From Nocardia arthritidis (GTDB lineage: Bacteria; Actinomycetota; Actinomycetes; Mycobacteriales; Mycobacteriaceae), in NCBI RefSeq assembly GCF_011801145.1, contig NZ_CP046172.1, positions 8,494,001 through 8,558,000 on the forward strand: a stretch of 64,000 bases of DNA. The letters run 5' to 3'. The translations under genes and the position numbers were made by a program. Under the pieces are notes generated by a model. The model ran no database searches and was not told the origin of the DNA. It was given only the letters and a program-made list of their open reading frames with translations. Shown here piece after piece: positions 1-64,000 of this stretch; position 1 is the stretch's first letter, and every line of letters starts with the position of its first letter.

Positions 1-1
1 T

Positions 2-1105
2 CCGGGCTCACTCGGTCCCCAATCGGGGGTTGCGCAGGCGAATACGGCATCCCGCAGCTCCGTCCGGCTCACGCTGCTGATCGCCCTCGGCGTGGTCGTG
101 TTGGTCGCCGCGGTGGTTACCGGGCTCGCCATGATCGATTCCGGGGGCGGCGGGGAGCAGGGCCCGAAGGAACCGTTCGAGAAGATCGCCGTCGGTCGCT
201 CACAAGGCGTCGGCTACACGGCCGTCGACCCGGTCGATCACCGTGCGTACACGTCCGACACCTCCAGCAATACGGTGTCCGTCATCGACACCGTTGCGAA
301 GAAAACCATTACGCAGGTGCAGATCGATTCCGTACCGCGCTCGCTGGCGGTGGATCCGCAGAATCACACGCTCTGGGTGCTCAGCGGGAAATACCAGGAT
401 GGTTTGGGGCTGAAGAAGATCGACACCACGACCAACACCGTCGTCGGTACCGCGACGGCGCCGGACAGCACGCGAGAAATCGCGGTCCATCCCGTCACCC
501 ATGAGGTGTACACCAGTCAGGCCAATGGTGATGTCGTGGACCGAGCCACCGGCGCGCGGGTGGTGGCCTCGACCATCGACCCCACCACACTGCAGATCAA
601 CGGCCGGGTCCTGGCACCGGGCCACGGCATCGACATCGCCATCAATCCCGACAACGGGCAGGTGTACCTCTACGGCGGTGACGATGTGAAAATCGTCGAC
701 CCGACCACCAAATCCGTGGTGAAACGGATCGAATCCCCCGTCCGCGGACAGCGGATGGTCGTCGACCCGCGGACGAACACCGCATTCGCGTCATCGGAGA
801 CCGGCATCGTGGTGATCGATCTCGCCGGCGGCGCCTACGTCAAGACCATCGGCATCGGCCACAAAGTGTTCTGGCTGGCAATCGATCCGGCCGTCGGCAA
901 GGTCTACGCACCCGAAACCGGCGCCTCCGGCACCGCCCGCCTCACCGTGATCGACACCGCGACCCGCGCCGTCGCGAGCGCCATCGATATGGGCGGCTCC
1001 GCCGAGGGCCTCGCGGCAGATCCGGTGTCCCACAAGGTCTATGTGCGTCCGCTGCGTTCGTACGTGTACGTCGTCGACCCCTGCGCCTCGGTGCGGTGCG
1101 GCTGA
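2..1105 (+). CDS. membrane-anchored YncE/YVTN-type beta-propeller protein (5' end outside window)
   Basis: The reading frame is open to the left edge, so this is the C-terminal part of a longer gene; GTG 92 is an internal codon or a late alternative start. The first visible residues are Pro/Gln/Ser-rich, followed by one hydrophobic segment (about positions 65-130) and then repeated blades of the kind VAVDPxxHxxYxxxxxxNTVSVID, typical of YncE/YVTN seven-bladed propellers. It ends with a Cys pair in VDPCASVRCG. A disordered juxtamembrane stretch, one TM helix and an outside propeller is the layout of PknD-like Ser/Thr kinases, so the missing 5' part could be a kinase domain; that is inference. 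It overlaps the convergent MerR gene by 67 bp. Confidence 0.75.
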   Translation, partial: PGSLGPQSGVAQANTASRSSVRLTLLIALGVVVLVAAVVTGLAMIDSGGGGEQGPKEPFEKIAVGRSQGVGYTAVDPVDHRAYTSDTSSNTVSVIDTVAKKTITQVQIDSVPRSLAVDPQNHTLWVLSGKYQDGLGLKKIDTTTNTVVGTATAPDSTREIAVHPVTHEVYTSQANGDVVDRATGARVVASTIDPTTLQINGRVLAPGHGIDIAINPDNGQVYLYGGDDVKIVDPTTKSVVKRIESPVRGQRMVVDPRTNTAFASSETGIVVIDLAGGAYVKTIGIGHKVFWLAIDPAVGKVYAPETGASGTARLTVIDTATRAVASAIDMGGSAEGLAADPVSHKVYVRPLRSYVYVVDPCASVRCG

Positions 1106-2031
1106 TCCGTTGACGCGCTGGAGTTGGTCAGTGCGTCATAGACCCAGTTGTGGGCCTGCCCCACGGTGACCCGGGCGCCGAGGAACCGCGCCGTCAGTTT
1201 CCAGTAGCAATGGATACGGTGGTCGGTGTCGGTTGCGTTGCGCAGCAATCGCTCCCGGAAATGCGGGGAGTCGCGGTCCCCGCGCGCGCTGGCATGCGCG
1301 TCGACGAAGCGATCCAGTTCGCTGCCGCCGTGTGGCGGCACACCTTCGGTCACGTGCGCGACAACATCGGTCATCACCTCGCTCACGGCGGAGTACAGTC
1401 CGAGGCGGTCGCGGATCAGCTCCGGCTCGTTCCGCCAGAGTTGTTGTCGCACAGTTCTTTTCATATCCGGATTGGCGGCGAGCGCGGCCAGCTCGGCATA
1501 TGCGACCACCTCGTCGACGGACGGATCGGCGGGCGGCTCCGGGACATTCCAGTACACGTAGATGTCGATCTCGCGGCGCGGTATCGGGGCGAGGACGCGC
1601 CGCCAGAACCGCACCAGGCACTCGTGTGCCGCATCGCCGTCCTGCGCGGCGGCCAGCAGGGCGAGGCGCTCGGCCCGCTGCGCCGGAGCGGCCGCCTCGA
1701 CGGCCCGCAGCGCCGCCCGCCGCCAACCCAGTGATCTGAATTCGATATCGAGACGGGCGCTTTCGGCGGAGACGGCATCGGCGATCGACCGGTTCCCGTG
1801 CAGCACATCGGTGATCGAGCCCAATCCCAGACCGAGTGTGCGCAACCGCCGGACCAGCAACAGTCGCTCGATGGCGCTTTCGGCGTCGAACATTCGATGC
1901 CCGCCCGCGCTTCGCCGGGATTCCAGAATGCCTTCGTCACAGTAGAACCGGATCGTGCGCACCGCGAACCCGGTGGCACGCGCCAATTCTCCGATGCTCA
2001 CCAGAGCGCTTGCCTGTGTGCTGTCTGTCAC
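1039..2031 (-). CDS. MerR-family transcriptional regulator
   Basis: The N-terminus carries the MerR winged HTH: VSIGELARATGFAVRTIRFY followed by the GILESRRSAGGHRMFD wing and a LRTLGLGLGSITDVL helix. GTG 2031 is preferred because the HTH begins about ten residues later; longer starts would run into the operator. The effector region (about residues 120-330) is long and helical and resembles no MerR ligand domain I can name. It is divergent from an ACP/SRPBCC pair, and a promoter with MerR-type geometry lies between them, so it most likely controls that pair and itself. The 3' end overlaps the convergent propeller gene. Confidence 0.82.
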   Translation of the reverse strand: MTDSTQASALVSIGELARATGFAVRTIRFYCDEGILESRRSAGGHRMFDAESAIERLLLVRRLRTLGLGLGSITDVLHGNRSIADAVSAESARLDIEFRSLGWRRAALRAVEAAAPAQRAERLALLAAAQDGDAAHECLVRFWRRVLAPIPRREIDIYVYWNVPEPPADPSVDEVVAYAELAALAANPDMKRTVRQQLWRNEPELIRDRLGLYSAVSEVMTDVVAHVTEGVPPHGGSELDRFVDAHASARGDRDSPHFRERLLRNATDTDHRIHCYWKLTARFLGARVTVGQAHNWVYDALTNSSASTDQPHRTEAQGSTTYTYERSGRT

Positions 2032-2037
2032 AACGTG

Positions 2038-2069
2038 TTGAACCTCCACCCCGGTGGAGCTTTTAGCGT
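2038..2069 (+). promoter_or_regulatory. MerR-type promoter/operator for the ACP operon
   Basis: TTGAAC at 2038-2043 (-35) and TAGCGT at 2064-2069 (weak -10) are 20 bp apart, the over-long spacer characteristic of MerR-activated promoters. Between them is a dyad, CTCCACC (2044-2050) and GGTGGAG (2053-2059), with a 2-bp centre. Regulation by the divergent MerR protein is inferred from this geometry and location. Confidence 0.6.
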
Positions 2070-2121
2070 ACTGGCACCGCCGCACCACACCGTTGCGGCA
2101 CACACCGAGGAAGGGTGCCTA

Positions 2122-2427
2122 GTGGCAACAACGCAGGAAGAGATCGTCGCCGCCATCGGGGAAATCGTCGAGGAGGTGACCGGCATCGACGCCGCGGACG
2201 TGACGATCGAGAAGTCCTTCGTCGAGGATCTGGACATCGACTCGCTGTCGCTGGTGGAAATCGCGGTACAGCTGGAGGACAAGTACGGCATGCGGGTTCC
2301 CGACGAGGACATGGCGAGCCTGCGAACCGTCGCGGACGCGGTGGCCTACGTGCAGCGGATGGAGGCCGAGAAGCCCCAGCTCGCCGCGGAGATGGAGGCG
2401 AAATTCAAGGAGGGCCAGGCGAATTGA
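2122..2427 (+). CDS. acyl carrier protein, AcpM-like
   Basis: About 101 residues. The fold is a classical ACP: TQEEIVAAIGEIVEEVTGID, then the phosphopantetheine site in DLDIDSLSLVEIAVQLEDKY (Ser of DSLS near residue 40), then a helical end extended by a charged tail (KPQLAAEMEAKFKEG). The sequence and tail resemble the meromycolate-extension carrier AcpM of mycobacteria, but the gene is not beside fatty-acid synthase II genes, so it is probably a paralogue for a dedicated pathway. The start is GTG 2122 behind AGGAAGG (2108-2114). The stop overlaps the start of the SRPBCC gene. The MerR-type promoter just upstream suggests induction. Confidence 0.9.
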   Translation: MATTQEEIVAAIGEIVEEVTGIDAADVTIEKSFVEDLDIDSLSLVEIAVQLEDKYGMRVPDEDMASLRTVADAVAYVQRMEAEKPQLAAEMEAKFKEGQAN

Positions 2428-2855
2428 TTGCCGATCCACAGTTGAATCCCGCCGCCATCGAACTCGGCAGCTTCTTCCCGCAGCCACCGGACACCGTCTG
2501 GCGCGCGTTGACGGAGCCGGATCTGTTGGCGCGGTGGCTACTTCGGCCGACCGGATTCGCCGCGACGGTCGGCACCCGGTTCCGATTCACCATCCCGGAC
2601 CCGCCGAACGACGAGATCGCCTGCGAGATACTGATATCCGAGCCGGGTGCGCGGCTGACCTACACCTGGACGTATCCGCCGCTCGACGGCATCGCCGATT
2701 GGACGATCCGCCCACAGGGCCGCGGCACCCGACTCCTGTTGACGCAGACGGGTTTCGACATCGAAGACCGTCGACAGCGGATGGTGCGCAATGCGATGGA
2801 GCGGCGCTGGAAGCGTCACGTCCTGCCGCGCCTCGGCGAGGTCATCCACCGCTGA
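2424..2855 (+). CDS. SRPBCC (AHSA1/START-like) domain protein
   Basis: About 143 residues with the AHSA1 pattern: an N-terminal PQPPDTVWRALTEPDLLARW, a beta-rich middle containing GTRFRFTIPDPPNDEIACEI and RLTYTWTYPPLDG, and a C-terminal helix. The family forms a hydrophobic cavity that binds lipids or aromatic ligands, but no reaction can be named. The TTG start at 2424 overlaps the ACP stop (TTGA) behind an AAGGAGG at about 2406-2413, so it is translationally coupled to the ACP. Coupling suggests it acts on, or releases, an acyl group carried by that ACP; this is inference. Confidence 0.8.
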   Translation: MIADPQLNPAAIELGSFFPQPPDTVWRALTEPDLLARWLLRPTGFAATVGTRFRFTIPDPPNDEIACEILISEPGARLTYTWTYPPLDGIADWTIRPQGRGTRLLLTQTGFDIEDRRQRMVRNAMERRWKRHVLPRLGEVIHR

Positions 2856-2996
2856 CCGTGCCGTGCGGGCCTTCGAAGGCACCACTTTGCTTTCGCTGAA
2901 TGCATGTCGGCCACCATGTCCCGACGCCGAATAGTGCGGAAGGCAGCTGTTCTCCTTGGAGCAACGCACCCAGGACGCACGTGCGCATGCGGGTCG

Positions 2997-3941
2997 TCAG
3001 TGACGTCGGATGTCTCGGCGCCAGCGGGCGGGGGGTATGTGGTAGCGGTTCTTGAACGCGCGGCTGAATGCCGCTTCCGAGGTGTAGCCGACTCGCTCCG
3101 CGATGAGTGGGATCGAGAGGGCGGTGTCGCGGAGCAGGTCGGTGGCGGCGTCCAGGCGGACGTGTGCGAGGTAGGTGGCCGGGGGTGTTCCGACGCGGGC
3201 GGTGAATCGGGCGGCGAATGCCGACCGGGATAGGTTGCACGCTCGAGCGAGTTCCTCGACCGTCCAGTCATGGCTGGGGTCCCGGTGAATGGCGCTCAGG
3301 GATGGACCTAGATGCGGGTCGAACGCACCGGCCAGCCAGTTCGGTTCGGCGTCCTCGCCCGCGGCCCAGGTGCGCATGATCTGGATGAACATCAGATCGA
3401 GGATGCGGGAGATCATGACCGCCGAACCCTGTGAGGGCGAACGCATTTCGATGAGGAGCATCCTGCGGGCGACTTCGAGCCCTTCCGGCACAGGGGTTCC
3501 CGCGCCGCCGAGGACGACCACGGCGGGCAGGCTCCCGAGTAGATGGCTCGCCTGCGGGTCGCCGATCGTGAATGTTCCACAGAGCCAACGTGTTTCCTCG
3601 GGGGCGGTGATCGCTCGATTGCTGATGCGGTGGGAGTCGCCGCGCGGGAGCAGGACCATATCGCCGCGGCTCACGCACTCGACGTGTGGGTGCCCGTCGA
3701 CCCGGAGCTCGACTTCACCCTCCTCGATGATGTGCAGGCTGCCGAATTCGGCGAAGCCGATCGAAAAGGTCTGCGGCGGAGCGTATTCGGCGATCCGTTC
3801 GCCGCTCAGTCGAACGGATCGAAGCAGTTCCGAGAGCAAGTCGTCGCCGACCGCGGGCGGATCGCCGGGTGTCTGTGGCGATCCGAGCGAATCAGCTTGC
3901 GTCGCTGGACGATCAGCAAGTTTTCCCGGCGGAGCGGTCAT
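2997..3941 (-). CDS. AraC-family transcriptional regulator with cupin sensor domain
   Basis: 314 residues. The N-terminal half is a cupin-like ligand domain (FGSLHIIEEGEVELRVDG, then SRGDMVLLPRGDSHRISN). The C-terminal 100 residues are the double HTH of AraC proteins (WTVEELARACNLSRSAFAARF and IPLIAERVGYTSEAAFSRAF, ending in the PPARWRR motif). It is divergent from the EthD gene at 4029 across an 87-bp gap, so it probably regulates the EthD/FAD-monooxygenase/SnoaL set. Inducer unknown. Confidence 0.88.
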   Translation of the reverse strand: MTAPPGKLADRPATQADSLGSPQTPGDPPAVGDDLLSELLRSVRLSGERIAEYAPPQTFSIGFAEFGSLHIIEEGEVELRVDGHPHVECVSRGDMVLLPRGDSHRISNRAITAPEETRWLCGTFTIGDPQASHLLGSLPAVVVLGGAGTPVPEGLEVARRMLLIEMRSPSQGSAVMISRILDLMFIQIMRTWAAGEDAEPNWLAGAFDPHLGPSLSAIHRDPSHDWTVEELARACNLSRSAFAARFTARVGTPPATYLAHVRLDAATDLLRDTALSIPLIAERVGYTSEAAFSRAFKNRYHIPPARWRRDIRRH

Positions 3942-4028
3942 GGTCGCTGCCCATTCCTCTAATTACTGTCGACAACCGTGAGCGGGTGCGCTCGCTGGTA
4001 TCAAACAGGATCAACCGAGAGGTAAGCC

Positions 4029-4349
4029 ATGGCGGAGCAAGGTAATCCCACGAAGATCAGCTTCATCTACTCCAACCCGACCGACCCGGAAGCCTTCGAA
4101 GCGGCTTACCCGGAACAGCTGACGCTGGCACGCAAGCTGCCCGGACTGACTCGGCTGCAGGCGTCGAAGGTCTGGCCCAAGGAGGACGGCAGCCCGACCC
4201 CGGCATACCGACTGCTGGACCTGTACTTCGCCGACTATGCGGCCGCAAGCGCCGCCGCCGCGGAGGCAGGCCCCCTTGTCGCCGCCACCCGGGAGCACGC
4301 CACCGGAGGGGTTGCGATCGCATTCGCCGAAGTCATCGAGGACTTCTGA
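4029..4349 (+). CDS. EthD-family dimeric ferredoxin-like protein
   Basis: 106 residues matching the EthD pattern: KISFIYSNPTDPEAFEAAY at the start, a pivot PGLTRLQASKVW, then YRLLDLYFADYAAASAAAA and a closing strand. EthD proteins are small alpha/beta-barrel dimers associated with oxidative degradation of ethers, quinones and polyketide-like compounds. The start is ATG behind GAGAGG. First gene after the divergent AraC regulator; a FAD monooxygenase follows 120 bp downstream. Confidence 0.8.
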   Translation: MAEQGNPTKISFIYSNPTDPEAFEAAYPEQLTLARKLPGLTRLQASKVWPKEDGSPTPAYRLLDLYFADYAAASAAAAEAGPLVAATREHATGGVAIAFAEVIEDF

Positions 4350-4469
4350 CCCGACGACGCGAATCCTCCCGGCCACACCGATGAATTCTGGATGGATCCA
4401 TCGTCGATACGTCTGGATACACCGACAGCGGTCGGTGACAGCAGATCCGGACAGTGAGCGGGAGGCGCG

Positions 4470-5681
4470 GTGAGCGGTATCAGGGTGTTGGTGGCGGGGG
4501 CGAGCATTGCGGGGCCCGCGCTTGCCCACTGGCTACGTCGGCGGGGAGCCGAAGTGACCGTGGTCGAGCGGGCCCCCGAGCTGCGTCCCGGCGGGCAGGC
4601 GGTGGACGCGCGCGGGGTGACCAAGGAGGTCATCCGGCGAATGGGATTGGACGCGGCCGTGCGCGCGGCGCGCACCGAGACCGCGGGCGCGTACACCGTG
4701 GACGCCGACGGGAACGTGCTGGAAACCTATCGCGCGGACGATAACGGCGGCGACGGGTACATCTCGGAGATCGAGATCCTGCGCGGAGACCTGTCCCAGG
4801 TGCTCTATGACGACACCCGCGACGAAGTCGAGTACCTCTTCGGCGACCGGATCGCCGAGCTCACCCAGGATGCGGACGGAGTCGACGTGGTCTTCGCGAG
4901 CGGCGACCGGCGGCGCTTCGACCTGGTGGTCGGGGCGGACGGACTGCATTCGGCACTGCGCGCGATGGTCTTCGGGCCGCACGAGCGGTTCGTCCGCCAT
5001 CTCGGACTCGTGCTGGCCTTCTACAGCGTGCCCAACGAGTTCGGGTTGGATGGCTGGCTGCTCGACTATCAGGATTCCGGGCGTTCGGCCGGCCTGCGAC
5101 CCATCCGGGATGCCACCCGGGCGATGGCCATGTTGTCCTTCCCCTCGGGGGACTTCGACGTCGACTACCGCGACGTCGCGGCTCAGAAGAGCCTGCTTCG
5201 CGAGCGGATGGCCGGGATGGGCTGGATGACCCCGCGCATCCTCGCCCACCTGGACGACACTCCGGACTTCTACCTCGATCAGGTCGCCCAGGTGGCGATG
5301 GACCGTTGGTCGAGCGGACGGGTGGCGTTGCTCGGAGACGCGGCGTTCAGCTCGTCACCGATGTCCGGAGGGGGTACCGGGCTGGCCCTGGTCGGCGCCT
5401 ATCTGCTGGCCGGAGAGCTGGCTGCCGCCGAATGGGACCCGGAGATCGGGTTCGCCCGGTACGAGACTCGGATGCGTCCGTTCGTCGAGGCCAATCAGGA
5501 GATCGGCCGGTTGCACGTGCGCAGCCTCATTTCCCCCGAACCGAGCGCGGATTTCGACGCCGAGTGGTTCGCCGAGTTGATCGAGCGCGCCATCAACGGC
5601 GTCGAACTGCCCGACTACGCAGGGGTGCCCGACTCCGGGACCCCTGCCGGAGCGCCGATCACCTCCTCCGCCAAACCATAG
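4470..5681 (+). CDS. FAD-dependent monooxygenase (PHBH-fold, aromatic hydroxylase type)
   Basis: 403 residues. Visible motifs are the Rossmann GASIAGPALAHWLRRRG (a GxGxxG variant near residue 10), VVERAPELRPGGQAVD after it, the DG fingerprint LVVGADGLHSALR near residue 160, and the second FAD-binding motif VALLGDAAFSSSPMSGGGTG near residue 290. These define class A flavoprotein monooxygenases using NAD(P)H. The start is GTG 4470 behind GGAGGCG. It is closely similar to the second monooxygenase at 46955. The context (AraC, EthD, SnoaL) points to catabolism or tailoring of an aromatic or polyketide-like compound; the substrate cannot be read. Confidence 0.88.
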   Translation: MSGIRVLVAGASIAGPALAHWLRRRGAEVTVVERAPELRPGGQAVDARGVTKEVIRRMGLDAAVRAARTETAGAYTVDADGNVLETYRADDNGGDGYISEIEILRGDLSQVLYDDTRDEVEYLFGDRIAELTQDADGVDVVFASGDRRRFDLVVGADGLHSALRAMVFGPHERFVRHLGLVLAFYSVPNEFGLDGWLLDYQDSGRSAGLRPIRDATRAMAMLSFPSGDFDVDYRDVAAQKSLLRERMAGMGWMTPRILAHLDDTPDFYLDQVAQVAMDRWSSGRVALLGDAAFSSSPMSGGGTGLALVGAYLLAGELAAAEWDPEIGFARYETRMRPFVEANQEIGRLHVRSLISPEPSADFDAEWFAELIERAINGVELPDYAGVPDSGTPAGAPITSSAKP

Positions 5682-5725
5682 GCGCAGATCCCGCGGCCGA
5701 GCCGATAGCTATCTACTATGACCGC

Positions 5726-6205
5726 ATGGCGGCGATATCCGAACTGCGTGACGCGCTGGAGCAGTCCGCGCTGGAACACCGCGTGCGGGCGTTCATCTAC
5801 ACCTGGCTGTGGCTCATCGAGCCGCCCGTCAAGGATGCGCGGCTCGTGCTCGATCTACTCGACGAGCACATCGCCATGCGGCTGTCCGATGGCCGCACGA
5901 TCACCACCCGTGCCGACATCACGGCCTGGTACGAGCAGACCGCGGGAGCCGTCTCGGCAAGCAGCCATCGCATCACGGCACTACACGTCCGCGCCGGCGA
6001 CGCCGGAACCGTTTACGCGAGTATCGATTTCGCGTGGCAGGGCATCGGCCCGGGCGACCAGGCCATGACGGCGCGCACACACCACGAATGGACCCTCGTC
6101 GACACGGGCGGCCCCCTGATGAAACTGCGCGATTTCGCCGTCACCGCACTGAAGCCCTTCGCCCCCAGCAGTATCGACGCGGCACTCGCCGAAGTCGGCC
6201 ATTGA
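5726..6205 (+). CDS. SnoaL-like / NTF2-fold protein
   Basis: About 159 residues, ATG 5726. The pattern is a nuclear-transport-factor-2 cone: helical start (LRDALEQSALEHRVRAFIYTW), then LLDEHIAMRLSDGRTITTRADITAWYEQ, and strands such as HRITALHVRAGDAGTVYAS and ARTHHEWTLVDTGG. Such proteins are polyketide cyclases, dehydratases or small-ligand binders; no catalytic residues are clear. It starts 44 bp after the monooxygenase in the same direction, so the two are probably co-transcribed. Confidence 0.72.
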   Translation: MAAISELRDALEQSALEHRVRAFIYTWLWLIEPPVKDARLVLDLLDEHIAMRLSDGRTITTRADITAWYEQTAGAVSASSHRITALHVRAGDAGTVYASIDFAWQGIGPGDQAMTARTHHEWTLVDTGGPLMKLRDFAVTALKPFAPSSIDAALAEVGH

Positions 6206-6401
6206 CCCCGCGTCCGCCGGGCACAGTCCTCCGGCTATGAACACCGTAGTCGTCAACGGATCTCAACTCGTCCCCGTCGCTGCTTTGGCGGTCGTACCCG
6301 ATAGCAGGGCACTGTCGGCCCGGCCGGAACGTCCGCGCAGCGGATCGGTCGTGTGCTCTCATGGGGGTGATCCACATCCCCACAGTGATGGGAGATCCAC
6401 T

Positions 6402-6578
6402 ATGTCCGACAACGTAATCGACTGGTACGACTGCTCTGGCAAGCCCGATGGCAACTACGTTCACCCGAGCGACCCCACGAAGTTCATTACATGCGTAGCC
6501 GAGAAAATCGCATACGAGAGAAGCTGCCCGCCGGGCACCCGATACGACCCGGACACCGACACATGTATCCCGATGTGA
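6402..6578 (+). CDS. small CBM14 / peritrophin-A-like chitin-binding domain protein
   Basis: 58 residues starting at ATG 6402 behind GGGAG. Nearly the whole protein is one Cys-rich module: C-x19-C-x10-C-x12-C, with the characteristic KFITCVAEKIAYERSCPPGT and RYDPDTDTC of CBM14 (chitin-binding type 2) domains. That family is typical of arthropod peritrophins and is sporadic in actinomycetes. No signal peptide is visible even with upstream in-frame sequence, which is odd for a disulfide-rich carbohydrate binder. Neighbours are unrelated small genes. Assignment rests on the cysteine spacing and aromatic/Pro positions. Confidence 0.65.
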   Translation: MSDNVIDWYDCSGKPDGNYVHPSDPTKFITCVAEKIAYERSCPPGTRYDPDTDTCIPM

Positions 6579-6603
6579 CACAGGCGAACCCGGCAGTCCT
6601 TGA

Positions 6604-7107
6604 ATGAGTGCGACCAAGTTCGTCGAGATCGACGGTCGCGGCTTCTGGGCGCTGGACGATGCGCTCGATGTGTGGCTTGCCTATCTGGTCGACCAGATCG
6701 GCGATCGGTCTCGCGCAGACGACACTTGGATTGCCGATTTGCGTGACCAGTGGAGCCTTACCGCCGCGATCAGCGATTACGGCATCACGATCGACTTCGA
6801 CACACAAGAGCATCGCGACCGGATCCGCGAATTCGCCGAGGCTGCCCGCCGCGCCGCATCGGAGGTCGGCGATGTGACCCCGGATCGGCTGCGCCAGTGG
6901 CTGATTCTGGACGACATCGCCGAATCGGACGGCCACGCACGCCGCCCCGAAGGCGTCCAGCTGAACCGCATACTCGAGGTCGCCGACGGGTTCATCGCGC
7001 TCCTGGACGGGCGGCTGCCTCCGGACCCGCCGTCGGGCTGGTGGTTCCTCGGAACCGGCGAGGGAATGAGCGAAATCGGCCGGTCGATTCGTCCCTCGAA
7101 CCCGTAG
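6604..7107 (+). CDS. uncharacterised cytosolic protein
   Basis: 167 residues, not recognised. It is soluble, acidic and mostly helical, beginning FVEIDGRGFWALDDALDVWL and ending in a WWFLGTGEGMSEIGRS segment. It starts 26 bp after the CBM14-like gene in the same direction. The size and acidity would fit an immunity-type protein, but there is no toxin gene beside it, so no function is proposed. Confidence 0.55.
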   Translation: MSATKFVEIDGRGFWALDDALDVWLAYLVDQIGDRSRADDTWIADLRDQWSLTAAISDYGITIDFDTQEHRDRIREFAEAARRAASEVGDVTPDRLRQWLILDDIAESDGHARRPEGVQLNRILEVADGFIALLDGRLPPDPPSGWWFLGTGEGMSEIGRSIRPSNP

Positions 7108-7205
7108 CTACATCACCTCGGGCACATGACATTTCAACCAACTTCGCCGACAGGCGGGCGGCGCAACACTGGATCAGCGCGAGCCGAGCACGCAGAATCG
7201 GTTCC

Positions 7206-7715
7206 ATGGCTGCCGGCTCGAATCGTCGCCTACTGTTCCTCGACGTCGACGGAACATTGCTGCCGCGCAGCGCCGGTGCGCCGTCGGCCCGCGAAATAGA
7301 CTGGGCGGCATGGCAGCATCCGTCGAACCCCGCCTTGTCCGGGCTGACCCCACGCCTCGGCGATCAACTGCTGGCCCTGGACTGTGAGCTGATGTGGGCC
7401 ACCGGCTGGGGCGAAGACGCCAACCGGGTGGTGGCCCCGATCCTCGGCCTGCCGTCGCTACCGGTGGTGACTCTGCCCGAGCACCCCGACGGCGACTACT
7501 ACGATGACGAATTGCATTGGAAAACAAGGACCTTGGTTACCGTCGCCGCCGGACGTTCGTTCGTCTGGGTCGATGATGAGATCAGGCAGCAGGATCGAAC
7601 TTGGGTGCGCGGCAACCATCCCGGACCCGCCCTCCTCCATCGGATCGACAGCGCCATCGGCCTTCTCGACGCCGACTTCACAATCCTCACCGACTGGCTA
7701 CGGGCATCTCCATAA
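7206..7715 (+). CDS. HAD-like phosphatase domain protein
   Basis: About 169 residues, ATG 7206. Motif I of HAD enzymes is clear at the N-terminus (RRLLFLDVDGTLLP, with the nucleophile DxD). A cap-less core follows with LMWATGWGEDANRVVAPILG and a later acidic motif FVWVDDEIRQQD (motif IV position). This resembles the HAD domains of secondary-metabolism or RNA-repair-associated proteins. Substrate unknown; it stands alone. Confidence 0.72.
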   Translation: MAAGSNRRLLFLDVDGTLLPRSAGAPSAREIDWAAWQHPSNPALSGLTPRLGDQLLALDCELMWATGWGEDANRVVAPILGLPSLPVVTLPEHPDGDYYDDELHWKTRTLVTVAAGRSFVWVDDEIRQQDRTWVRGNHPGPALLHRIDSAIGLLDADFTILTDWLRASP

Positions 7716-7889
7716 GCGCCACAGCCTCCTTGAACCGCGCACCCGCAACCACCTCACACGGCTGGCCCGGCGAACTCGAGCGCGCTGCAATGTCGACAGA
7801 CAGGAGTCCATGCATCACCCCGCGGTATCGTCTCCGCTCAGACTCCAGAGTGATCCCGGTGAATGCCGCAGGCTCCTACCGTCATCGGC

Positions 7890-9035
7890 ATGCCTCGAAC
7901 GAAAAAATTGCGAGACAACCACGCCCACAGGATCATTCGTGGCAGCGTCGCGCTCCTCGCGTCGGCTGCCGTCCTCGGGGGCTCGGCCGTGGGCGGCCTC
8001 GGCGTGGCCGTCGCCGATCCCACCGGCCAGCCCGTGAAGCCCACGGTGGCGGTGATCGGGCTGGGCGGAACGATTGCGGGCGCATCGGATCGCCGCACGA
8101 ACGTCGAGACCTACGAGCCCGGCAAACTCTCGATCTCGGACCTGGTCGGCTCACTGCATCCGGAGGTCGCCGACGTGGCCGACGTGTCGACGGAGGAGTT
8201 CGGTCATCGGGGCTCCACCGATTACACCCTCGCCGACTACTACGACTTGGCCCGGTTGATCGATCAGCGGCTCGCCGATCACGACGCGGTGGTCGTGAGC
8301 AGCGGCACCGCGACCATGGAGGAGCTGGCCTACTTCCTGGATCTCACGGTGCGCAGCACCAAACCGGTGGTCGTCACCGGGGCGATGCGACCGTGGACCG
8401 CGATCGGTAGCGACGGGCCGCCCAACCTGTACAACGCGATCCGACTGGGCGCCAGCGGGCGGACGAAATGTTTCGGCACCACCGTCACCCTCAACGACCA
8501 GATCTTCCCGGCCCGCGACGCCACCAAAACCGACTCCACCCGCCTGAACACCTTCACCACCCGCGAATACGGCGACCTGGGCACCATCGATGAGGCAGGA
8601 GTGCGCCTGCAGCGCGCCCCCGCCCGGATCAAGGATTGCGGCGACCCGGGTAAATGGGAGACCCCGTTCGACCTGTCGACCATCACCCGCGAGTCGCTGC
8701 CTCGCGTCGAGATCGCCTCCGCCTACCTCGCCGCCGCCGGCGAGCCTGTCACCGCTGATGTGGGGGCCGGCGCCAAGGGAATCGTCTTCGCGGGCACCCC
8801 GTCCCCCGGGCAGATGACTGCGGCCACCGCGGCCGCCGGCCACGGGGTCGCCGTGGTCGCTGCCAACGGATACGGTGCCGGCGCGATCTCGGTCGACCCG
8901 AAAGTCGGGGTGATCAGCGCCGGCGACCTGGCACCGAAGAAGGCCCGCATCCTGCTGCTGCTCGCCCTCACCAAAACCGCCGACACCCATCAGATCAGCG
9001 AGTGGTTCCGCCGCTACGGCAATGAGCAGTTCTGA
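7890..9035 (+). CDS. exported L-asparaginase-like protein with altered catalytic triad
   Basis: About 381 residues from ATG 7890; an in-frame ATG at 7863 is possible, and neither has a strong ribosome site. A basic start plus hydrophobic stretch ending VAVADP looks like a signal peptide. The type II asparaginase core follows: VIGLGGTIAG (first catalytic Thr), VVVSSGTATMEELAYFLDLT, VVTGAMRPWTAIGSDGPPN and RDATKTDST (Lys of the triad). In canonical enzymes the second motif is HGTDTMEE; here His becomes Ser and the triad Asp becomes Ala, while the second Thr and the Lys are kept. Amidohydrolase activity may be weak, altered or lost. Confidence 0.85.
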   Translation: MPRTKKLRDNHAHRIIRGSVALLASAAVLGGSAVGGLGVAVADPTGQPVKPTVAVIGLGGTIAGASDRRTNVETYEPGKLSISDLVGSLHPEVADVADVSTEEFGHRGSTDYTLADYYDLARLIDQRLADHDAVVVSSGTATMEELAYFLDLTVRSTKPVVVTGAMRPWTAIGSDGPPNLYNAIRLGASGRTKCFGTTVTLNDQIFPARDATKTDSTRLNTFTTREYGDLGTIDEAGVRLQRAPARIKDCGDPGKWETPFDLSTITRESLPRVEIASAYLAAAGEPVTADVGAGAKGIVFAGTPSPGQMTAATAAAGHGVAVVAANGYGAGAISVDPKVGVISAGDLAPKKARILLLLALTKTADTHQISEWFRRYGNEQF

Positions 9036-9398
9036 GAGTCGCTTCGACCGCAAGCTGCCCCGTCGGTAGTGAGATCGGCTGCGGCCCATAACCATTCGAT
9101 CATGCCGCCGATCGCGCTGACCGAACCGGCCGATGCGCGGCAGCGGCAAGCACCGAGCCCCACCCGAACACCGGATGGGCTCGACAGACCCGAATTCCTA
9201 TACGTTGAAACGGAATTCGACTACCGCTGCGCGGGCGTTGGTAGACCATCGGAATCGGTTGGGCAACAATGTCTTCCAACGTACGCACATGCCGATGTGA
9301 GGTAGGTCCGACGAGTTGGTTGCGTCGGCCGCCGTGCCCGGTTGGCCGGATCCCGAAGGCGGATGAGCGTTGTTGATGTAGTCGATCGCGGGCATGCG
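9036..9398. other. 363-bp non-coding stretch containing a ychF 3'-end remnant
   Basis: No plausible gene. It contains one copy of a repeat shared with the 3' end of ychF (9099-9224, listed separately). The rest (9225-9398) resembles nothing I recognise. The minus-strand frame 9198-9395 ends in the last codons of YchF (VVEFRFNV) but is not a gene. Confidence 0.6.
9099..9224 (-). repeat. direct repeat copy 1: duplicated ychF 3' end plus terminator
   Basis: The core 9153-9224 matches 12671-12743 with three substitutions and one 1-base deletion. It holds the last eight YchF codons with the stop (minus strand, 9198-9224) and the following hairpin. Weaker similarity continues to 9099. Beyond 9224 the two copies diverge completely. 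The same-orientation pair flanks the TetR/flavoprotein/NmrA cassette. Confidence 0.8.
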
Positions 9399-10229
9399 CT
9401 ACGGCGCGGCGAAGTCCGCGCGGTGGTCGTGGATCCACTGTCGATAGGTGCGTGGCTGTTCCGAGGGCAGGATCGTCGAAATAGGGGTCGGTTCGATCGG
9501 GTGCAGGATGGCGCGGTGGTAGTACCGCAGCAGTGAGTCGGCGATGTGGGACGGGGTGTGCTGCTCGGTCAGCAGTCGGTGACCGATGGCGGGCGAGACT
9601 TCTTCGAACCGGACCGGTTGGCCGAGGGCTTCACCGATCAACTCCGCTTGTCCGGCTTGGCTGATCAGTTCGGGTCCGGTGAGCACGGGCGCTGTCCCGG
9701 CGAGACTGTCTTCCAACATTGCGGCGGCCGCCGCGGCGGCCAGGTCTTGCTCATGGATCGGAGCGATACGAGCCTCGGCATAGGCGGCGCGAACGACGCC
9801 GTGCGTACGAATCAGGGGTGCCCACCACATGGTGTTGGTGGCGAACATACCGGATCGGAGGAATACCCATTCCAGTCCGGTCTTTTCGATGTGGCGTTCG
9901 AGTTCCCGGTGTGCGGTACCGGTGTGATTGTCGGGATGGTCGTCGAGCACCGATGAGGAGGACAGCAGCACGATGCGCCGCACACCGTGCGCCACCGCTC
10001 GAGACAGAAACTGCTCGGCGGTGCCGGGCACCGCGGCGGCGTTGAGGAATACTGTGGCGACCCCGTCGAGCGGGAACTGTCCGGCCGGCGCCGATACCGT
10101 CTCGACGCCTGGCGGCAGGCCAGCGGCTGCGGGGTTGCGAGTGACGGCTCTGACGTCGGCGCCTGCCGCGTAGAGCCGATCCACGAGGGCCCGGCCTACG
10201 TTTCCGGTTGCTGCCGTGATCAGAAACAT
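9399..10229 (-). CDS. NmrA-like NAD(P)-binding atypical SDR protein
   Basis: 276 residues from ATG 10229. It starts with the Rossmann motif FLITAATGNVGRALVDRLYA (GxxGxxG) and VRAVTRNPA, followed by FLNAAAVPGTAEQF and RRIVLLSSSSVLD, and lacks the YxxxK catalytic pair, as in NmrA/TMR-type atypical short-chain dehydrogenases. Such proteins sense or use NAD(P)H. It lies 29 bp downstream of the flavoprotein gene, probably in one operon with it, inside the region bounded by the ychF repeats. Confidence 0.85.
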   Translation of the reverse strand: MFLITAATGNVGRALVDRLYAAGADVRAVTRNPAAAGLPPGVETVSAPAGQFPLDGVATVFLNAAAVPGTAEQFLSRAVAHGVRRIVLLSSSSVLDDHPDNHTGTAHRELERHIEKTGLEWVFLRSGMFATNTMWWAPLIRTHGVVRAAYAEARIAPIHEQDLAAAAAAAMLEDSLAGTAPVLTGPELISQAGQAELIGEALGQPVRFEEVSPAIGHRLLTEQHTPSHIADSLLRYYHRAILHPIEPTPISTILPSEQPRTYRQWIHDHRADFAAP

Positions 10230-10258
10230 GTGTGTACTCCTGTGCGTCGGAAAGTAGT

Positions 10259-11872
10259 TCAGTGGGTTCGTGCCGCGTCGCGGCCGGCGATGCGGCCCCA
10301 GGTGAGGGCGGAGGCGATCGTGAGCCCCCCGGCGATGATGCCGGGCCCGAAGACGGCCGCGGCCGCATTCCCCGCCGCGTAGAGACCGGGGATCGCTTGT
10401 CCGGTCCAATCGAGAACGCGGGCATGCCGGTCGATACGGGCTCCGCCCTTGGTACCGACTGCTCCCGGGTGTACGGGGAGGGCGAAGAACGGGGGCTCGC
10501 CTACTGGGCCGAGGTTCGGATGCGCCGCGGCCGGGTCGCCGAAAGCATGCTCGTAGCGGGAGCGTCCGCGGCCGAAATCCTCGTCGTGACCGGTCGCGGC
10601 CATGTTGTTGAATCGGGTGATGGTGCTCGCCAAGGCGTCCGGGTCGATGCCGAGACGGGTGGCGAGGTCGCGGAGGTTGTCTGCCTGGATCAGCCAGTCC
10701 GGTGCCTGCGCACCCGCGGGGATCCCGGCGACCGAGTACTTGGCACGGAACTGAGCATCGCCGATCGCCCAGGCCGGCAGGTTCCTGAGCCGATGGGTGT
10801 TGGGGTCGAGTTCGGCGAACGCGGCGGCGCAGTTGTGGCTGGACTCGTTGACGAACCGGTGCCCGGCGGCGTTGACCCAGAGCACGTGCGGCAGTAACCG
10901 TTCCGGCAGCACCAATTGTGCCTGCGGTGTCGCGTCCGAGTCGGGCCAGACCGTGCCGGGGACCTGGTATGCGGGCCAGGACCAGTACTCACCCGGGTAC
11001 GCCATCGCCGCACCGATCTGTCCCGCCAACCGCAGGCCGTCACCGTTTTGCACCGGCGGGGTCACCGGGTGTGTGAGCGGCCCGGACAGCAATCGCGACC
11101 GCAGGTCGGCGTCGTGTTCGAATCCGCCGGTGGCCAGGATGACACCGCGCCGGGCACGCACTGTGCGGGCGGCACCACCTTGTTCGGCGCGCACACCCGC
11201 GATCCGGCCGTTGTCGGCGCGGAGCAATTCGACCACCCGGCATCCGCGCACCAGGCCGACACCCATGGCACGGCAGCCGTGGAGCAGCCCGATGATCAAG
11301 CCCGCGCCCAGGGTCACCACCTCGGCCGAGCTGCGTTGCGCGATCAGTTCCAGCGGTGGCGGCCCGCCGGCGAAGAGGCTGTGTTCGAATACCTCTTGAT
11401 TGGTGAGTACCGGTGCGAAAAGCGGTGCCGGCCAGACCAGTTCGTCGATTACGCCGAGGTCGCCGACAGCCACCGGGCGAACCTCGAGATGGCGGGACGA
11501 ATGGCCGCCCGGCAGCTCGACGAAAGTGTCCGGATATGCCGTGACCACCGACAATTCGATCGGGGTGCGTTCCTCGAGAAATCGCACCGTCTCCGGCACC
11601 GCCCGCACGAACGTCTCGATCAGGTCGTCCGGACGCCCGGGGGCCGCGGCGCGGCAATAGGTCAGGGCATTCTCGGCGGAGTCGGGGCAGCCGGCCTCAC
11701 GCATTCGATGGTTGGCCGGCGCCCAGATCTGCCCACCCGAGACCGCCGTCGAGCCGCCCCACCGTGCGGACGCCTCCAGTACCACAACCTCGGCGCCACC
11801 ATCCGCGGCCGCGAGCGCGGCAGCCAAACCAGCTGCGCCCGAACCGATCACCACAACATCCACGTCTTCCAT
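10259..11872 (-). CDS. FAD-dependent oxidoreductase, ketosteroid-dehydrogenase / fumarate-reductase flavoprotein family
   Basis: 537 residues from ATG 11872, preceded by GGAGGG. FAD-binding VVVIGSGAAGLAAALAAADG is at the start, VVLEASARWGGSTAVSGGQI follows, RRGVILATGGFEHDADLR lies in the middle, and PGLYAAGNAAAAVFGPG with GGLTIASALTWG is at the C-terminus. This is the 3-ketosteroid delta-1-dehydrogenase / fumarate reductase flavoprotein superfamily. Substrate is unproven; a steroid-like or cyclic ketone is a reasonable guess. A perfect 36-bp palindrome sits immediately upstream, between this gene and tetR. Confidence 0.85.
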   Translation of the reverse strand: MEDVDVVVIGSGAAGLAAALAAADGGAEVVVLEASARWGGSTAVSGGQIWAPANHRMREAGCPDSAENALTYCRAAAPGRPDDLIETFVRAVPETVRFLEERTPIELSVVTAYPDTFVELPGGHSSRHLEVRPVAVGDLGVIDELVWPAPLFAPVLTNQEVFEHSLFAGGPPPLELIAQRSSAEVVTLGAGLIIGLLHGCRAMGVGLVRGCRVVELLRADNGRIAGVRAEQGGAARTVRARRGVILATGGFEHDADLRSRLLSGPLTHPVTPPVQNGDGLRLAGQIGAAMAYPGEYWSWPAYQVPGTVWPDSDATPQAQLVLPERLLPHVLWVNAAGHRFVNESSHNCAAAFAELDPNTHRLRNLPAWAIGDAQFRAKYSVAGIPAGAQAPDWLIQADNLRDLATRLGIDPDALASTITRFNNMAATGHDEDFGRGRSRYEHAFGDPAAAHPNLGPVGEPPFFALPVHPGAVGTKGGARIDRHARVLDWTGQAIPGLYAAGNAAAAVFGPGIIAGGLTIASALTWGRIAGRDAARTH

Positions 11873-11880
11873 GAGCCCTC

Positions 11881-11916
11881 CACACCTATTTGTTAACACG
11901 TTAACAAATAGGTGTG
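11881..11916. promoter_or_regulatory. perfect 36-bp palindromic operator
   Basis: The arms CACACCTATTTGTTAAC (11881-11897) and its exact complement (11900-11916) are separated by AC. It fills the 49-bp gap between the tetR stop and the flavoprotein start. The AT-rich core TTGTTAACACGTTAACAA looks like a TetR-family operator. The absence of a following U-run and the position just before a ribosome site argue against a simple terminator. Confidence 0.7.
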
Positions 11917-11921
11917 GAGTG

Positions 11922-12569
11922 TCAAGATCGTGCGATCACACCATCGAGTAACGCGGTGAGTCCGTAGTCGTAGTTCTCCCAGGGATGCGGCCAGTCGGAT
12001 GCCAGCGCGGCGATCGTAGGGGTCAGTTCCGAATCGGCTTCCATGATCATGCGCACCTGACCGGGCTGATTCGGGTCGGAGCGGGCTCGATCGGACCCGC
12101 TCCGGATGGTGAGGACACCGACCGTGAACTGCCACACCGCGCGGTATGCGGACGCCGCCTGCTCGTGGTCCAGACCGCAGGCCAAGAATGCCCGCAAGAT
12201 CTCCTCGACCACCCACAAGATCGCCCGACTGGCAAGATCTCCGCCGACCAGGACACCCACCACCCAGGGTCGCGCGGCAAGGGTGTCGTACAGCAGCCGC
12301 CATAACACCACTAGTCGCTGCCGCGGGTCTTCGGGTAGATCGGGCCGCCCGAGCTCACCCGCAACGTCGTCCAGCAGCGCCAGCAGCATCTCGTCCTTGT
12401 CACGCACGTGCCGGTAGATCGCCGTGGGAGAGCTCGACAGCCGATCCGCGACCCGGCGCATGGTCAACGCCTCGATACCTTCGGACTCCACGATCTGTTC
12501 CGCGGCCGCGACAACCGCCTCGCGGGACAGTCTGGCCGGCCGACCCCGGCGCCGCATCGAGTCAGTCAT
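11922..12569 (-). CDS. TetR-family transcriptional regulator
   Basis: 215 residues from ATG 12569 (GTG 12575 is possible). The N-terminal HTH is clear: RLSREAVVAAAEQIVESEGI, then LTMRRVADRLSSSPTAIYRHVRDKDEML. The C-terminal ligand domain is of the tetracycline-repressor-like type. It lies just upstream of the flavoprotein gene on the same strand, with the 36-bp palindrome between them, so it probably represses the flavoprotein-NmrA pair. A short TGTCA/TGACA inverted repeat (12580-12596) before its start could be an autoregulatory site. Confidence 0.88.
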   Translation of the reverse strand: MTDSMRRRGRPARLSREAVVAAAEQIVESEGIEALTMRRVADRLSSSPTAIYRHVRDKDEMLLALLDDVAGELGRPDLPEDPRQRLVVLWRLLYDTLAARPWVVGVLVGGDLASRAILWVVEEILRAFLACGLDHEQAASAYRAVWQFTVGVLTIRSGSDRARSDPNQPGQVRMIMEADSELTPTIAALASDWPHPWENYDYGLTALLDGVIARS

Positions 12570-12601
12570 CAGCACAGTCTGTCACCGCCACTGACAAGAC
12601 G

Positions 12602-12743
12602 GTCATGCCCCCGAACGCGCACCGCATACCGCGCGGACCGGACCGACCAATGCGCCGCGGCGGCAAACGACCGAGCCCCACCCGGACACCGGATGGGGCT
12701 CGGCAGACCCGAATTCCTATACGTTAAAACGGAATTCGACTAC
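12602..12743 (-). repeat. direct repeat copy 2: native ychF 3' end plus terminator
   Basis: This copy is continuous with the intact ychF gene. The core 12671-12743 matches 9153-9224 at about 95% over 73 positions; similarity with indels extends to 12602. Together the two copies bracket about 3.4 kb. Confidence 0.8.
12671..12700 (-). terminator. ychF terminator hairpin
   Basis: Downstream of the ychF stop, CCGAGCCCCA pairs with TGGGGCTCGG (10-bp perfect stem, 13-base loop, boundary accurate to a few bases). Only a weak T-rich tail follows. The same hairpin, with a bulge, exists in the duplicated copy at 9153-9183. Confidence 0.55.
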
Positions 12744-13796
12744 GTCGCCGTCCGCCATGACGTAGTCCTTGCCTTCCATGCGCACCTTGCCCGCGGATTT
12801 GGCGGCGGACATGGAGCCTGCGGCGACGAGGTCGTCGAAGGCGACGATTTCGGCTTTGATGAAGCCGCGTTCGAAGTCGGAGTGGATGACGCCCGCGGCT
12901 TTGGGGGCGGTGTCGCCCTGGTGAATTGTCCAGGCGCGGGCCTCTTTCGGGCCGGCGGTGAGGTAGGTCTGTAGGCCGAGGGTGTGGAATCCGGCGCGGG
13001 CGAGCGCATGCAGGCCCGGTTCGGTCTGACCGATGGATTCCAGGAGCTCGGCGGCGGATTCGGCGTCCAACTCGAGCAACTCGGCCTCCACCTTGGCATC
13101 GAGGAAGACCGAATCTGCCGGGGCCACACTGGCTTTCAGCTCGGCGACCTTCGCCTCATCGGACAGCACCGATTCGTCGGCGTTGAAGACGTACAGGAAC
13201 GGTTTGGTGGTGAGCAGCGAAAGTTCTTTCAGCAGTTCACCATCCACCTGATCGCGGGCGGCGAAGAGGGTTTTGCCGCCGTTCAGGATCTCCTGCGCGG
13301 CCTTGGCGGCGTCGGCGACCGGCTTGCGGTCCTTCTTGACCTTCGCCTCCTTCTCCAACCGCACGACCGCCTTTTCCAGGGTCTGCAGGTCGGCGAGGAT
13401 CAGCTCGGTCTCGATCACCTCGATGTCGGCGGCCGGGTCGACCCGGCCGTCGACGTGGATCACGTCACCGTCGGCGAAGACCCGCACCACCTGGCAGATG
13501 GCGTCGGCCTCGCGGATGTTGGCGAGGAATTTGTTGCCGAGGCCCGCGCCCTCGGACGCGCCCTTCACGATGCCCGCGATATCGACGAAGGACACCGTGG
13601 CGGGCACGATCCGCTCGGAACCGAAGATCTCGGCCAGCTTGTCCAGCCGCGGATCGGGCAGCGGGACCACGCCGACGTTCGGCTCGATGGTCGCGAACGG
13701 GTAGTTCGCGGCCAGCACGTCGTTTTTGGTCAGCGCGTTGAACAGCGTCGACTTTCCGACGTTGGGCAGGCCGACGATTCCGAGGGTCAGACTCAC
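12717..13796 (-). CDS. ychF: redox-regulated ribosome-binding ATPase YchF
   Basis: 359 residues, full length for the family. The N-terminus is [20 protein letters not shown] (G1 Walker A, NVGKS), then [21 protein letters not shown] (G3), and FNADES in place of NKxD, the change that gives YchF/OLA1 its ATP preference. A coiled-coil insert (about residues 130-200) and a C-terminal TGS domain ending FEREDGED-like to VVEFRFNV complete it. It binds ribosomes and affects stress translation. It corresponds to Rv1112 in the conserved neighbourhood. Its last codons are duplicated at 9198-9224. Confidence 0.97.
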
Positions 13797-13842
13797 GAGA
13801 AGGAGAGTCTACGCGGCGCACCCGATCGCCCGACCAGCGCAC

Positions 13843-14766
13843 TCAGGGAATGAGCACAACCTTGCCCAGGTTGCCGCGCGACTCGATCACCTCATGCGCC
13901 TTCGCCGCATCCGCCAAAGCGAATTCGGCGTGCACCGCGGGCTTCAGCTGCCGCGCGGCATAGAACTGCCAAAGTTCCTGCCGCCACTGCTCGTACAGTG
14001 CGGGCTGCCCCGTCGCGATCCGCGCCATCTGGAAACCGATCGCCGATTTGCCGCCCACCAGCAGGTCGTATGCCTGGATGACGCCGCCGCCCGAGCTGTA
14101 TGCGACGAGCCGTCCGCCGGGCGCCAGCGCCGCGAGCACCGGGCCGAGCAGTTCGCCGCCGACCGCGTCGAGCGCGTAATCCGATGGCGTCCCCCACGAT
14201 TCCTGCTGGTATTCGACCACTTCGTCGGCGCCCAATCCGCGCACGAATTCGGCCTTGCTCGGATCCGAGACGGCCGCGACGACCCGCCCGGCCCCGCGGA
14301 TCCGAGCCAGTTGCAGCGCGAGGTGTCCGACACCGCTGGCGGCGGCGGTGATCAGCGCGGACTCACCGTCCTTCGGATTCGCCGCCTCCAAGGCGCCGCG
14401 TGCGACCAGTCCGCTGCGCACCAGCGCGACCGCGTCCACCGCCGAAGCGCCGTCCGGGATCGGCGAGGCCATGGCCTCGGCGAGCAGGGCGTAATCGGCG
14501 TAACCGTGCCCGAAGACCAGTCCGGTGACCCGATATCCGGGCGCGTATTCGGTGACGCCCTCACCGACCGCGACGATCTCACCGGCGACCTCACCGCCGA
14601 GCGCGATCGGCTCGCGCTGTTCGCGCACCTTCCGCACCACCGGCAGGGTCACCCCGATCGCCTCGACCCGGATCAGGAGTTCACCCGGCCCCGGCGTCGG
14701 CACCTCCACCGAGACCGACTCCAGCACCTCGGGACCGCCGCTGCGCTCGTACTGAACCCGCCGCAT
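13843..14766 (-). CDS. zinc-independent MDR-type NADPH:quinone oxidoreductase
   Basis: 307 residues; ATG 14766 is preceded by GGAGGTGTG. The MDR fold has an N-terminal catalytic domain (GPEVLESVSVEVPTPGPGEL, then ALGGEVAGEIVAVGEGV) and a Rossmann domain with ALITAAASGVGHLALQLAR (AxxGxxG). The Cys and His ligands of zinc alcohol dehydrogenases are absent, so this is the quinone-oxidoreductase branch. It is divergent from the AraC regulator at 14926 (159-bp gap), which may control it. Confidence 0.88.
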   Translation of the reverse strand: MRRVQYERSGGPEVLESVSVEVPTPGPGELLIRVEAIGVTLPVVRKVREQREPIALGGEVAGEIVAVGEGVTEYAPGYRVTGLVFGHGYADYALLAEAMASPIPDGASAVDAVALVRSGLVARGALEAANPKDGESALITAAASGVGHLALQLARIRGAGRVVAAVSDPSKAEFVRGLGADEVVEYQQESWGTPSDYALDAVGGELLGPVLAALAPGGRLVAYSSGGGVIQAYDLLVGGKSAIGFQMARIATGQPALYEQWRQELWQFYAARQLKPAVHAEFALADAAKAHEVIESRGNLGKVVLIP

Positions 14767-14925
14767 CACACCTCCAAAAACCATGCGAAGGCGTAACGGT
14801 AACGCGCGCAACGACATCGCCCGGCATCCGCGACGACCCGAGTGGGATTCCTCACCACCCGGTTTAACCAGCGACAACCCGGTGACCCGGTTGCGGGCGC
14901 CGCGTGAGGGCGTAGCGTTGCTGCC

Positions 14926-15762
14926 ATGGCGCCGACCTCGGAAACGGTGCTCGCCGCGCCCGCACCCGCACTCGCCGGGTTCATCGACAGCTACCGCGGC
15001 TACCGGATGACCGGATTCGCCGCAGGGCTGCATCGCGGGCTGCCGTCGCCGCATATGACCTTCATCGCGTCCATCGGACCGGCCATCGACGTCGTCGCGC
15101 AGACGAAGCCGGATCAAGCACCGGACGACTACCGGTGTGTGCTCGGCGGCTTGCAGGCCTCGGCCGCCACCATCGCGCACACCGGGCATCAGGAGGGGGT
15201 GTCGATCTCGCTGACGCCGCTGGGCTGCCGGACGCTGTTCGGCCTGCCCGCGAGCGAACTGTGGGATACCTCGATGGAGTGTTCCGAGGTCGCGGGCCCG
15301 GTGGGCATGCGGTTGTGGGAGGAATTGCAGGGGACGACGAGCTGGGCGCAACGCTTCGCCATCTGCGATCGCGTGCTGACCGCGCTGGCCGATCCAGACC
15401 GGACCGTCACGCCGGAGCTCACCTGGGCGTGGCGCAGCATCGTGCGCACCGGCGGCGCGGCGACCGTCACCCAGCTCGCCGACGAAATCGGTTGGAGCCG
15501 ACAGCATCTCACGCGCCGGTTCGCCGCCGAATTCGGCCTCGGGCCCAAGCTGGCCGCGCGGATCACCCGCTTCGACAAGGCGCGGCGGATGATTCAGCGG
15601 GTGCCGCCATATGTCAGCATCGCCGAGGTCGCCGCCAGCTGCGGCTACTACGACCAGGCCCATCTGAACCGCGATTTCGCCGATCTGGTCGGCTGCTCCC
15701 CGACCGCCTGGCTGGCCGGGGAGATTCCATCCGTCCAAGACGCGCCGGGTCGGCTCGATTGA
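14926..15762 (+). CDS. AraC-family transcriptional regulator
   Basis: 278 residues. The N-terminal domain begins PALAGFIDSYRGYRMTGFA and has the HRGLPSPHMTFIASIG segment seen in AraC proteins with a DUF6597-like sensor. The C-terminal AraC HTH shows TVTQLADEIGWSRQHLTRRF and VSIAEVAASCGYYDQAHLNR. The VOC gene starts 10 bp downstream, and the quinone oxidoreductase is divergent; either or both may be targets. Confidence 0.88.
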   Translation: MAPTSETVLAAPAPALAGFIDSYRGYRMTGFAAGLHRGLPSPHMTFIASIGPAIDVVAQTKPDQAPDDYRCVLGGLQASAATIAHTGHQEGVSISLTPLGCRTLFGLPASELWDTSMECSEVAGPVGMRLWEELQGTTSWAQRFAICDRVLTALADPDRTVTPELTWAWRSIVRTGGAATVTQLADEIGWSRQHLTRRFAAEFGLGPKLAARITRFDKARRMIQRVPPYVSIAEVAASCGYYDQAHLNRDFADLVGCSPTAWLAGEIPSVQDAPGRLD

Positions 15763-15772
15763 TGCTTGGCGC

Positions 15773-16186
15773 ATGACGAATCAAACGACAACGCCGCGCA
15801 CCGCCGTCTGGCCGTGCCTGGCCTTCCGCGACGCACATGCCATGGTCGAATACCTGGTCAAGGCATTCGGTTTCGAACAAGCCGGGCTGTACACCCGCGA
15901 GGGCGATCCGTCGATCGTCGAGCACGGCGAGCTGCGCTGGCCGCTCGGCGGCGGCATCATGTTCGCCTCGACCGACCGGGCGGGCACCCCGTTCTGCCGG
16001 ACCGAGGCGGGCACCGACAACGTCTACATCGTCTGCGACGACCCGGATGCGCTGTTCGAGCGGGCCACCGCCGTCGGCGTGGAGATCGTGCGCGGATTGC
16101 GCGACGAGGATTACGGCTCGCGCGGGTTCAGCGTGCGCGACCCGGAGGGCAACCTCTGGAGTTTCGGCACCTACGCGGGCGAGTGA
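15773..16186 (+). CDS. VOC-superfamily (glyoxalase/bleomycin-resistance-like) protein
   Basis: 137 residues with the paired beta-alpha-beta-beta-beta modules of the vicinal oxygen chelate fold: WPCLAFRDAHAMVEYLVKAF, then GRxx-type strands, and ending RGFSVRDPEGNLWSFGTYAG, the typical closing motif with a metal-ligand Glu position. Probably a metal-dependent resistance or isomerase-type protein; substrate unknown. Co-directional with the AraC gene (10-bp gap), so probably co-transcribed. Confidence 0.85.
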   Translation: MTNQTTTPRTAVWPCLAFRDAHAMVEYLVKAFGFEQAGLYTREGDPSIVEHGELRWPLGGGIMFASTDRAGTPFCRTEAGTDNVYIVCDDPDALFERATAVGVEIVRGLRDEDYGSRGFSVRDPEGNLWSFGTYAGE

Positions 16187-16620
16187 CCCCGTAACCTGCT
16201 GTCCCCCTTGCTCTCTCGAAACGCGACTCTGGACACACGAACGGTCGTGCGTTTGAATTGACGAATAGACAACAGGGCTCCGGCACCGCGCCGGTCGGTG
16301 ACAAGAATTGACACCGACCGGAACCGGCATGGCAGCATACGGGTGGCAACACACGATGCGAGCGGACACGTCACCTCGCAGCAGCGGATGCCGGGGCCGA
16401 GAACAACGGTCGCCGGATCCCCGCAGGCGGGCCACCCGTACCCGCATCCGAAACCGGCCCGTGCCCAGGGCGGCCCGCTCGTAGGAAACGACAAGCGTGG
16501 CGCCGTAATACGGATTCGCAATGTTCAGACTTCACTAAGTCCGACATATCCGGCCCCCTGTTCGGATACGTTGTCAACGTTTAAGCAACACCAGTTCGAT
16601 TTCCCGGGAGAGTAGTTCGC
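16187..16620 (+). promoter_or_regulatory. 434-bp leader/promoter region of cstA
   Basis: No gene seen. It contains a hairpin with 10-bp arms CCGGTCGGTG (16291-16300) and CACCGACCGG (16312-16321), possibly the terminator of the VOC gene, and a short dyad ACGTTG-T-CAACGT (16568-16580) about 40 bp before cstA, which could be an operator. The cstA ribosome site GGGAGAG lies just before the ATG. The length suggests complex control, as expected for a starvation gene. Confidence 0.4.
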
Positions 16621-18951
16621 ATGGCGACCATCGAATACCTCCGAACAGATCCCGACCTACCTCCCGTTGGTGTCGTGGACCGTTCGACCCTTACGCCGGC
16701 GAAGAAGGGCATCTTCCTCGCAATCGGCGTTATCGGCGCCATCGCGTGGGCCGTGCTGGCCATCGCCAGGGGCGAAAACGTCAACGCGGTATGGATCGTG
16801 GTCGCGGCGATCTGCACCTATGTGCTCGCCTACCAGTTCTACGCCCGGATCATCGAATACCGGATCACCAAGCCGCGCGACGATATCGCCACTCCCGCAG
16901 AGGAACTGGAGAACGGCAAGGACTACATGCCGATGGACCGACGGGTCCTGTTCGGCCACCACTTCGCCGCCATCGCGGGCGCGGGCCCGCTCGTCGGACC
17001 CGTACTCGCCGCGCAAATGGGTTACCTGCCCGGCACCATCTGGATCATCGTCGGCGTCGTACTCGCCGGCGCGGTCCAGGACTACCTCGTGCTCTGGGCA
17101 TCCAGTCGGCGCCGCGGCCGCTCGCTCGGGCAGATGGCCCGCGAGGAACTCGGCGTCGTCGGCGGTGCCGCCGCGATCATCGCGGTGCTGGTGATCATGA
17201 TGATCCTGCTCGCGGTGCTCGGCATCGTCGTGGTGAACGCGCTGGCCGCGACCAAGGGCGCCGACGGGCAGTTGCACGGCGGCAGCCCGTGGGGCGTCTT
17301 CTCGATCTCGATGACCGTGCCCATCGCGCTGTTGATGGGTTTGTATCTGCGATTCTTCCGGCCCGGCAAGGTCGGCGAGGTCTCGCTCATCGGCTTCGTC
17401 CTGCTGCTGTTCGCCATCATCTCCGGCAACTGGGTCGCCGGATCCGGCTGGGGCCGTGACCTTTTCACGCTGTCCGGCACCACCATCGCCTGGATGCTGA
17501 TCATCTACGGCTTCGTCGCATCGGTGCTGCCGGTGTGGCTGCTGCTGGCCCCGCGCGACTACCTGTCCACCTTCATGAAGATCGGCACCATCACCCTGCT
17601 CGCCATCGGCGTGCTGGTCACCATGCCGGTGTTGAAGGCCCCCGCGGTGTCGCAGTTCGCGAGCAACAGCAACGGGCCCTCCTTCGCGGGCAGCCTGTTC
17701 CCATTCCTGTTCATCACCATCGCCTGCGGTGCACTGTCGGGCTTCCACTCACTCGTCTCCTCCGGCACCACACCCAAACTGCTCGAAAAGCAGTCGCAGG
17801 CCAGGATGATCGGCTACGGCGGCATGCTCATGGAATCGTTCGTCGCGGTGATGGCGATGATCGCGGCCAGCGTCATCGATCAGCACCTGTACTTCGCGAT
17901 GAACACCGCGGGCCTGGCCGGCCTGCCCTCCGACGCGGCCGCCGCCAAGGTCAACGCGATGGGGTTGGCCGGCCCCCCGGTCACCGGCGCCGAGCTGACC
18001 GACGCGGCGCACGCCTACAACGAAACGTCACTGCAGGGCAGGTCCGGCGGCGCGCCGACGCTGGCCGTCGGCATGGCCCAGGTGCTGCAGGGATTCCTCG
18101 GCGGATCGGCACTGAAGCCGTTCTGGTACCACTTCGCGATCATGTTCGAGGCGCTGTTCATCCTCACCACCATCGATGCGGGCACCCGCGTCGCCCGATT
18201 CATGCTCTCGGATTCGCTGGGCAATCTCGGCGGCGCGGCCAAGAAGTTCAAGGATCCGTCGTGGCGTCCCGGCGCCTGGCTGTGCTCGGCAATCGTTGTG
18301 GCGCTTTGGGGTTCGGTGCTGCTGATGGGCGTCACCGATCCACTCGGCGGCATCTACACGCTCTACCCGCTCTTCGGTATCGCGAATCAGCTGCTCGCCG
18401 CGATCGCGCTGACCGTCGTCATGGTCATCATCGTGAAGAAGGGCCTGGTGAAATGGGCTTGGATTCCGGCGATTCCGCTGTTCTGGGATCTGCTCGTGAC
18501 GATGACCGCCTCGTGGCAGAAGATCTTCTCCGGCGATCCGAAGATCGGCTACTGGACGCTGCACTCCCAGACCATCGACAAGCGCGACACGTTCATCGCG
18601 GCCAAGGACGCGGGCAAGATCCTCGCGCCCGCAAAGGATCTGGCCGGGATGAACCAGCAGATCTCGGATATGGGCAAGATCATCCGCAACACCTATATCC
18701 AGGGCACGCTCTCGATCATCTTCGCGGTGCTGGTGCTGATCGTCGCGATCGTCGGCGTCCTCGTCTCGCTGCGGGCCTGGCGGTCGGGCGGCGGCACGAC
18801 CACCGAGACGCCGGAGGTGCCGTCGAAGATCTTCGGGCCGAGGGGATTCTTCGCCTCCCCGGCCGAGAAGGAAGTGCAGAAGCAGTGGGATGAGCTGGTC
18901 GCCGCGGGCAAGGTCCGCGCGTCCGGCGCGGCACATGCGCACGCGGAATAG
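16621..18951 (+). CDS. cstA: carbon starvation protein CstA (peptide/pyruvate transporter)
   Basis: 776 residues, normal family length, with many hydrophobic helices. Recognisable CstA blocks are the early MDRRVLFGHHFAAIAGAGPL and VGPVLAAQMGYLPGTIWI, then CGALSGFHSLVSSGTTPKLL, and the late ALFILTTIDAGTRVARFML and YTLYPLFGIANQLLAAIA. CstA is an inner-membrane transporter induced on carbon limitation. A YbdD/YjiX-like gene follows directly, the usual partner. Start ATG 16621 with GGGAGAG upstream. Confidence 0.96.
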   Translation: MATIEYLRTDPDLPPVGVVDRSTLTPAKKGIFLAIGVIGAIAWAVLAIARGENVNAVWIVVAAICTYVLAYQFYARIIEYRITKPRDDIATPAEELENGKDYMPMDRRVLFGHHFAAIAGAGPLVGPVLAAQMGYLPGTIWIIVGVVLAGAVQDYLVLWASSRRRGRSLGQMAREELGVVGGAAAIIAVLVIMMILLAVLGIVVVNALAATKGADGQLHGGSPWGVFSISMTVPIALLMGLYLRFFRPGKVGEVSLIGFVLLLFAIISGNWVAGSGWGRDLFTLSGTTIAWMLIIYGFVASVLPVWLLLAPRDYLSTFMKIGTITLLAIGVLVTMPVLKAPAVSQFASNSNGPSFAGSLFPFLFITIACGALSGFHSLVSSGTTPKLLEKQSQARMIGYGGMLMESFVAVMAMIAASVIDQHLYFAMNTAGLAGLPSDAAAAKVNAMGLAGPPVTGAELTDAAHAYNETSLQGRSGGAPTLAVGMAQVLQGFLGGSALKPFWYHFAIMFEALFILTTIDAGTRVARFMLSDSLGNLGGAAKKFKDPSWRPGAWLCSAIVVALWGSVLLMGVTDPLGGIYTLYPLFGIANQLLAAIALTVVMVIIVKKGLVKWAWIPAIPLFWDLLVTMTASWQKIFSGDPKIGYWTLHSQTIDKRDTFIAAKDAGKILAPAKDLAGMNQQISDMGKIIRNTYIQGTLSIIFAVLVLIVAIVGVLVSLRAWRSGGGTTTETPEVPSKIFGPRGFFASPAEKEVQKQWDELVAAGKVRASGAAHAHAE

Positions 18952-18961
18952 GCATCGCATC

Positions 18962-19243
18962 GTGCAAGGATTCCGTGGGACGCGGCGGCCCGGCGACGGG
19001 TCGGCCGAATCCCTTGTGCCGCAGGGCGGTCGGTCTGCTGGACCGGCCGCCCTGCGGCGTTTCGGTGCGGCCGCGCGCGGGCTGCTGTGGTGGTTCAACG
19101 GGATCCTCGGCGGCCAGGATTACCAGCGCTACGTCGCGCATCTGCGCAGGCAGCATCCCGGCCGCCCGGTACCGACGGAGCGCGAATACTGGCGGACCAG
19201 ACATGCCGACGCCGACAACAATCCCACCAATCGCTGCTGCTGA
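18962..19243 (+). CDS. YbdD/YjiX family small protein, CstA partner
   Basis: About 93 residues from GTG 18962; GTG 19016 (75 residues) is an alternative closer to the usual family length. The family core is clear: GGQDYQRYVAHLRRQHPGRP, then PTEREYWRTRHADAD, ending in the double Cys (NRCC) that also closes E. coli YbdD and YjiX. These proteins are encoded with CstA/BtsT transporters and are needed for their activity. It starts 10 bp after the cstA stop. Confidence 0.88.
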   Translation: MQGFRGTRRPGDGSAESLVPQGGRSAGPAALRRFGAAARGLLWWFNGILGGQDYQRYVAHLRRQHPGRPVPTEREYWRTRHADADNNPTNRCC

Positions 19244-19316
19244 TGGGGCACCCAACGGACAACCGTGGGGGAACATGTCGGATTTCCGCTAGCACAGCGG
19301 GCGAGCAGCTGACATT

Positions 19317-20840
19317 GTGGTGAGCGTGGCTATCACGGCTTTGGATTTCGAGCGCTGCTACCGGGCGGTCTCCACCCGGGACTCGCGCTTCGACGGACAG
19401 TTCTTCACCGCAGTGCGGACAACTGGAATCTATTGCCGCCCTTCGTGTCCGGCGATCACACCGAAACGCGCCAACGTCACCTTCCTACCCACCGCCGCCG
19501 CGGCGCAGCAGGCAGGCTACCGGGCCTGCCGCCGCTGCCTGCCCGATGCCGCACCGGGTTCCCCGCTCTGGAACACCCGCGCCGATCTGGCAGCGCGCGC
19601 CATGCGGTTGATCGGCGACGGCGTCATCGAACGGGGCGGCGTGCCCGCGCTGGCCGCCAAACTCGGCTACTCCCAACGCCAGCTCACCAGGGTGCTCACC
19701 ACCGAACTCGGCGCGGGCCCTTTGGCTTTGGCGCGGGCACACCGGGCGCACACCGCGCGGCTGCTCATCCAGACCACGGCGATGCCCATGTCGGATATCG
19801 CGTTCGCGGCGGGTTTCGCCAGCATCCGGCAGTTCAACGACACCGTGCGCGAGGTGTTCGCGGTGAGCCCGACCACCATGCGCACCGAGGCACTGCGCAC
19901 CAACGGCCGCAACCCCGGGCCCGTGCCCGCGCCGAACGGCTCACTGACGCTTCGCCTTCCATACCGTGAGCCGCTGGACAGGTCCTGGCTGGAGTGGTTC
20001 CTCTCCTCGCATGTGGTGCCGGGCGTCGAGGTCTGGGAGGACCACACCTACACCAGGAATCTGCGCACCCCGCACGGGCATGCGACGGCGCGCATCGGCT
20101 TCCAGCGCGACCATGTGCGCGCCGAACTCGCACTCCACGATATGCGGGATCTGGCACCGACCGTGACGCGGCTGCGGCACCTGCTGGATCTCGACGCCGA
20201 CCCGATCGGCATCGATGAGGCGCTCGGCGCCACCGGACACCGGCCCGCCGACGAAAACCGGCGCACCGCATACGGGTTCACCCCCGGCATTCGAGTGCCC
20301 GGTTGCCTGGACGGGCCGGAGTTGTTGCTGCGCACCATGATCGGCCAGCAGATCTCCATCGCCGCGGCGGCGACGCACACCGCGCGCCTGGCCGAGGCGC
20401 TCGGCGAATGCGTCGACGGCCCCGCGCCGCTGCTGTTCCCGACACCGGAGGCGATCGCCGAACGCGGCGGCGAGATCTTGACCGGCCCGGCCCGCCGCAT
20501 CCGCTCCATCGTCGGCGCGGCCGAGGCGCTGGCCACCGGTGAGCTGGTGCTGCACTCCGGCCGCACCGCAACGGATCTGCGGCGGGATCTGCTCGCGCTG
20601 GACGGGGTCGGGCCGTGGACCGCCGACTACGTCACCATGCGACTGCTCGCCGACCCCGATGTGCTGCTCAGCACCGATCTCGTGGTGCGCCAAGGGGCGA
20701 CGCTGCTCGGCATCGACCTCACCGACACCAGCCGCTGGGCGCCGTGGCGGTCGTATCTCTCGATGCACATGTGGAAGGCGGCGCTGAACGGACGCGCCAA
20801 CGCGCCGAAGGTGATGGCGGAGACCGTAACGCCCGTCTGA
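19317..20840 (+). CDS. alkA: Ada-AlkA fusion: methylphosphotriester sensor/regulator and 3-methyladenine DNA glycosylase
   Basis: 507 residues with three parts. The Ada zinc domain (residues 1-75) has Cys ligands in YCRPSC and CRRC, the first being the methyl acceptor. An AraC-type HTH (about 85-190) contains VPALAAKLGYSQRQLTRVL. An AlkA N-domain and HhH-GPD glycosylase (about 205-500) follow, with LRTMIGQQISIAAAATHTAR, DGVGPWTADYV and the catalytic Asp in LLSTDLVV. It detects alkyl phosphotriesters, activates the adaptive response and excises alkylated bases. ogt follows 86 bp downstream, as with Rv1317c-Rv1316c. Start GTG 19317. Confidence 0.95.
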   Translation: MVSVAITALDFERCYRAVSTRDSRFDGQFFTAVRTTGIYCRPSCPAITPKRANVTFLPTAAAAQQAGYRACRRCLPDAAPGSPLWNTRADLAARAMRLIGDGVIERGGVPALAAKLGYSQRQLTRVLTTELGAGPLALARAHRAHTARLLIQTTAMPMSDIAFAAGFASIRQFNDTVREVFAVSPTTMRTEALRTNGRNPGPVPAPNGSLTLRLPYREPLDRSWLEWFLSSHVVPGVEVWEDHTYTRNLRTPHGHATARIGFQRDHVRAELALHDMRDLAPTVTRLRHLLDLDADPIGIDEALGATGHRPADENRRTAYGFTPGIRVPGCLDGPELLLRTMIGQQISIAAAATHTARLAEALGECVDGPAPLLFPTPEAIAERGGEILTGPARRIRSIVGAAEALATGELVLHSGRTATDLRRDLLALDGVGPWTADYVTMRLLADPDVLLSTDLVVRQGATLLGIDLTDTSRWAPWRSYLSMHMWKAALNGRANAPKVMAETVTPV

Positions 20841-20926
20841 CCGTCGGACAACAACTTTCACCGGATACGACGTGTCCGGCGCCCGATGCCGCCCCGCGCG
20901 GCCCCAGTGCGAAAGGACGATAGACC

Positions 20927-21469
20927 ATGACCGAGCAGACAATCGGATCCCGATCCGGCCGAATCTCCACGCGCACCGCCGATTTCGCGACCGTCCAAAC
21001 ACCGATCGGGCCGTTCACCGCGATCGTCGACGACGAGGGCGCGGTGCTCGGATCCGGCTGGACCGCCGATCCGGAGGACCTGCGAACGGTGATCCATCCG
21101 GCCTTGCGCCCGAGTCAACTGCGGCAACGGGATTCGCTCGGCGCGGTCACCACGGCGATCGTCGACTACCACCGCGGCGGGCTCACCGCGATCGACGAGA
21201 TCCCGGTGCGGCAGCGATCCGGCGAATTCCTGGAGCACGCGTGGGAGGTGCTGCGCAAGGTGCCCGCCGGAAATCCGGTCACCTACACCGAATTCGCGGC
21301 GATCTCCGGCAGGCCGGATGCGACGCGGGCGGCGGCGAACGCATGTGCGCGCAATGCCGCCGCCCTGTTCGTGCCGTGCCATCGGGTGTTCCGGATCGGC
21401 GGCGGACTCGGTGGTTTCCGCTGGGGCCTGCCGGTCAAACGCTGGCTGCTCGACCACGAAGGTCACTGA
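20927..21469 (+). CDS. ogt: O6-methylguanine-DNA methyltransferase
   Basis: 180 residues. The active-site motif LFVPCHRVFRIGG carries the alkyl-accepting Cys (PCHR). The DNA-binding HTH before it reads GNPVTYTEFAAISGRPDATR. It transfers alkyl groups from O6-alkylguanine to itself irreversibly. The start ATG follows GAAAGGA. It is the second gene of the alkylation-response pair with the Ada-AlkA fusion and is probably controlled by it. It ends 1 bp before the convergent MFS gene. Confidence 0.95.
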   Translation: MTEQTIGSRSGRISTRTADFATVQTPIGPFTAIVDDEGAVLGSGWTADPEDLRTVIHPALRPSQLRQRDSLGAVTTAIVDYHRGGLTAIDEIPVRQRSGEFLEHAWEVLRKVPAGNPVTYTEFAAISGRPDATRAAANACARNAAALFVPCHRVFRIGGGLGGFRWGLPVKRWLLDHEGH

Positions 21470-21470
21470 A

Positions 21471-22664
21471 TTACGCTGCCACCGGGCCGTTTTCGATGAA
21501 CTTCGCGCGGCCCGCCGAAAGGCCGAGCGCGACGTTGATCGCCATCAGCACCAGCAGACCGATCAGCGCGGCATCCCAGGTGCCCGCCGCCGCGTGCAAC
21601 ACCTCCGCGAGCAGCGGGCCCGCCGCGCCGAGTAGGTAGCCGACGGTCTGCGACTTGGTGGACAGCGCGGCCGCGGTGTGGTGATCGCGGGTGCGCAGCA
21701 CGTACAGCATGCTCGGAATCGTCTGTCCCGAACCGATTCCCAAGCCGAGCAGCACCAGCCACAGCGGCGCCGTCGCCAGCGGCGCGAGCAGGATGCCGAG
21801 CACACCGACGAAACACAGCACCGCCGAGAGCACCAGGTGCCGCCGCTGACTCTGCCGCCGCGCCGCCAGCGCCGGACCCGCGAAACCGCCGAGCGCCAAC
21901 ACCATCGCGCAGATCGACAGGTAGAAGCCGCCGGTGGTCTGATCCGTGCCCTTCTCGACATAGATCGATGGCAGCCACGCGAAAACCACGTACAGCACCA
22001 GTGATTGCATACCGAAATAGCCGGTTACGCTCCATGCCAACGGATCTCGCAGCAACCAGGTCCAGGAGGGCGCCGCTGCGGCCTGCGCGGGCGCGCGATC
22101 CAGCTGCGGAACGAGCGAGATCAGCGCCACCACCGCCGGGATCAGCGCGATGCCGAGCGCCCACGTCGTCGAGCCGGTCGCCTCGTAGAGCGGATACGAG
22201 ACCGCGGCGGTCACGGCCGCGCCCAGGCTGACCACGAAACCGTAGACGCCCATCATCGCGCCGATGCGTTCCATCGGGAAACGCTTCTTCACCAGCACCG
22301 GGGTGATCACGTTGGCCACCGCGACACCGGCGCTCGCGACGATCGTGCCGACGAACAGTCCGGCGGTGCCCATCAGCCGCACCGCCAACCCGAGCACCAG
22401 CACAATGCCCGCGGCGAACAGCGCGCGCTCCTCGCCGAGCCGGTTGCGCACCATGACGCCGATCGCGGCGAACAGGCCGAGGCACAGCGGGGGCAACGTG
22501 GTGAGCACGCTGCCCGCGGCGCCACCGAGGCCGAGCACCTTCATCAGCGGCCCCGGTCCGGCGAACGCGATACGCAGGTTGAAACTCACCAGCACGAATG
22601 CGACCACCAGAAGGCCGATCGAGCTCGTCCGAGTCGGCCGAGAGGTCTGCAGAACTTGGGTCAT
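21471..22664 (-). CDS. MFS transporter, CynX/NimT subfamily
   Basis: 397 residues with about twelve hydrophobic segments. The first helix and loop VVAFVLVSFNLRIAFAGPGP and the PPLCLGLFAAIG region resemble CynX/NimT-type MFS permeases (2-nitroimidazole, cyanate); the A-motif region reads RNRLGEERALFAAG. Substrate unknown, export of a toxic compound plausible. Transcription starts from a MerR-type promoter (22672-22702) lying between it and the MerR gene on the same strand. Confidence 0.88.
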   Translation of the reverse strand: MTQVLQTSRPTRTSSIGLLVVAFVLVSFNLRIAFAGPGPLMKVLGLGGAAGSVLTTLPPLCLGLFAAIGVMVRNRLGEERALFAAGIVLVLGLAVRLMGTAGLFVGTIVASAGVAVANVITPVLVKKRFPMERIGAMMGVYGFVVSLGAAVTAAVSYPLYEATGSTTWALGIALIPAVVALISLVPQLDRAPAQAAAAPSWTWLLRDPLAWSVTGYFGMQSLVLYVVFAWLPSIYVEKGTDQTTGGFYLSICAMVLALGGFAGPALAARRQSQRRHLVLSAVLCFVGVLGILLAPLATAPLWLVLLGLGIGSGQTIPSMLYVLRTRDHHTAAALSTKSQTVGYLLGAAGPLLAEVLHAAAGTWDAALIGLLVLMAINVALGLSAGRAKFIENGPVAA

Positions 22665-22671
22665 GCGGGCA

Positions 22672-22702
22672 ACTGTCGCGGCTCAAGTTGGGTTGAGCGC
22701 AA
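22672..22702 (-). promoter_or_regulatory. MerR-type promoter/operator of the MFS gene
   Basis: On the minus strand TTGCGC (22702-22697) and a poor -10 GACAGT (22677-22672) are 19 bp apart. The spacer carries the dyad GCTCAA...TTGAGC (22681-22698), close to the SoxR/MerR pattern. It lies 8 bp before the MFS start codon, implying a very short leader. Confidence 0.55.
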
Positions 22703-22708
22703 GGGTTC

Positions 22709-23152
22709 TCAGCCGACCCCGGTATCCAAATCCATCGGCGCGATCCGGTTACCCGCCATCCGCTGGGCGACCACCTCCCGCATGAACGCGCACTGCCCGG
22801 CCGGATGCGGGCTCGGGCAGACCAGCAGATGTTCCAGCTGCGCCCGCATCTCGGCCAGCCGCCGCCGCTGCTCCTCGATGGCCAGGATCCGGTCGCCGAC
22901 CACCGTCCGCCACGCGCCGCCCTCCGCCGAAAGCATGGCCGCGATCTCGTCCAAACTGAGCTGACCCAACTCCTGCCACAACTGGATCAGACCGATCCGA
23001 TGCACCTGATCCGCGCCGAACTGCCGCACCCCCGCCCGCCGCGCCGTCGCCCGGATCAGCCCCCGCTCCTCCCAATACCGCACAGCCGATACGGTCAGCC
23101 CGAACCGCCGCGCCACCTCGGCGATACCCATCAACTCGGTTTCCGGATCCAC
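22709..23152 (-). CDS. MerR-family transcriptional regulator
   Basis: 147 residues. The HTH is MGIAEVARRFGLTVSAVRYW followed by EERGLIRATARRAGVRQFG; a dimerisation helix and a C-terminal region with two cysteines (LLVCPSPHPAGQCAF) follow. The spacing is not that of SoxR, so the signal is unknown, though thiol or metal sensing is conceivable. Start GTG 23152; ATG 23131 is possible but has no ribosome site. It lies 44 bp upstream of the MFS gene with a MerR-type promoter between, so the transporter is the likely target. Confidence 0.88.
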   Translation of the reverse strand: MDPETELMGIAEVARRFGLTVSAVRYWEERGLIRATARRAGVRQFGADQVHRIGLIQLWQELGQLSLDEIAAMLSAEGGAWRTVVGDRILAIEEQRRRLAEMRAQLEHLLVCPSPHPAGQCAFMREVVAQRMAGNRIAPMDLDTGVG

Positions 23153-23198
23153 CCCACCATTCGACCGGGCGCGGCGGCGCCGTTCAACACGCCCGTCG

Positions 23199-26100
23199 TC
23201 AGGCGACGGTGGTTTCGAGGTGGGAGCCGGTTCGGGTGCGGCGGACGTGCAGGCGGCTCGGGATGCGCTGGCGCATCTCGTCGACGTGACTCACCACGCC
23301 GACGACGCGGCCGCCCGCCCGCAATTCGTCGAGGACGCCCATGACGGCATCCAGGGTGTCGGCGTCCAGGCCGCCGAAACCCTCATCGATGAAAAGGGTG
23401 TCCAGGACGATGCCGCCGGATTCGGCGGCGACGGTGTCGGCGAGGCCGAGCGCGAGCGACAGCGATGCCATGAAAGTCTCGCCGCCCGAAAGGGTTTTCG
23501 CGGGTCGGATGGCGCCGGTGTAATCGTCGCGGATATCGAGGCCGAGCCCGCCGCGACGCCCGTGCTTGCCCGCCCGGTCGGTGTGCACGAATTCGTAACG
23601 GCCGCCGGACATTCGGCGCAGCCGCACCGACCCGGCCAACGCCACCTCCTCCAGCCGGGCGGCAAGTACATAGGAGCGCAGCGACATTCGCCGATTGTTC
23701 GCGCCACGGCCCGCCACCACATCGGCGAGCTGGTCCAGCTCATCGTGGGCGCGCTGGATCGGCGCGATGCGATCGATCGCCGCCCACAGCTGCCCGCCGA
23801 GATCCTCGAGCCGATTGACGCGATTGTGCGCCTCCGCATGCGCGGCCACCGCCGCATCCGAACGAGCACGGGCCGCGGACACTTCGGCGTCGAGCTCGGC
23901 CGGGTCGGCGGGCTCCCGGTCGGCCGCGGCCTGGATCTCCGGTTCGGCAAGCACCGCGGCGGCGTGTGCCCGCGACCGGTCGGCATCGACCAATTCCGTG
24001 TCGATCTCCCGCTGGCGCTGCGGTGTCCGGGTCGCCGCGGTGACAACCTTCGCGTATGCCGTGAGCAGCGCGATGTCGTCGCGGGGTGCGCGGGGCTCGA
24101 TTATATCGGAATCGCTTGCCGCGGTGGGTGTCTCGGGTTCCGGCTCCGGCTCATCGAGGTCGAACAAGGCGAATTCCGTTGCGGCTGACGTCTCTTCGCG
24201 TGCGCCACCCAGGTCTCCCGATGTGCCCGAATCGCCAGCAATACTGCCCTTCGACAAGGCCGTTTCGGCGGCGATGATGGCTCGGCTTGCCGGGGCGGCT
24301 GGACCGCTGGAGCTGTCGATCGTTCCGGAACTGACCGGCGCATCGGTTTCGAATCCCTCCGGAATGAAACCTGCTGCACGGGCCAGGTTTTCGACGCGGT
24401 CGGCGATGGTGGTGATCTGTTCGCGGGCGGTGATGGCCTCGGTGCGGGCGTCGCGCAGTTCGGTGGCACCGGTGATCAGGGCGTCGAGGCGGGCGCGGCG
24501 GCGATCGATGGTTTCGTCGGCGCCCGCCGCGGTGCGCAGGCGGGTCCGCAGTTCTTCGAGGCGGGTCTCGGCGGATGCGATGCGGGTGGCGACGGTGCCG
24601 CGGCGGGTATCGGATTCGCGGAGTTCCTCGTGCAGGCGGGTTTCCTCGGCGCGCAGGCGGGACAGCGCCGCGGTGAGGTTGTCGGCGTTGGCGGCGGACT
24701 CGGCGGCATCGGAGTACCCGTCGGTGGCCCGGCGGAGGGCAGCGGCCAACTCGACCCGATCGGTATCGCCGCCGCGCGCGATGAGCGCCTCGATCTCCTT
24801 CTCCAGACCGGTGATTCGATCGAGCAGCCGGTCACGCTCGCGTTCGGCGGCCTGTTCGGCGGCGCTCGCCGCATCCTCGGCCTCCTTGGCGACCGCGCTC
24901 GCGGTCGGACGTGCCGGGTCCGGGTGATCGGCCGAGCCGCATACCGTACACGGCACGCCGTCGACCAGCTGACCCGCCAATTCCGCTGCCATACCGGCCA
25001 ATCGGCGCTCACGCAGCTCGAGCACCCGTTCCTTCGCGTCCAGGTGCGCCGTGCGCGCCCGGTCGAAGTCCACCCGCGCATGGTCGAGACTCGTTCGCCG
25101 CGAGGCCAATTCGACAGCGGCGGCAGCGGCCGCCTGCAAGCGCTCGCACTCCGCGGTGAGCACCGGCAGGGTGGCCGCGGCCGTCGTCGCCTCCCGTACC
25201 CGCGCCTCCATCCCCAGAATGGCGTCGGGCAACTGCTCACGCCGCCCGGTCAACTCGGCCACCCGATTCGCCAAAGCGCCTTCCTCCCGGCGCAATTCGG
25301 CGATCTCACCGGCCAACCGATCCGCATCCTCCGCATCGGCCCGCACCTCGTCCAGCGCCCCGATCAGCCCGCTCCACCGCCGGATGGCCCCGTCCAGATC
25401 AGCGTCGGCCCGCACCACAGGCACCAGATCCGAGCTCACTCCCGAAGCCCCATCCGGCGAGATCGCCCCCGGTCGACCCGTCCCAGCCGCAACCGACCGG
25501 GCGGCCAATCGATCCGCCCCAGCCCCACTCGACCCAGCAGGCGACCGATCCGCCCCGGCTCCACCTGACCCCGCAGGCAATCGATCCGACCCAACCCCAC
25601 TCAACTCGACGGACGATCGACCCGTCCCAGCCCCGCCCGATCCAACGGCCAATCCGCCCGACCCGGTCCCACTCGATCCAGCGGGCGACCGATCCGATCC
25701 AACCTCGCCCAGCTCGACGGACGATCGGCCGATCACAGCCCCGCCCGGTCCAGCGGGCGACCGATCCGACCCGACCCCATCCAACTCGACGGACGATCGG
25801 CCTATCACAGCTCCACTCGATCCAGCGGGCGACCGATCCGCCCCAGCCCCGCTCGACCTCGCGGGCGATAGTCCGGAATCCGCCGGTCCCGGCGTATCCC
25901 GCTGCCCGACAGCCGATTTCCGACTATCGGGCCGCTCGGTGCCGGTGTCGGTGGGGCGCTGCCCTGCCGCTGGGGTGTAGTCGGGGGGCTCGTACTCGAT
26001 CAGGTCTTGGCCGCCGAGGTCGGCGCCTGCGGGTTCGAGGATGAGGGCGGCGAGTCGTCGGGCGGCTGTATGGCTTTCGGCGTCGCGGCGGCGGCTGAGG

Positions 26101-27077
26101 CGGACGGCGGAGCGGGCCTCGTCGATGGCGGCGGCGACCGGTTCGGCACGGCGCGCGGCGTCGAGTTCGGCGGTGAGCGCGGCGCGGTGGTCGGCGGTGG
26201 CCGCGTATGCGTCGAGCTGCGCACGCGCCTGGGCCAGTCGGCGGCGCAGCTCGCGCAGGCGGCGCTGGTCCTCGGCGCGATCGCGCAGTGCGGTGAATTC
26301 GCGTTGGCGCACTTCGGATTCCGCGGCGGCGGTGGTGAGGTCCGCGCGGGCGGCGGCGAGCAGGTCCTGTGACCAGGCGACCGCGTCCGGGATCTCCACC
26401 GCCTCGGTGACCGAGCGGCCCGCCGCCATCGTCACGCCATCGATCAGGCGGTGGATGCTGTCGGTGCGCGATTTGAGATCGGCCTCCGAGGCGCGCCGCT
26501 TATCCGCGAGCCACTGTTCCGCGGTGCCGAATCGCGCCGTGTCGAAGAGCTTTTCGAGCAGCTTTTCCCGATCCTCGTTCTCGGCGCGCAGGAATCGCGC
26601 GAAATCACCCTGCGGTAGCAGCACCACCTGGAAGAACTGGTCGGCGCTCATACCGAGCAGGCGGATGATCTCATCACCGATATCCGGTATGCGGGAAAGG
26701 TTTTCGCCGCGGCCGTCGAGCCAGGTCAGGGTGGCTTTCGCCGGGTCGGTGCGCATGCCGGTGCCGCGCAGTTTGGGCCGCTCGTACTCCGGAATACGGG
26801 TGATGCGCAACCGCCGCCCGCCGAGGGTGGCCTCCAGCACGACCTGCGGCGGCGTCTGCACCGGCGCATGGTCGGAATGCAGTCGCTTGCTCTCCCCTCG
26901 CGCGCCGGGCACCCGTCCGTACAGCGCGAACGCGATCGCATCGAGCACCGTGGTCTTGCCTGCACCGGTCTGCCCGTGTAGCAGGAACAGCCCGTCGGCG
27001 CCGAGCGTGTCGAAATCGACGACCGTGGTCTCGGCGAACGGGCCGAACGCGGTCATCTCCAGCCGATGCAGCCTCAT
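23199..27077 (-). CDS. sbcC: SbcC nuclease-complex ATPase (Rad50-like) with repeat insertion
   Basis: 1292 residues, roughly 270 longer than usual actinobacterial SbcC (about 1000). Walker A is FLLHGQTGAGKTTVLDAIAF near residue 40; the zinc hook CTVCGSADHPDP is near residue 710; the signature TLSGGETFMASLSLALGLAD and Walker B DTLFIDEGFGGLDADTLDAV are C-terminal. Two insertions break the coiled coil: a tandem 12-residue repeat (about residues 400-538) and an acidic Pro/Ser-rich stretch (about 900-997). With SbcD it opens hairpins and processes DNA ends. It lies 99 bp after sbcD on the same strand. Confidence 0.95.
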   Translation of the reverse strand: MRLHRLEMTAFGPFAETTVVDFDTLGADGLFLLHGQTGAGKTTVLDAIAFALYGRVPGARGESKRLHSDHAPVQTPPQVVLEATLGGRRLRITRIPEYERPKLRGTGMRTDPAKATLTWLDGRGENLSRIPDIGDEIIRLLGMSADQFFQVVLLPQGDFARFLRAENEDREKLLEKLFDTARFGTAEQWLADKRRASEADLKSRTDSIHRLIDGVTMAAGRSVTEAVEIPDAVAWSQDLLAAARADLTTAAAESEVRQREFTALRDRAEDQRRLRELRRRLAQARAQLDAYAATADHRAALTAELDAARRAEPVAAAIDEARSAVRLSRRRDAESHTAARRLAALILEPAGADLGGQDLIEYEPPDYTPAAGQRPTDTGTERPDSRKSAVGQRDTPGPADSGLSPARSSGAGADRSPAGSSGAVIGRSSVELDGVGSDRSPAGPGGAVIGRSSVELGEVGSDRSPAGSSGTGSGGLAVGSGGAGTGRSSVELSGVGSDRLPAGSGGAGADRSPAGSSGAGADRLAARSVAAGTGRPGAISPDGASGVSSDLVPVVRADADLDGAIRRWSGLIGALDEVRADAEDADRLAGEIAELRREEGALANRVAELTGRREQLPDAILGMEARVREATTAAATLPVLTAECERLQAAAAAAVELASRRTSLDHARVDFDRARTAHLDAKERVLELRERRLAGMAAELAGQLVDGVPCTVCGSADHPDPARPTASAVAKEAEDAASAAEQAAERERDRLLDRITGLEKEIEALIARGGDTDRVELAAALRRATDGYSDAAESAANADNLTAALSRLRAEETRLHEELRESDTRRGTVATRIASAETRLEELRTRLRTAAGADETIDRRRARLDALITGATELRDARTEAITAREQITTIADRVENLARAAGFIPEGFETDAPVSSGTIDSSSGPAAPASRAIIAAETALSKGSIAGDSGTSGDLGGAREETSAATEFALFDLDEPEPEPETPTAASDSDIIEPRAPRDDIALLTAYAKVVTAATRTPQRQREIDTELVDADRSRAHAAAVLAEPEIQAAADREPADPAELDAEVSAARARSDAAVAAHAEAHNRVNRLEDLGGQLWAAIDRIAPIQRAHDELDQLADVVAGRGANNRRMSLRSYVLAARLEEVALAGSVRLRRMSGGRYEFVHTDRAGKHGRRGGLGLDIRDDYTGAIRPAKTLSGGETFMASLSLALGLADTVAAESGGIVLDTLFIDEGFGGLDADTLDAVMGVLDELRAGGRVVGVVSHVDEMRQRIPSRLHVRRTRTGSHLETTVA
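24085..24375 (-). other. second low-complexity insertion in SbcC
   Basis: Encodes about residues 900-997: Ser/Ala/Gly-rich, then the acidic-proline run FDLDEPEPEPETPTAASDSD. It separates coiled-coil stretches and has no heptad pattern. Probably a disordered linker. Confidence 0.5.
25461..25880 (-). repeat. sbcC: 36-bp tandem repeat array inside sbcC
   Basis: About eleven degenerate units of 36 bp, in frame, encode 12-residue units that alternate between forms like GSDRSPAGSSGA and IGRSSVELDGVG. Gly/Ser/Ala dominate and the coiled-coil heptads are lost. The units keep the reading frame, so the array can expand or contract by 12 residues without disrupting the gene. It is coding DNA, not a CRISPR array. 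Confidence 0.85.
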
Positions 27078-27176
27078 GCGTGCCGCTCCGATGTCCCCCG
27101 GCGACCGGCGATGAACCTATCCAATTCGCGCAGGGTCACGCGGCGGCCCGATCGGTCGCCGTGTCGTGGGCTGGCC

Positions 27177-28355
27177 TCATGCCGAAAGCTCCTGCGCCAC
27201 GGCGGTTTCGGCGGCGACGGCGGCCCGCTCTGTCACCGACGCCGCGAGCGCCCGCTCCAGCCAAACCATCTCGCCCGCCGTCGGTTCGCCCCTGACGTCG
27301 GTGAGGAAGCTGTGCGCTACTTCGGTATCGCGGCGGCCGTGCACTCGCTCACGGTAGCGCAATTCCGGATTACCTTCCGGCCGTTGCCATTCCATGTGCA
27401 CCGCATGTGGAAACCTGACGCGCAGTTTGCGCAGTGCGTCCACCGGACGGGCCCGGTCGGTCAGGGTGGCCGACACGTAATGGTCCTCGACCGCCGAATA
27501 CTCCGGCGCGGAGAGCAATTCGTCGAGCGTGCCGGTGAGCCTGCTCAGCCCGCGCACGACCGGCAGGTCGCGCCGCTCGACCGAGCACAGCCCATGTGCG
27601 TCCAGTTCCACCAACCACACCGCCTTGCGATGGGAGTTCTCCGCGAACGAATACGGCAGCGGCGAACCGGAATACCGCACCGATTCGGACAGCGTCTGCG
27701 GCGAATGCAGATGACCGAGCGCCACGTAATCGATACCGTCGAAGGCCGACAGCGGCACGGTTTCCACACCGCCCACCGAGATGGATCGCTCCGATCCGGT
27801 GGCCTCGGCGCCGACGACGAATGCGTGCGCGAGCACGACGGTGCGCGGATTGCCGCGCGCGGCCGCGTCGGCCCGGACTCGGCCCATCGCGGCGTCCAGG
27901 ATTTCGGCATGCGAACGTGCCTGCGGCACACCGAGTTCGGCTCTGGTGATCTCCGGCTCGAGGTAGGGGATGCCATAGAAGGCGACCTCGCCGTGCGTGT
28001 CGGCGAGCAGCACCGGCTCGGCGCAGGCCGCGACCGTGGTGCGCAGATACAACCCGCCCGCCGCCGCGAAGCTCGCGCCGGCGCCGAGCCGCGCGGGTGA
28101 ATCATGGTTGCCGGAGGTGGCCACGATCCGGGCACCCGCCGCGCGAATGGCCTCGAATCCGCGATTGCACACCGCGATCGCGTCGGCGCTGGGAATGGAT
28201 CTGTCGTACACGTCCCCGGGCAGCACGACGACGTCGACGGATGCCGCGGCGACCAGGTCCGCGATGGCGGCCAGCGAACTGGCCTGGTCGGCAAGCAGAT
28301 CGACCCCGTGGAACGTGCGCCCGATGTGCCAGTCCGAGGTGTGCAGCAGCCGCAT
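27177..28355 (-). CDS. sbcD: SbcD exonuclease subunit (Mre11-like)
   Basis: 392 residues from ATG 28355 (upstream in-frame sequence does not look coding). Calcineurin-like phosphoesterase motifs are in order: LLHTSDWHIGRTFHG, VVLPGDVYDRSIPSADA, ATSGNHDSPARLG, and VALGHLHSPQTL with the preceding VVLAHAFVVG. These bind two Mn ions. It is the nuclease partner of SbcC, encoded directly upstream on the same strand. Confidence 0.95.
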   Translation of the reverse strand: MRLLHTSDWHIGRTFHGVDLLADQASSLAAIADLVAAASVDVVVLPGDVYDRSIPSADAIAVCNRGFEAIRAAGARIVATSGNHDSPARLGAGASFAAAGGLYLRTTVAACAEPVLLADTHGEVAFYGIPYLEPEITRAELGVPQARSHAEILDAAMGRVRADAAARGNPRTVVLAHAFVVGAEATGSERSISVGGVETVPLSAFDGIDYVALGHLHSPQTLSESVRYSGSPLPYSFAENSHRKAVWLVELDAHGLCSVERRDLPVVRGLSRLTGTLDELLSAPEYSAVEDHYVSATLTDRARPVDALRKLRVRFPHAVHMEWQRPEGNPELRYRERVHGRRDTEVAHSFLTDVRGEPTAGEMVWLERALAASVTERAAVAAETAVAQELSA

Positions 28356-28614
28356 GCCGCGAAACGCTAGGCCACCGCACCGACACGTTTCAATTGCCCG
28401 GCCACCCGTGTTGCGGTTGCCGCATGTCCGCCCGGCGTGTTCGACGGAGGCCGAATCGTGTCCGGCGGCACAGAAGTGTCCGAACACCGTTGCACCCATT
28501 CGGACCTCGGAGTATGGCCGCATCAGCATCCCGGTCGGTCGAGTTTGCCCGACACGCTGCTGTCCGGTTGCTCGCCGCCCGAACTTGTCGGTGGGCTAGG
28601 GCACCATCTCTGCC

Positions 28615-29793
28615 ATGACCGCACCGATGCTGTTCGCGCTGCTGATGGTGTTCGCCGCCGGGTTCGGCCTGGGCTGGCTCGGCCGTGCCGCGCGCACCGG
28701 CCACCGCGCCGATACCGCCGCGGCCCGAATGGCAGGCGCGGAGGCGAAATTGGCGGCCGTCCGGGAAAACGAGCACCTGCTCCGGCAGTCGTTGAGCGCC
28801 GCCAGCGAAGATTCGGCACGCAGGCATTCGCATGCCATCGGAACAATGGTCGAGCCGCTGCGCGAGGCGCTCGGCGCGCTGAACCAGCACATCCAGCAGA
28901 TAGAACAGCATCGCCTCAGCGCGTATGCGGGTCTGCGCGAACAGGTCGCGGGTATGCAGCGCACCTCGCATCAGCTCGCGGGCCAGACCAGTCAATTGGT
29001 TGCCGCGCTGCGGGCGCCGCAGATTCGCGGGCGCTGGGGCGAGATCCAATTGGAACGGGTAGTCGAGTTGGCGGGCATGTCCAGGCACTGCGACTTCGAC
29101 ACCCAGGTCACCAGGTCCGCTCGCGGCGACGGCACGGCCGACCGCGCCGGCTCGGTCCGCCCCGACCTGGTCGTGCACCTCGCGGGCAAGCGGCAGATCG
29201 TCGTCGACGCGAAGGTGCCGTTCACCGCCTATCTGGAGGCATGCACCACCGACGATCCCGATGCCCGCGCCGAACTGCTCACCCGGCACGCCAAACAGCT
29301 GCGCGCGCATATCGATCAACTCGCCGACAAGGCCTACTGGGCGGCATTCGATCCGGCTCCGGAATTCGTGGTGCTGTTCGTCCCCGGCGATCCGTTCCTC
29401 GACGCCGCGCTGACCACCGACGCCGAATTACTCGAGTACGCATTCGGCCGGAACGTGATCCTCGCGACGCCGACCACCCTCATCGCGCTATTGCGCACCA
29501 TCGCGTTCGGCTGGCGGCAGGAGGCGCTGTCCAGGGATATGGCAACCGTGCAGCAATTGGGTAGGGAACTCTATGCCCGGCTCGGTATGACCGGTCGGCA
29601 CCTCGACCGACTCGGCGCGCAACTCGGCAAAACCGTCGAGGCTTTCAACTACACGGTGGCGTCGGTCGAGTCCCGGGTCATGGTGACCGCCCGGAAACTC
29701 CATGATCTGGAAATCGCCGAACAGGAGGTGCCAGCAATCCATCGAGTCGATTCGTGGCCGCGGGCGGTGGGGTTCGCAGACGCCGGCGATTAG
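28615..29793 (+). CDS. rmuC: RmuC-family DNA recombination protein
   Basis: 392 residues. An N-terminal TM helix (MLFALLMVFAAGFGLGWLG) is followed by a coiled coil (about residues 35-125) and the RmuC nuclease-like core: RGRWGEIQLERVVELAGM, VVDAKVPFTAYLEA with the catalytic-type DAK, FVVLFVPGDPFLDAAL and ILATPTTLIALLRTIAFGW. RmuC limits inversions at short inverted repeats, a role functionally related to SbcCD. It is divergent from sbcD (259-bp gap). Confidence 0.93.
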   Translation: MTAPMLFALLMVFAAGFGLGWLGRAARTGHRADTAAARMAGAEAKLAAVRENEHLLRQSLSAASEDSARRHSHAIGTMVEPLREALGALNQHIQQIEQHRLSAYAGLREQVAGMQRTSHQLAGQTSQLVAALRAPQIRGRWGEIQLERVVELAGMSRHCDFDTQVTRSARGDGTADRAGSVRPDLVVHLAGKRQIVVDAKVPFTAYLEACTTDDPDARAELLTRHAKQLRAHIDQLADKAYWAAFDPAPEFVVLFVPGDPFLDAALTTDAELLEYAFGRNVILATPTTLIALLRTIAFGWRQEALSRDMATVQQLGRELYARLGMTGRHLDRLGAQLGKTVEAFNYTVASVESRVMVTARKLHDLEIAEQEVPAIHRVDSWPRAVGFADAGD

Positions 29794-29850
29794 CCGGGCA
29801 TCCGCCGTGCCATAGCGCCGCCGGGCGCTACGACGGTTAGTGTTCATATT

Positions 29851-30762
29851 GTGGCTGCTTCCCAAAGTGCGCGATCCCGGGTGCCCGCGCCGCAACGCTC
29901 GATACTGCCGTCGGTTCCGGGTCTTCCGGTCGGTGCGGCGATCCTGATCGCGGTCGTATGCACGTTCGTGGGCTTCGTGATCGACGCTCGCGGCGGAGGT
30001 GACGACCTCACCTACTGGTTCGCGGGTTTCTATATCGTGGGCTGCGTCGCCGCGGTGCTCGTCGTGCGCTATCGAGGGCTGTTCACCACCATGGTGTTGC
30101 CGCCGCTGCTGCTCTTCATCGCCGTGCCGCTGGCCTATGAGCGGTTGGCCGGTCATACCTCGACCTCGCTGCGGGACATCCTGTTCAATCTGGCCATACC
30201 GCTGGTCCACCGCTTTCCGCTGATGGCGCTGGCCACCGCGATCGTGGTGGTGCTCGGCATCGTGCGCATCGTCATGAACCGGCGCGAGGGCGGCGACACA
30301 ACCGCGAAGGCCACCAAGAAGCCCCGATCGCGCTCGACCGAGAGCCTGCGCCGGGCCGCGTCCAAGCGCGGCCGCGCCGACGACACCGATGACGAGACCG
30401 AAGCGCCGCGGCGGCGCAGGCGACCACAGCCGGAGATCGACGACCCGGACACCGTGCAGCATCTGCCGAGGGTGAACCGTCGCCCGCAGGCCGAGGTGGC
30501 CGACGGTCCGCCGCGCGTCGCGGGCCGCGGCTATCCGCGCGACGCCCGCACCCGCACCGGCCGTCCGGTGCCGCCCCCGAGGCCCGATCTCGACCAACCG
30601 CGCAGCACCGTCACCCGGGCGCGCGGCGATATTCCGCCGCACCCCCAGCCCAACGTCCGCTACCGGGACCGCGACGCCGCGCCGCGGCAGCCGAATCCGA
30701 ATCGTGCCGAGCTGCGGCCGAATCGGCGCGAACGCCGCGATCCGAACGACTACGACTACTGA
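29851..30762 (+). CDS. DUF6542 membrane protein (Rv1111c-like)
   Basis: 303 residues from GTG 29851. Four hydrophobic helices fill residues 25-160 (AAILIAVVCTFVGFVIDARG, the FAGFYIVGCVAAVLVV helix and others). The second half is a long, very basic and proline/arginine-rich tail, probably disordered and cytosolic. It occupies the same place between ychF and ispH as Rv1111c. Function unknown. Confidence 0.78.
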   Translation: MAASQSARSRVPAPQRSILPSVPGLPVGAAILIAVVCTFVGFVIDARGGGDDLTYWFAGFYIVGCVAAVLVVRYRGLFTTMVLPPLLLFIAVPLAYERLAGHTSTSLRDILFNLAIPLVHRFPLMALATAIVVVLGIVRIVMNRREGGDTTAKATKKPRSRSTESLRRAASKRGRADDTDDETEAPRRRRRPQPEIDDPDTVQHLPRVNRRPQAEVADGPPRVAGRGYPRDARTRTGRPVPPPRPDLDQPRSTVTRARGDIPPHPQPNVRYRDRDAAPRQPNPNRAELRPNRRERRDPNDYDY

Positions 30763-30913
30763 CTACGGTTCGGCGCGATAGCGCAGACCCGCGATGGTCG
30801 TGTCGCAGGATCGCGTACCCGTCAGCGCCACCTCGACATGCGATCAGCCGACCACGACCGTCGAATCGCTCGGCGATCCAGGCCCGTCCGCGAAAGGCGC
30901 GGTGTCGGTAGCG

Positions 30914-30950
30914 AAACCGCCCGAGCCGACTGACGCGGCCCGGGCGGTTT
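30914..30950 (-). terminator. bidirectional terminator between the DUF6542 gene and ispH
   Basis: AAACCGCCCG (30914-30923) pairs perfectly with CGGGCGGTTT (30941-30950), loop of 17. The T-rich arm ends give a short U-run on either strand. It separates two convergent genes. Confidence 0.7.
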
Positions 30951-30978
30951 ATCGAAAAGCCTTGTGCGGCTGCCGAAC

Positions 30979-31989
30979 TCAGCGACGAGCCGTGCGCAGC
31001 TCGCGCGGCAGCGCGAAGACGAGCGTCTCGTTCGCGGTGGTCACCGGCTGGACGTCGGCGAAACCGTGTTCGGCCAACAACTCCAGCACACCCTGCACCA
31101 GGATCTCCGGCACCGAGGCGCCCGAGGTGATGCCGATGGTGCGCACGCCGGCCAACCACGCCGGATCCACCTCACGGGCGTAATCGACCAGATGCGCCGC
31201 CTTGGCGCCCGCATTCAACGCGACCTCGACCAGCCGCACCGAATTCGACGAGTTGCGCGAACCGACCACGATCACCAGATCGCATTCCGGCGCCATCGCC
31301 TTCACCGCCACCTGACGGTTCTGCGTGGCATAGCAGATGTCGTCGCTCGGCGGATCCTGCAGTTTCGGGAAACGCTCGCGCAGCCGCTGCACCGTCTCCA
31401 TGGTCTCGTCCACCGACAGCGTGGTCTGCGAGAGCCAGATCACCTTCGATTCGTCGCGCACGGTCACCTTGTCCACCGCGCCGGGGCCGTCGACCAGCTG
31501 CACATGCTGCGGCGCCTCACCCGCGGTGCCCTCGACCTCCTCGTGCCCCTCGTGCCCGATGAGCAGGATGTCGTAGTCGTCGCGCGCGAACCGCTTCGCC
31601 TCCTGGTGCACCTTGGTGACCAGCGGGCAGGTGGCGTCGATGGTGTGCAGACCGCGGTCGGCGGCGGTTTCGTGCACGGTCGGCGCGACACCGTGCGCGG
31701 AGAACACGACGACCTGCCCCTCCGGCACCTCGTCGGTCTCGTTGACGAAGATGACGCCGCGTTCGCGCAGCGTCTCCACCACGTGCCGGTTGTGCACGAT
31801 CTCCTTGCGAACGTAGATGGGCGCACCATGCTTCTCCAGCGCCTTCTCCACGGTCTCGACCGCGCGATCGACACCGGCGCAGTAGCCGCGCGGCTCGGCG
31901 AGCAGCACCCGCTTGCCGCCGTCGGCGCCGGTGGATCCGGAACCGGCCGAGCCCGCGATTCCGAGGTTCAGGGAAATGGCCGAAGACAT
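30979..31989 (-). CDS. ispH: 4-hydroxy-3-methylbut-2-enyl diphosphate reductase
   Basis: 336 residues. The three conserved cysteines binding the iron-sulfur cluster are in [20 protein letters not shown] and [10 protein letters not shown]. IspH catalyses the last step of the MEP pathway, making IPP and DMAPP in the cytosol. The first 25 residues are a Gly/Ser-rich extension. It matches Rv1110 in the conserved neighbourhood. It is divergent from the lipid-droplet protein gene. Confidence 0.97.
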
Positions 31990-32153
31990 GGGCCAAGCTT
32001 ACGTGGGCGAGGCGAATGGTATTCGCGCGAGGATCAGCCAAGATACTGGCCCGCCCGTCGCCCGGCCACCACCCCTCACCGAATCGCTGCCGCGATGCTG
32101 CATAAACGCAGTTCGCCTTTGCAGAACACACCATTTCCGGCAGGCTTAGGACC

Positions 32154-32738
32154 ATGTTCCGACCACCGTTCCTGGCCAGGGTCGCCGCAGGCGCCGCTGT
32201 CTACGCACTCGAAGAAACCCGCCGGTTACCAACGGCGGCAGTGAATTTCCCGATTACCGCGATCAGCCAGCTGCTGCAGACCACCATGCACGTGCAGCAG
32301 TTCGTGACCAGCCTCGCCCTGAAGGGCGACGCGGTCTTCGAGCGGTTGACCAACACACCGGTGGCCCAGCCGGAATGGGCCACCTTCGATGAGGATCTCG
32401 AACCCGAACCGACCCCGCGCGCCGAGGCCACCGCCGCCCGGGTCAGCAGCTTCGACCGCTACACCGCCGACGAGCCCGCGGCGACCAACGGCCACACGCC
32501 CCCGGCCGCGACCACCCCGGAGCCTGAAACCGAAAGCGCGGCAACGGAAGTCGCCGAACCCGAGGTCGCCACCCGATACGACTATCTGAATATGACGCTG
32601 GCCCAGTTGCGCGCCCGCCTGCGCATGCTGACCGTCGAGGAATTGACCGCCCTGCTGGAGTACGAGCAGCAGACCCGCGCGCGAGCGCCGTTCGTGACCA
32701 TGCTGACGAACCGGATTGCTACTGTGCGGGCTCAATGA
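32154..32738 (+). CDS. lipid-droplet-associated protein (Rv1109c-like)
   Basis: 194 residues. An amphipathic N-terminus ([20 protein letters not shown], then [20 protein letters not shown]) precedes a Pro/Glu/Thr-rich linker (about residues 80-140) and a conserved helical end, [18 protein letters not shown] and [18 protein letters not shown]. Position next to xseA and ispH and the end motif match the Rv1109c family, which is annotated as lipid-droplet associated. Its stop overlaps the xseA start by 4 bp, so it is coupled to the exonuclease VII genes. Confidence 0.75.
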
Positions 32739-34096
32739 ACGGAGCATCGCGCGGCGATTCGGTGGGCGGCCGGGAGACGGGTGGGCACGAGCCCAGGCCG
32801 CCTTCGTCGTCGACGGTTGGCCGGGAGTCATCCGGCCAACCCGACCGAGCCAACTCCGCCGAACAGCCGTGGCCCGTCCGCTCGGTCGCCATCAAGGTCA
32901 TGCAGTGGATCGACCGGCTCGGCAGCATCTGGGTGGAGGGCCAGATCACCCAGATCAATATCCGTCCCGGCGCGCGCACCGCATTCCTGGTGCTGCGCGA
33001 TCCGTCGGCCGACATGTCGCTGTCGGTGACCTGCGATCCCGATCTGATTCGCGCGTCCGCCGTTCCGCTGCAGGAGGGCAGCCGGGTGGTGGTGTACGGC
33101 AAACTCTCCTATTTCACCGGTCGCGGCACGATCTCGTTGCGCGTCACCGAGATTCGCCCGGTCGGCGTCGGTGAACTGCTGGCCCGCATCGAGCGGCTCA
33201 AGGCGCTGCTGGCCGCCGAGGGACTCTTCGATCCCCGGCTGAAGCGGCCGATCCCCTTCTTACCCCGAACCGTCGGGTTGATCACCGGGCGCGCGTCCGC
33301 CGCTGAGCGCGATGTCCTCACCGTGGCCAGAAACCGTTGGCCCGCAGTGCGTTTCGAGATCCGAAATGTCGCGGTGCAGGGTCCGTCCGCGGTTGCGCAG
33401 ATCCTCTCGGCACTGGCCGAACTCGACCGCGATCCGGCGGTGGAGGTGATCGTGCTGGCCCGCGGCGGCGGCAGCGTCGAGGATCTGCTGCCGTTCTCCG
33501 ATGAGGCCCTGTGCCGCGCGATCGTCGCCGCGACCACCCCGATCGTCAGCGCGATCGGCCACGAACCCGATACCCCGGTCTGCGATCTGGTCGCCGACGT
33601 GCGCGCGGCCACCCCCACCGACGCCGCCAAACGGATCGTGCCCGACGCGGCCGCCGAATCCGCCGCCATCCGTGAGCTGCGCGGCCGGGCCGCCGCCGCC
33701 CTGCGCGGCTGGGTCGACCGGGAGACGCGCGCGCTCGCCCAACTGCGCTCGCGGCCGGTGCTCGCCGCCCCGCTGCGCGAAATCGACCGGCGCGCAGAGG
33801 AAGTCGAGCGGCTGCGAACCGCGGCGCGACGCTGCGCCGAACACCTCATCCGCACCGAGACCACCGCCACCCGGCATCTGCGCGAGCAGCTGACCGCGGT
33901 GGGCCCCGCCGCGACACTGTCCCGCGGCTACGCTGTGGTCCAGCGCGTCAACGGGACCGAGCGGCATGTGGTGCGCTCGATCGATGACGCACCGGCGGGC
34001 AGTCAGTTGCGCATCCGGGTGGCCGACGGCGCGGTGACCGCCGCGGCGCTCGGCACCCATGCACTTGCCCCGAAACCCGACAAAGGGAGGAATTGA
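32735..34096 (+). CDS. xseA: exodeoxyribonuclease VII large subunit
   Basis: 453 residues. An OB-fold N-domain ([39 protein letters not shown]) precedes the catalytic core with [40 protein letters not shown] and [22 protein letters not shown]-terminal coiled coil binds XseB. ATG 32735 overlaps the upstream stop (ATGA). The first about 40 residues are a Gly/Ser-rich extension. It degrades single-stranded DNA in both directions. Confidence 0.96.
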
Positions 34097-34344
34097 CCTT
34101 GGCCGACCCCGGCACCCCGGACGACGAGCTGGCCGAAATCGCCGGCTTCGGCTACGAGCGCGCCCGCGACGAACTGGTCAACGTCGTGAAAATGCTCGAG
34201 CAGGGCGGCCTCGACCTCGACGAATCCCTCGCCCTCTGGGAGCGCGGTGAGGCACTGGCCAACCGCTGCGAACAACATCTCGCGGGCGCCCGCAAACGCG
34301 TCGAGGACGCGCTGTCCCGCGCCGACGCCGCGGACCCCGAATGA
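34093..34344 (+). CDS. xseB: exodeoxyribonuclease VII small subunit
   Basis: 83 residues; TTG 34093 overlaps the xseA stop and follows AAAGGGAGG, while TTG 34099 is an alternative. The family motif [20 protein letters not shown] and [20 protein letters not shown] is complete. XseB helices bind the XseA coiled coil. The stop overlaps the next gene's ATG (ATGA), giving a four-gene coupled string from 32154 to 34805. Confidence 0.95.
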
Positions 34345-34805
34345 CCATCCGCCGCGCCGTCCCCGATATCCACACCGCGGACCTCGCGGCCAGCCGCGCC
34401 TTCTACCGCCTGCTCGGCTTCGAGGAGGTGATGGACCTCGGCTGGGTCGTCACCATGGCCTCCCCCACCAACCCCACCGCCCAAGTCATCCTGGTAGACG
34501 CGAAAACCGAAGCCCCCCAACCAGATATGAGCGTCGAGGTCGACGACGTAGACGCCATCCACGCCGCCGCCCTGGCCGCCGGCTCCGAAATCGTCTACCC
34601 GTTACGCGACGAACCCTGGGGCGTCCGCCGGTTTTTCGTCCGCGATCCGAGCGGCAAAATCGTCAATGTGGTGAGCCATCGCCGCGACCCACAAGGCCGC
34701 GCAGACCTAGCCGACATACGTCACCGTCTGAGCACAGAACCTGTCGATACCGAAAACCGCGTAAGCGCCGCATTGCAAGCACTACGTGAAGACGAGCGGT
34801 ACTGA
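34341..34805 (+). CDS. VOC-superfamily protein
   Basis: 154 residues, ATG 34341 overlapping the xseB stop. The glyoxalase-like fold shows [39 protein letters not shown] and [21 protein letters not shown] helical tail of about 35 residues follows. Probably a cytosolic metal-binding isomerase or resistance-type protein; why it is coupled to exonuclease VII is not evident. Confidence 0.82.
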
Positions 34806-34911
34806 AACTGGATACGGGCACACCCGTGTAACTGGAATCCTCCGTGCCGCACGATATTTGGACGCGATATTCAGATGCGCCGATCTCACGGAGATCTCTA
34901 GCATTCGGGCA

Positions 34912-35901
34912 GTGCCAACCAACAACCACGAAGTACCGCTGGAGCTGTTTCGTGACCGACCGGACCTGGCCCCGAAGATCGCACGGGATGTATTGAACCT
35001 GCCGGTACCAGACAAACTGTGCTGGCGTCTAGGGCCAGAGACCGTGACCATGCTGGGCCCAATCGAATTGCGCCTGGACGTGTCACTGGTAGGGGACAAC
35101 GAGAAAAAACCGGAGTACGCGATTATCCAGGAGGTGCAAAACAGCTGTGCCGAAGATGATTTGAAGAGAATCCGAGGAAGCTGGCCGGAATATGTGACGA
35201 GTCTGCGCAAGCGCTTGGGGTGCCAGGTGGTCCTGCTGGCGTACTGCCCTGACGAACGAACGGCGGCAGCGATCGGACAACCGGTGGAGACCGGACATCC
35301 TGGTTTCGTGTTCGCGCCAGTGACGTACTGGCCAGGCAAACTGCCAGCTGTTACCGATCCGGTCGCAGCGGTGCAGTGGCCGGAGTTGGTGCTTCTGTCA
35401 GTTCCTGGACATGTTCGCAACGCCGAGCGGAGGCGGGTGCTGGAAATGGTGCCACAAGCTGTCGCGGGCTTCGGCCAGGAACGTGGATTGTTCTACTATG
35501 ACTATGTCTGTGCGCGACTGCCGGAGGCGGCACGCCTGGAACTGGAGAAGATCATGTCGATTTCGGCCGAAACCTACAGGTGGGAAAGTGATTTCGCCCT
35601 GCGCCACCAGGCGATCGGGCATGACAAAGGCCTTGCTGAAGGTAGGGCCGAAGGCCATTTCGTAGGCCGAATCAAAGGCCGGGCCGAAGGGCGACTCGAG
35701 GGCAGGGCTGAGGGTAGGACCGAAGGCAAGGCCGAAGGCGAGGCAACCTCGATCCTGACCGTCTTGGAAGCGCGCGGCATCGAGGTCGACACCACCACCC
35801 GCGAGCGAGTGCTCACCTGCTCGGACCTTGAGCAACTGTCGCGCTGGCTGATCCGCGCGGTCCAAGCAACCACTGCCACAGAGATTTTCGACGAAGACTA
35901 A
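34912..35901 (+). CDS. Rpn-like PD-(D/E)XK nuclease-family protein with Gly-Arg-Glu repeat tail
   Basis: 329 residues from GTG 34912, since the family usually begins near NNHEVPLELFRDRPDLAP. The core shows a PD-(D/E)XK-like arrangement: IELRLDVSLVGD (Asp), then YAIIQEVQNS (E-x-x-Q) and SWPEYVTSLRKRLGCQVVLL. The tail (about residues 240-290) is a repetitive GRAEGRLEGRAEGRTEGKAE run, as in Rpn/transposase-associated proteins. Codon choice looks less GC-biased than its neighbours. It is probably a recently acquired, mobile-type gene; function unproven. Confidence 0.7.
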   Translation: MPTNNHEVPLELFRDRPDLAPKIARDVLNLPVPDKLCWRLGPETVTMLGPIELRLDVSLVGDNEKKPEYAIIQEVQNSCAEDDLKRIRGSWPEYVTSLRKRLGCQVVLLAYCPDERTAAAIGQPVETGHPGFVFAPVTYWPGKLPAVTDPVAAVQWPELVLLSVPGHVRNAERRRVLEMVPQAVAGFGQERGLFYYDYVCARLPEAARLELEKIMSISAETYRWESDFALRHQAIGHDKGLAEGRAEGHFVGRIKGRAEGRLEGRAEGRTEGKAEGEATSILTVLEARGIEVDTTTRERVLTCSDLEQLSRWLIRAVQATTATEIFDED

Positions 35902-35911
35902 AATTGATAAC

Positions 35912-35965
35912 CGTAGGCCCCGGAACGATCACTGACTTCGGTCAAATCGCCGGGGCTACGTTTTT
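35912..35965 (+). terminator. intrinsic terminator after the PD-(D/E)XK gene
   Basis: GTAGGCCCCGG near 35913 pairs with CCGGGGCTAC ending at 35959 with one bulge, followed by GTTTTTG. It precedes the convergent DUF4245 gene's end. Confidence 0.65.
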
Positions 35966-35967
35966 GT

Positions 35968-36549
35968 TCAGGGCTGGACGATGGGGGCGGAGCCGACGGC
36001 TTGGGCCAATGTGCGGAAGGCGGCGTCGTTACCGGCGCCCTTGACCATTACCCGGGCGGTGCCGAAATCGGTGATCCACGCGGTTTCCTCACCTTTTTCG
36101 GCGTAGACGGTCCATTTCTGGTCGGCGATTTGAATGGAGCCGGTGCCGGGGCGGCCGTTCAACAAGAAGCGGGCCAGGGCTTGTTCGGTGCCGTTCGTCT
36201 GGGTCAACTGCATGTAGTTGCCCTGGGGTGTGATGAAGCCGACGGTGCTGAGAGGCCCGCCGCCGGGGCCGGTGATGGTGTCGCGGTGGCCGGAGTTGGG
36301 GGTCCAGTCGGCGGGTAACTGGGGATTCCGGACGGGGAAGTGGAGGGTGCGGGCGTCGTCGCCGAGCGCGGCGGTCACGTCGAAGTGCGGGATCTGGCCC
36401 TGTGTCGGGCCGTTGGCGGCGAAGCTGCACTGGCTGGCCAGCCCGGCGAAAACCACCGCGATCAGCACCAACGGTATGAGCGACCAGAACAGGTCCTTGT
36501 AGTCGTTGAGGATGCGCGGCTTCTGATACGACACCAGGCAAGTATCCAC
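35968..36549 (-). CDS. DUF4245 single-pass membrane protein (Rv1100-like)
   Basis: 193 residues (GTG 36534 is also possible). One N-terminal TM helix, FWSLIPLVLIAVVFAGLASQ, anchors an extracytoplasmic domain with LHFPVRNPQLPADWTPNSGH, the WTPNSG motif typical of the family, and TVYAEKGEETAWITDFGTAR. Function unknown. It is divergent from glpX, as Rv1100 is from Rv1099c. Confidence 0.82.
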   Translation of the reverse strand: MDTCLVSYQKPRILNDYKDLFWSLIPLVLIAVVFAGLASQCSFAANGPTQGQIPHFDVTAALGDDARTLHFPVRNPQLPADWTPNSGHRDTITGPGGGPLSTVGFITPQGNYMQLTQTNGTEQALARFLLNGRPGTGSIQIADQKWTVYAEKGEETAWITDFGTARVMVKGAGNDAAFRTLAQAVGSAPIVQP

Positions 36550-36644
36550 TCAGTGCTGTCGATCACCTGACCAGGGGTGCGGGGAATGCACCAACTGAAT
36601 GAGACAATCGACCGGTAATTACGACGCACAGGAGGCACCCCGCA

Positions 36645-37688
36645 ATGACGGCATCTTCCCCGACACCGAGCCGCCGCGAGGCGCCGGACCGCAACCTAGC
36701 GCTCGAGTTGGTACGCGTCACCGAGGCCGGTGCGATGGCAGCGGGCCGCTGGGTGGGCCGCGGCGATAAGGAGGGCGGCGACGGCGCGGCCGTCGACGCC
36801 ATGCGCCAGCTGGTCAGCTCGGTTTCCATGCGCGGCATCGTGGTGATCGGCGAGGGCGAGAAGGACGAAGCCCCCATGCTCTACAACGGTGAGCTGGTGG
36901 GCGACGGCACCGGTCCCGAGGTGGATTTCGCGGTCGACCCGATCGACGGCACCACCCTGATGTCCAAGGGTTCGCCGGGCGCGATCGCGGTGCTCGCGGT
37001 CGCCGAGCGCGGCGCGATGTTCGATCCGTCCGCGGTGTTCTATATGGAGAAGATCGCGGTGGGTCCGGACGCCGCCGATGTGATCGATCTCTCCGCCCCG
37101 ATCTCGGAGAACATCCGCCGGGTCGCCAAGACGAAGAATTCCTCGGTCTCCGACCTGACCGTCTGCATCCTGGACCGGCCCCGGCACGCCGAACTGATCC
37201 AGCAGGTGCGCGACGCGGGCGCCCGCATCCGGCTGATCTCCGACGGTGACGTCGCGGGCGCGATCGCCGCGGCCCGCCCGGATTCCGGCACCGACATGCT
37301 GGTCGGCATCGGCGGCACCCCGGAGGGCATCATCGCCGCGGCGGCCATGCGCTGTATGGGCGGTGCGATGCTGGGCAAGCTGGCCCCGAAGGATGACGAG
37401 GAGCGGCAGAAGGCCATCGACGCCGGCCACGACCTGGACCGCATCCTGTCCACCGAGGACCTGGTGTCCGGTGACAACGTCTTCTTCTGCGCGACCGGCA
37501 TCACCGACGGCGACCTCCTGCGCGGCGTGCGCTACTTCGGCGGTGGCGCGTCCACTCATTCGATCGTCATGCGCTCGAAGTCGGGCACCGTCCGCATGAT
37601 CGATGCCTACCACCGGCTGACCAAGCTGCGCGAGTACTCGTCGGTCGATTTCATCGGCGACGAGCACGCGGTGCCCCCGCTGCCGTAA
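36645..37688 (+). CDS. glpX: class II fructose-1,6-bisphosphatase
   Basis: 347 residues. The metal and substrate motifs of GlpX are present: [38 protein letters not shown] and [20 protein letters not shown]. It dephosphorylates fructose-1,6-bisphosphate in gluconeogenesis and is the main FBPase of mycobacteria (Rv1099c). Start ATG after GGAGGC. A strong terminator (37705-37739) follows before fum. Confidence 0.97.
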
Positions 37689-37704
37689 CCCGCAATGGCG
37701 GTGA

Positions 37705-37739
37705 GCCGCACGGGCAATCGGGCCCGTGCGGCTTTTCTT
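37705..37739 (+). terminator. intrinsic terminator after glpX
   Basis: GCCGCACGGGC (37705-37715) pairs perfectly with GCCCGTGCGGC (37722-37732) around a 6-base loop, followed by TTTTCTT. Confidence 0.88.
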
Positions 37740-37815
37740 ATTCCGGGCGCCGGGTGTGCGAATGACCTCAGACGTGGCTCCCCCACGTCGTCGCGCACGG
37801 GCATAGGGTCGAAGT

Positions 37816-39219
<1,404 letters not shown>

Positions 39220-39238
39220 AGCGGTTCAATAAAACACC

Positions 39239-39281
39239 GAACGCCACCTTGGATAACTCTTGGTTATCCTTGGTGGCGTTC
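39239..39281. terminator. long bidirectional terminator between fum and the small ORF
   Basis: GAACGCCACC-TT-GGATAAC pairs with GTTATCC-TT-GGTGGCGTTC (39239-39281), 17 paired bases interrupted only by TT/TT mismatches, 5-base loop. On the minus strand a TGTTTTATTG run follows, so it would stop transcripts from both sides. Confidence 0.8.
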
Positions 39282-39381
39282 GAGTGCCAAACTTGCCCAG
39301 GCGATCTGGGCCTCATTCATGTAGCGCGAGCACTGTAGTTCTCGACCACGCTGCTCGCAGCACTCGGTGTCGATTACTCGA

Positions 39382-39468
39382 TCACAGAATGCCGAGGAGG
39401 GCGGTCACCGCGGACGCGCCGACACCGATGGCCGCAGCCACAGCGGCGAGAACTGCCAAAAACAACAT
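39382..39468 (-). CDS. 28-residue hydrophobic membrane peptide
   Basis: ATG 39468 is preceded by a purine-rich ribosome site (AAGGAAAG about 7 bp upstream). The peptide is a single hydrophobic helix, LFLAVLAAVAAAIGVGASAV at its core, with no charged residue. It lies between the desaturase gene (same strand, upstream) and the fum terminator. It could be a membrane micro-protein, a type I toxin-like peptide or chance; codon use and the ribosome site favour a real gene. Not recognised. Confidence 0.5.
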   Translation of the reverse strand: MLFLAVLAAVAAAIGVGASAVTALLGIL

Positions 39469-39644
39469 GGTTCTTTCCTTTCTTGCTTCCGCAGAAAGCG
39501 CGGATACCAGCTAATCGCGAGCTACACATGACCCGTTTCACACAACCACGCGAAAACAAGAAAAGGTAAGAACTTCCCAGCAAATTCCCGCTACGACCGA
39601 GAAAAAGGGAAAACCGGCGCGCAAACCCGCGCACCGGTCCCGAT

Positions 39645-40502
39645 TCACCCGCGCAGATGCGCCAACTCGGCCCGCGCCTTCTCACCCTCTTCACCGAAAT
39701 CGGTGCGGTCGAAAACACCCCACCGTTCCAGCAGCGGCTTGAACACCAGCTCATCCTCGCGGGCGCGATCGTAGATGCCCGCCTCGGCAAGCACCTCATC
39801 ACTGCCGCGCCCGTCGGCCAACTGGACCGTCGGCACCTGGAAGTCGGCGATCTGGTCCGCGATGGCCCGCATCGCCTGATCGGGCGCCGTGTCGAGCCCG
39901 GCCGCGACCAGGTTCGCGAAGAACTCCTTCTGCAGTTCGTCATCGGCGGCGATGCGCTCGGACAGCGCGGTGACGATCGGGTTCTCGCCGAGCGCCGCGG
40001 TGTTGCGATGCCGGATCGCGGCGGCCTGCTCCTCGAATGTCAGCGTGGCGAGCAGGTCGAGCAGGTGCATGGCGGGGCGGCGGAAGCCCGTCGTCATATG
40101 CGCCATCCGCAACCGCTCCAGTTCCACCGGGTCCACCGACCGGGTGACCATGAGGTAGTTGCGGATCATGATCTCGTGCCGGTTCTCCTCGGCCGTCCAG
40201 CGGCCGACCCACCGCCACCACGAACCGGTGCGCAGATACTTGCCGATTTCACGGTGGTAGGAGGGCAGGTTGTCCGCGATGAGCACGCTCACCGTGAGCG
40301 CCAGCTTCGCCACCTCGCCGAGCTCGGATTGGGTTGGGTCCCAATCGGTTCCGCCGAGGAAGGCGAAGTTGCTTCCGTCGTCCCACGGAACGTACTCGTG
40401 CGGCTGCCAGCCGTCGGCGATCGCGACGTGCCTGCGCAGATTCTGTTCCACCTCGTCCGCGAGCGTTTCGAGCAGCTCGCGGTCGGTCAAGAGATTTTGC
40501 AC
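39645..40502 (-). CDS. desA2: acyl-ACP desaturase, DesA2-like
   Basis: 285 residues, the size of mycobacterial DesA proteins. The ferritin-like diiron helix WVGRWTAEENRHEIMIRNYL (EENRH) is clear; the second half carries FEEQAAAIRHRNTAALGENP. Other landmarks are HEYVPWDDGSNFAFLGGTDW and PTVQLADGRG. The family introduces double bonds into ACP-bound fatty or meromycolate chains, though DesA2 activity is debated. Location near phoH and fum resembles Rv1094, so it is the DesA2 orthologue by synteny. Confidence 0.9.
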   Translation of the reverse strand: MQNLLTDRELLETLADEVEQNLRRHVAIADGWQPHEYVPWDDGSNFAFLGGTDWDPTQSELGEVAKLALTVSVLIADNLPSYHREIGKYLRTGSWWRWVGRWTAEENRHEIMIRNYLMVTRSVDPVELERLRMAHMTTGFRRPAMHLLDLLATLTFEEQAAAIRHRNTAALGENPIVTALSERIAADDELQKEFFANLVAAGLDTAPDQAMRAIADQIADFQVPTVQLADGRGSDEVLAEAGIYDRAREDELVFKPLLERWGVFDRTDFGEEGEKARAELAHLRG

Positions 40503-40572
40503 TCACACAACCTAGCTGCTTGGCCCGCAATGCGGGGTATGCGAATGGGAAGTTCGGCCTGGCCGATCCGAG

Positions 40573-40613
40573 ACGGCGTCCGAGATCCGTTGTGCGCCAA
40601 TCTCGGACGCCGT
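40573..40613 (-). terminator. terminator hairpin after the LGFP lipoprotein gene
   Basis: ACGGCGTCCGAGAT (40573-40586) pairs perfectly with ATCTCGGACGCCGT (40600-40613), 14-bp stem and 13-base loop, just past the lipoprotein stop; no U-run. Confidence 0.65.
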
Positions 40614-40618
40614 TCGTC

Positions 40619-41152
40619 TCATGCCTTCGGGGTGACCGTGGTGTTACCGTCGACCCAGGTGATGGTACCCCCGGTGAAATCGGTCTCCTTACCGCCGGGG
40701 ATGTCCTTCTCGTCGCTGGTCGGGTAGCCGAGCTTGCCGCCGGGGCCGCCGTTGTCCTCCCACGCCTTGCGGATCTCGCCCCAGACGACGTGCGCGCCGG
40801 TGTCCTTGCTCCAGACGATGGCGCCGCCGGTGAAGTCCTGCCACATGCCGTCGTTCGGCCCGGTTTCGGCCGCCTTGGTCGGCATGCCGAGCGGTCCGGT
40901 CGGCCCGCCCGACTGGCCGTACTTCTCGAAGATATGGCCGGAGACCGCGATTTCCCCGCCCTGGGTCGCGATCTTGGTTTCCTCGGCGGCGCCGGACATC
41001 GCGCCGTCGCCGTGGTTCATCGGCGCGGTCGTGGTCATCGACGCGGAGGAGGAGTTCTTGTCCTTGTTGTCGTCTTTGCAGCCCGTGAGCACGAGCAGCG
41101 ATGCCGCGGCGACCGCCGCGATGAATCCAGCCGATCGAAGAGCGTGGTGCAT
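40619..41152 (-). CDS. LGFP-repeat lipoprotein
   Basis: 177 residues from ATG 41152, chosen because GAGAGG lies about 6 bp upstream; the ATG two codons earlier is too close to it. A signal peptide ends in the lipobox VLTGC. A Ser/Thr linker follows, then LGFP repeats: GPTGPLGMPTKAAETG, GGAIVWSKDTGAHVVWG and PGGKLGYPTSDEKDIP. LGFP modules are found in cell-wall proteins of mycolic-acid bacteria and are thought to help anchor or organise the envelope. Neighbours are desA2 and phoH. Confidence 0.88.
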   Translation of the reverse strand: MHHALRSAGFIAAVAAASLLVLTGCKDDNKDKNSSSASMTTTAPMNHGDGAMSGAAEETKIATQGGEIAVSGHIFEKYGQSGGPTGPLGMPTKAAETGPNDGMWQDFTGGAIVWSKDTGAHVVWGEIRKAWEDNGGPGGKLGYPTSDEKDIPGGKETDFTGGTITWVDGNTTVTPKA

Positions 41153-41356
41153 TTCCATCCTCTCGAAAGTGGCTACGCGCAGCCACCGCCGGACGCGGTG
41201 GCGCCGCGCGTAGCCTAGGCCGTCGTTCCGCAACGACCCGGCGAATCGAAGTGCGACTCGCCGGGCCGTGCTGAACAGGTATCGCGGCGGATAGTACCCG
41301 GCGCTCTGTGAGAGGAAACACACCCTGGGTATTAGCTGAACTCAGGGTCGCAGCGA

Positions 41357-42760
41357 TCAGGCGTTGGGGCCGTACTCCTCGAGCATCTCGGTGACCAGTG
41401 CCGCGATCGGGGACCGCTCACTGCGGGTGAGCGTGATGTGCGCGAAAAGCGGGTGCCCCTTGAGCTTTTCGATCACCGCCGCGATCCCGTCGTGCCTGCC
41501 GACGCGCAGATTGTCGCGCTGGGCGACATCGTGGGTGAGCACGACGCGCGAACCGCTGCCCAACCGGCTGAGCACGGTGAGCAGCACATTGCGCTCCAGC
41601 GACTGCGCCTCGTCGACGATGACGAACGAATCGTGCAGCGACCGGCCGCGAATGTGGGTGAGCGGCAACACCTCCAGCATGTCGCGGCTGAGCACCTCCT
41701 CCATCACCTCACGGCTGGCCAGCCCGTCGAGCGTGTCGAAAACCGCCTGCGCCCAAGGCCCCATCTTCTCGCTCTCGGTGCCGGGCAGATAGCCGAGTTC
41801 CTGGCCGCCCACCGCGTACAGCGGCCGGAACACCACCACCTTGCGGTGGCTGCGGCGCTCCAGCACCGCCTCCAGGCCCGCGGTCAGCGCCAGCGCCGAC
41901 TTGCCGGTGCCCGCCCGGCCGCCGAGCGAGATGATGCCGACGCTCTCGTCCAGCAGCAGATCCAGTGCGATCCGCTGCTCGGCCGACCGTCCGTGCAAGC
42001 CGAACGCCTCGCGCTCGCCGCGCACCAGCTGCACCCGCTTGTCGGGGGTGACCCGGCCGAGCGCGCTGGAGCCGCCGCCGAGCAGCCGAAGTCCGGTGTG
42101 GCACGGCAGTTCTCGGGCGGCGTCCAAATCGATCACGCTCTCGGCGTACAGCTGATCGATCTGCGCGGTGCTCACATCGAGCTCCACCATGCCGGACCAG
42201 CCCGAGGTGATCACGTCCTGCGCGTGGTACTCATCGGCGTGCAAACCCACCGCGCTCGCCTTGACGCGCAGCGGAATGTCCTTGGACACCAGCACCACCT
42301 CGCGGCCCTCGGCCGCGAGATTCAGTGCACAGGCCAGGATCCTGGAGTCATTGGTATCGGTGCGGAACCCGACCGGGAGGACCGCGGGGTCGGTGTGATT
42401 GAGTTCCACCTGCAACGTTCCGCCCTCGGTGCCGATCGGCACCTCCTTGTCCAGCCTGCCGAACTGCAGGCGTAGATCGTCCAGCATCCGCAGCGCCTCC
42501 CTGGCGAACCAGCCGAGTTCGTGATGATGCCGTTTACCTTCGAGTTCGCTGATCACCACCAGCGGTAGCACCACGTGATGTTCGCCGAACCGGGTCACCG
42601 CCCACGGGTCGGAGAGCAGTACGGAGGTGTCGATGACGAAGGTCTTCAGAGAATCGAGCGAGGGGCGGGCCCCCTTGTTGTCCGACGGGACAGCGGCGTT
42701 GCCTTTCTTCGCGGAGCTGGACTTCGCCGAGGGAGCGGAAACGGAGCGTGCAGCAGTCAC
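41357..42760 (-). CDS. phoH2: PIN-PhoH fusion ATPase (PhoH2-type)
   Basis: 467 residues from GTG 42760, which follows AAGGAG; the longer frame to 42802 lacks a ribosome site. An N-terminal PIN ribonuclease domain has [19 protein letters not shown] and [11 protein letters not shown] (acidic residues). A C-terminal PhoH helicase-like ATPase has [20 protein letters not shown] (Walker A) and [18 protein letters not shown] (Walker B). It unwinds and cleaves RNA. In mycobacteria a PhoAT antitoxin is coupled upstream; I see no such ORF here. It is the Rv1095 equivalent. Confidence 0.93.
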
Positions 42761-43048
42761 GGTGGGCTCCTTATTTGTTCGCACGGCACCCGCGCGAACC
42801 ATCTCGCTGGACCGGTCCGTCCTGAATGGCGTCTATCGAACGCCACGAGGGCCGGGTGCCGGCCCCCTCGAACTGAATAGCTCAGTCACGGTCAGGACCT
42901 CCCGTACGAGCCACACCGACGCGGCCCGCACACCCGACGCTACCGCCGAACCGGCGATCGCGCTCACGCCAGGGAAGGCGTGTCCGTGAATTTGTCGTTA
43001 AACCCGGGGTCATGGGAGCGGACCGGGGCAACCGATAGAGTCGCCGGT
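42761..43048 (-). promoter_or_regulatory. 288-bp divergent region upstream of phoH2 with two hairpins
   Basis: No ORF of note on either strand. In the phoH2 leader two hairpins are adjacent: GGCGT/ACGCC (42828-42844) and a GC-rich GAGGGCCGG...CCGGCC element (42847-42868). They may be structural control elements or remnants. Promoters for phoH2 and the small helical protein must lie here. Confidence 0.35.
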
Positions 43049-43324
43049 ATGGCCGTCAACGAGGAACTCGACAACCTGTCGTCGAAGGAGTTGCACGATC
43101 GCGCGGTGCGGCTGGCCGCACGCCGCGGCGACGTGAAGTACCTGTGGCAGTTGCTCACCCGGATACCGGCGGCGGAGGCCGCCGCGGGCAACCTGGGCGA
43201 GAGCGAGGCGGATATCAAGTACGTGCTGCCGCTGCTCGACGACTACATCCACGCCGGTGACGGCGCGGTGGCCGAGCAGCTGCGCCCGTTCTACCTCGAC
43301 TACCTGCTGCAGCACTCGGAATAG
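43049..43324 (+). CDS. conserved small helical protein
   Basis: 91 residues, all helical. Characteristic segments are SSKELHDRAVRLAARRGDVK, YLWQLLTRIPAAEAAAGNLG and YIHAGDGAVAEQLRPFYLDY. I believe this pattern recurs in other actinobacteria, but no function is known to me. It is divergent from phoH2 and convergent with the ferredoxin gene (10-bp gap). Confidence 0.72.
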   Translation: MAVNEELDNLSSKELHDRAVRLAARRGDVKYLWQLLTRIPAAEAAAGNLGESEADIKYVLPLLDDYIHAGDGAVAEQLRPFYLDYLLQHSE

Positions 43325-43334
43325 TGTTGCGCCG

Positions 43335-43538
43335 CTAGGGATTTCCGTTGGAAATCCGGATCGCCGCGGCCGGGCAGGACTCCTCCGCCTCGCGCGCCGC
43401 GGCGTGGTGGGCTTCCCCCGGCGACGGGTCGAGCAGCCGCACCGTGCCGTCCACTTCATCCTGATCGAAAACCGTTGGCGCGGTGAGCGCGCACATGCCC
43501 GAGCCGACGCACAGCGTCCGATCCACCGTGATTTTCAT
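43335..43538 (-). CDS. [3Fe-4S] ferredoxin
   Basis: 67 residues. CVGSGMC near the N-terminus and CPAAAI near the C-terminus give a three-Cys pattern, with Gly at the position of the fourth ligand, typical of the 3Fe-4S ferredoxins that feed electrons to actinomycete P450s. It starts 13 bp after the P450 stop, in one operon. Confidence 0.92.
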   Translation of the reverse strand: MKITVDRTLCVGSGMCALTAPTVFDQDEVDGTVRLLDPSPGEAHHAAAREAEESCPAAAIRISNGNP

Positions 43539-43551
43539 CTCGTACCTCCTA

Positions 43552-44754
43552 CTACCACGTCACTGGCAGACGATAAACACCGTAGACGTCCATGTCATCG
43601 CGCAACGGCACTTCTTCTGGCGCGACCGCGAGCCGCAGGCCGGGAAACCGAGTCAGCAAGGCGGGTAAGGCGACTCGCATCTCGACGCGGGCGAGTTGCT
43701 GGCCGAGGCACTGATGGGCGCCGTGCCCGAAACCGATATGCCCGACCGCGTTCCGGCGAATGTCCAGCATGTCCGGATCGTCGAATTTGTTCGGGTCGCG
43801 ATTGGCCGCCTGGATGGACAGCGCGACCGTCTGGCCCGCCGCGATCCGCCGACCGCTGATCTCCACATCGGCCAGCGCCGTCCGAGATCCGGTGTGCGCG
43901 ATGGTCAGATACCGCATCAGCTCCTCGATCGCGGGGTCGGCCAGATCCGGATCGGCGCGCAAGGCGGCGAGTTGATCCGGATAGGTCAGCAGGGCGAAGG
44001 TGCCGAGCGCCAGCATATTCGCCGTGGTGTCCAGTCCGGCGCCGAGCAGCAGCGTGCCGACGCCCGCCAGTTCGTCGTCGGTGAGATCGGACGAGGTGAG
44101 ATCGCTGAGTAGATCGTCGGCCGGCGCCGCGCGCTTGGCCAACACCAGTTCTCGGATATAGGCCTGGCCCTGTGCGAACCCCGCCATCCGGTCCTCGGCG
44201 GAAACGTCGAGGCTGTTCGCCGACTCGACAAGCTTGCGGAAGGTGCCGCGTTCGGCGCCGGGCACGCCGAGCATTTCGCAGATGACAAGCGCCGGAATGG
44301 GATTCGCGAACGCCTCGACCAAATCTACCGGGCCGCCCGCGCGTTCCATCGCATCCAGGTGGGTGGTGGTGAGTTCGCCGAGATAGTCGGTCAATTGCCG
44401 CATCCGGCGCACGGTGAACTTGCCCGCCAACAGCTTCCGGAATCGGGTGTGCTGCGGCGCGTCGATGCCGAGCAGGTCGCCGGGTAATGCGGGCGGCATC
44501 GTTCCGGCGTCGGCCAGCGGGTAGTGCCCGATCTCGTAACGCACACTGAAGTGCGGATGGGCAAGTACCGCACGCACTTCCGCATGACCGGTGGCCAGCC
44601 AGCCGCGGTGACCGTCGGGAAAGATCATGGGGGTCAACGGATCTCGCGCGCGGATGGCGGCAAGTTCGGCGGGCGGGTCGAATGGTCTGCCCGCCGGACG
44701 CGCGGTGGGCAGTGCCTCGAGGACAGGTTCACTGTCCGGTATCGAGTGGGTCAT
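43552..44754 (-). CDS. cytochrome P450
   Basis: 400 residues from ATG 44754 (GAAGGA upstream). The heme-binding loop is [20 protein letters not shown], the I-helix [20 protein letters not shown] (Thr pair for O2 activation), the K-helix [11 protein letters not shown] (ExxR). It looks like the CYP105/107-type soluble P450s. The 3Fe-4S ferredoxin gene is directly downstream as its likely redox partner; no reductase is nearby. Substrate unknown. The divergent HTH protein (44975) may regulate it. Confidence 0.95.
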
Positions 44755-44974
44755 GGCCGGTCCTTCTCTGATGTTCGGGATATCCAAAACGCTACGTTGC
44801 ATTCAACGTGCGAACAACGCTATTTGGCTTAGATAAATGCAGTAATAGCAGGTAGATTCGAAATCTATGTTGCAATGACGATGTCGCAGAACGCACCAAC
44901 GCCACCGATGCTGTTGCAATGAGAAGCCGGTGAACGCATACTTCCCAGCAGCACCGAAGTCAGGAGAAGGACCG

Positions 44975-45679
44975 ATGCCCGGTGGCAGGCTGACCCAGGA
45001 GGACCGCAGACATATCGCGGGCTGTCTGGCCCGCGGTCTCGGCTACGCGGAGATCGCCAGACAGCTGGCGCGTCCCACATCGACCGTCAGCCGGGAGGTG
45101 ACGCGCAATGGCGGGCCGAGCCGCTATCGGCCGGATATCGCGCACCGGGCGACCGAGCGCCGCGCCCGCAGACGCAAACCCGCCATCCCGTCACCTGGAC
45201 CGAAAGATGCCGCGGCACAGGAATTTCTGGAGCACTTCGGGAAGCTCTTCCAGCAGGGCGGGATGCCGCGCATGTCCGCGAATGTCCTTGCCTGCCTATA
45301 CGATTCAGACTCCGGCAGCGCGGTCGCCGCGGAACTGGCGGCGCGACTGCGGGTGAGCCCGGCGACCATCTCCTCGGCCGTCGGCTATCTGGAGGAGCAG
45401 GAACTCATCCGGCGCGAGCGCGATGGGCAGCGCCGCCGCGACCGCTACATCATCGAGGAGGACGCGTGGATCCGGGCGACGCTGCTCGGTGCGCGTCAGG
45501 CCACGGCGCTCGGGGAATCCGCCGGGCGGGCCGCCGAATTCCTCGGCCCCGACTCCCCCGCCGCCGCCCGGCTCAGCGAGGCGGGCGAATTCCTGGATTT
45601 CGTCGGCAAAACCATGCTGGCGGCGGCGGACGACTGGCGAAAGACGCACGCGCGGAGGCCGATTCGGGCGACCGACTAG
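44975..45679 (+). CDS. transcriptional regulator: IS30-type HTH fused to a MarR/GbsR-like domain
   Basis: 234 residues from ATG 44975 behind AGGAGAAGG. The first about 70 residues are an IS30-transposase-type HTH (RLTQEDRRHIAGCLARGLGY, then AEIARQLARPTSTVSREVTR and RYRPDIAHRATERRARRRKP). The rest is a winged-helix domain like GbsR/MarR regulators (VAAELAARLRVSPATISSAV, then YLEEQELIRRERDGQRRR). No DDE catalytic domain exists, so this is a transposase HTH recruited for regulation. It is divergent from the P450-ferredoxin operon, and its last 4 bp overlap the convergent LEH-like gene. Confidence 0.8.
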   Translation: MPGGRLTQEDRRHIAGCLARGLGYAEIARQLARPTSTVSREVTRNGGPSRYRPDIAHRATERRARRRKPAIPSPGPKDAAAQEFLEHFGKLFQQGGMPRMSANVLACLYDSDSGSAVAAELAARLRVSPATISSAVGYLEEQELIRRERDGQRRRDRYIIEEDAWIRATLLGARQATALGESAGRAAEFLGPDSPAAARLSEAGEFLDFVGKTMLAAADDWRKTHARRPIRATD

Positions 45680-46095
45680 CGACGCAATGCCGCCCGGTAC
45701 GCCCCGGCGAGCGTACCGCGCAGGAAGTTCGCCCAACTGAAGTGGTCGTGCCACAAGACGATTCGGCCGTCCCGGAGTTCGAAGGTGCCCTGCACCCAGA
45801 ACGCGATGCGCACCGGACCGAAGCGCAGCACATCCGTGCGGTCGCTCAGCACCACGTTGCCCGCCGCGGCGATGTGGTGCATTTCGGCGGAGAAGCCGAG
45901 CCAATCCCGGTTCAGTCCGCGGATCAGCGCGGCGACCCGGTCGCGGCCGCGCACATCCGGCAGCGAGGTGTTCTTCCAGACGATCTCCGGGTCGAGCAGC
46001 CGCACCGCCTCGGCGACCGCGCCGAGTTCCATCGCCGCGAAAAACTCGCGCACCGTGGTGATCGCATCCTGTTGGAGTTCCGGTTCCTCGGTCAT
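45676..46095 (-). CDS. limonene-1,2-epoxide hydrolase-like NTF2-fold enzyme
   Basis: 139 residues. The NTF2 cone is evident (AITTVREFFAAMELGAVAEA; LLDPEIVWKNTSLPDVRGRD). The catalytic Asp-Arg-Asp set of LEH enzymes can be matched: VLSDRTDVLRF supplies Arg and Asp, and FELRDGRIVLWHDHF supplies the second Asp. It may open an epoxide made by a neighbouring oxygenase. It lies 13 bp downstream of a TetR gene on the same strand. Confidence 0.75.
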   Translation of the reverse strand: MTEEPELQQDAITTVREFFAAMELGAVAEAVRLLDPEIVWKNTSLPDVRGRDRVAALIRGLNRDWLGFSAEMHHIAAAGNVVLSDRTDVLRFGPVRIAFWVQGTFELRDGRIVLWHDHFSWANFLRGTLAGAYRAALRR

Positions 46096-46108
46096 GATCC
46101 GAGGGTAG

Positions 46109-46846
46109 TCAGCGCCGGGTCGCGATGAGTACGCCCAGGCCGTCGAGGATGCGCTCGATGCCGAAGTTCAGCGCGTTGTTCCGGTCCGGATCGACATCGG
46201 GTGCAGCGCCGGCCTGCTCATCGGCGAATGCGGCGGCGACGGCCGGAAATCGATCACCGGCCGCGGTCATCATCTGGGCCAATTGCGCCGCGACATCCTG
46301 CTCGGCCTGCTGGTGGCTCGCCGACCCGAGTTGTTCGGCGAGGCTGCGGACGTGCCCGTTGAGCAGGACGACGGTGTCGAGTCGCTCCGATCCGCGCAGG
46401 CCGGTGCCGTCGAGTGCGGTGAGCGCGGCCTCCAACCAGCCCATTTCGTTCGGGCCGATGGGGCGCACACCGGCGGTGAGCCGGATCGTCCACGGGTGCG
46501 CGAGGTAGCGCTCGAACATCGTTTCCGCCCAGACGCGCAGGCCGGCGCGCCACGGTTCCTCGGCCGAAACCCGTTGTGCCGCGGTCATATCCGGCGGCGC
46601 ACCCATTCCGGTGTCGAACATCAGCGCGATCAGCTGCTCTTTGCCTGGAACGTAACGGTACAGCGACATCTTGGTGAAGCCGAGCCGTTCGGCCAGGCGC
46701 TGCATGGACAGGTTGGCCAGACCTTCGGCGTCGGCGATGGCGATGGCCTCGGCGACGATCCCGTCCAGGGTCAGGGCGGGTTTGGGTCCGCGCTTCGGCC
46801 GCTGCTGGATGCCCCAGAGCAGTTCGGCGGTGGTGGGTGACGGCAT
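46109..46846 (-). CDS. TetR-family transcriptional regulator
   Basis: 245 residues. The HTH reads LTLDGIVAEAIAIADAEGLA, then SMQRLAERLGFTKMSLYRYV. The ligand domain is of the tetracycline-repressor C-terminal type (WRAGLRVWAETMFERYLAHP). A 14-residue start before the Lys/Arg stretch is unusual but common in this subgroup. It is divergent from the FAD monooxygenase (46955) and co-directional with the LEH-like gene, so both are likely targets. Confidence 0.9.
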   Translation of the reverse strand: MPSPTTAELLWGIQQRPKRGPKPALTLDGIVAEAIAIADAEGLANLSMQRLAERLGFTKMSLYRYVPGKEQLIALMFDTGMGAPPDMTAAQRVSAEEPWRAGLRVWAETMFERYLAHPWTIRLTAGVRPIGPNEMGWLEAALTALDGTGLRGSERLDTVVLLNGHVRSLAEQLGSASHQQAEQDVAAQLAQMMTAAGDRFPAVAAAFADEQAGAAPDVDPDRNNALNFGIERILDGLGVLIATRR

Positions 46847-46869
46847 ATCGAGATCCTTTCAAATCCGAG

Positions 46870-46898
46870 TTGACAGGAAACTGTGTCCCTCATACTCT
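46870..46898 (+). promoter_or_regulatory. putative promoter of the FAD monooxygenase
   Basis: TTGACA at 46870-46875 and TACTCT at 46893-46898 are 17 bp apart. GTGTCC occurs twice around it (about 46884 and 46905), 21 bp apart, and could be half-sites for the TetR protein. Weak but well placed. Confidence 0.4.
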
Positions 46899-46954
46899 AA
46901 TTCGTGTCCGACGGAAACAGATTACGACGGACGCAGAACTTGAAGGAGCTCAGC

Positions 46955-48139
46955 ATGCGCAACCAGACCGTCCTCATCTCCGGCGCCAGCATCGCCGGGC
47001 CCGCGCTGGCCTATTGGTTGCAGCGGTACGGGTTCGCCGTCACCGTCGTCGAGCGGGCGCCCGAACTGCGGCGCGGCGGTCAGGCCGTGGACTTCACCGG
47101 CGAGACCCACCACGATGTCCTACGGCGGATGGGCATTCTGGACGACATCTACGCCCACCGGACCGGCACGACAGACGTTGTGTACGTCGACGAGAGCGGT
47201 AAGCAACTCGCCGTGATGTCCGGTGAATTCACCGGCGGTGATGTGGAGATCCTGCGCGGGGATCTGTCCAGGATCATGTACGAAAAGACCTACGAGTCCT
47301 GCGAATACATCTTCGGCGACTCGATCAGCGCGCTCACCGAGACCGACGACGGCGTGTGGGTGGAGTTCGAGAACGGTGCGCCGCGGCAGTTCGATCTGGT
47401 GTTCGGCGCGGATGGAATCCATTCGCGGGTACGGCGTTTGACGTTCGGACCGGAAAAGGACTACGTCAAGCACCTGGGCCACTACTACTGCATCGCGGGC
47501 TCGAGCCCGTGGCTCTCGCGCCCGGCGGGTGAGCGCAGCAGGGCGACTTCGTACGGCTACAACGTTCCGGGGCGCGTCGCCATCAGCGGCGGCTCGAAGG
47601 CGCATCAGTTCTACGTCTTCGCCGCACCCGAACTCGATTACCCCCGTGGCGATGTCGACGCGCAACGGCAGATCATCAAGGACACCTTCGCGGGCATGGG
47701 GTGGAAGGTGCCGCAGATGCTGACCGAACTGGACGGTTTCGACGACGTCTATCTCGACTCCGTCGCCCGCGTGCGCAAGATGAAGAGCTACACCCGCGGC
47801 CGGATCGCGCTGGTCGGCGACGCCGGATACGGAAACACCTTGGGCGGCTTCGGAACCGGGCAGGCAGTCGTCGGCGCGTACATCATCGCGGGTGAGCTGG
47901 CCGTCGCGGGCGGCGACCACACCGTCGCCTTCGATCGCTACAACGAGATCATGCGCGGCTACACCAAGATGTCCGAGCAGAGCTCCGCGGGCCGCTTCTT
48001 CGCCCCGAAGACCGCGCGCGGCATCAAGATCCGCAACTGGTTCCTCGGATCGAAGGCGATGGACCTGATGATGAAGATGGCCGAGAAGCAGAAGAACCTC
48101 GACCTGCCCGACTACCCGGCGCTGGTCGCCGCCAACTGA
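46955..48139 (+). CDS. FAD-dependent monooxygenase (PHBH-fold)
   Basis: 394 residues from ATG 46955 behind AAGGAG. Motifs: VLISGASIAGPALAYWLQRY, VVERAPELRRGGQAVDFTGE, LVFGADGIHSRVRR and IALVGDAGYGNTLGGFGTGQ. These define a class A flavoprotein monooxygenase. It shares long identical stretches with the monooxygenase at 4470, so the two are paralogues, but the C-terminal substrate-side regions differ. Control by the divergent TetR is likely. Confidence 0.9.
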   Translation: MRNQTVLISGASIAGPALAYWLQRYGFAVTVVERAPELRRGGQAVDFTGETHHDVLRRMGILDDIYAHRTGTTDVVYVDESGKQLAVMSGEFTGGDVEILRGDLSRIMYEKTYESCEYIFGDSISALTETDDGVWVEFENGAPRQFDLVFGADGIHSRVRRLTFGPEKDYVKHLGHYYCIAGSSPWLSRPAGERSRATSYGYNVPGRVAISGGSKAHQFYVFAAPELDYPRGDVDAQRQIIKDTFAGMGWKVPQMLTELDGFDDVYLDSVARVRKMKSYTRGRIALVGDAGYGNTLGGFGTGQAVVGAYIIAGELAVAGGDHTVAFDRYNEIMRGYTKMSEQSSAGRFFAPKTARGIKIRNWFLGSKAMDLMMKMAEKQKNLDLPDYPALVAAN

Positions 48140-48148
48140 ATTCGGCTC

Positions 48149-48178
48149 GATCCGCCAAGGCTCTGGTCCCGGCGGATC
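48149..48178 (+). terminator. possible terminator after the FAD monooxygenase
   Basis: GATCCGCC (48149-48156) pairs with GGCGGATC (48171-48178), 14-base loop, followed by GGCTGTGTTTCG. Weak. Confidence 0.4.
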
Positions 48179-48272
48179 GGCTGTGTTTCGATGGAACCCG
48201 GGCGGGGTGGGGCGCGTCTAAACGGGTCAGGACGGTACTGACGAAAGGGGCGACGGCGATGGGGGCCTCGAC

Positions 48273-49487
48273 ATGAGAAGGACCGACGGACGCACGATCT
48301 CCAATCCCGAGAACGTGCAAAGCTTTTCGCATCAGGCGATCAAGGACGCCGCCGACAAGATGAACCCGGAGGCGCTGCACGGCGCGCTCGACTCCTGGTC
48401 GTCGCTGTCGAAAACGGTGACCAAAGCGGGCGAACAGTTCGAGACCGCGATCAGCAAGACGATCGAGCAGCACTGGGAGGGCGCGACCGCCGACAAGGCG
48501 GTGCAGCGCCTCCGTGAGTTCGTGTTGCGCGTCGCGGAATTCGGCAACGCGCTCGACCAGCAGAAGGATCCGCTCGCGGCGGCGGCATCGGCCGCGGCGC
48601 TGTTCAAGGCCGCGGTGCCCGCACCGGTCACCGGCGCCGCCGCCGAGGTGCGCAACGAGCTGGAGCAGCAGGCCCGCGACGATATGAGCACGTATTACGT
48701 GCAGCCGTACAGCGCCACCGCGCCCACCATTCCGACCCTGCCGCCGCCGGTGGATGTGGTTGTGACGCCGTCGGATACCGCGCCGGTGGTAGGCCCGGCG
48801 GTCGACGATTCCGGTCAGCCGCAGACGCCTTCCACGACGCCCAGCGATTCGGACAGCTCGCCGGACAAGAAGCCGACGCAGCACGAGAAGCCGGAAAACA
48901 ATGGCAAGCCGGAGAATCCGGGCAAGCCGGAGGAGCAGGCGAAATCCGACGACAAGGGCAAGACTGCGGATAGCGCGAAGCAGGATGCGGTTGCGCCACA
49001 GTCCGTTTCGAATACACAGCCGGTGCCCGCGACACAACCGGTCTCGGTAACCCAACCGGTCTCGTTCACGCCGTCCACCGATCGGACGTCCACCACATCG
49101 TACGTACCGACCGTTCCGCCGAGCCGGGTAGCGACCGCACCCGCGTCGGTCGACACCCCACCGAGCCGGACCGGGACCCCGCATGCGCCCGGCAGCACCC
49201 ACGGCACGCCGAACGCGCCGAGCGCACCGGCACCGCACGGCCAGCCCGGGATATCCCGCGCACCGCAACCCGTCGCACCCGCGGCGGCCGCCGCGCAGCC
49301 CACGGTGCCCGTCAAGACCGGAACCACCGGCGGCGCAGGCTATTCCGGATTCCTGCCACCGGGCGTCGCCGCTCGCCGCGAACAGGACGACGCCCACAAA
49401 TCGGCCAAATACCTGCGCTCCGAGGAAAACGCGAAGAAACTACTCGGCGAGGTGGAGAAAACGGTCCCGCCGGTCTTCGGCGCGTGA
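48273..49487 (+). CDS. WXG100/PPE-like secreted protein of type VII family with disordered middle
   Basis: 404 residues. The N-terminal about 125 residues are helical with a WxG turn (EQHWEGATADKAVQRLREFV), like WXG100/PPE proteins. The middle (about 150-360) is disordered, rich in Pro, Thr and Lys, with TQPVS repeats. A conserved end follows: FLPPGVAARREQDDAHKSAK, then YLRSEENAKKLL, which includes a Y-x-x-x-E pattern like the general ESX secretion motif. An EspG gene follows, supporting type VII export with EspG as chaperone. Substrate role is unknown. Confidence 0.72.
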   Translation: MRRTDGRTISNPENVQSFSHQAIKDAADKMNPEALHGALDSWSSLSKTVTKAGEQFETAISKTIEQHWEGATADKAVQRLREFVLRVAEFGNALDQQKDPLAAAASAAALFKAAVPAPVTGAAAEVRNELEQQARDDMSTYYVQPYSATAPTIPTLPPPVDVVVTPSDTAPVVGPAVDDSGQPQTPSTTPSDSDSSPDKKPTQHEKPENNGKPENPGKPEEQAKSDDKGKTADSAKQDAVAPQSVSNTQPVPATQPVSVTQPVSFTPSTDRTSTTSYVPTVPPSRVATAPASVDTPPSRTGTPHAPGSTHGTPNAPSAPAPHGQPGISRAPQPVAPAAAAAQPTVPVKTGTTGGAGYSGFLPPGVAARREQDDAHKSAKYLRSEENAKKLLGEVEKTVPPVFGA

Positions 49488-49680
49488 TGCGCGCGCGAAT
49501 CGCCCTGCGGGGCGGCGGAATTCGGGTTGGCCCGGGCCGGTGGCATTACCGGGTTCAGTCCAGTGGGGTCCGGCACGACAAGCCTCAGCGCGACAGGATT
49601 CGACACAGCCGAGGTCGGTGCGGCGACGCGCCGCGCGGCCGGGTTCGGGGTGGTTGGAATTCGGGGGTGGTGAGTGTGCG

Positions 49681-50418
49681 GTGAAGGCGCAGTGGGCGCT
49701 GTCGGCGGAGCAGTTCGCGGCGGCGTGGTTCGGCACCGGGTTGGATCGGATGCCGTTTCCGTTCCGGTTCACCAGCCGGTTTTCCGGGTTGCACGAATAT
49801 CAGGCGTATCAGCGACAATTCCGGCTGGAGCTGGCCAGGGAGGAGCGGGCATCGCTGCAGCGCGCCATTCAGGTGCTGGCCAGACCCGATTGGCGGATCG
49901 AACTTTTCGGCACCGACAACACCCGCGACGGCGTGGAGATCCGGGTCGTCGGCTGCGCCACCCGCAATGGGATCGCGGTGATCGCCGAACAGTCCCCCGC
50001 GCCCGACGGCGGCCCGGTCCGGCTGCGCCGCTGCCGCCCCGACCAACTCGCCACCGAGCTCATCCGGGTGCTGCCCGAGAAACCATCCGGCACCGCGGGC
50101 GAAAAGAGTTTCCTACTCGAAGATCTCAACGACGACCGCACGGACCTGTCCGGCAACGCACCCGCCACCGAGGTCAAGGACCGCTACCGCCGCTTCTGGC
50201 GGCAACCCTGCGACACCAAAGGGACCGTCGTTGTCCTCCTGGGCCCCCGCAACGCCGCTCCCCTGCGCACCGGCCGCCTCCGCTGGATCGACACCACCGA
50301 CGGCCGCTACTGCGAAATCCCCGCCAACCGGGCCCGCATGATCCGCCCCGCCACCATCAGCGATATCAGCAGGTATTTGGACGAGGCGATCATCCGCGCG
50401 AAGGCGCGGTTGGATTAG
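49681..50418 (+). CDS. espG: EspG-family ESX secretion-associated chaperone
   Basis: 245 residues from GTG 49681. The family start AQWALSAEQFAAAWFGTGLD with RMPFPFRF is clear, followed by alternating strands such as WRIELFGTDNTRDGVEIRVV and a conserved DIRYLD-like C-terminal helix (ISDISRYLDEAIIRAKARL). EspG binds PE/PPE-type substrates in the cytosol and delivers them to the ESX machinery. No ecc, esx or mycP gene is in the window, so this pair is an orphan that would use a remote secretion system. The gap to the upstream gene is 193 bp. Confidence 0.82.
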   Translation: MKAQWALSAEQFAAAWFGTGLDRMPFPFRFTSRFSGLHEYQAYQRQFRLELAREERASLQRAIQVLARPDWRIELFGTDNTRDGVEIRVVGCATRNGIAVIAEQSPAPDGGPVRLRRCRPDQLATELIRVLPEKPSGTAGEKSFLLEDLNDDRTDLSGNAPATEVKDRYRRFWRQPCDTKGTVVVLLGPRNAAPLRTGRLRWIDTTDGRYCEIPANRARMIRPATISDISRYLDEAIIRAKARLD

Positions 50419-50802
50419 CGGCGAACCATCCGGTTGCGAATGTGGTTGTGCCGCTAGGACGACAGCGCCGCCCCAGGTGGGCACGGGTTTACTCGAGTGG
50501 TGGCGGCTCGTTTTCGCAGCCGCACCCCGTCTTCGAACCGCGCATTGTCTGTACGGGGTGTGCACCATAGAGACGGAGTGCGGCAGCGTCTGGAGAAGCC
50601 TTGGGCATGATCAACGCGGCCACTCGGTTGCTTTAATTGGGACGAAACACCGCTCAGCAATGCGCTACGCGCCTATTCTCAGGCGATTACGTCGTCGTAG
50701 CGGCGCGACCACCGGCCCAGCACACCGATCCCTCGCGACAGGCCCGACGCCGTCAGGGCGCGCCCACCGCGCTAGGGATTTGCTGGACGCTACCCTGCCC
50801 GC
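50419..50802. other. 384-bp intergenic region
   Basis: No gene, RNA or clear repeat seen. The base composition is slightly lower in GC than the flanks. It must contain the promoter of the HNH gene. Confidence 0.35.
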
Positions 50803-51537
50803 ATGGACGCCCGCGCATCCCGGCGACGGCGCTTCCGGCGTGGCGCCGGGGCGGCGTTGGTGCTCGCGCTGTGTGTCGGCGCGGCCGGATTGGCGCTGTG
50901 GTTGAACCATCGGGATATCGCCGAGCCGCGGCAATCGACACAATCGTCAACGACATCGTTTCCGCCCGATGCGCAGCAAGCACGGAACATGTTGAGCGCC
51001 TTGACCGTAGCCTGGAACGACCATTGGGAGTCGTACGCCCGCAACGCATTCGGTCCCGGCTGGGCGGGCCGGGGCGGCGAGCCGACGCTCGCGGGCGGAT
51101 GCACGGCGCGAGATGTGGTGCTGCGGCGGGATCTGCGGGAAATCAAAGCGGCGCAGCGCGATCCGTGCACCGTCCTTTCGGGTGTGGTCGACGATCCGTA
51201 CAGCGGAATCCGCTTGTCCTACAACCGTTTCAAAGCGGGCGATATCGAGATCGACCATCTGGTCGCGCTCGGCGACGCATGGCGTTCCGGGGCCTGGGCC
51301 TGGCCCGACGAGCAGCGCGAGCGGTTCGCCAACGATGTGGACAACCTGCTCGTCGTGCGCAAGCAGGCCAACCAGGACAAGGGCAGTAAGTCGCCGGACC
51401 GGTGGCGTCCGCGTCCCGAATACTGGTGCGAGTACGGAAAACGTTGGGTGGCCGTCAAATCCCGCTACGGGCTGCACGTCACCCCGCCGGAGCGGGACGC
51501 GCTCACCCAATTGCTCGACGCTTGCCCGCCACCCTGA
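50803..51537 (+). CDS. secreted/anchored HNH-type endonuclease (DUF1524)
   Basis: 244 residues. An Arg-rich start and one hydrophobic helix (GAALVLALCVGAAGLALWL) give a signal anchor. The DUF1524 (GmrSD C-terminal) nuclease follows: CTARDVVLRRDL, DIEIDHLVALGDAWRSGA (DHxxA metal site), DVDNLLVVRKQANQDKGSKS and PDRWRPRPEYWCEYGKRWV. It probably cleaves DNA outside the cytoplasm; nutrient uptake or competition are options. It overlaps the convergent TetR gene by 73 bp. Confidence 0.88.
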   Translation: MDARASRRRRFRRGAGAALVLALCVGAAGLALWLNHRDIAEPRQSTQSSTTSFPPDAQQARNMLSALTVAWNDHWESYARNAFGPGWAGRGGEPTLAGGCTARDVVLRRDLREIKAAQRDPCTVLSGVVDDPYSGIRLSYNRFKAGDIEIDHLVALGDAWRSGAWAWPDEQRERFANDVDNLLVVRKQANQDKGSKSPDRWRPRPEYWCEYGKRWVAVKSRYGLHVTPPERDALTQLLDACPPP

Positions 51538-52130
51538 CCCGCACCTGCGGCGGCGAGGTGCGCCGCGACCAAGGTGTCCAGCAGGATGTCCATCTCGAGC
51601 CAGGGAAAGCTCGGCCGGTCCTGGCGCAGGGTGATCAATCCATGCATTCCGGCCCACAGGCAGGAGGCGGTGGCGGTGGGATCGGCGCTGCCGCAGTCGC
51701 GCACCGCGTCGACCATCATCCGGAATACCGGCAGCCCGGGAAGCTGTTCGTCGGTGGGCTCCCAACCGGGCGCACCCGCCGTGCCGAACAGCACCCGATA
51801 GTGTCCGGGGTTGCGCAGGCCGTATTCGCAATAGGCGCGGCAGATTTCGCGAAGCCTGGCCTGCGGGTCCGGCCCGCGCGCGGCCGAAAGTGCCTCGCGC
51901 AGTTCAGCGAAGCGCACCCTGAATACTGCGGTGAGCAGCTCGCGCCGGTCCGCGAAATGCAGGTAGACGCTCTGCGGGGCGATACCCGCCGTGCGGGCCA
52001 CCGCACGCAGCGACAGCGATTCCTCACCGTCGAGGGTTTCCAGCAACCGGCTGGCCGCCTCGACGAGTTCTTCGCGTAATCGCGCGCCCTCACCTCGCCG
52101 GTTGCGCCCACGCGGGGTTTTCGCCGTCAC
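51465..52130 (-). CDS. TetR-family transcriptional regulator
   Basis: 221 residues from GTG 52130. The HTH is LREELVEAASRLLETLDGEE, then LSLRAVARTAGIAPQSVYLHF with the following ADRRELLTAVF. The ligand domain contains CRAYCEYGLRNPGHYRVLFG, as in the TetR_C_13-like group. Divergent from the MBL hydrolase at 52199; the operator-like dyad at 52133-52150 abuts its start, so autoregulation plus control of the hydrolase is likely. Confidence 0.9.
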   Translation of the reverse strand: MTAKTPRGRNRRGEGARLREELVEAASRLLETLDGEESLSLRAVARTAGIAPQSVYLHFADRRELLTAVFRVRFAELREALSAARGPDPQARLREICRAYCEYGLRNPGHYRVLFGTAGAPGWEPTDEQLPGLPVFRMMVDAVRDCGSADPTATASCLWAGMHGLITLRQDRPSFPWLEMDILLDTLVAAHLAAAGAGQGGGQASSNWVSASRSGGVTCSP

Positions 52131-52132
52131 CT

Positions 52133-52150
52133 TGACAGGTTAACAAGTCA
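52133..52150. promoter_or_regulatory. TetR operator-like dyad
   Basis: TGACAGGTTAACAAGTCA: symmetric TGAC..GTTAAC..GTCA. It overlaps a TTGACA (-35-like) and lies 3 bp from the tetR start. A second perfect palindrome AGACAGCTGTCT sits at 52174-52185 in the same gap. Confidence 0.6.
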
Positions 52151-52198
52151 GGTGTCCACTTACAACCATAACCAGACAGCTGTCTACATAGGAAAACC

Positions 52199-52948
52199 AT
52201 GGCCGTCACCGTGACCCGCATCGTCCACGCCAGCGTGCTACTCGACTTCGGCGGAGCCCGCATCCTCACCGATCCGTGGCTGTCCGAGCGCCCCTTCTAC
52301 TACCAGGGCGAGCCGCGCAGCATCGCCACCGCCGCCGATCTCCCCGAACTCGCGGGCATCGTGATCAGCCACGCGCACTACGACCACTGCGATCTCGGCG
52401 CGCTGGTCGGATACCCGAATAAAGAGGTGCCGTTCGCGGTGGTCAGGGGGCTGGCCGCGAAAGTGCGGGCCGCGGGATTCCGCAATGTGGTCGAGCTCGA
52501 TCCGTGGCAGCGGACCCATCTCGGCCCGGTCGAGGTGACCGCTGCACCGGCCGCGCACGGCGTCCCCGAAATAACCTTCGTGCTGCGCGCCGACGGCAGC
52601 ACCGTCTACTTCGGCGCGGATACGCTGCGCGTCCCGGAACTCGATGAAATCGCAAGGCGTTACCCGGATTTGGATCTCGCGCTGCTCCCGATAAACGGCC
52701 TGCGCATCCGTCCCGCGTTCAACAAACAGGTCGTGATGAACGCCGAGGAGGCCGCCGACCTCACCCGAACCCTGCGACCGCGCATCGCCGTACCAATCCA
52801 CTACGCATTCACCAGCGGCCGACTCGGTGACCTCGTCATGACCAGATCCGATCGCAATCGCACCGACCTATTCGTCGATGCCGCAAGCGATATCGCGCCG
52901 GAGACGACCGTGAGCGTGCTACCCACCGGGCAGCCACTGGCGCTTTAG
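52199..52948 (+). CDS. metallo-beta-lactamase-fold hydrolase
   Basis: 249 residues. The HxHxDH metal motif is in IVISHAHYDHCDLGALVGYP; a later Asp is in VYFGADTLRVPEL and the last His in AVPIHYAFTSG. It resembles UlaG/RomA-like MBL hydrolases (lactonases or phosphodiesterases acting on lipids). No signal peptide. Controlled by the divergent TetR gene. It ends 3 bp before the convergent SGNH gene. Confidence 0.9.
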   Translation: MAVTVTRIVHASVLLDFGGARILTDPWLSERPFYYQGEPRSIATAADLPELAGIVISHAHYDHCDLGALVGYPNKEVPFAVVRGLAAKVRAAGFRNVVELDPWQRTHLGPVEVTAAPAAHGVPEITFVLRADGSTVYFGADTLRVPELDEIARRYPDLDLALLPINGLRIRPAFNKQVVMNAEEAADLTRTLRPRIAVPIHYAFTSGRLGDLVMTRSDRNRTDLFVDAASDIAPETTVSVLPTGQPLAL

Positions 52949-52951
52949 CGC

Positions 52952-53737
52952 TCAGCTGTTCGCGCGGATGGCGGCCTCCAGCATTTCCGCCTCGTGTTGG
53001 TGGCCGCGGGCGTTGGCGTGCATCGGTTGCGCGGGCTGCTCCGGGAACAGGCCCTCGGACCACCGAATGTCTTCCGGCGCACAGGCGTCCAGTCCGACGC
53101 TGGCCGGATAGACGTCGACGAAGACGGCATCGTGTGCGGCGGCAGCGGCGCGGGCCAGTTCGTTCACGGCGAGTACGCCGTTGTGGACCAGGTCGGCTTG
53201 CGCGGGCGGCAGCGGCACCTGCGGGAAGCAGCCGCCCGCCCGGATTCGTTCCAGTTTGCCCATCACGAAGACCTTCGCGGCCGGTGCGCGATCGTGGATA
53301 TCGGTGAGCAGCGCGTCGAGCACCGGCGCGACGGCGGCGCTGGATTCGCTGTCGTTGACGTAGTCGTTGATGCCGATATCCACCGAGACGATGGACGCGT
53401 CCGCGGTGAGCGCGTCGAGCTGCGGGGTGTCCGCGCCGCCTGGGATCTCCTGCGGCTGATACATGTTGATGATCTTCGCGCCGGAGCAGGTGGCGTCGCG
53501 CAGCGTCAGGCCGAGCGCCGCGGCGGTCAGGTGCGCGTAGTTGCGGTCGGAGCGGAAACAGCCGAACGGCTTCAGCTGGGTCGGGATGAATGGTCCGGCC
53601 GCCCCTGATTCACCGAGCGCGACATATACACCGGACGACCCGGCCGCGGACCACACCGAGGGCTGGGCGGCCGCGACGGGCATGCCGAGCACCGTCGCGA
53701 CCAGCACCGCTGTCCACAAGATCGATCGCTTGATCAA
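52952..53737 (-). CDS. secreted SGNH/GDSL hydrolase
   Basis: 261 residues from TTG 53737, chosen because AGGAGG lies 8 bp upstream and the start then directly precedes a good signal peptide (SILWTAVLVATVLGMPVAAA). The longer frame to 53767 has no such site. SGNH blocks: YVALGESGAAGPF (nucleophile Ser, GDS replaced by GES), VSVDIGINDY (Asn) and QPMHANARGHQ (His). Eight cysteine-rich loops are absent but several Cys could form disulfides. Likely an extracellular lipase or esterase. Confidence 0.85.
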   Translation of the reverse strand: MIKRSILWTAVLVATVLGMPVAAAQPSVWSAAGSSGVYVALGESGAAGPFIPTQLKPFGCFRSDRNYAHLTAAALGLTLRDATCSGAKIINMYQPQEIPGGADTPQLDALTADASIVSVDIGINDYVNDSESSAAVAPVLDALLTDIHDRAPAAKVFVMGKLERIRAGGCFPQVPLPPAQADLVHNGVLAVNELARAAAAAHDAVFVDVYPASVGLDACAPEDIRWSEGLFPEQPAQPMHANARGHQHEAEMLEAAIRANS

Positions 53738-53859
53738 CCTTCGTGCCTCCTGTCCGGACCTTCGCACCCAGGCTTAATTGTTTGCACACCTAACGGGAAA
53801 TCCGCTACTCGTGTTACAAGTAAGCCCAGCTGTGAAGACGTCCTGAACAGGGATGAAGC

Positions 53860-55155
53860 TCAGCCGAGCAGGCGCCAATCCTCCAGGCCCTGGTACAGCG
53901 GCACGCTCTGGGCCAATTTGGTGACCCGGGTCCGCAGGCTGTCCACATCCGAGGTCCCCGCCAGCGCGGAGGCGATGATGTCGGACACCTCGGTGAATTC
54001 GGCGTCGCCGAAGCCGCGGGTGGCCAGCGCGGCGGTGCCGATGCGCAGGCCGGAGGTGACCATCGGCGGCCGGGGGTCGAACGGAACGGCGTTGCGGTTC
54101 ACGGTGATTCCGATTTCGTGCAGCAGATCCTCGCCCTGCTGGCCGTCGAGTGCGGAATTGCGCAGGTCGACGAGCACCAGGTGCACGTCGGTGCCGCCGG
54201 TGAGCACGCTGATGCCCTTGTCCTTGACGTCGGCCGCGGTGAGCCGGTCGGCCAGGATCTTCGCGCCCGACAGCGTGCGCTCCTGCCGGTCGCGGAATTC
54301 CGCGCCTGCCGCGATCTTGAACGCGACCGCCTTCGCCGCGATCGCGTGCATCAGCGGGCCGCCCTGCTGGCCCGGGAACACCGAGCTGTTGAGCTTCTTG
54401 GCGAATTCCTGCTTGGCCAGGATCAGGCCCGAGCGCGGACCGCCCAGCGTCTTGTGCACGGTGGAGGACACCACGTCGGCGTGCGGCACCGGCGACGGGT
54501 GCAGCCCGGCCGCGACCAGCCCGGCGAAGTGCGCCATATCCACCCACAGGTAGGCGCCGACCTCGTCGGCGATCTCCCGGAACGCCGCGAAGTCCTGATG
54601 CCGCGGGTAGGCCGACCAGCCCGCGACGATCACCTTCGGCTTGGCGCCGATGGCGATCTTGCGCACCTCGTCCATATCGATGCGGTGGTCTTCCTTGCTG
54701 ACCCCGTACGAATGCACCTCGTAGAGCTTGCCGGAGAAGTTCAGCCGCATGCCGTGGGTGAGGTGACCGCCGTGCGCGAGGTCGAGGCCGAGCAGTTTGT
54801 CGCCCGGTTCCATCAGCGCCATCAGCACCGCGGCGTTGGCCTGCGCGCCGGAATGCGGCTGCACATTGGCGAATTCGGCGCCGAACAGCTCCTTGGCCCG
54901 GTCCCGCGCGAGGGTTTCGACGACGTCGACGTGCTCACAGCCGCCGTAGTAGCGCCGCCCCGGGTAGCCCTCGGCGTACTTGTTGGTGAGCACGCTGCCC
55001 TGCGCCTGCAACACCGCGCGCGGCACGAAGTTCTCCGAGGCGATCATCTCGAGCGTGTCGCGTTCCCTGGCCAACTCGCCTGCCATCGCGGCAGCGAGTT
55101 CGGGGTCGAGCTCACCGAGGGACTGAGTATTGACAGAGGCGGTCGTCTGCGTCAC
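53860..55155 (-). CDS. glyA: serine hydroxymethyltransferase
   Basis: 431 residues. Motifs: [60 protein letters not shown], and the PLP Lys in [16 protein letters not shown]. It interconverts serine and glycine and supplies one-carbon units. GTG 55155 overlaps the stop of the upstream TetR gene by 4 bp (GTGA), an uncommon coupling. Matches Rv1093. Confidence 0.97.
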
Positions 55156-55772
55156 CGCCCCAGTCTATGGGCCTCGTCGGCATCGGTGAGCACGGGGTTC
55201 ACCGGCGTGGCGGGGCGGACCTGCGCCAACAGCGCGGTCAGCTGCGTTTCCACGGCGTCGAGCGGTTCGGTGGACTTCAGCGCACGCGCCTGCACGATCG
55301 CGCCCTCCAGCGCACTGATCGCGAAACTCGCGTACGAGCGGGCCTGCGCGGCCGGAATTCCCTGGTCCGCCAGCGCTTTCGCAATCCGGCCGGTCCATTC
55401 GGTGAAGGCGGCGGCAGCGGCCGCCTGCACCTCGGGCTCCGATTCGGCAAGCGCCGCACCGACAATCGGGCAGCCCGCGCCGAAGGCGCTGCGCTCCAGA
55501 TTCTTTCGCCACCAGCCGGTGAGCGCGGCGGGCCACTGCCGCGGCGCGCCCGCGGCGGTGATCCGGTCGAGCAGCGCGCTCATCCGCGCGCCCGCGACCT
55601 CGGTGGCGGCCACCATCAGCTCGCCCTTGCCGGACGGGAAGTGCTGATACAGCGAGTTGCGCGAGGCGTTGCCGCGCTCGAGCAGCGCGGCGAGGCCCGC
55701 GCCGTGCACGCCCTGTTCGCGCACCAGCTCGATGGCGCTCTCGATCAGCCTGGTGCGGGGACCGGCGTTCAT
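55152..55772 (-). CDS. TetR-family regulator (AcrR/YxaF-type) coupled to glyA
   Basis: 206 residues from ATG 55772 behind [31 protein letters not shown], then [22 protein letters not shown]. The C-terminal domain contains [20 protein letters not shown], as in YxaF/LmrA-like regulators. It is divergent from a thioesterase with two operators in the gap, and its stop overlaps the glyA start, so glyA lies in its transcription unit. Confidence 0.9.
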
Positions 55773-55801
55773 TTCCGATCTTCTCCTCACAGACGGTTGC
55801 G

Positions 55802-55817
55802 TGGACCGATCGGTCCA
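55802..55817. promoter_or_regulatory. TetR operator 1 (perfect palindrome)
   Basis: TGGACCGATCGGTCCA, 16-bp perfect dyad of the GACCGATCGGTC type known for AcrR/YxaF-like repressors. It lies 29 bp upstream of the tetR start. Confidence 0.8.
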
Positions 55818-55837
55818 TGTTGCAATCATGACAGATA

Positions 55838-55853
55838 TGGACCGATCGGTTCA
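55838..55853. promoter_or_regulatory. TetR operator 2 (one mismatch)
   Basis: TGGACCGATCGGTTCA, identical to operator 1 except one base. Centre-to-centre distance is 36 bp; it lies 17 bp before the thioesterase start. The twin sites suggest two bound dimers controlling both directions. Confidence 0.78.
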
Positions 55854-55870
55854 TCGAAAGGACGGAATTC

Positions 55871-56326
55871 ATGGCCACGCCCGAGCTCGACCTCAGCAAG
55901 CTGACCGGCCTCGAACTGCTCCGGCTCGGCATGACCACGCAGGACCGCCCGCGGTTCATCGGCGACCTCCTCGGCATGGAGGTCGAATCCCTCGAGTACG
56001 GCGAGGTCGTCTTCGCGCTGCACACCCGCCCGGAATTCGCCAACCCGCTCGGCACGACGCACGGCGGCATCTGCGCCACCCTGCTCGATTCGGTGATGGG
56101 CTGCGCGGTGCACACCACCCTCGACGCGGGCGTCGGCTACACGACGCTCGAGCTGAAGGTCAACTACATCCGCGCCGTGCCCACCGACGGGCAGCGCCTC
56201 ACCGCCACCGGCTCCACCATCCACGTCGGCCGCACCACCGCCACCGCCGAGGGCCGCGTTGTCGACGCAGGCGGCCGTCTGGTCGCACACGGCACCACCA
56301 CCTGCGTCATCCTCGGAAACCGTTGA
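55871..56326 (+). CDS. PaaI-type hotdog thioesterase
   Basis: 151 residues. The hotdog helix carries FANPLGTTHGGICATLLDSV (HGG and Asp of the active site), then YTTLELKVNYIRAVPTDGQR and a closing strand VAHGTTTCVI. It hydrolyses acyl- or phenylacetyl-CoA-type thioesters. Operator 2 lies directly before it; controlled by the divergent TetR. Confidence 0.92.
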   Translation: MATPELDLSKLTGLELLRLGMTTQDRPRFIGDLLGMEVESLEYGEVVFALHTRPEFANPLGTTHGGICATLLDSVMGCAVHTTLDAGVGYTTLELKVNYIRAVPTDGQRLTATGSTIHVGRTTATAEGRVVDAGGRLVAHGTTTCVILGNR

Positions 56327-56448
56327 ACCCCAAGGACCCCCGAATCCCGCTGACATCGATCTTTGGGGGCGTGACGAATGTAACGAAACGGCGGCCTGCA
56401 ACCGGTTTCATCGATGTCATTGTCCGAGTTGACATCAGAGGAGACACC

Positions 56449-56556
56449 ATGTTCCTGGTTTCGTTGCCCACCAACCCCATCGAGGCGCTGCTGCGACAGC
56501 TATCGCAGATCGCTTGTTCCATTTCCTCCGGGCACAGCTGCCCGGTCATCCTGTAG
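56449..56556 (+). CDS. 35-residue stand-alone small ORF
   Basis: ATG 56449 follows AGAGGAGA with ideal spacing. The peptide starts FLVSLPTNPIEALLRQLSQI, then a Ser-rich end with two Cys, ACSISSGHSCPVIL. It has a TTGACA-like sequence about 20 bp upstream (56429-56434) and hairpins right after the stop (56556-56601), giving it the appearance of a complete transcription unit. Not recognised. It could be a small regulator, a modified-peptide precursor (no processing enzymes nearby) or a membrane-associated amphipathic helix. Confidence 0.5.
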   Translation: MFLVSLPTNPIEALLRQLSQIACSISSGHSCPVIL

Positions 56557-56601
56557 CGCGGGCGTTTCCGCGCCCGGCCTGGGAAAACCCCTGGGCCGGG
56601 C
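56556..56601 (+). terminator. tandem hairpins after the 35-residue ORF
   Basis: GCGCGG/CCGCGC (56556-56573) and GCCCGGCC (56572-56579) with GGCCGGGC (56594-56601), the latter containing GGG/CCC around an AAAA loop. They overlap by two bases and lie between the small ORF and the convergent DUF885 gene. Confidence 0.6.
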
Positions 56602-56618
56602 CGGAATTCGCCGCCGCC

Positions 56619-57815
56619 TCACATCGCGCGGATCGCGCCGGGTGTCAGCGGCTCATCGAGCAGCCTGCGGAACCGTTCGGCGCGGTCGTCGGCGTCGGCC
56701 GCCCGATCGAGCCAGCCGCCGAGCAGCCGGTAGCCCTCGACGTAGGTGCTGATGTATGCCCGCCACAGCGGCGAGGACAGGAAGCGCAGCGACTGCCTGG
56801 CCCGCTCCGGTGTCACCAGACCCCAGCGCTGCAGGAATTCGGCCACCTCGTCGGCCGTTTTGCCGCGGTCGTGCAGCAGCAGCGCGGCATCCTGGCGCAC
56901 GCTCAGCAGATTCGCCGAGGCGTTCGAAAGCCGTTGCGCCCGTTCACCGTCGAAGCGCAGCCCGAGGTCGGCGTAAATCTCCTGCGCCCACTCGCCCCAC
57001 CCGAGGCCGACGATCGAGCGCAGCGCGAGATCCGCCAACCCCTCCGCCATCAGGCACTGCGGCGTATTCACCAGGAAAAGCGTCTGCTCGGCCTGCCCGG
57101 CGGCGACCAACCCGGCCTCCTTGCGGCAGTGCTCGGTGTGGTGGCCCGGGTACGACTCGTGCGCGATCAGCAGCGGCAGATGGGCCATGTGCTGCTTGAG
57201 ATCCGAGTTGATGGCCACTCGGGAGTGATAGTTGCCCAGGTAGTAGTTGAAGCCGGACCACGGCTTGTCGCCGACGACCTCATAGCTGACGTGCTCGTGA
57301 TCGGGCAGCGGATACCTGTCCCTGACCAGTTCGCGCAGCGCGCCGGAGAACGCCTCGACGCAGGCCGTCAGCCGCTCCGGCGGAATCTCGTCCGCCCTGC
57401 GATGCGCGGCCACCCGCTCGGCCAGCGGGCCCGCACCGGCCAGCACCTCGTCCATCTGCCGATGCGCCTCGCGGTAGTCGTCGACATCGCCTGGCGCGAT
57501 CTCGACATCGAAATAGGCGCGCACCTCGTCGACGAATCCGATCTCGTCCCCGGCGAATTTGCGCGCCGAACACTCCAGCGCACCCAGGTGCACGTCCAGG
57601 AATTCGGTGCGCTCGGCGGTCAGGCCCGCGTCGGGCAGCGCGGTCCGCAGTTCGGCGGCGCGCTTGGCCAGATCCCTCGGCTCGGGCGCCGGCGCGTTCG
57701 CCACCGCTCTGCGCAGTTCGGGATCGCCGGTGTACGCGTCGACGAAACCTTCCTCCAACCGGTCGAAAGCCAATCCGAGCCGCAGGTACTCGGTGACGAG
57801 CGGGTGCGCATCCAT
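56619..57815 (-). CDS. DUF885 metallopeptidase-like protein
   Basis: 398 residues from ATG 57815 (the frame is open further, without a ribosome site). The zinc-type motif LLIAHESYPGHHTEHCRKEA (HExxPGHH) and the later LMAEGLADLALRSIVGLGWG (Glu) define the family, considered distant M-type peptidases. No signal peptide. It stands alone between the small ORF and coaA. Confidence 0.85.
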   Translation of the reverse strand: MDAHPLVTEYLRLGLAFDRLEEGFVDAYTGDPELRRAVANAPAPEPRDLAKRAAELRTALPDAGLTAERTEFLDVHLGALECSARKFAGDEIGFVDEVRAYFDVEIAPGDVDDYREAHRQMDEVLAGAGPLAERVAAHRRADEIPPERLTACVEAFSGALRELVRDRYPLPDHEHVSYEVVGDKPWSGFNYYLGNYHSRVAINSDLKQHMAHLPLLIAHESYPGHHTEHCRKEAGLVAAGQAEQTLFLVNTPQCLMAEGLADLALRSIVGLGWGEWAQEIYADLGLRFDGERAQRLSNASANLLSVRQDAALLLHDRGKTADEVAEFLQRWGLVTPERARQSLRFLSSPLWRAYISTYVEGYRLLGGWLDRAADADDRAERFRRLLDEPLTPGAIRAM

Positions 57816-58045
57816 TGCGCCGACATTAGCGGGTTGTGGCCGCACGTGACCTGACCGTCCAGTCAGCATCCCATCGGTTACCACCCGGTATCGGCACCCC
57901 GCGTTTCACACGATCATGGGGCAGAGCAGAATTCAGCTATGCGGCCTCAGTTGGACCGAATCGCGCACCCGGCACGCGGACTATGTTCGTGTTTGATTTC
58001 GGGGAGTGTCGGGTAAGTGGCACGGATGAGCAGCGAGGCGGTGGC

Positions 58046-58969
58046 ATGAGCGAGCCGAGCCCCTATGTCGAATTCGATCGTAAAAAGTGGCGAACACTCC
58101 GCAAGTCGACTCCGCTGGTGCTCACCGAGGAAGAACTGATCGGGCTGCGCGGTCTGGGCGAACAGATAGATCTCGAAGAAGTGGCCGAGGTCTATCTTCC
58201 GCTGGCCAGGTTGATCCACCTCCAGGTGGCCGCGCGACAACGGCTTTTCGCGGCCACCGCGACCTTCCTCGGTGAACAGCATCCGGATCGTCAGGTGCCG
58301 TTCGTGATCGGGGTCGCGGGCAGTGTCGCGGTCGGAAAATCCACCACCGCGCGTGTACTGCAGGCGTTGTTGGCGCGTTGGGACCACCATCCGCGTGTGG
58401 ATTTGGTCACAACCGACGGATTCCTGTATCCCACCGCGGAGCTGACCCGGCGCGGCATCATGCAGCGCAAGGGTTTTCCGGAAAGTTACGACCGGCGCAA
58501 GTTGCTGCGTTTCGTCACCGAGGTGAAATCCGGTGCACCGGAAGTATGCGCGCCGGTGTATTCCCATATCTCCTACGACATCGTGCCGGACAAGCAGCAC
58601 TGTGTGCGCCAGCCCGACATTCTCATCGTCGAGGGTCTGAATGTGCTGCAGACCGGGCCGCGGCTGATGGTCTCGGATCTGTTCGACTTCTCCATCTACG
58701 TCGACGCGCGCATCGAGGATATCGAAAACTGGTATGTGCAAAGGTTTCTGGCGCTGCGCGCCACGGCCTTCGCCGACCCGGCGGCGCACTTCCACGACTA
58801 CTCGCTGTTCACCGATGACCAGGCGACGGCGGAGGCCCGCAAGATCTGGAACAACATCAACCGCCCCAACCTGGTCGAGAACATCCTGCCGACCCGGCCG
58901 CGCGCCACCCTGGTGCTGCGCAAGGACGCCGACCACAGCATCAACCGGATTCGGCTGCGCAAGCTCTGA
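58046..58969 (+). CDS. coaA: type I pantothenate kinase
   Basis: 307 residues from ATG 58046 (GAGG upstream; the open frame to 57836 is not needed). Walker [21 protein letters not shown] near residue 95, [35 protein letters not shown] and [10 protein letters not shown] are the CoaA hallmarks. It phosphorylates pantothenate, the first step to CoA, and is feedback-inhibited by CoA. Equivalent to Rv1092c. Confidence 0.96.
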
Positions 58970-58983
58970 TTTCGCCGGCGCGG

Positions 58984-59553
58984 CTACAACTTCCACGCCG
59001 CGTCCAGTCGGGCCGCGACATCGATATCGCGGGCGGCGGCAATATGCGGCTTGCGGATTTCTCTGGCGATGTAGCGCGCGATGAATCGCCGGATTTCCTG
59101 GTCGACGCTGGCGACGATGCGCAGCAGTTGACCGCGAATGGTATCGGTGGCCACATTGATCCGGACGTCACCCGGCCGCGGTTCGGCGATATCGATGACT
59201 ACCCGCAGCGGTTCCGCGGTGCGGGCGGTGAGCCGCAAATGAATGGTGCCGTCCACCTGGAAACGATGACGATCTATGGCCAAATCTATGAGCATGTTCA
59301 CATCGAGCGGGATGAACAGGTCGAAGGAAATCAACTCGTCGATGTGGCGGCGCACGCTCGGCTGTCCGAGTCGCACCTCGGCACTGGCCTTGGCGAGCCG
59401 GGCGGGCCCGACGCCGATGGGTCCGAAATCGAATGCGGTGCCGGTCAATTGGGCGAAGGCGCCGAGAATGCGCTCCTCCGATGCCGCGTATTCCAGGAAA
59501 CACCTGCCGAATTCCTCGTAGCTGAGGTAGTTCGGCGCCGAGTTCTCCTCCAC
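58984..59553 (-). CDS. conserved protein of unknown function downstream of the Z-prenyl synthase
   Basis: 189 residues from GTG 59553, 29 bp after the uppS-like stop; upstream in-frame sequence lies inside that gene. An N-terminal helical part (YLSYEEFGRCFLEYAASEER; FGPIGVGPARLAKASAEVRL) is followed by beta-rich FIPLDVNMLIDLAIDRHRFQ and LRVVIDIAEPRPGDVRINVA, and a basic helical end. The middle looks like a small lipid-binding or membrane-proximal beta domain. Not recognised; the operon suggests a link to prenyl lipids. Confidence 0.68.
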   Translation of the reverse strand: MEENSAPNYLSYEEFGRCFLEYAASEERILGAFAQLTGTAFDFGPIGVGPARLAKASAEVRLGQPSVRRHIDELISFDLFIPLDVNMLIDLAIDRHRFQVDGTIHLRLTARTAEPLRVVIDIAEPRPGDVRINVATDTIRGQLLRIVASVDQEIRRFIARYIAREIRKPHIAAARDIDVAARLDAAWKL

Positions 59554-59582
59554 CAACCGGACGGTACGCGATGTTCTACGGT

Positions 59583-60365
59583 TCAGAGCCCGAATCGGCG
59601 ATGCCGGGCCGCGTAGTCGCGTAGCGCGCGCAGGAAATCCACCCGGCGGAATTCGGGCCAATATGCCTCGGTGAACCATATTTCCGAGTATGCGCTCTGC
59701 CAGAGCAGAAAGCCCGAAAGTCGCTGCTCGCCGGAGGTTCTGATGACCAAATCGGGATCCGGCTGACCCGAGGTGTACAAATGCTGGCCGATCGCGTTGA
59801 CGGTGACCGACTGCACCAGATCCTCGCCGGTCTCACCCGCGGCAATCTCCTGGCGCAGCAGCGACCGCACCGCGTCGGCGATCTCCTGACGGCCGCCGTA
59901 GCCGACCGCGATATTGACGTGCACGCCGTTCTCCCGGCCCTCGGTGCGCTCGGCCGCGGTGCGCATGCGCTTGGCGATGAGCTCGGGAAATCCGTCCAGC
60001 GATCCGACGATGCGGACGCTCCAATTCTGTTCCGGCGCGGACAGTTCCTCGACCACGTCGGTGATGACCTCGAAAACCGTCTCCAGCTCGTCCGGATCGC
60101 GCTCCAGGTTCTCGGTCGAGAGCAGATAGACGGTGACCAGCTCGATGCCCTCGGCCTCGCACCAGCTGACCAGCTCGGCGACCTTCAGCGCGCCGACCCG
60201 GTGGCCGTGACTGATATCGGTGAAGCCGTTTTCCCGCGCCCAGCGCCGGTTGCCGTCACAGATCACCGCGACGTGCCGGGGATGTTGTTTGCCCGCCAAC
60301 TGCTTGGACAGCCGGGCCTCGTAGAGGCGGTATGGCAGCAAACGAACCGGGTTGGGAAGCTCCAC
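59583..60365 (-). CDS. short-chain (2Z)-isoprenyl diphosphate synthase (Rv1086-like)
   Basis: 260 residues from GTG 60365, which aligns with the N-terminus of Rv1086; TTG 60374 is possible. Motifs: RHVAVICDGNRRWARENG (catalytic Asp), GHRVGALKVAELVSWC, YLLSTENLERDPDEL, and the end PDLVIRTSGEQRLSGFLLWQ with YSEIWFTEAYWPEF. In mycobacteria Rv1086 makes Z,E-farnesyl diphosphate, the primer for decaprenyl phosphate of the cell wall. Divergent from hemolysin III as in M. tuberculosis. Confidence 0.95.
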   Translation of the reverse strand: MELPNPVRLLPYRLYEARLSKQLAGKQHPRHVAVICDGNRRWARENGFTDISHGHRVGALKVAELVSWCEAEGIELVTVYLLSTENLERDPDELETVFEVITDVVEELSAPEQNWSVRIVGSLDGFPELIAKRMRTAAERTEGRENGVHVNIAVGYGGRQEIADAVRSLLRQEIAAGETGEDLVQSVTVNAIGQHLYTSGQPDPDLVIRTSGEQRLSGFLLWQSAYSEIWFTEAYWPEFRRVDFLRALRDYAARHRRFGL

Positions 60366-60438
60366 GGCGACCAACCCTACGCCCCGAGAGCCGGATACCG
60401 GCAGCGACCGGGATTCACCGGTACAGTGATCAGGAGTA

Positions 60439-60458
60439 AACCTACGGTACCGTAGGTT
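60439..60458. promoter_or_regulatory. 20-bp perfect palindrome upstream of hemolysin III
   Basis: AACCTACGGTACCGTAGGTT, a perfect dyad 28 bp before the hemolysin III start and 73 bp before the divergent prenyl synthase. TetR-type size and symmetry. No regulator gene is adjacent, so the protein that binds it is encoded elsewhere. Confidence 0.72.
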
Positions 60459-60486
60459 ACTGCTGGGTTGTCTTGGGAGGTTACTC

Positions 60487-61191
60487 GTGCCCGAATCGGT
60501 CGGCGCCGCGGACGCGGCCCTCTTCGGTCATCCGGCCGAAGCGCTGGTCGCGGCGGTGAAGCCGCGCATGCGCGGGTGGATACACACCTGGGCCGTCGGC
60601 ATCGCCGCGATCGCGGTGATCGTTCTGATCGCCACCGCGAGCACCATATCCAAGACGGCGGGCTGGTCCACCCTCCTCTACGGTCTCACGGTGTGCGCGC
60701 TGTTCGGTATCAGCGCCGTCTACCACCGGGTGACCTGGCGGACCGTCGCGGCGCGGGTCCGCATGAAACGGGCCGATCATTCAATGATTTTCGTATTCAT
60801 CGCGGGCAGTTACACGCCATTCGCGCTGCTCGGGCTGCCGGGGCGCACGGGACAGACGCTCTTGGCGGTGGTTTGGGCCGGCGCGCTGGCCGGCGTCGCG
60901 CTGAAGCTGCTCTGGCCGAGCGCACCGCGCTGGGTAGGGGTTCCGCTGTACCTGTTGCTCGGCTGGGCCATCGTGCCGGTGGCCGGACAGCTGCTGCACA
61001 ACGTCGGCGTGGTGCCGCTGGTGCTGCTCGTCGTCGGCGGGCTGATGTACAGCGTCGGCGCGATCCTGTACGCCACCAAATGGCCCAACCCGTGGCCCGC
61101 AGTCTTCGGCCACCACGAATTCTTCCACGCCGCAACGGTTGTCGCCGCGCTGTGCCACTACGGTGCGGTCTGGTGGATCGTCCTGCCCTGA
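60487..61191 (+). CDS. hemolysin III / PAQR-family membrane protein (Rv1085c-like)
   Basis: 234 residues from GTG 60487 (GGGAGG upstream). Seven hydrophobic helices are visible. Family motifs: FGISAVYHRVTW near helix 2, RMKRADHSMIFVFIAGSYTP and the last FGHHEFFHAATVVAALCHYG. The conserved His/Asp residues bind zinc in the PAQR fold. Role in bacteria unclear (hydrolase-like, membrane homeostasis). A 20-bp palindrome precedes it. Confidence 0.93.
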   Translation: MPESVGAADAALFGHPAEALVAAVKPRMRGWIHTWAVGIAAIAVIVLIATASTISKTAGWSTLLYGLTVCALFGISAVYHRVTWRTVAARVRMKRADHSMIFVFIAGSYTPFALLGLPGRTGQTLLAVVWAGALAGVALKLLWPSAPRWVGVPLYLLLGWAIVPVAGQLLHNVGVVPLVLLVVGGLMYSVGAILYATKWPNPWPAVFGHHEFFHAATVVAALCHYGAVWWIVLP

Positions 61192-61284
61192 ACTCGGGCC
61201 GACCGGTCACCCCACTTCGGCGCCCGCGCAATAAAGTCGAGGCGTGCTCCCCTTCGGCGGCCGACCGGCACGAACCGTAACCGG

Positions 61285-62862
61285 ATGTCGTTCGTGATCG
61301 AGTGGACGAACATCCGGATCACCCGGCTCATCATCTGGGCGCTGCGCGCGCGGATCGGGCTGGCCGCGGTGGTGATCACCGCGAACGTCGGCGGCCTCGG
61401 GGTGATCGTCATCCAGCTGTGGCTCAACGGGTTCCTCGGCAGGCTCGGGCCGGACTGGTTGCGCGCCATGACCTTCGTCGGCATCTACCCGGTGATCGGC
61501 TTCCTCGTCGGCGTCTGGTTGGCCGTGCGCGACCGCACTATCTATTTCAGTTGGATGGACGCGGGCCGCAAACCCGACCCGGAGGAAGCTCGCCGCCTGC
61601 TGCGGTTGCCGCTCGCGATCACCATCAGGGCGCTCGCGCTCTGGTTGCCCGGCGTGATCGTCGCCGCCGCGATCTTCGCGCATCTGAGCACCGACAACGA
61701 TCCGGCGGTCACCACCGCGCTGTTCACCCTCGGCGGGCTGGAATCGGCGGCGCTCACCTTCCTGATCGTCGACCGGCTGATCCGCCCGACCATCCCGGTG
61801 GTGGCCGGGGTGCTCGGCGCGACCATGCACTGGAGTTCGTCGGTGCTGGCGCGGGTGGTCGTCACCTGGGCGGTGTCGGGGGCGATGCCCTTGCTCATGT
61901 TGATCGTGGTGCTCGCGGATCCTGCGGCCCACGCGTCCGACCGGATCCGGGCCGCGATCTACCTGGCCGTCGTCGGCATCGCGGTCGGCGCGCTCGCCAC
62001 CGCGTTCCTGGCCCGCGCGGTGGCAGCGCCGATGCGCACGCTGCGCCGGGCGCTGGACCGGATCACCAAGGGCGAGTTGGATGTTCGGGTGCCGGTCGGC
62101 AGCGCGAGCGAGGTCGGGCGGCTGGAGAATTCGGTCAACGAGCTCGCCGCGAACCTGCGCGAGCGGGAGCGGATGCGCGATGTGTTCGGCCGCCACGTCG
62201 GGGCCGAGGTGGCCGAGCGGGCGCTCGCGGGTGGGCTGGACCTGACCGGTGACGTCCGGGTGGTTTCAGCGCTGTTCGTCGACGTCACCGGATCGGTCGC
62301 GCTCTCGACCGGGCTGCCGCCACAGGAGTTCGTCGCCAAACTCAACCGCCTGCTCGCGATCGTCGTCGCGGCGACCGAGGAGAACAACGGGCTGGTCAAC
62401 AAGTTCGAGGGCGATGCGGCGCTGTGTATTTTCGGCGCGCCGATCGCTTTGCGGGACAACGCGACTCCCGCACTGCGGGCCGCCCGCCGGATCCGCGACG
62501 AGGTGGTGGCCACCGGAGAACTCGATATCGGGATCGGGGTGGCCCGCGGGCGGGTTTTCGCCGGTGACGTCGGCAGCGACACCCGGCTGGAGTACACGGT
62601 GATCGGCGACGCGGTGAACGAGGCGGCCCGGCTCACCGCCGAGGCCAAGGAGGTGCCGCGGCGAATCCTGGTGAGCCAGGCGGTAATCGATGCGGCCGCG
62701 CCGCACGAACGGGTGAAATGGGAGCTGTACCGGACGATTCCGCTGCGCGGTATGCCGGTGCCGACGCAATGCTGGACCGATGTGGACGGAGCTGCCCGGG
62801 CGGCGATCGATCCGGTCGAAATCCATACCACGACAGCGCAATCGCCCGACTCGCCGCGCTGA
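61285..62862 (+). CDS. membrane class III adenylate cyclase with HAMP domain
   Basis: 525 residues. About six TM helices (residues 10-240), a HAMP linker (LARAVAAPMRTLRRALDRIT, then ELAANLRERERMRDVFGRHV) and a cyclase domain. Catalytic features: SALFVDVTGSVALSTGLPPQ (metal Asp), NKFEGDAALCIFGAP (Lys and second Asp), and YTVIGDAVNEAARL (Asn/Arg). Organisation is that of the Rv1318c-Rv1320c group. It makes cAMP in response to a membrane or cytosolic cue. Confidence 0.93.
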   Translation: MSFVIEWTNIRITRLIIWALRARIGLAAVVITANVGGLGVIVIQLWLNGFLGRLGPDWLRAMTFVGIYPVIGFLVGVWLAVRDRTIYFSWMDAGRKPDPEEARRLLRLPLAITIRALALWLPGVIVAAAIFAHLSTDNDPAVTTALFTLGGLESAALTFLIVDRLIRPTIPVVAGVLGATMHWSSSVLARVVVTWAVSGAMPLLMLIVVLADPAAHASDRIRAAIYLAVVGIAVGALATAFLARAVAAPMRTLRRALDRITKGELDVRVPVGSASEVGRLENSVNELAANLRERERMRDVFGRHVGAEVAERALAGGLDLTGDVRVVSALFVDVTGSVALSTGLPPQEFVAKLNRLLAIVVAATEENNGLVNKFEGDAALCIFGAPIALRDNATPALRAARRIRDEVVATGELDIGIGVARGRVFAGDVGSDTRLEYTVIGDAVNEAARLTAEAKEVPRRILVSQAVIDAAAPHERVKWELYRTIPLRGMPVPTQCWTDVDGAARAAIDPVEIHTTTAQSPDSPR

Positions 62863-62902
62863 CACCGTCGCGCTCACGCCGATGGTGCCATCGGGGAACC
62901 GA

Positions 62903-63427
62903 TTACGGCAGCCAGCCAGACAGGGTGATCACATCGGCCGCGATCTCGGCGACCGTGCGGCCGTCGGTCACGACCCGATGCGCCCGTTCCGGCGCGGCCG
63001 TATCCAACCGGCGGGCCATCGCCGCGCCGCGCTCGACATGTTCCTCGAATGCGGTGCCGATTTCGCGCTGCGCCAATCGTTTTCGAGCGGTTTCGTCGCT
63101 GCAGGTCAGCAGGATCGCGGTGATCTCCGGACGGTCGCCCATCGCGGCCGCCAATTGATCTGTGACATCGGCGAATACGCTCGCGGTGTTCGTGTAGATC
63201 AGTCGCCGGTAGCCGAGCTCCCGGTAGTTGGCCCACATCGCGGCCAGATTCCGTTCCGCCAGACCGTATTTCCCGGGATCCGGATACGCCAGGTCGAGGT
63301 TGTCGCCCTCGATCAGACAGTGCCGAACGCCCGCGGCCGAAAGTTGCACGTGAATTTCGATGCCGACGCTGCTCTTGCCGACACCCGACCGGCCGCCGAT
63401 CAACAATGCCCTACTGGGTTCGGTCAT
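62903..63427 (-). CDS. P-loop nucleotide kinase-like protein
   Basis: 174 residues from ATG 63427. Walker A ALLIGGRSGVGKSSVGIEIH near residue 15, LIEGDNLDLAYPDPGKYGLA (acceptor-binding Asp), and a lid-like CSDETARKRLAQREIGTAFE. Resembles small-molecule kinases such as gluconate- or adenylylsulfate-kinase-like proteins, without a clear substrate. It is 70 bp downstream of the NUDIX gene on the same strand. Confidence 0.75.
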   Translation of the reverse strand: MTEPSRALLIGGRSGVGKSSVGIEIHVQLSAAGVRHCLIEGDNLDLAYPDPGKYGLAERNLAAMWANYRELGYRRLIYTNTASVFADVTDQLAAAMGDRPEITAILLTCSDETARKRLAQREIGTAFEEHVERGAAMARRLDTAAPERAHRVVTDGRTVAEIAADVITLSGWLP

Positions 63428-63497
63428 CGCACCACTGTGCCGCACCCGCCGCAGCGCGGGCCATCGAATATTCGCCCGGGGCGGGCTGTCGAGTATT

Positions 63498-63932
63498 TCA
63501 ACTCCAACCCGCGAGCCCGAAATGTGTACCGCTGCGGTACAGGCCGATACCGGCGACGGTGTACGGCTCGGTGTCGGCGGGCAGGTCGTCGAGCGGGAAC
63601 CAGCCGAGCTCCGAACACTTCTCGGGCTCCCGGTTGTACGGCTCGCCGGGCCAACTCTCGGCGTGGAAGACGAATCCGACCCGCCCCCGCCCGCTCGGCG
63701 AGCGATAGTGCAACGCCGTCACCATGCGAACAGCATTGCGGGACAAGACGATTCCGATCTCTTCGGCCGCCTCGCGCAGAACCGCGGCGACCACATCCTC
63801 ACCGTCCTCCAGCTTCCCCGACGGCATATTCCACATGCCGTCGGCATAGCCGGTGTTCCTGCGCCGCGCCAGCAGCGCCAGATCGGCGCGGGTGAGCAGA
63901 AGGAATACGTCTACCGGGCTCGTATATGGCAC
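63498..63932 (-). CDS. NUDIX hydrolase
   Basis: 144 residues. A complete Nudix box, GKLEDGEDVVAAVLREAAEE followed by IGI, binds divalent metal. N-terminal PVDVFLLLTRADLALLARRR and the sequence GYADGMWNMPSGK suggest an NTP-type hydrolase. Its start is 9 bp after the stop of a gene entering from the right edge. Confidence 0.9.
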   Translation of the reverse strand: MPYTSPVDVFLLLTRADLALLARRRNTGYADGMWNMPSGKLEDGEDVVAAVLREAAEEIGIVLSRNAVRMVTALHYRSPSGRGRVGFVFHAESWPGEPYNREPEKCSELGWFPLDDLPADTEPYTVAGIGLYRSGTHFGLAGWS

Positions 63933-63941
63933 GCCGAGACC

Positions 63942-64000
63942 CTAGGGGCGGGTGAGGGAGGCGCGGAGTTGTTCGGCGGTGGAGACCGGTAGATCGCAGA
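63942..64000 (-). CDS. C-terminal end of a gene running in from the right edge
   Basis: In one minus-strand frame the edge sequence reads CDLPVSTAEQLRASLTRP and stops (TAG at 63942-63944), 9 bp before the NUDIX start. The amino-acid makeup is normal for a protein end and spacing fits an operon. Too short to identify. Confidence 0.45.
   Translation of the reverse strand, partial: CDLPVSTAEQLRASLTRP

Follow-up and report, generated by a model that had tools for sequence, protein, structure and literature searches.

Recurrent insertion at the ychF 3′ end in Nocardia and a candidate integrase-less insert in Nocardia arthritidis

Why does Nocardia arthritidis carry two copies of the 3′ end of ychF, which encodes a universally conserved GTPase, with three genes between them? 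In the window, the whole stretch of 64,000 nt analysed here, ychF lies on the minus strand at 12717..13796 (PF06071 at 1.4e-38, PF01926 at 2.7e-21) and is intact, as an earlier note on this DNA had held, with 359 aa ending in VVEFRFNV. Its last nine codons (12717..12743, minus strand) form the proximal copy of a proposed att core with a putative crossover dinucleotide GT at 12740-12739, and are followed by a native-type 3′ UTR with a terminator-like hairpin, T1 (12622..12716, minus strand). The displaced core, a second copy of these nine codons, is found at 9198..9224 on the same strand and leads into a second native-type 3′ UTR with a terminator-like hairpin, T2 (9105..9197, minus strand). 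Between the tails, and all on the minus strand, are a tetR-family regulator (11922..12569; PF00440, PF02909), a FAD-binding (FAD_binding_2), KstD-like oxidoreductase (10259..11872; PF00890 at 2.4e-65) and an NAD(P)-binding, NmrA-like protein (9399..10229; PF13460 at 3.5e-15, PF05368 at 3.8e-08). These profile matches bear out the three co-stranded genes of the earlier note, and a domain search detected no recombinase among them, in line with its remark that no integrase is present. The KstD-like label proved reasonable, if loose: the flavoprotein matched 3-oxosteroid 1-dehydrogenase models at 5e-111, but its 371.8 bits stay below the curated cut-off of 788. Beyond the displaced tail copy lies a convergent asparaginase gene (7863..9035, plus strand), which gave no match in any of the other 140 loci of our Nocardia sample when the DNA downstream of ychF was compared (E 1e-25, 40% identity). 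A gene that we read from its sequence as monooxygenase-like (4470..5681, plus strand) has a counterpart downstream of ychF in four of them (L041, L086, L082, L081; 80-88%).

The duplication is readily seen in alignment. Two blocks, each 96% identical, repeat in the same orientation, one of 48 nt at 9177-9224 and 12696-12743 and one of 28 nt at 9152-9179 and 12670-12697; BLAST merges them into 9105-9224 against 12622-12743 (88%, E 1.8e-35), which confirms the duplicated ychF ends. The next-best match in the whole genome had an E of 0.11, and the repeat therefore exists in two copies only. Upstream of the GT, the displaced copy keeps 3 bp of identity to ychF. The two tails both end in 3′ UTRs of the native type, 88% alike, a feature that a simple attL/attR pair would not have to display.

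Is the duplication peculiar to this strain? We scanned 141 Nocardia ychF loci (140 relatives and the window; 2.10 Mb in all) up to 16 kb downstream for the core, taken as the 24-nt ychF end with at most two mismatches. Displaced cores occurred 39 times on the ychF strand and not once on the opposite strand. They were present in 33 of the 141 loci; none was found within the stretch scanned in the remaining 108. Across 150 genomes, the exact matches listed fell on the ychF contig, either at ychF itself or no more than about 24 kb downstream of it, with five listed rows off this pattern (G005, G039, G081, G097, G142), and a reversed control pattern of the core gave zero matches. The terminator-like hairpin within the repeat might suggest a chance pairing, the displaced core being a widespread terminator or a small coding motif. 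With just two copies in the genome, 39 cores against 0 by strand and an empty control, such a coincidence is hardly conceivable. The earlier note had allowed for a widespread terminator element; the matches cluster instead at and downstream of ychF, and a dispersed terminator or REP-type element was rejected on its few copies at unrelated loci and on the reversed control.

The displaced copies also share a boundary. In 38 of 39, identity to ychF is lost within 10 bp upstream of the GT (median 0 bp), the exception being L143, where it reaches 63 bp. A fixed boundary base recurs across insertions, as is required of a serine integrase attB. Occupied and empty loci could be paired by colinear flanks: L109, with its core at 6106, aligned to L064 from nt 5/5 (93.6% over 1444 bp), L102, with its core at 9223, to L069 from 1/1 (92.9% over 1436 bp), and further pairs were seen. 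Half-site symmetry around the GT of at least 6/9 was present in 16 of 39 displaced cores, versus 0 of 136 own ends and 1.6% of random pairings; 23 displaced cores were without it. The native terminator type stands behind the displaced copy in nine loci. Most Nocardia intervals show no recombinase, and some hold toxin-antitoxin or defence-like genes.

Large serine integrases with PF00239 and PF07508 domains were found beside this site. Close homologues (E 1e-60) occur in 9 of 150 Nocardia genomes: in six the gene shares a contig with ychF and lies 5-22 kb downstream of it, in two the contigs of ychF and of the integrase both end within a few bases of the core, and in the last it lies elsewhere. 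In G009, G015, G061, G147 and G075, 16-28 bp separate the integrase start from a core; next to the integrase of G034 no core was recognisable, and G113 has one at 70%, away from ychF. The pattern was present in five of six genomes checked from other genera, and ychF or the core adjoins the integrase in 64 of 80 actinobacterial integrase loci. A quick tree placed all 62 ychF-linked rows within one 80-row group (support 100), 18 rows of which were not seen at ychF; the ychF label needed 17 changes versus a shuffled mean of 35.7. Varibaculum, Arcanobacterium and Corynebacterium share one such element at 97-98% identity over 11.6-11.9 kb, and Actinotignum has parts of it at 93-96%. For most Nocardia intervals the link to an integrase is indirect, since a PF07508 search of the 33 displaced-core genomes found a recombinase near ychF in just two (G015, G075); a crude motif scan of the ORFs of the first 81 loci revealed no shared recombinase near ychF. 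An integrase beside the site is a feature of the locus type and not of the window's own recombinase-free interval. With tail duplication at a fixed boundary, occupied and empty pairs and integrases beside the site all observed, it is well supported that the ychF 3′ end is a recurrent att-type insertion site in Nocardia and beyond. Foreign DNA is probably taken up there via an integrase family aimed at the ychF end.

The att-flanked insertion suggested in the earlier note holds up as a recurrent process, but less so for the window's copy. Here the proof is incomplete because the displaced core abuts a dispersed repeat, half-site symmetry at the displaced junction is 0/9, the lowest of the 39, and neither an empty relative nor a close integrase homologue was found. 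A comparison of the ychF interval in relatives, suggested earlier, turned up no shorter strain: the DNA beyond the displaced copy matched no other locus as a flank that follows a core, and identity to the nearest relatives across ychF and the region upstream of it is only about 86%. The genome gave no integrase homologue at E 1e-60, and its two PF07508 matches are both far from ychF. The three-gene unit is 91% identical to G117 over 9296..12618 and 90% to G100 over 9387-12618. Matches to all or part of it were found in 12 other genomes of the 150, each apart from ychF or on a different contig; in G117 the unit sits elsewhere on the chromosome. The possibility raised earlier that relatives share the same genes with both repeats did not materialise.

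The dispersed repeat, one copy of an intergenic Nocardia repeat (9224..9298), is located precisely where the displaced core gives way to the three-gene unit, and the arm of the window was rejected as a recurrent element end, being this repeat. Its position, and the end of the G117 homology at the repeat edge, would suit a local duplication, in which tail and terminator were copied within the genome, for example via the repeat, and the three genes came separately. Yet among the other 140 loci, 32 of which have displaced cores, no core adjoins the repeat, and a cut at the GT is left unexplained, so that we consider this course improbable. Homologous or homology-facilitated illegitimate recombination would instead have brought in foreign DNA with a ychF tail, the terminator behind it and the three genes by a crossover in ychF and a few shared bases at the other end, free of any integrase. 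The native-type 3′ UTRs on both tails speak for it, as do the missing symmetric half-site and integrase homologue and the longer tail duplications of L143 and G097 (L055), which are cut elsewhere than at the GT. ychF also looks mosaic here, with 98% identity to G026 in its first 210 nt, 94% in the part that follows and 82-88% thereafter, but the mosaic tract is at the 5′ end, away from the insert, and a break 3 bp from the common GT would occur by chance in about 1% of cases if breaks fell evenly over ychF (a rough estimate). We hold such recombination to be unlikely, if worth keeping in mind.

An att-flanked insertion is the best reading for the window as well, unproven as it is for this copy. 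We lean, with some reserve, towards the view that a clade of large serine integrases uses the ychF 3′ end as its attB, the window segment being one integrase-less insert. Recombination at the central GT within the last ychF codons, presumably catalysed by these integrases, would place the arriving DNA behind the gene; the end of that DNA would provide a replacement ychF tail, and the former tail would be displaced outward together with its terminator. In this proposal ychF would stay intact because its replacement tail comes with the incoming DNA. Repeated insertion would build tandem cassette arrays, mostly integrase-less, and the 3.5-kb tetR-flavoprotein-NmrA segment, if it arose in this way, could now move only with an integrase supplied in trans. 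A wider version sees a dedicated site for one integrase clade throughout Actinomycetota and, in Nocardia, SCC- or integron-like tandem arrays whose cassettes measure 0.7-10 kb, mostly lack an integrase, carry toxin-antitoxin, defence or metabolic genes and are moved in trans, the window segment included; this we offer tentatively, our doubts slightly outweighing our confidence.

Staphylococcal cassette chromosome (SCC) elements form tandem arrays and include members without their own recombinase, and the ychF cassettes resemble them in both respects. Further likenesses, as far as SCC is described in the part of PMC12016501 used here, are large serine recombinases, a housekeeping-gene target, near-identical direct repeats at the borders and methyltransferase cargo. 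SCC targets rlmH with ccrAB or ccrC, whereas here the target is ychF, with one integrase, no Ccr pair and actinobacterial hosts; SCC membership was rejected on this target and on Ccr models below cut-off (68.9 bits for CcrB, far under 900). Integron cassettes are likewise small and arrayed, some with toxin-antitoxin modules. They differ in that the ychF site has a large serine recombinase, with no PF00589 tyrosine recombinase near ychF among the matches listed for 33 genomes, and in that what is repeated is the end of a gene. One paper (PMC5937489) reportedly deals with pseudo-attB sites of PhiBT1 in Nocardia. Actinobacterial serine-integrase prophages and ICEs share the PF00239 and PF07508 domains; an integrase relative appears in 1049 phage records, all below 60% identity, with the best-covered rows at 41-49%. 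Of 144 AICEs of actinobacteria, 19 have a serine recombinase, and ychF is not named in the portion of that source drawn on (PMC3218068). The ychF cassettes differ from prophages and ICEs in being mostly short, integrase-less and in arrays. Pneumococcal prophages integrate next to ychF, but on its upstream side rather than the 3′ end and in another phylum, according to the excerpts of PMC8637289 and PMC10383233 that we cite. Among the matches listed in a search of titles and abstract beginnings in the open-licence literature, no report of a ychF 3′-end integration site in actinobacteria was found.

If this reading is correct, many actinobacteria would share, in a universally conserved GTPase gene, a common point of entry for mobile DNA, and the ychF site would be a place to seek defence and toxin-antitoxin cargo. 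It would also yield a group of serine integrases whose target can be predicted, and a way to test if a serine integrase acting in trans can shuffle cassette arrays.

The window carries the end of ychF, terminator region included, in two copies of the same orientation, at 12622-12743 and 9105-9224 (88% identity). A genome-wide comparison yielded no third copy of this repeat across the 10.0-Mb genome. The two tails enclose tetR, a gene for a KstD-like flavoprotein and an NmrA-like gene, and ychF itself (12717-13796) is intact; the earlier note had described just this doubling, this gene content and an unbroken ychF, and our data confirm all three. Both tails carry native-type 3' UTRs, as do those of L044, L065, L071, L084 and L109. 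The window's ychF looks mosaic at its 5' end: identity to G026 (locus L039) is 98% in the first 210 nt, 94% in the stretch after that and 82-88% further on, against only about 78% in the DNA upstream of the gene. A perfect 20-bp inverted repeat with arms 2 nt apart (11878-11919) lies between tetR and the flavoprotein gene and is a likely operator for the TetR protein.

ychF was present in all 150 Nocardia genomes searched, the window's included. From 140 of the 149 other genomes (all except G005, G022, G047, G053, G106, G109, G130, G134 and G140) the locus was taken together with as much as 16 kb of downstream DNA, some stretches being short owing to contig ends and L124, L134 and L135 having nearly nothing downstream. 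Allowing up to two mismatches, a scan of these 140 loci and the window (2.10 Mb) for the 24-nt core of the ychF end gave 39 downstream hits on the ychF strand and none on the opposite one; 33 of 141 loci contained at least one such displaced core, an extra copy downstream. Since this strand bias weakened at three (10 versus 3) and four mismatches (6 versus 5), the cut-off was set at two. Exact matches occurred in 130 of 150 whole genomes. Apart from rows in G005, G039, G081 (at a contig start), G097 and G142, those listed were at ychF or within about 24 kb downstream of it, on its own contig; a reversed control pattern gave zero matches in the 150 genomes. This distribution speaks against the repeat being a terminator found at many unrelated loci, an option raised in the earlier note. 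In L055 (G097) the duplication is longer than in the core type: a 116-codon ychF fragment is found 2 kb downstream of intact ychF.

Displaced copies part from ychF directly upstream of a GT dinucleotide in the last codons of the gene, the proposed crossover: the identity run upstream of GT had a median of 0 bp and was at most 10 bp in 38 of 39 copies (3 bp in the window; the outlier, L143, had 63 bp). The C-terminal ends of ychF differ among genomes, with FNV in 113 of 141 and SGLASGKK, SGVASPSKNK or other forms in the rest; two ends are cut off by contig ends. This variation starts 3' of GTCGARTTCCG, as if the tail were donated by the incoming end. Some displaced cores read CGGAACTCG-GT-CGAGTTCCG around the dinucleotide. 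Half-site symmetry of at least 6/9 was present in 16 of 39 displaced cores and missing in the other 23; it was seen in none of 136 own ends and in 1.6% of random pairings.

The flank of a displaced copy in one genome aligned, from near the core, with the flank of the own ychF end in another: L109 with L064 (93.6%, 1444 bp, from nt 5/5), L102 with L069 (92.9%, 1436 bp, from 1/1) and with L077 (89.9%, 1164 bp), L089 with L062 (92.6%, 1344 bp) and L071 with L048 (93.2%, 811 bp). Depending on the genome, the same block is thus preceded by the own ychF end or by a displaced core. Nine loci (L044, L063, L065, L071, L084, L100, L102, L107 and L109) have the native terminator type 3' of the displaced copy.

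The 39 intervals, the window's included, measure 730 to 10,399 bp (median 3147), 17 of them below 2.5 kb. A crude script delivered 150 ORFs from the 32 loci other than the window, two of which yielded none. Among the domain matches listed (25 of 109 families) were 8 PIN, 7 VapB, 2 Abi_2, 2 GmrSD and 2 resolvase; a HigA model exceeded its cut-off in L142, and a VapC model stayed under its own for L171. PADLOC matches included AbiD (L089), a PD-T4-6-like kinase (L084), type IV restriction (L099), NsnA (L165) and a methyltransferase with a specificity protein (L162). L171 and L122 hold nothing but vapBC between two cores. Several large cargo proteins matched no model (L099, 802 aa; L058; L044; L143). 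In L177 a 942-aa ORF between two cores matched a DddA-like deaminase domain (3.4e-08).

In L107 and L044 the displaced core has a large serine recombinase (PF00239 1e-30, PF07508 6e-17) as its neighbour. Relatives at E 1e-60 or better numbered 10 in 9 of 150 Nocardia genomes. In six of the nine (G009, G015, G034, G061, G075 and G147) the integrase shares a contig with ychF and lies 5-22 kb downstream of the gene; except in G034, where no recognisable core was found at the integrase, its start is 16-28 bp away from a core. G080 and G081 have ychF and the integrase on separate contigs, each of which ends at the core, give or take a few bases, and in G113 the integrase is located elsewhere than ychF. 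An order-level search matched 11 of 298 genomes; in the six of these checked, the two genes are 43 bp to 16 kb (G364, G414, G151, G426 and G168) or 120 kb (G196) apart. Among the best 80 of 97 relatives from an integrase-alignment scan of GTDB genomes, 47 loci contained ychF, and 64 had ychF or a core (at most three mismatches) at -400 to +2200 bp from the integrase start, L221 and L222 being one contig and L276 having its core past the integrase. On viral contigs, 4 of 36 loci had a core near the integrase, one of them with ychF too. After 7 short sequences had been removed from the 116, a quick tree of the remaining 109 placed 62 of 62 ychF-linked rows inside a single 80-row group with support 100, in which 18 rows had no ychF seen; the ychF label changed 17 times, versus 35.7 when shuffled. 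Elements of Varibaculum, Arcanobacterium and Corynebacterium have 11.6-11.9 kb in common at 97-98%, starting at the ychF end. Near-identical integrases with long common element DNA at the ychF end were also observed in L246-L259 (Corynebacterium, Actinotignum, Varibaculum and Arcanobacterium). Judged by sequence, distant integrase relatives in L203, L209 and L210 appear to be flanked by Walker-A ATPase-like coding sequence, not ychF.

For the window, no PF07508 match was found near ychF, the two in its genome both being distant. Its displaced core scored 0 for half-site symmetry, the lowest of the 39, and no occupied/empty flank pair was found against the other ychF loci. G117 and G100 have the three-gene unit at 90-91% identity at other chromosomal places, where no core lies nearer than 1.5 kb; the homology ends at 12618 on one side and at 9296 (G117) or 9387 (G100) on the other, close to the edges of the ychF-tail repeats. 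In all 12 other genomes with a match, the match lies away from ychF or on a different contig. The unit therefore has an existence independent of ychF. Relatives do not share the arrangement of genes plus both repeats; had all of them carried it, the insertion would have been refuted by the terms of the earlier note. A dispersed intergenic repeat, present at least four more times in this genome and also in relatives, fills the gap at 9224-9298; only in the window, among 141 loci, does it adjoin a core. This Nocardia repeat is about 75 bp long (L338, L339, L340 and loci L341-L349), several copies lying around 5.48-5.51 Mb of the window's genome. An insert of this kind, with the ychF 3' UTR at both ends, might stem from a circle excised from an older array that had the native 3' UTR of ychF, along with adjacent genes, between two cores. 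For the window's own insert, recombination without an integrase is also a possible origin.

Large serine recombinases that insert site-specifically at gene ends are a known kind, as are SCC arrays. Literature searches among open-licence papers found no ychF 3'-end integration site in actinobacteria. Pneumococcal prophages (PMC8637289, PMC10383233) insert on the upstream side of ychF, whereas the actinobacterial elements described here are at its 3' end. On the best reading of these inserts, a serine integrase would recombine at GT within the ychF end, incoming DNA would be placed 3' of ychF, the gene would receive a replacement tail, and the integrase would be lost afterwards or the cassette transferred in trans.
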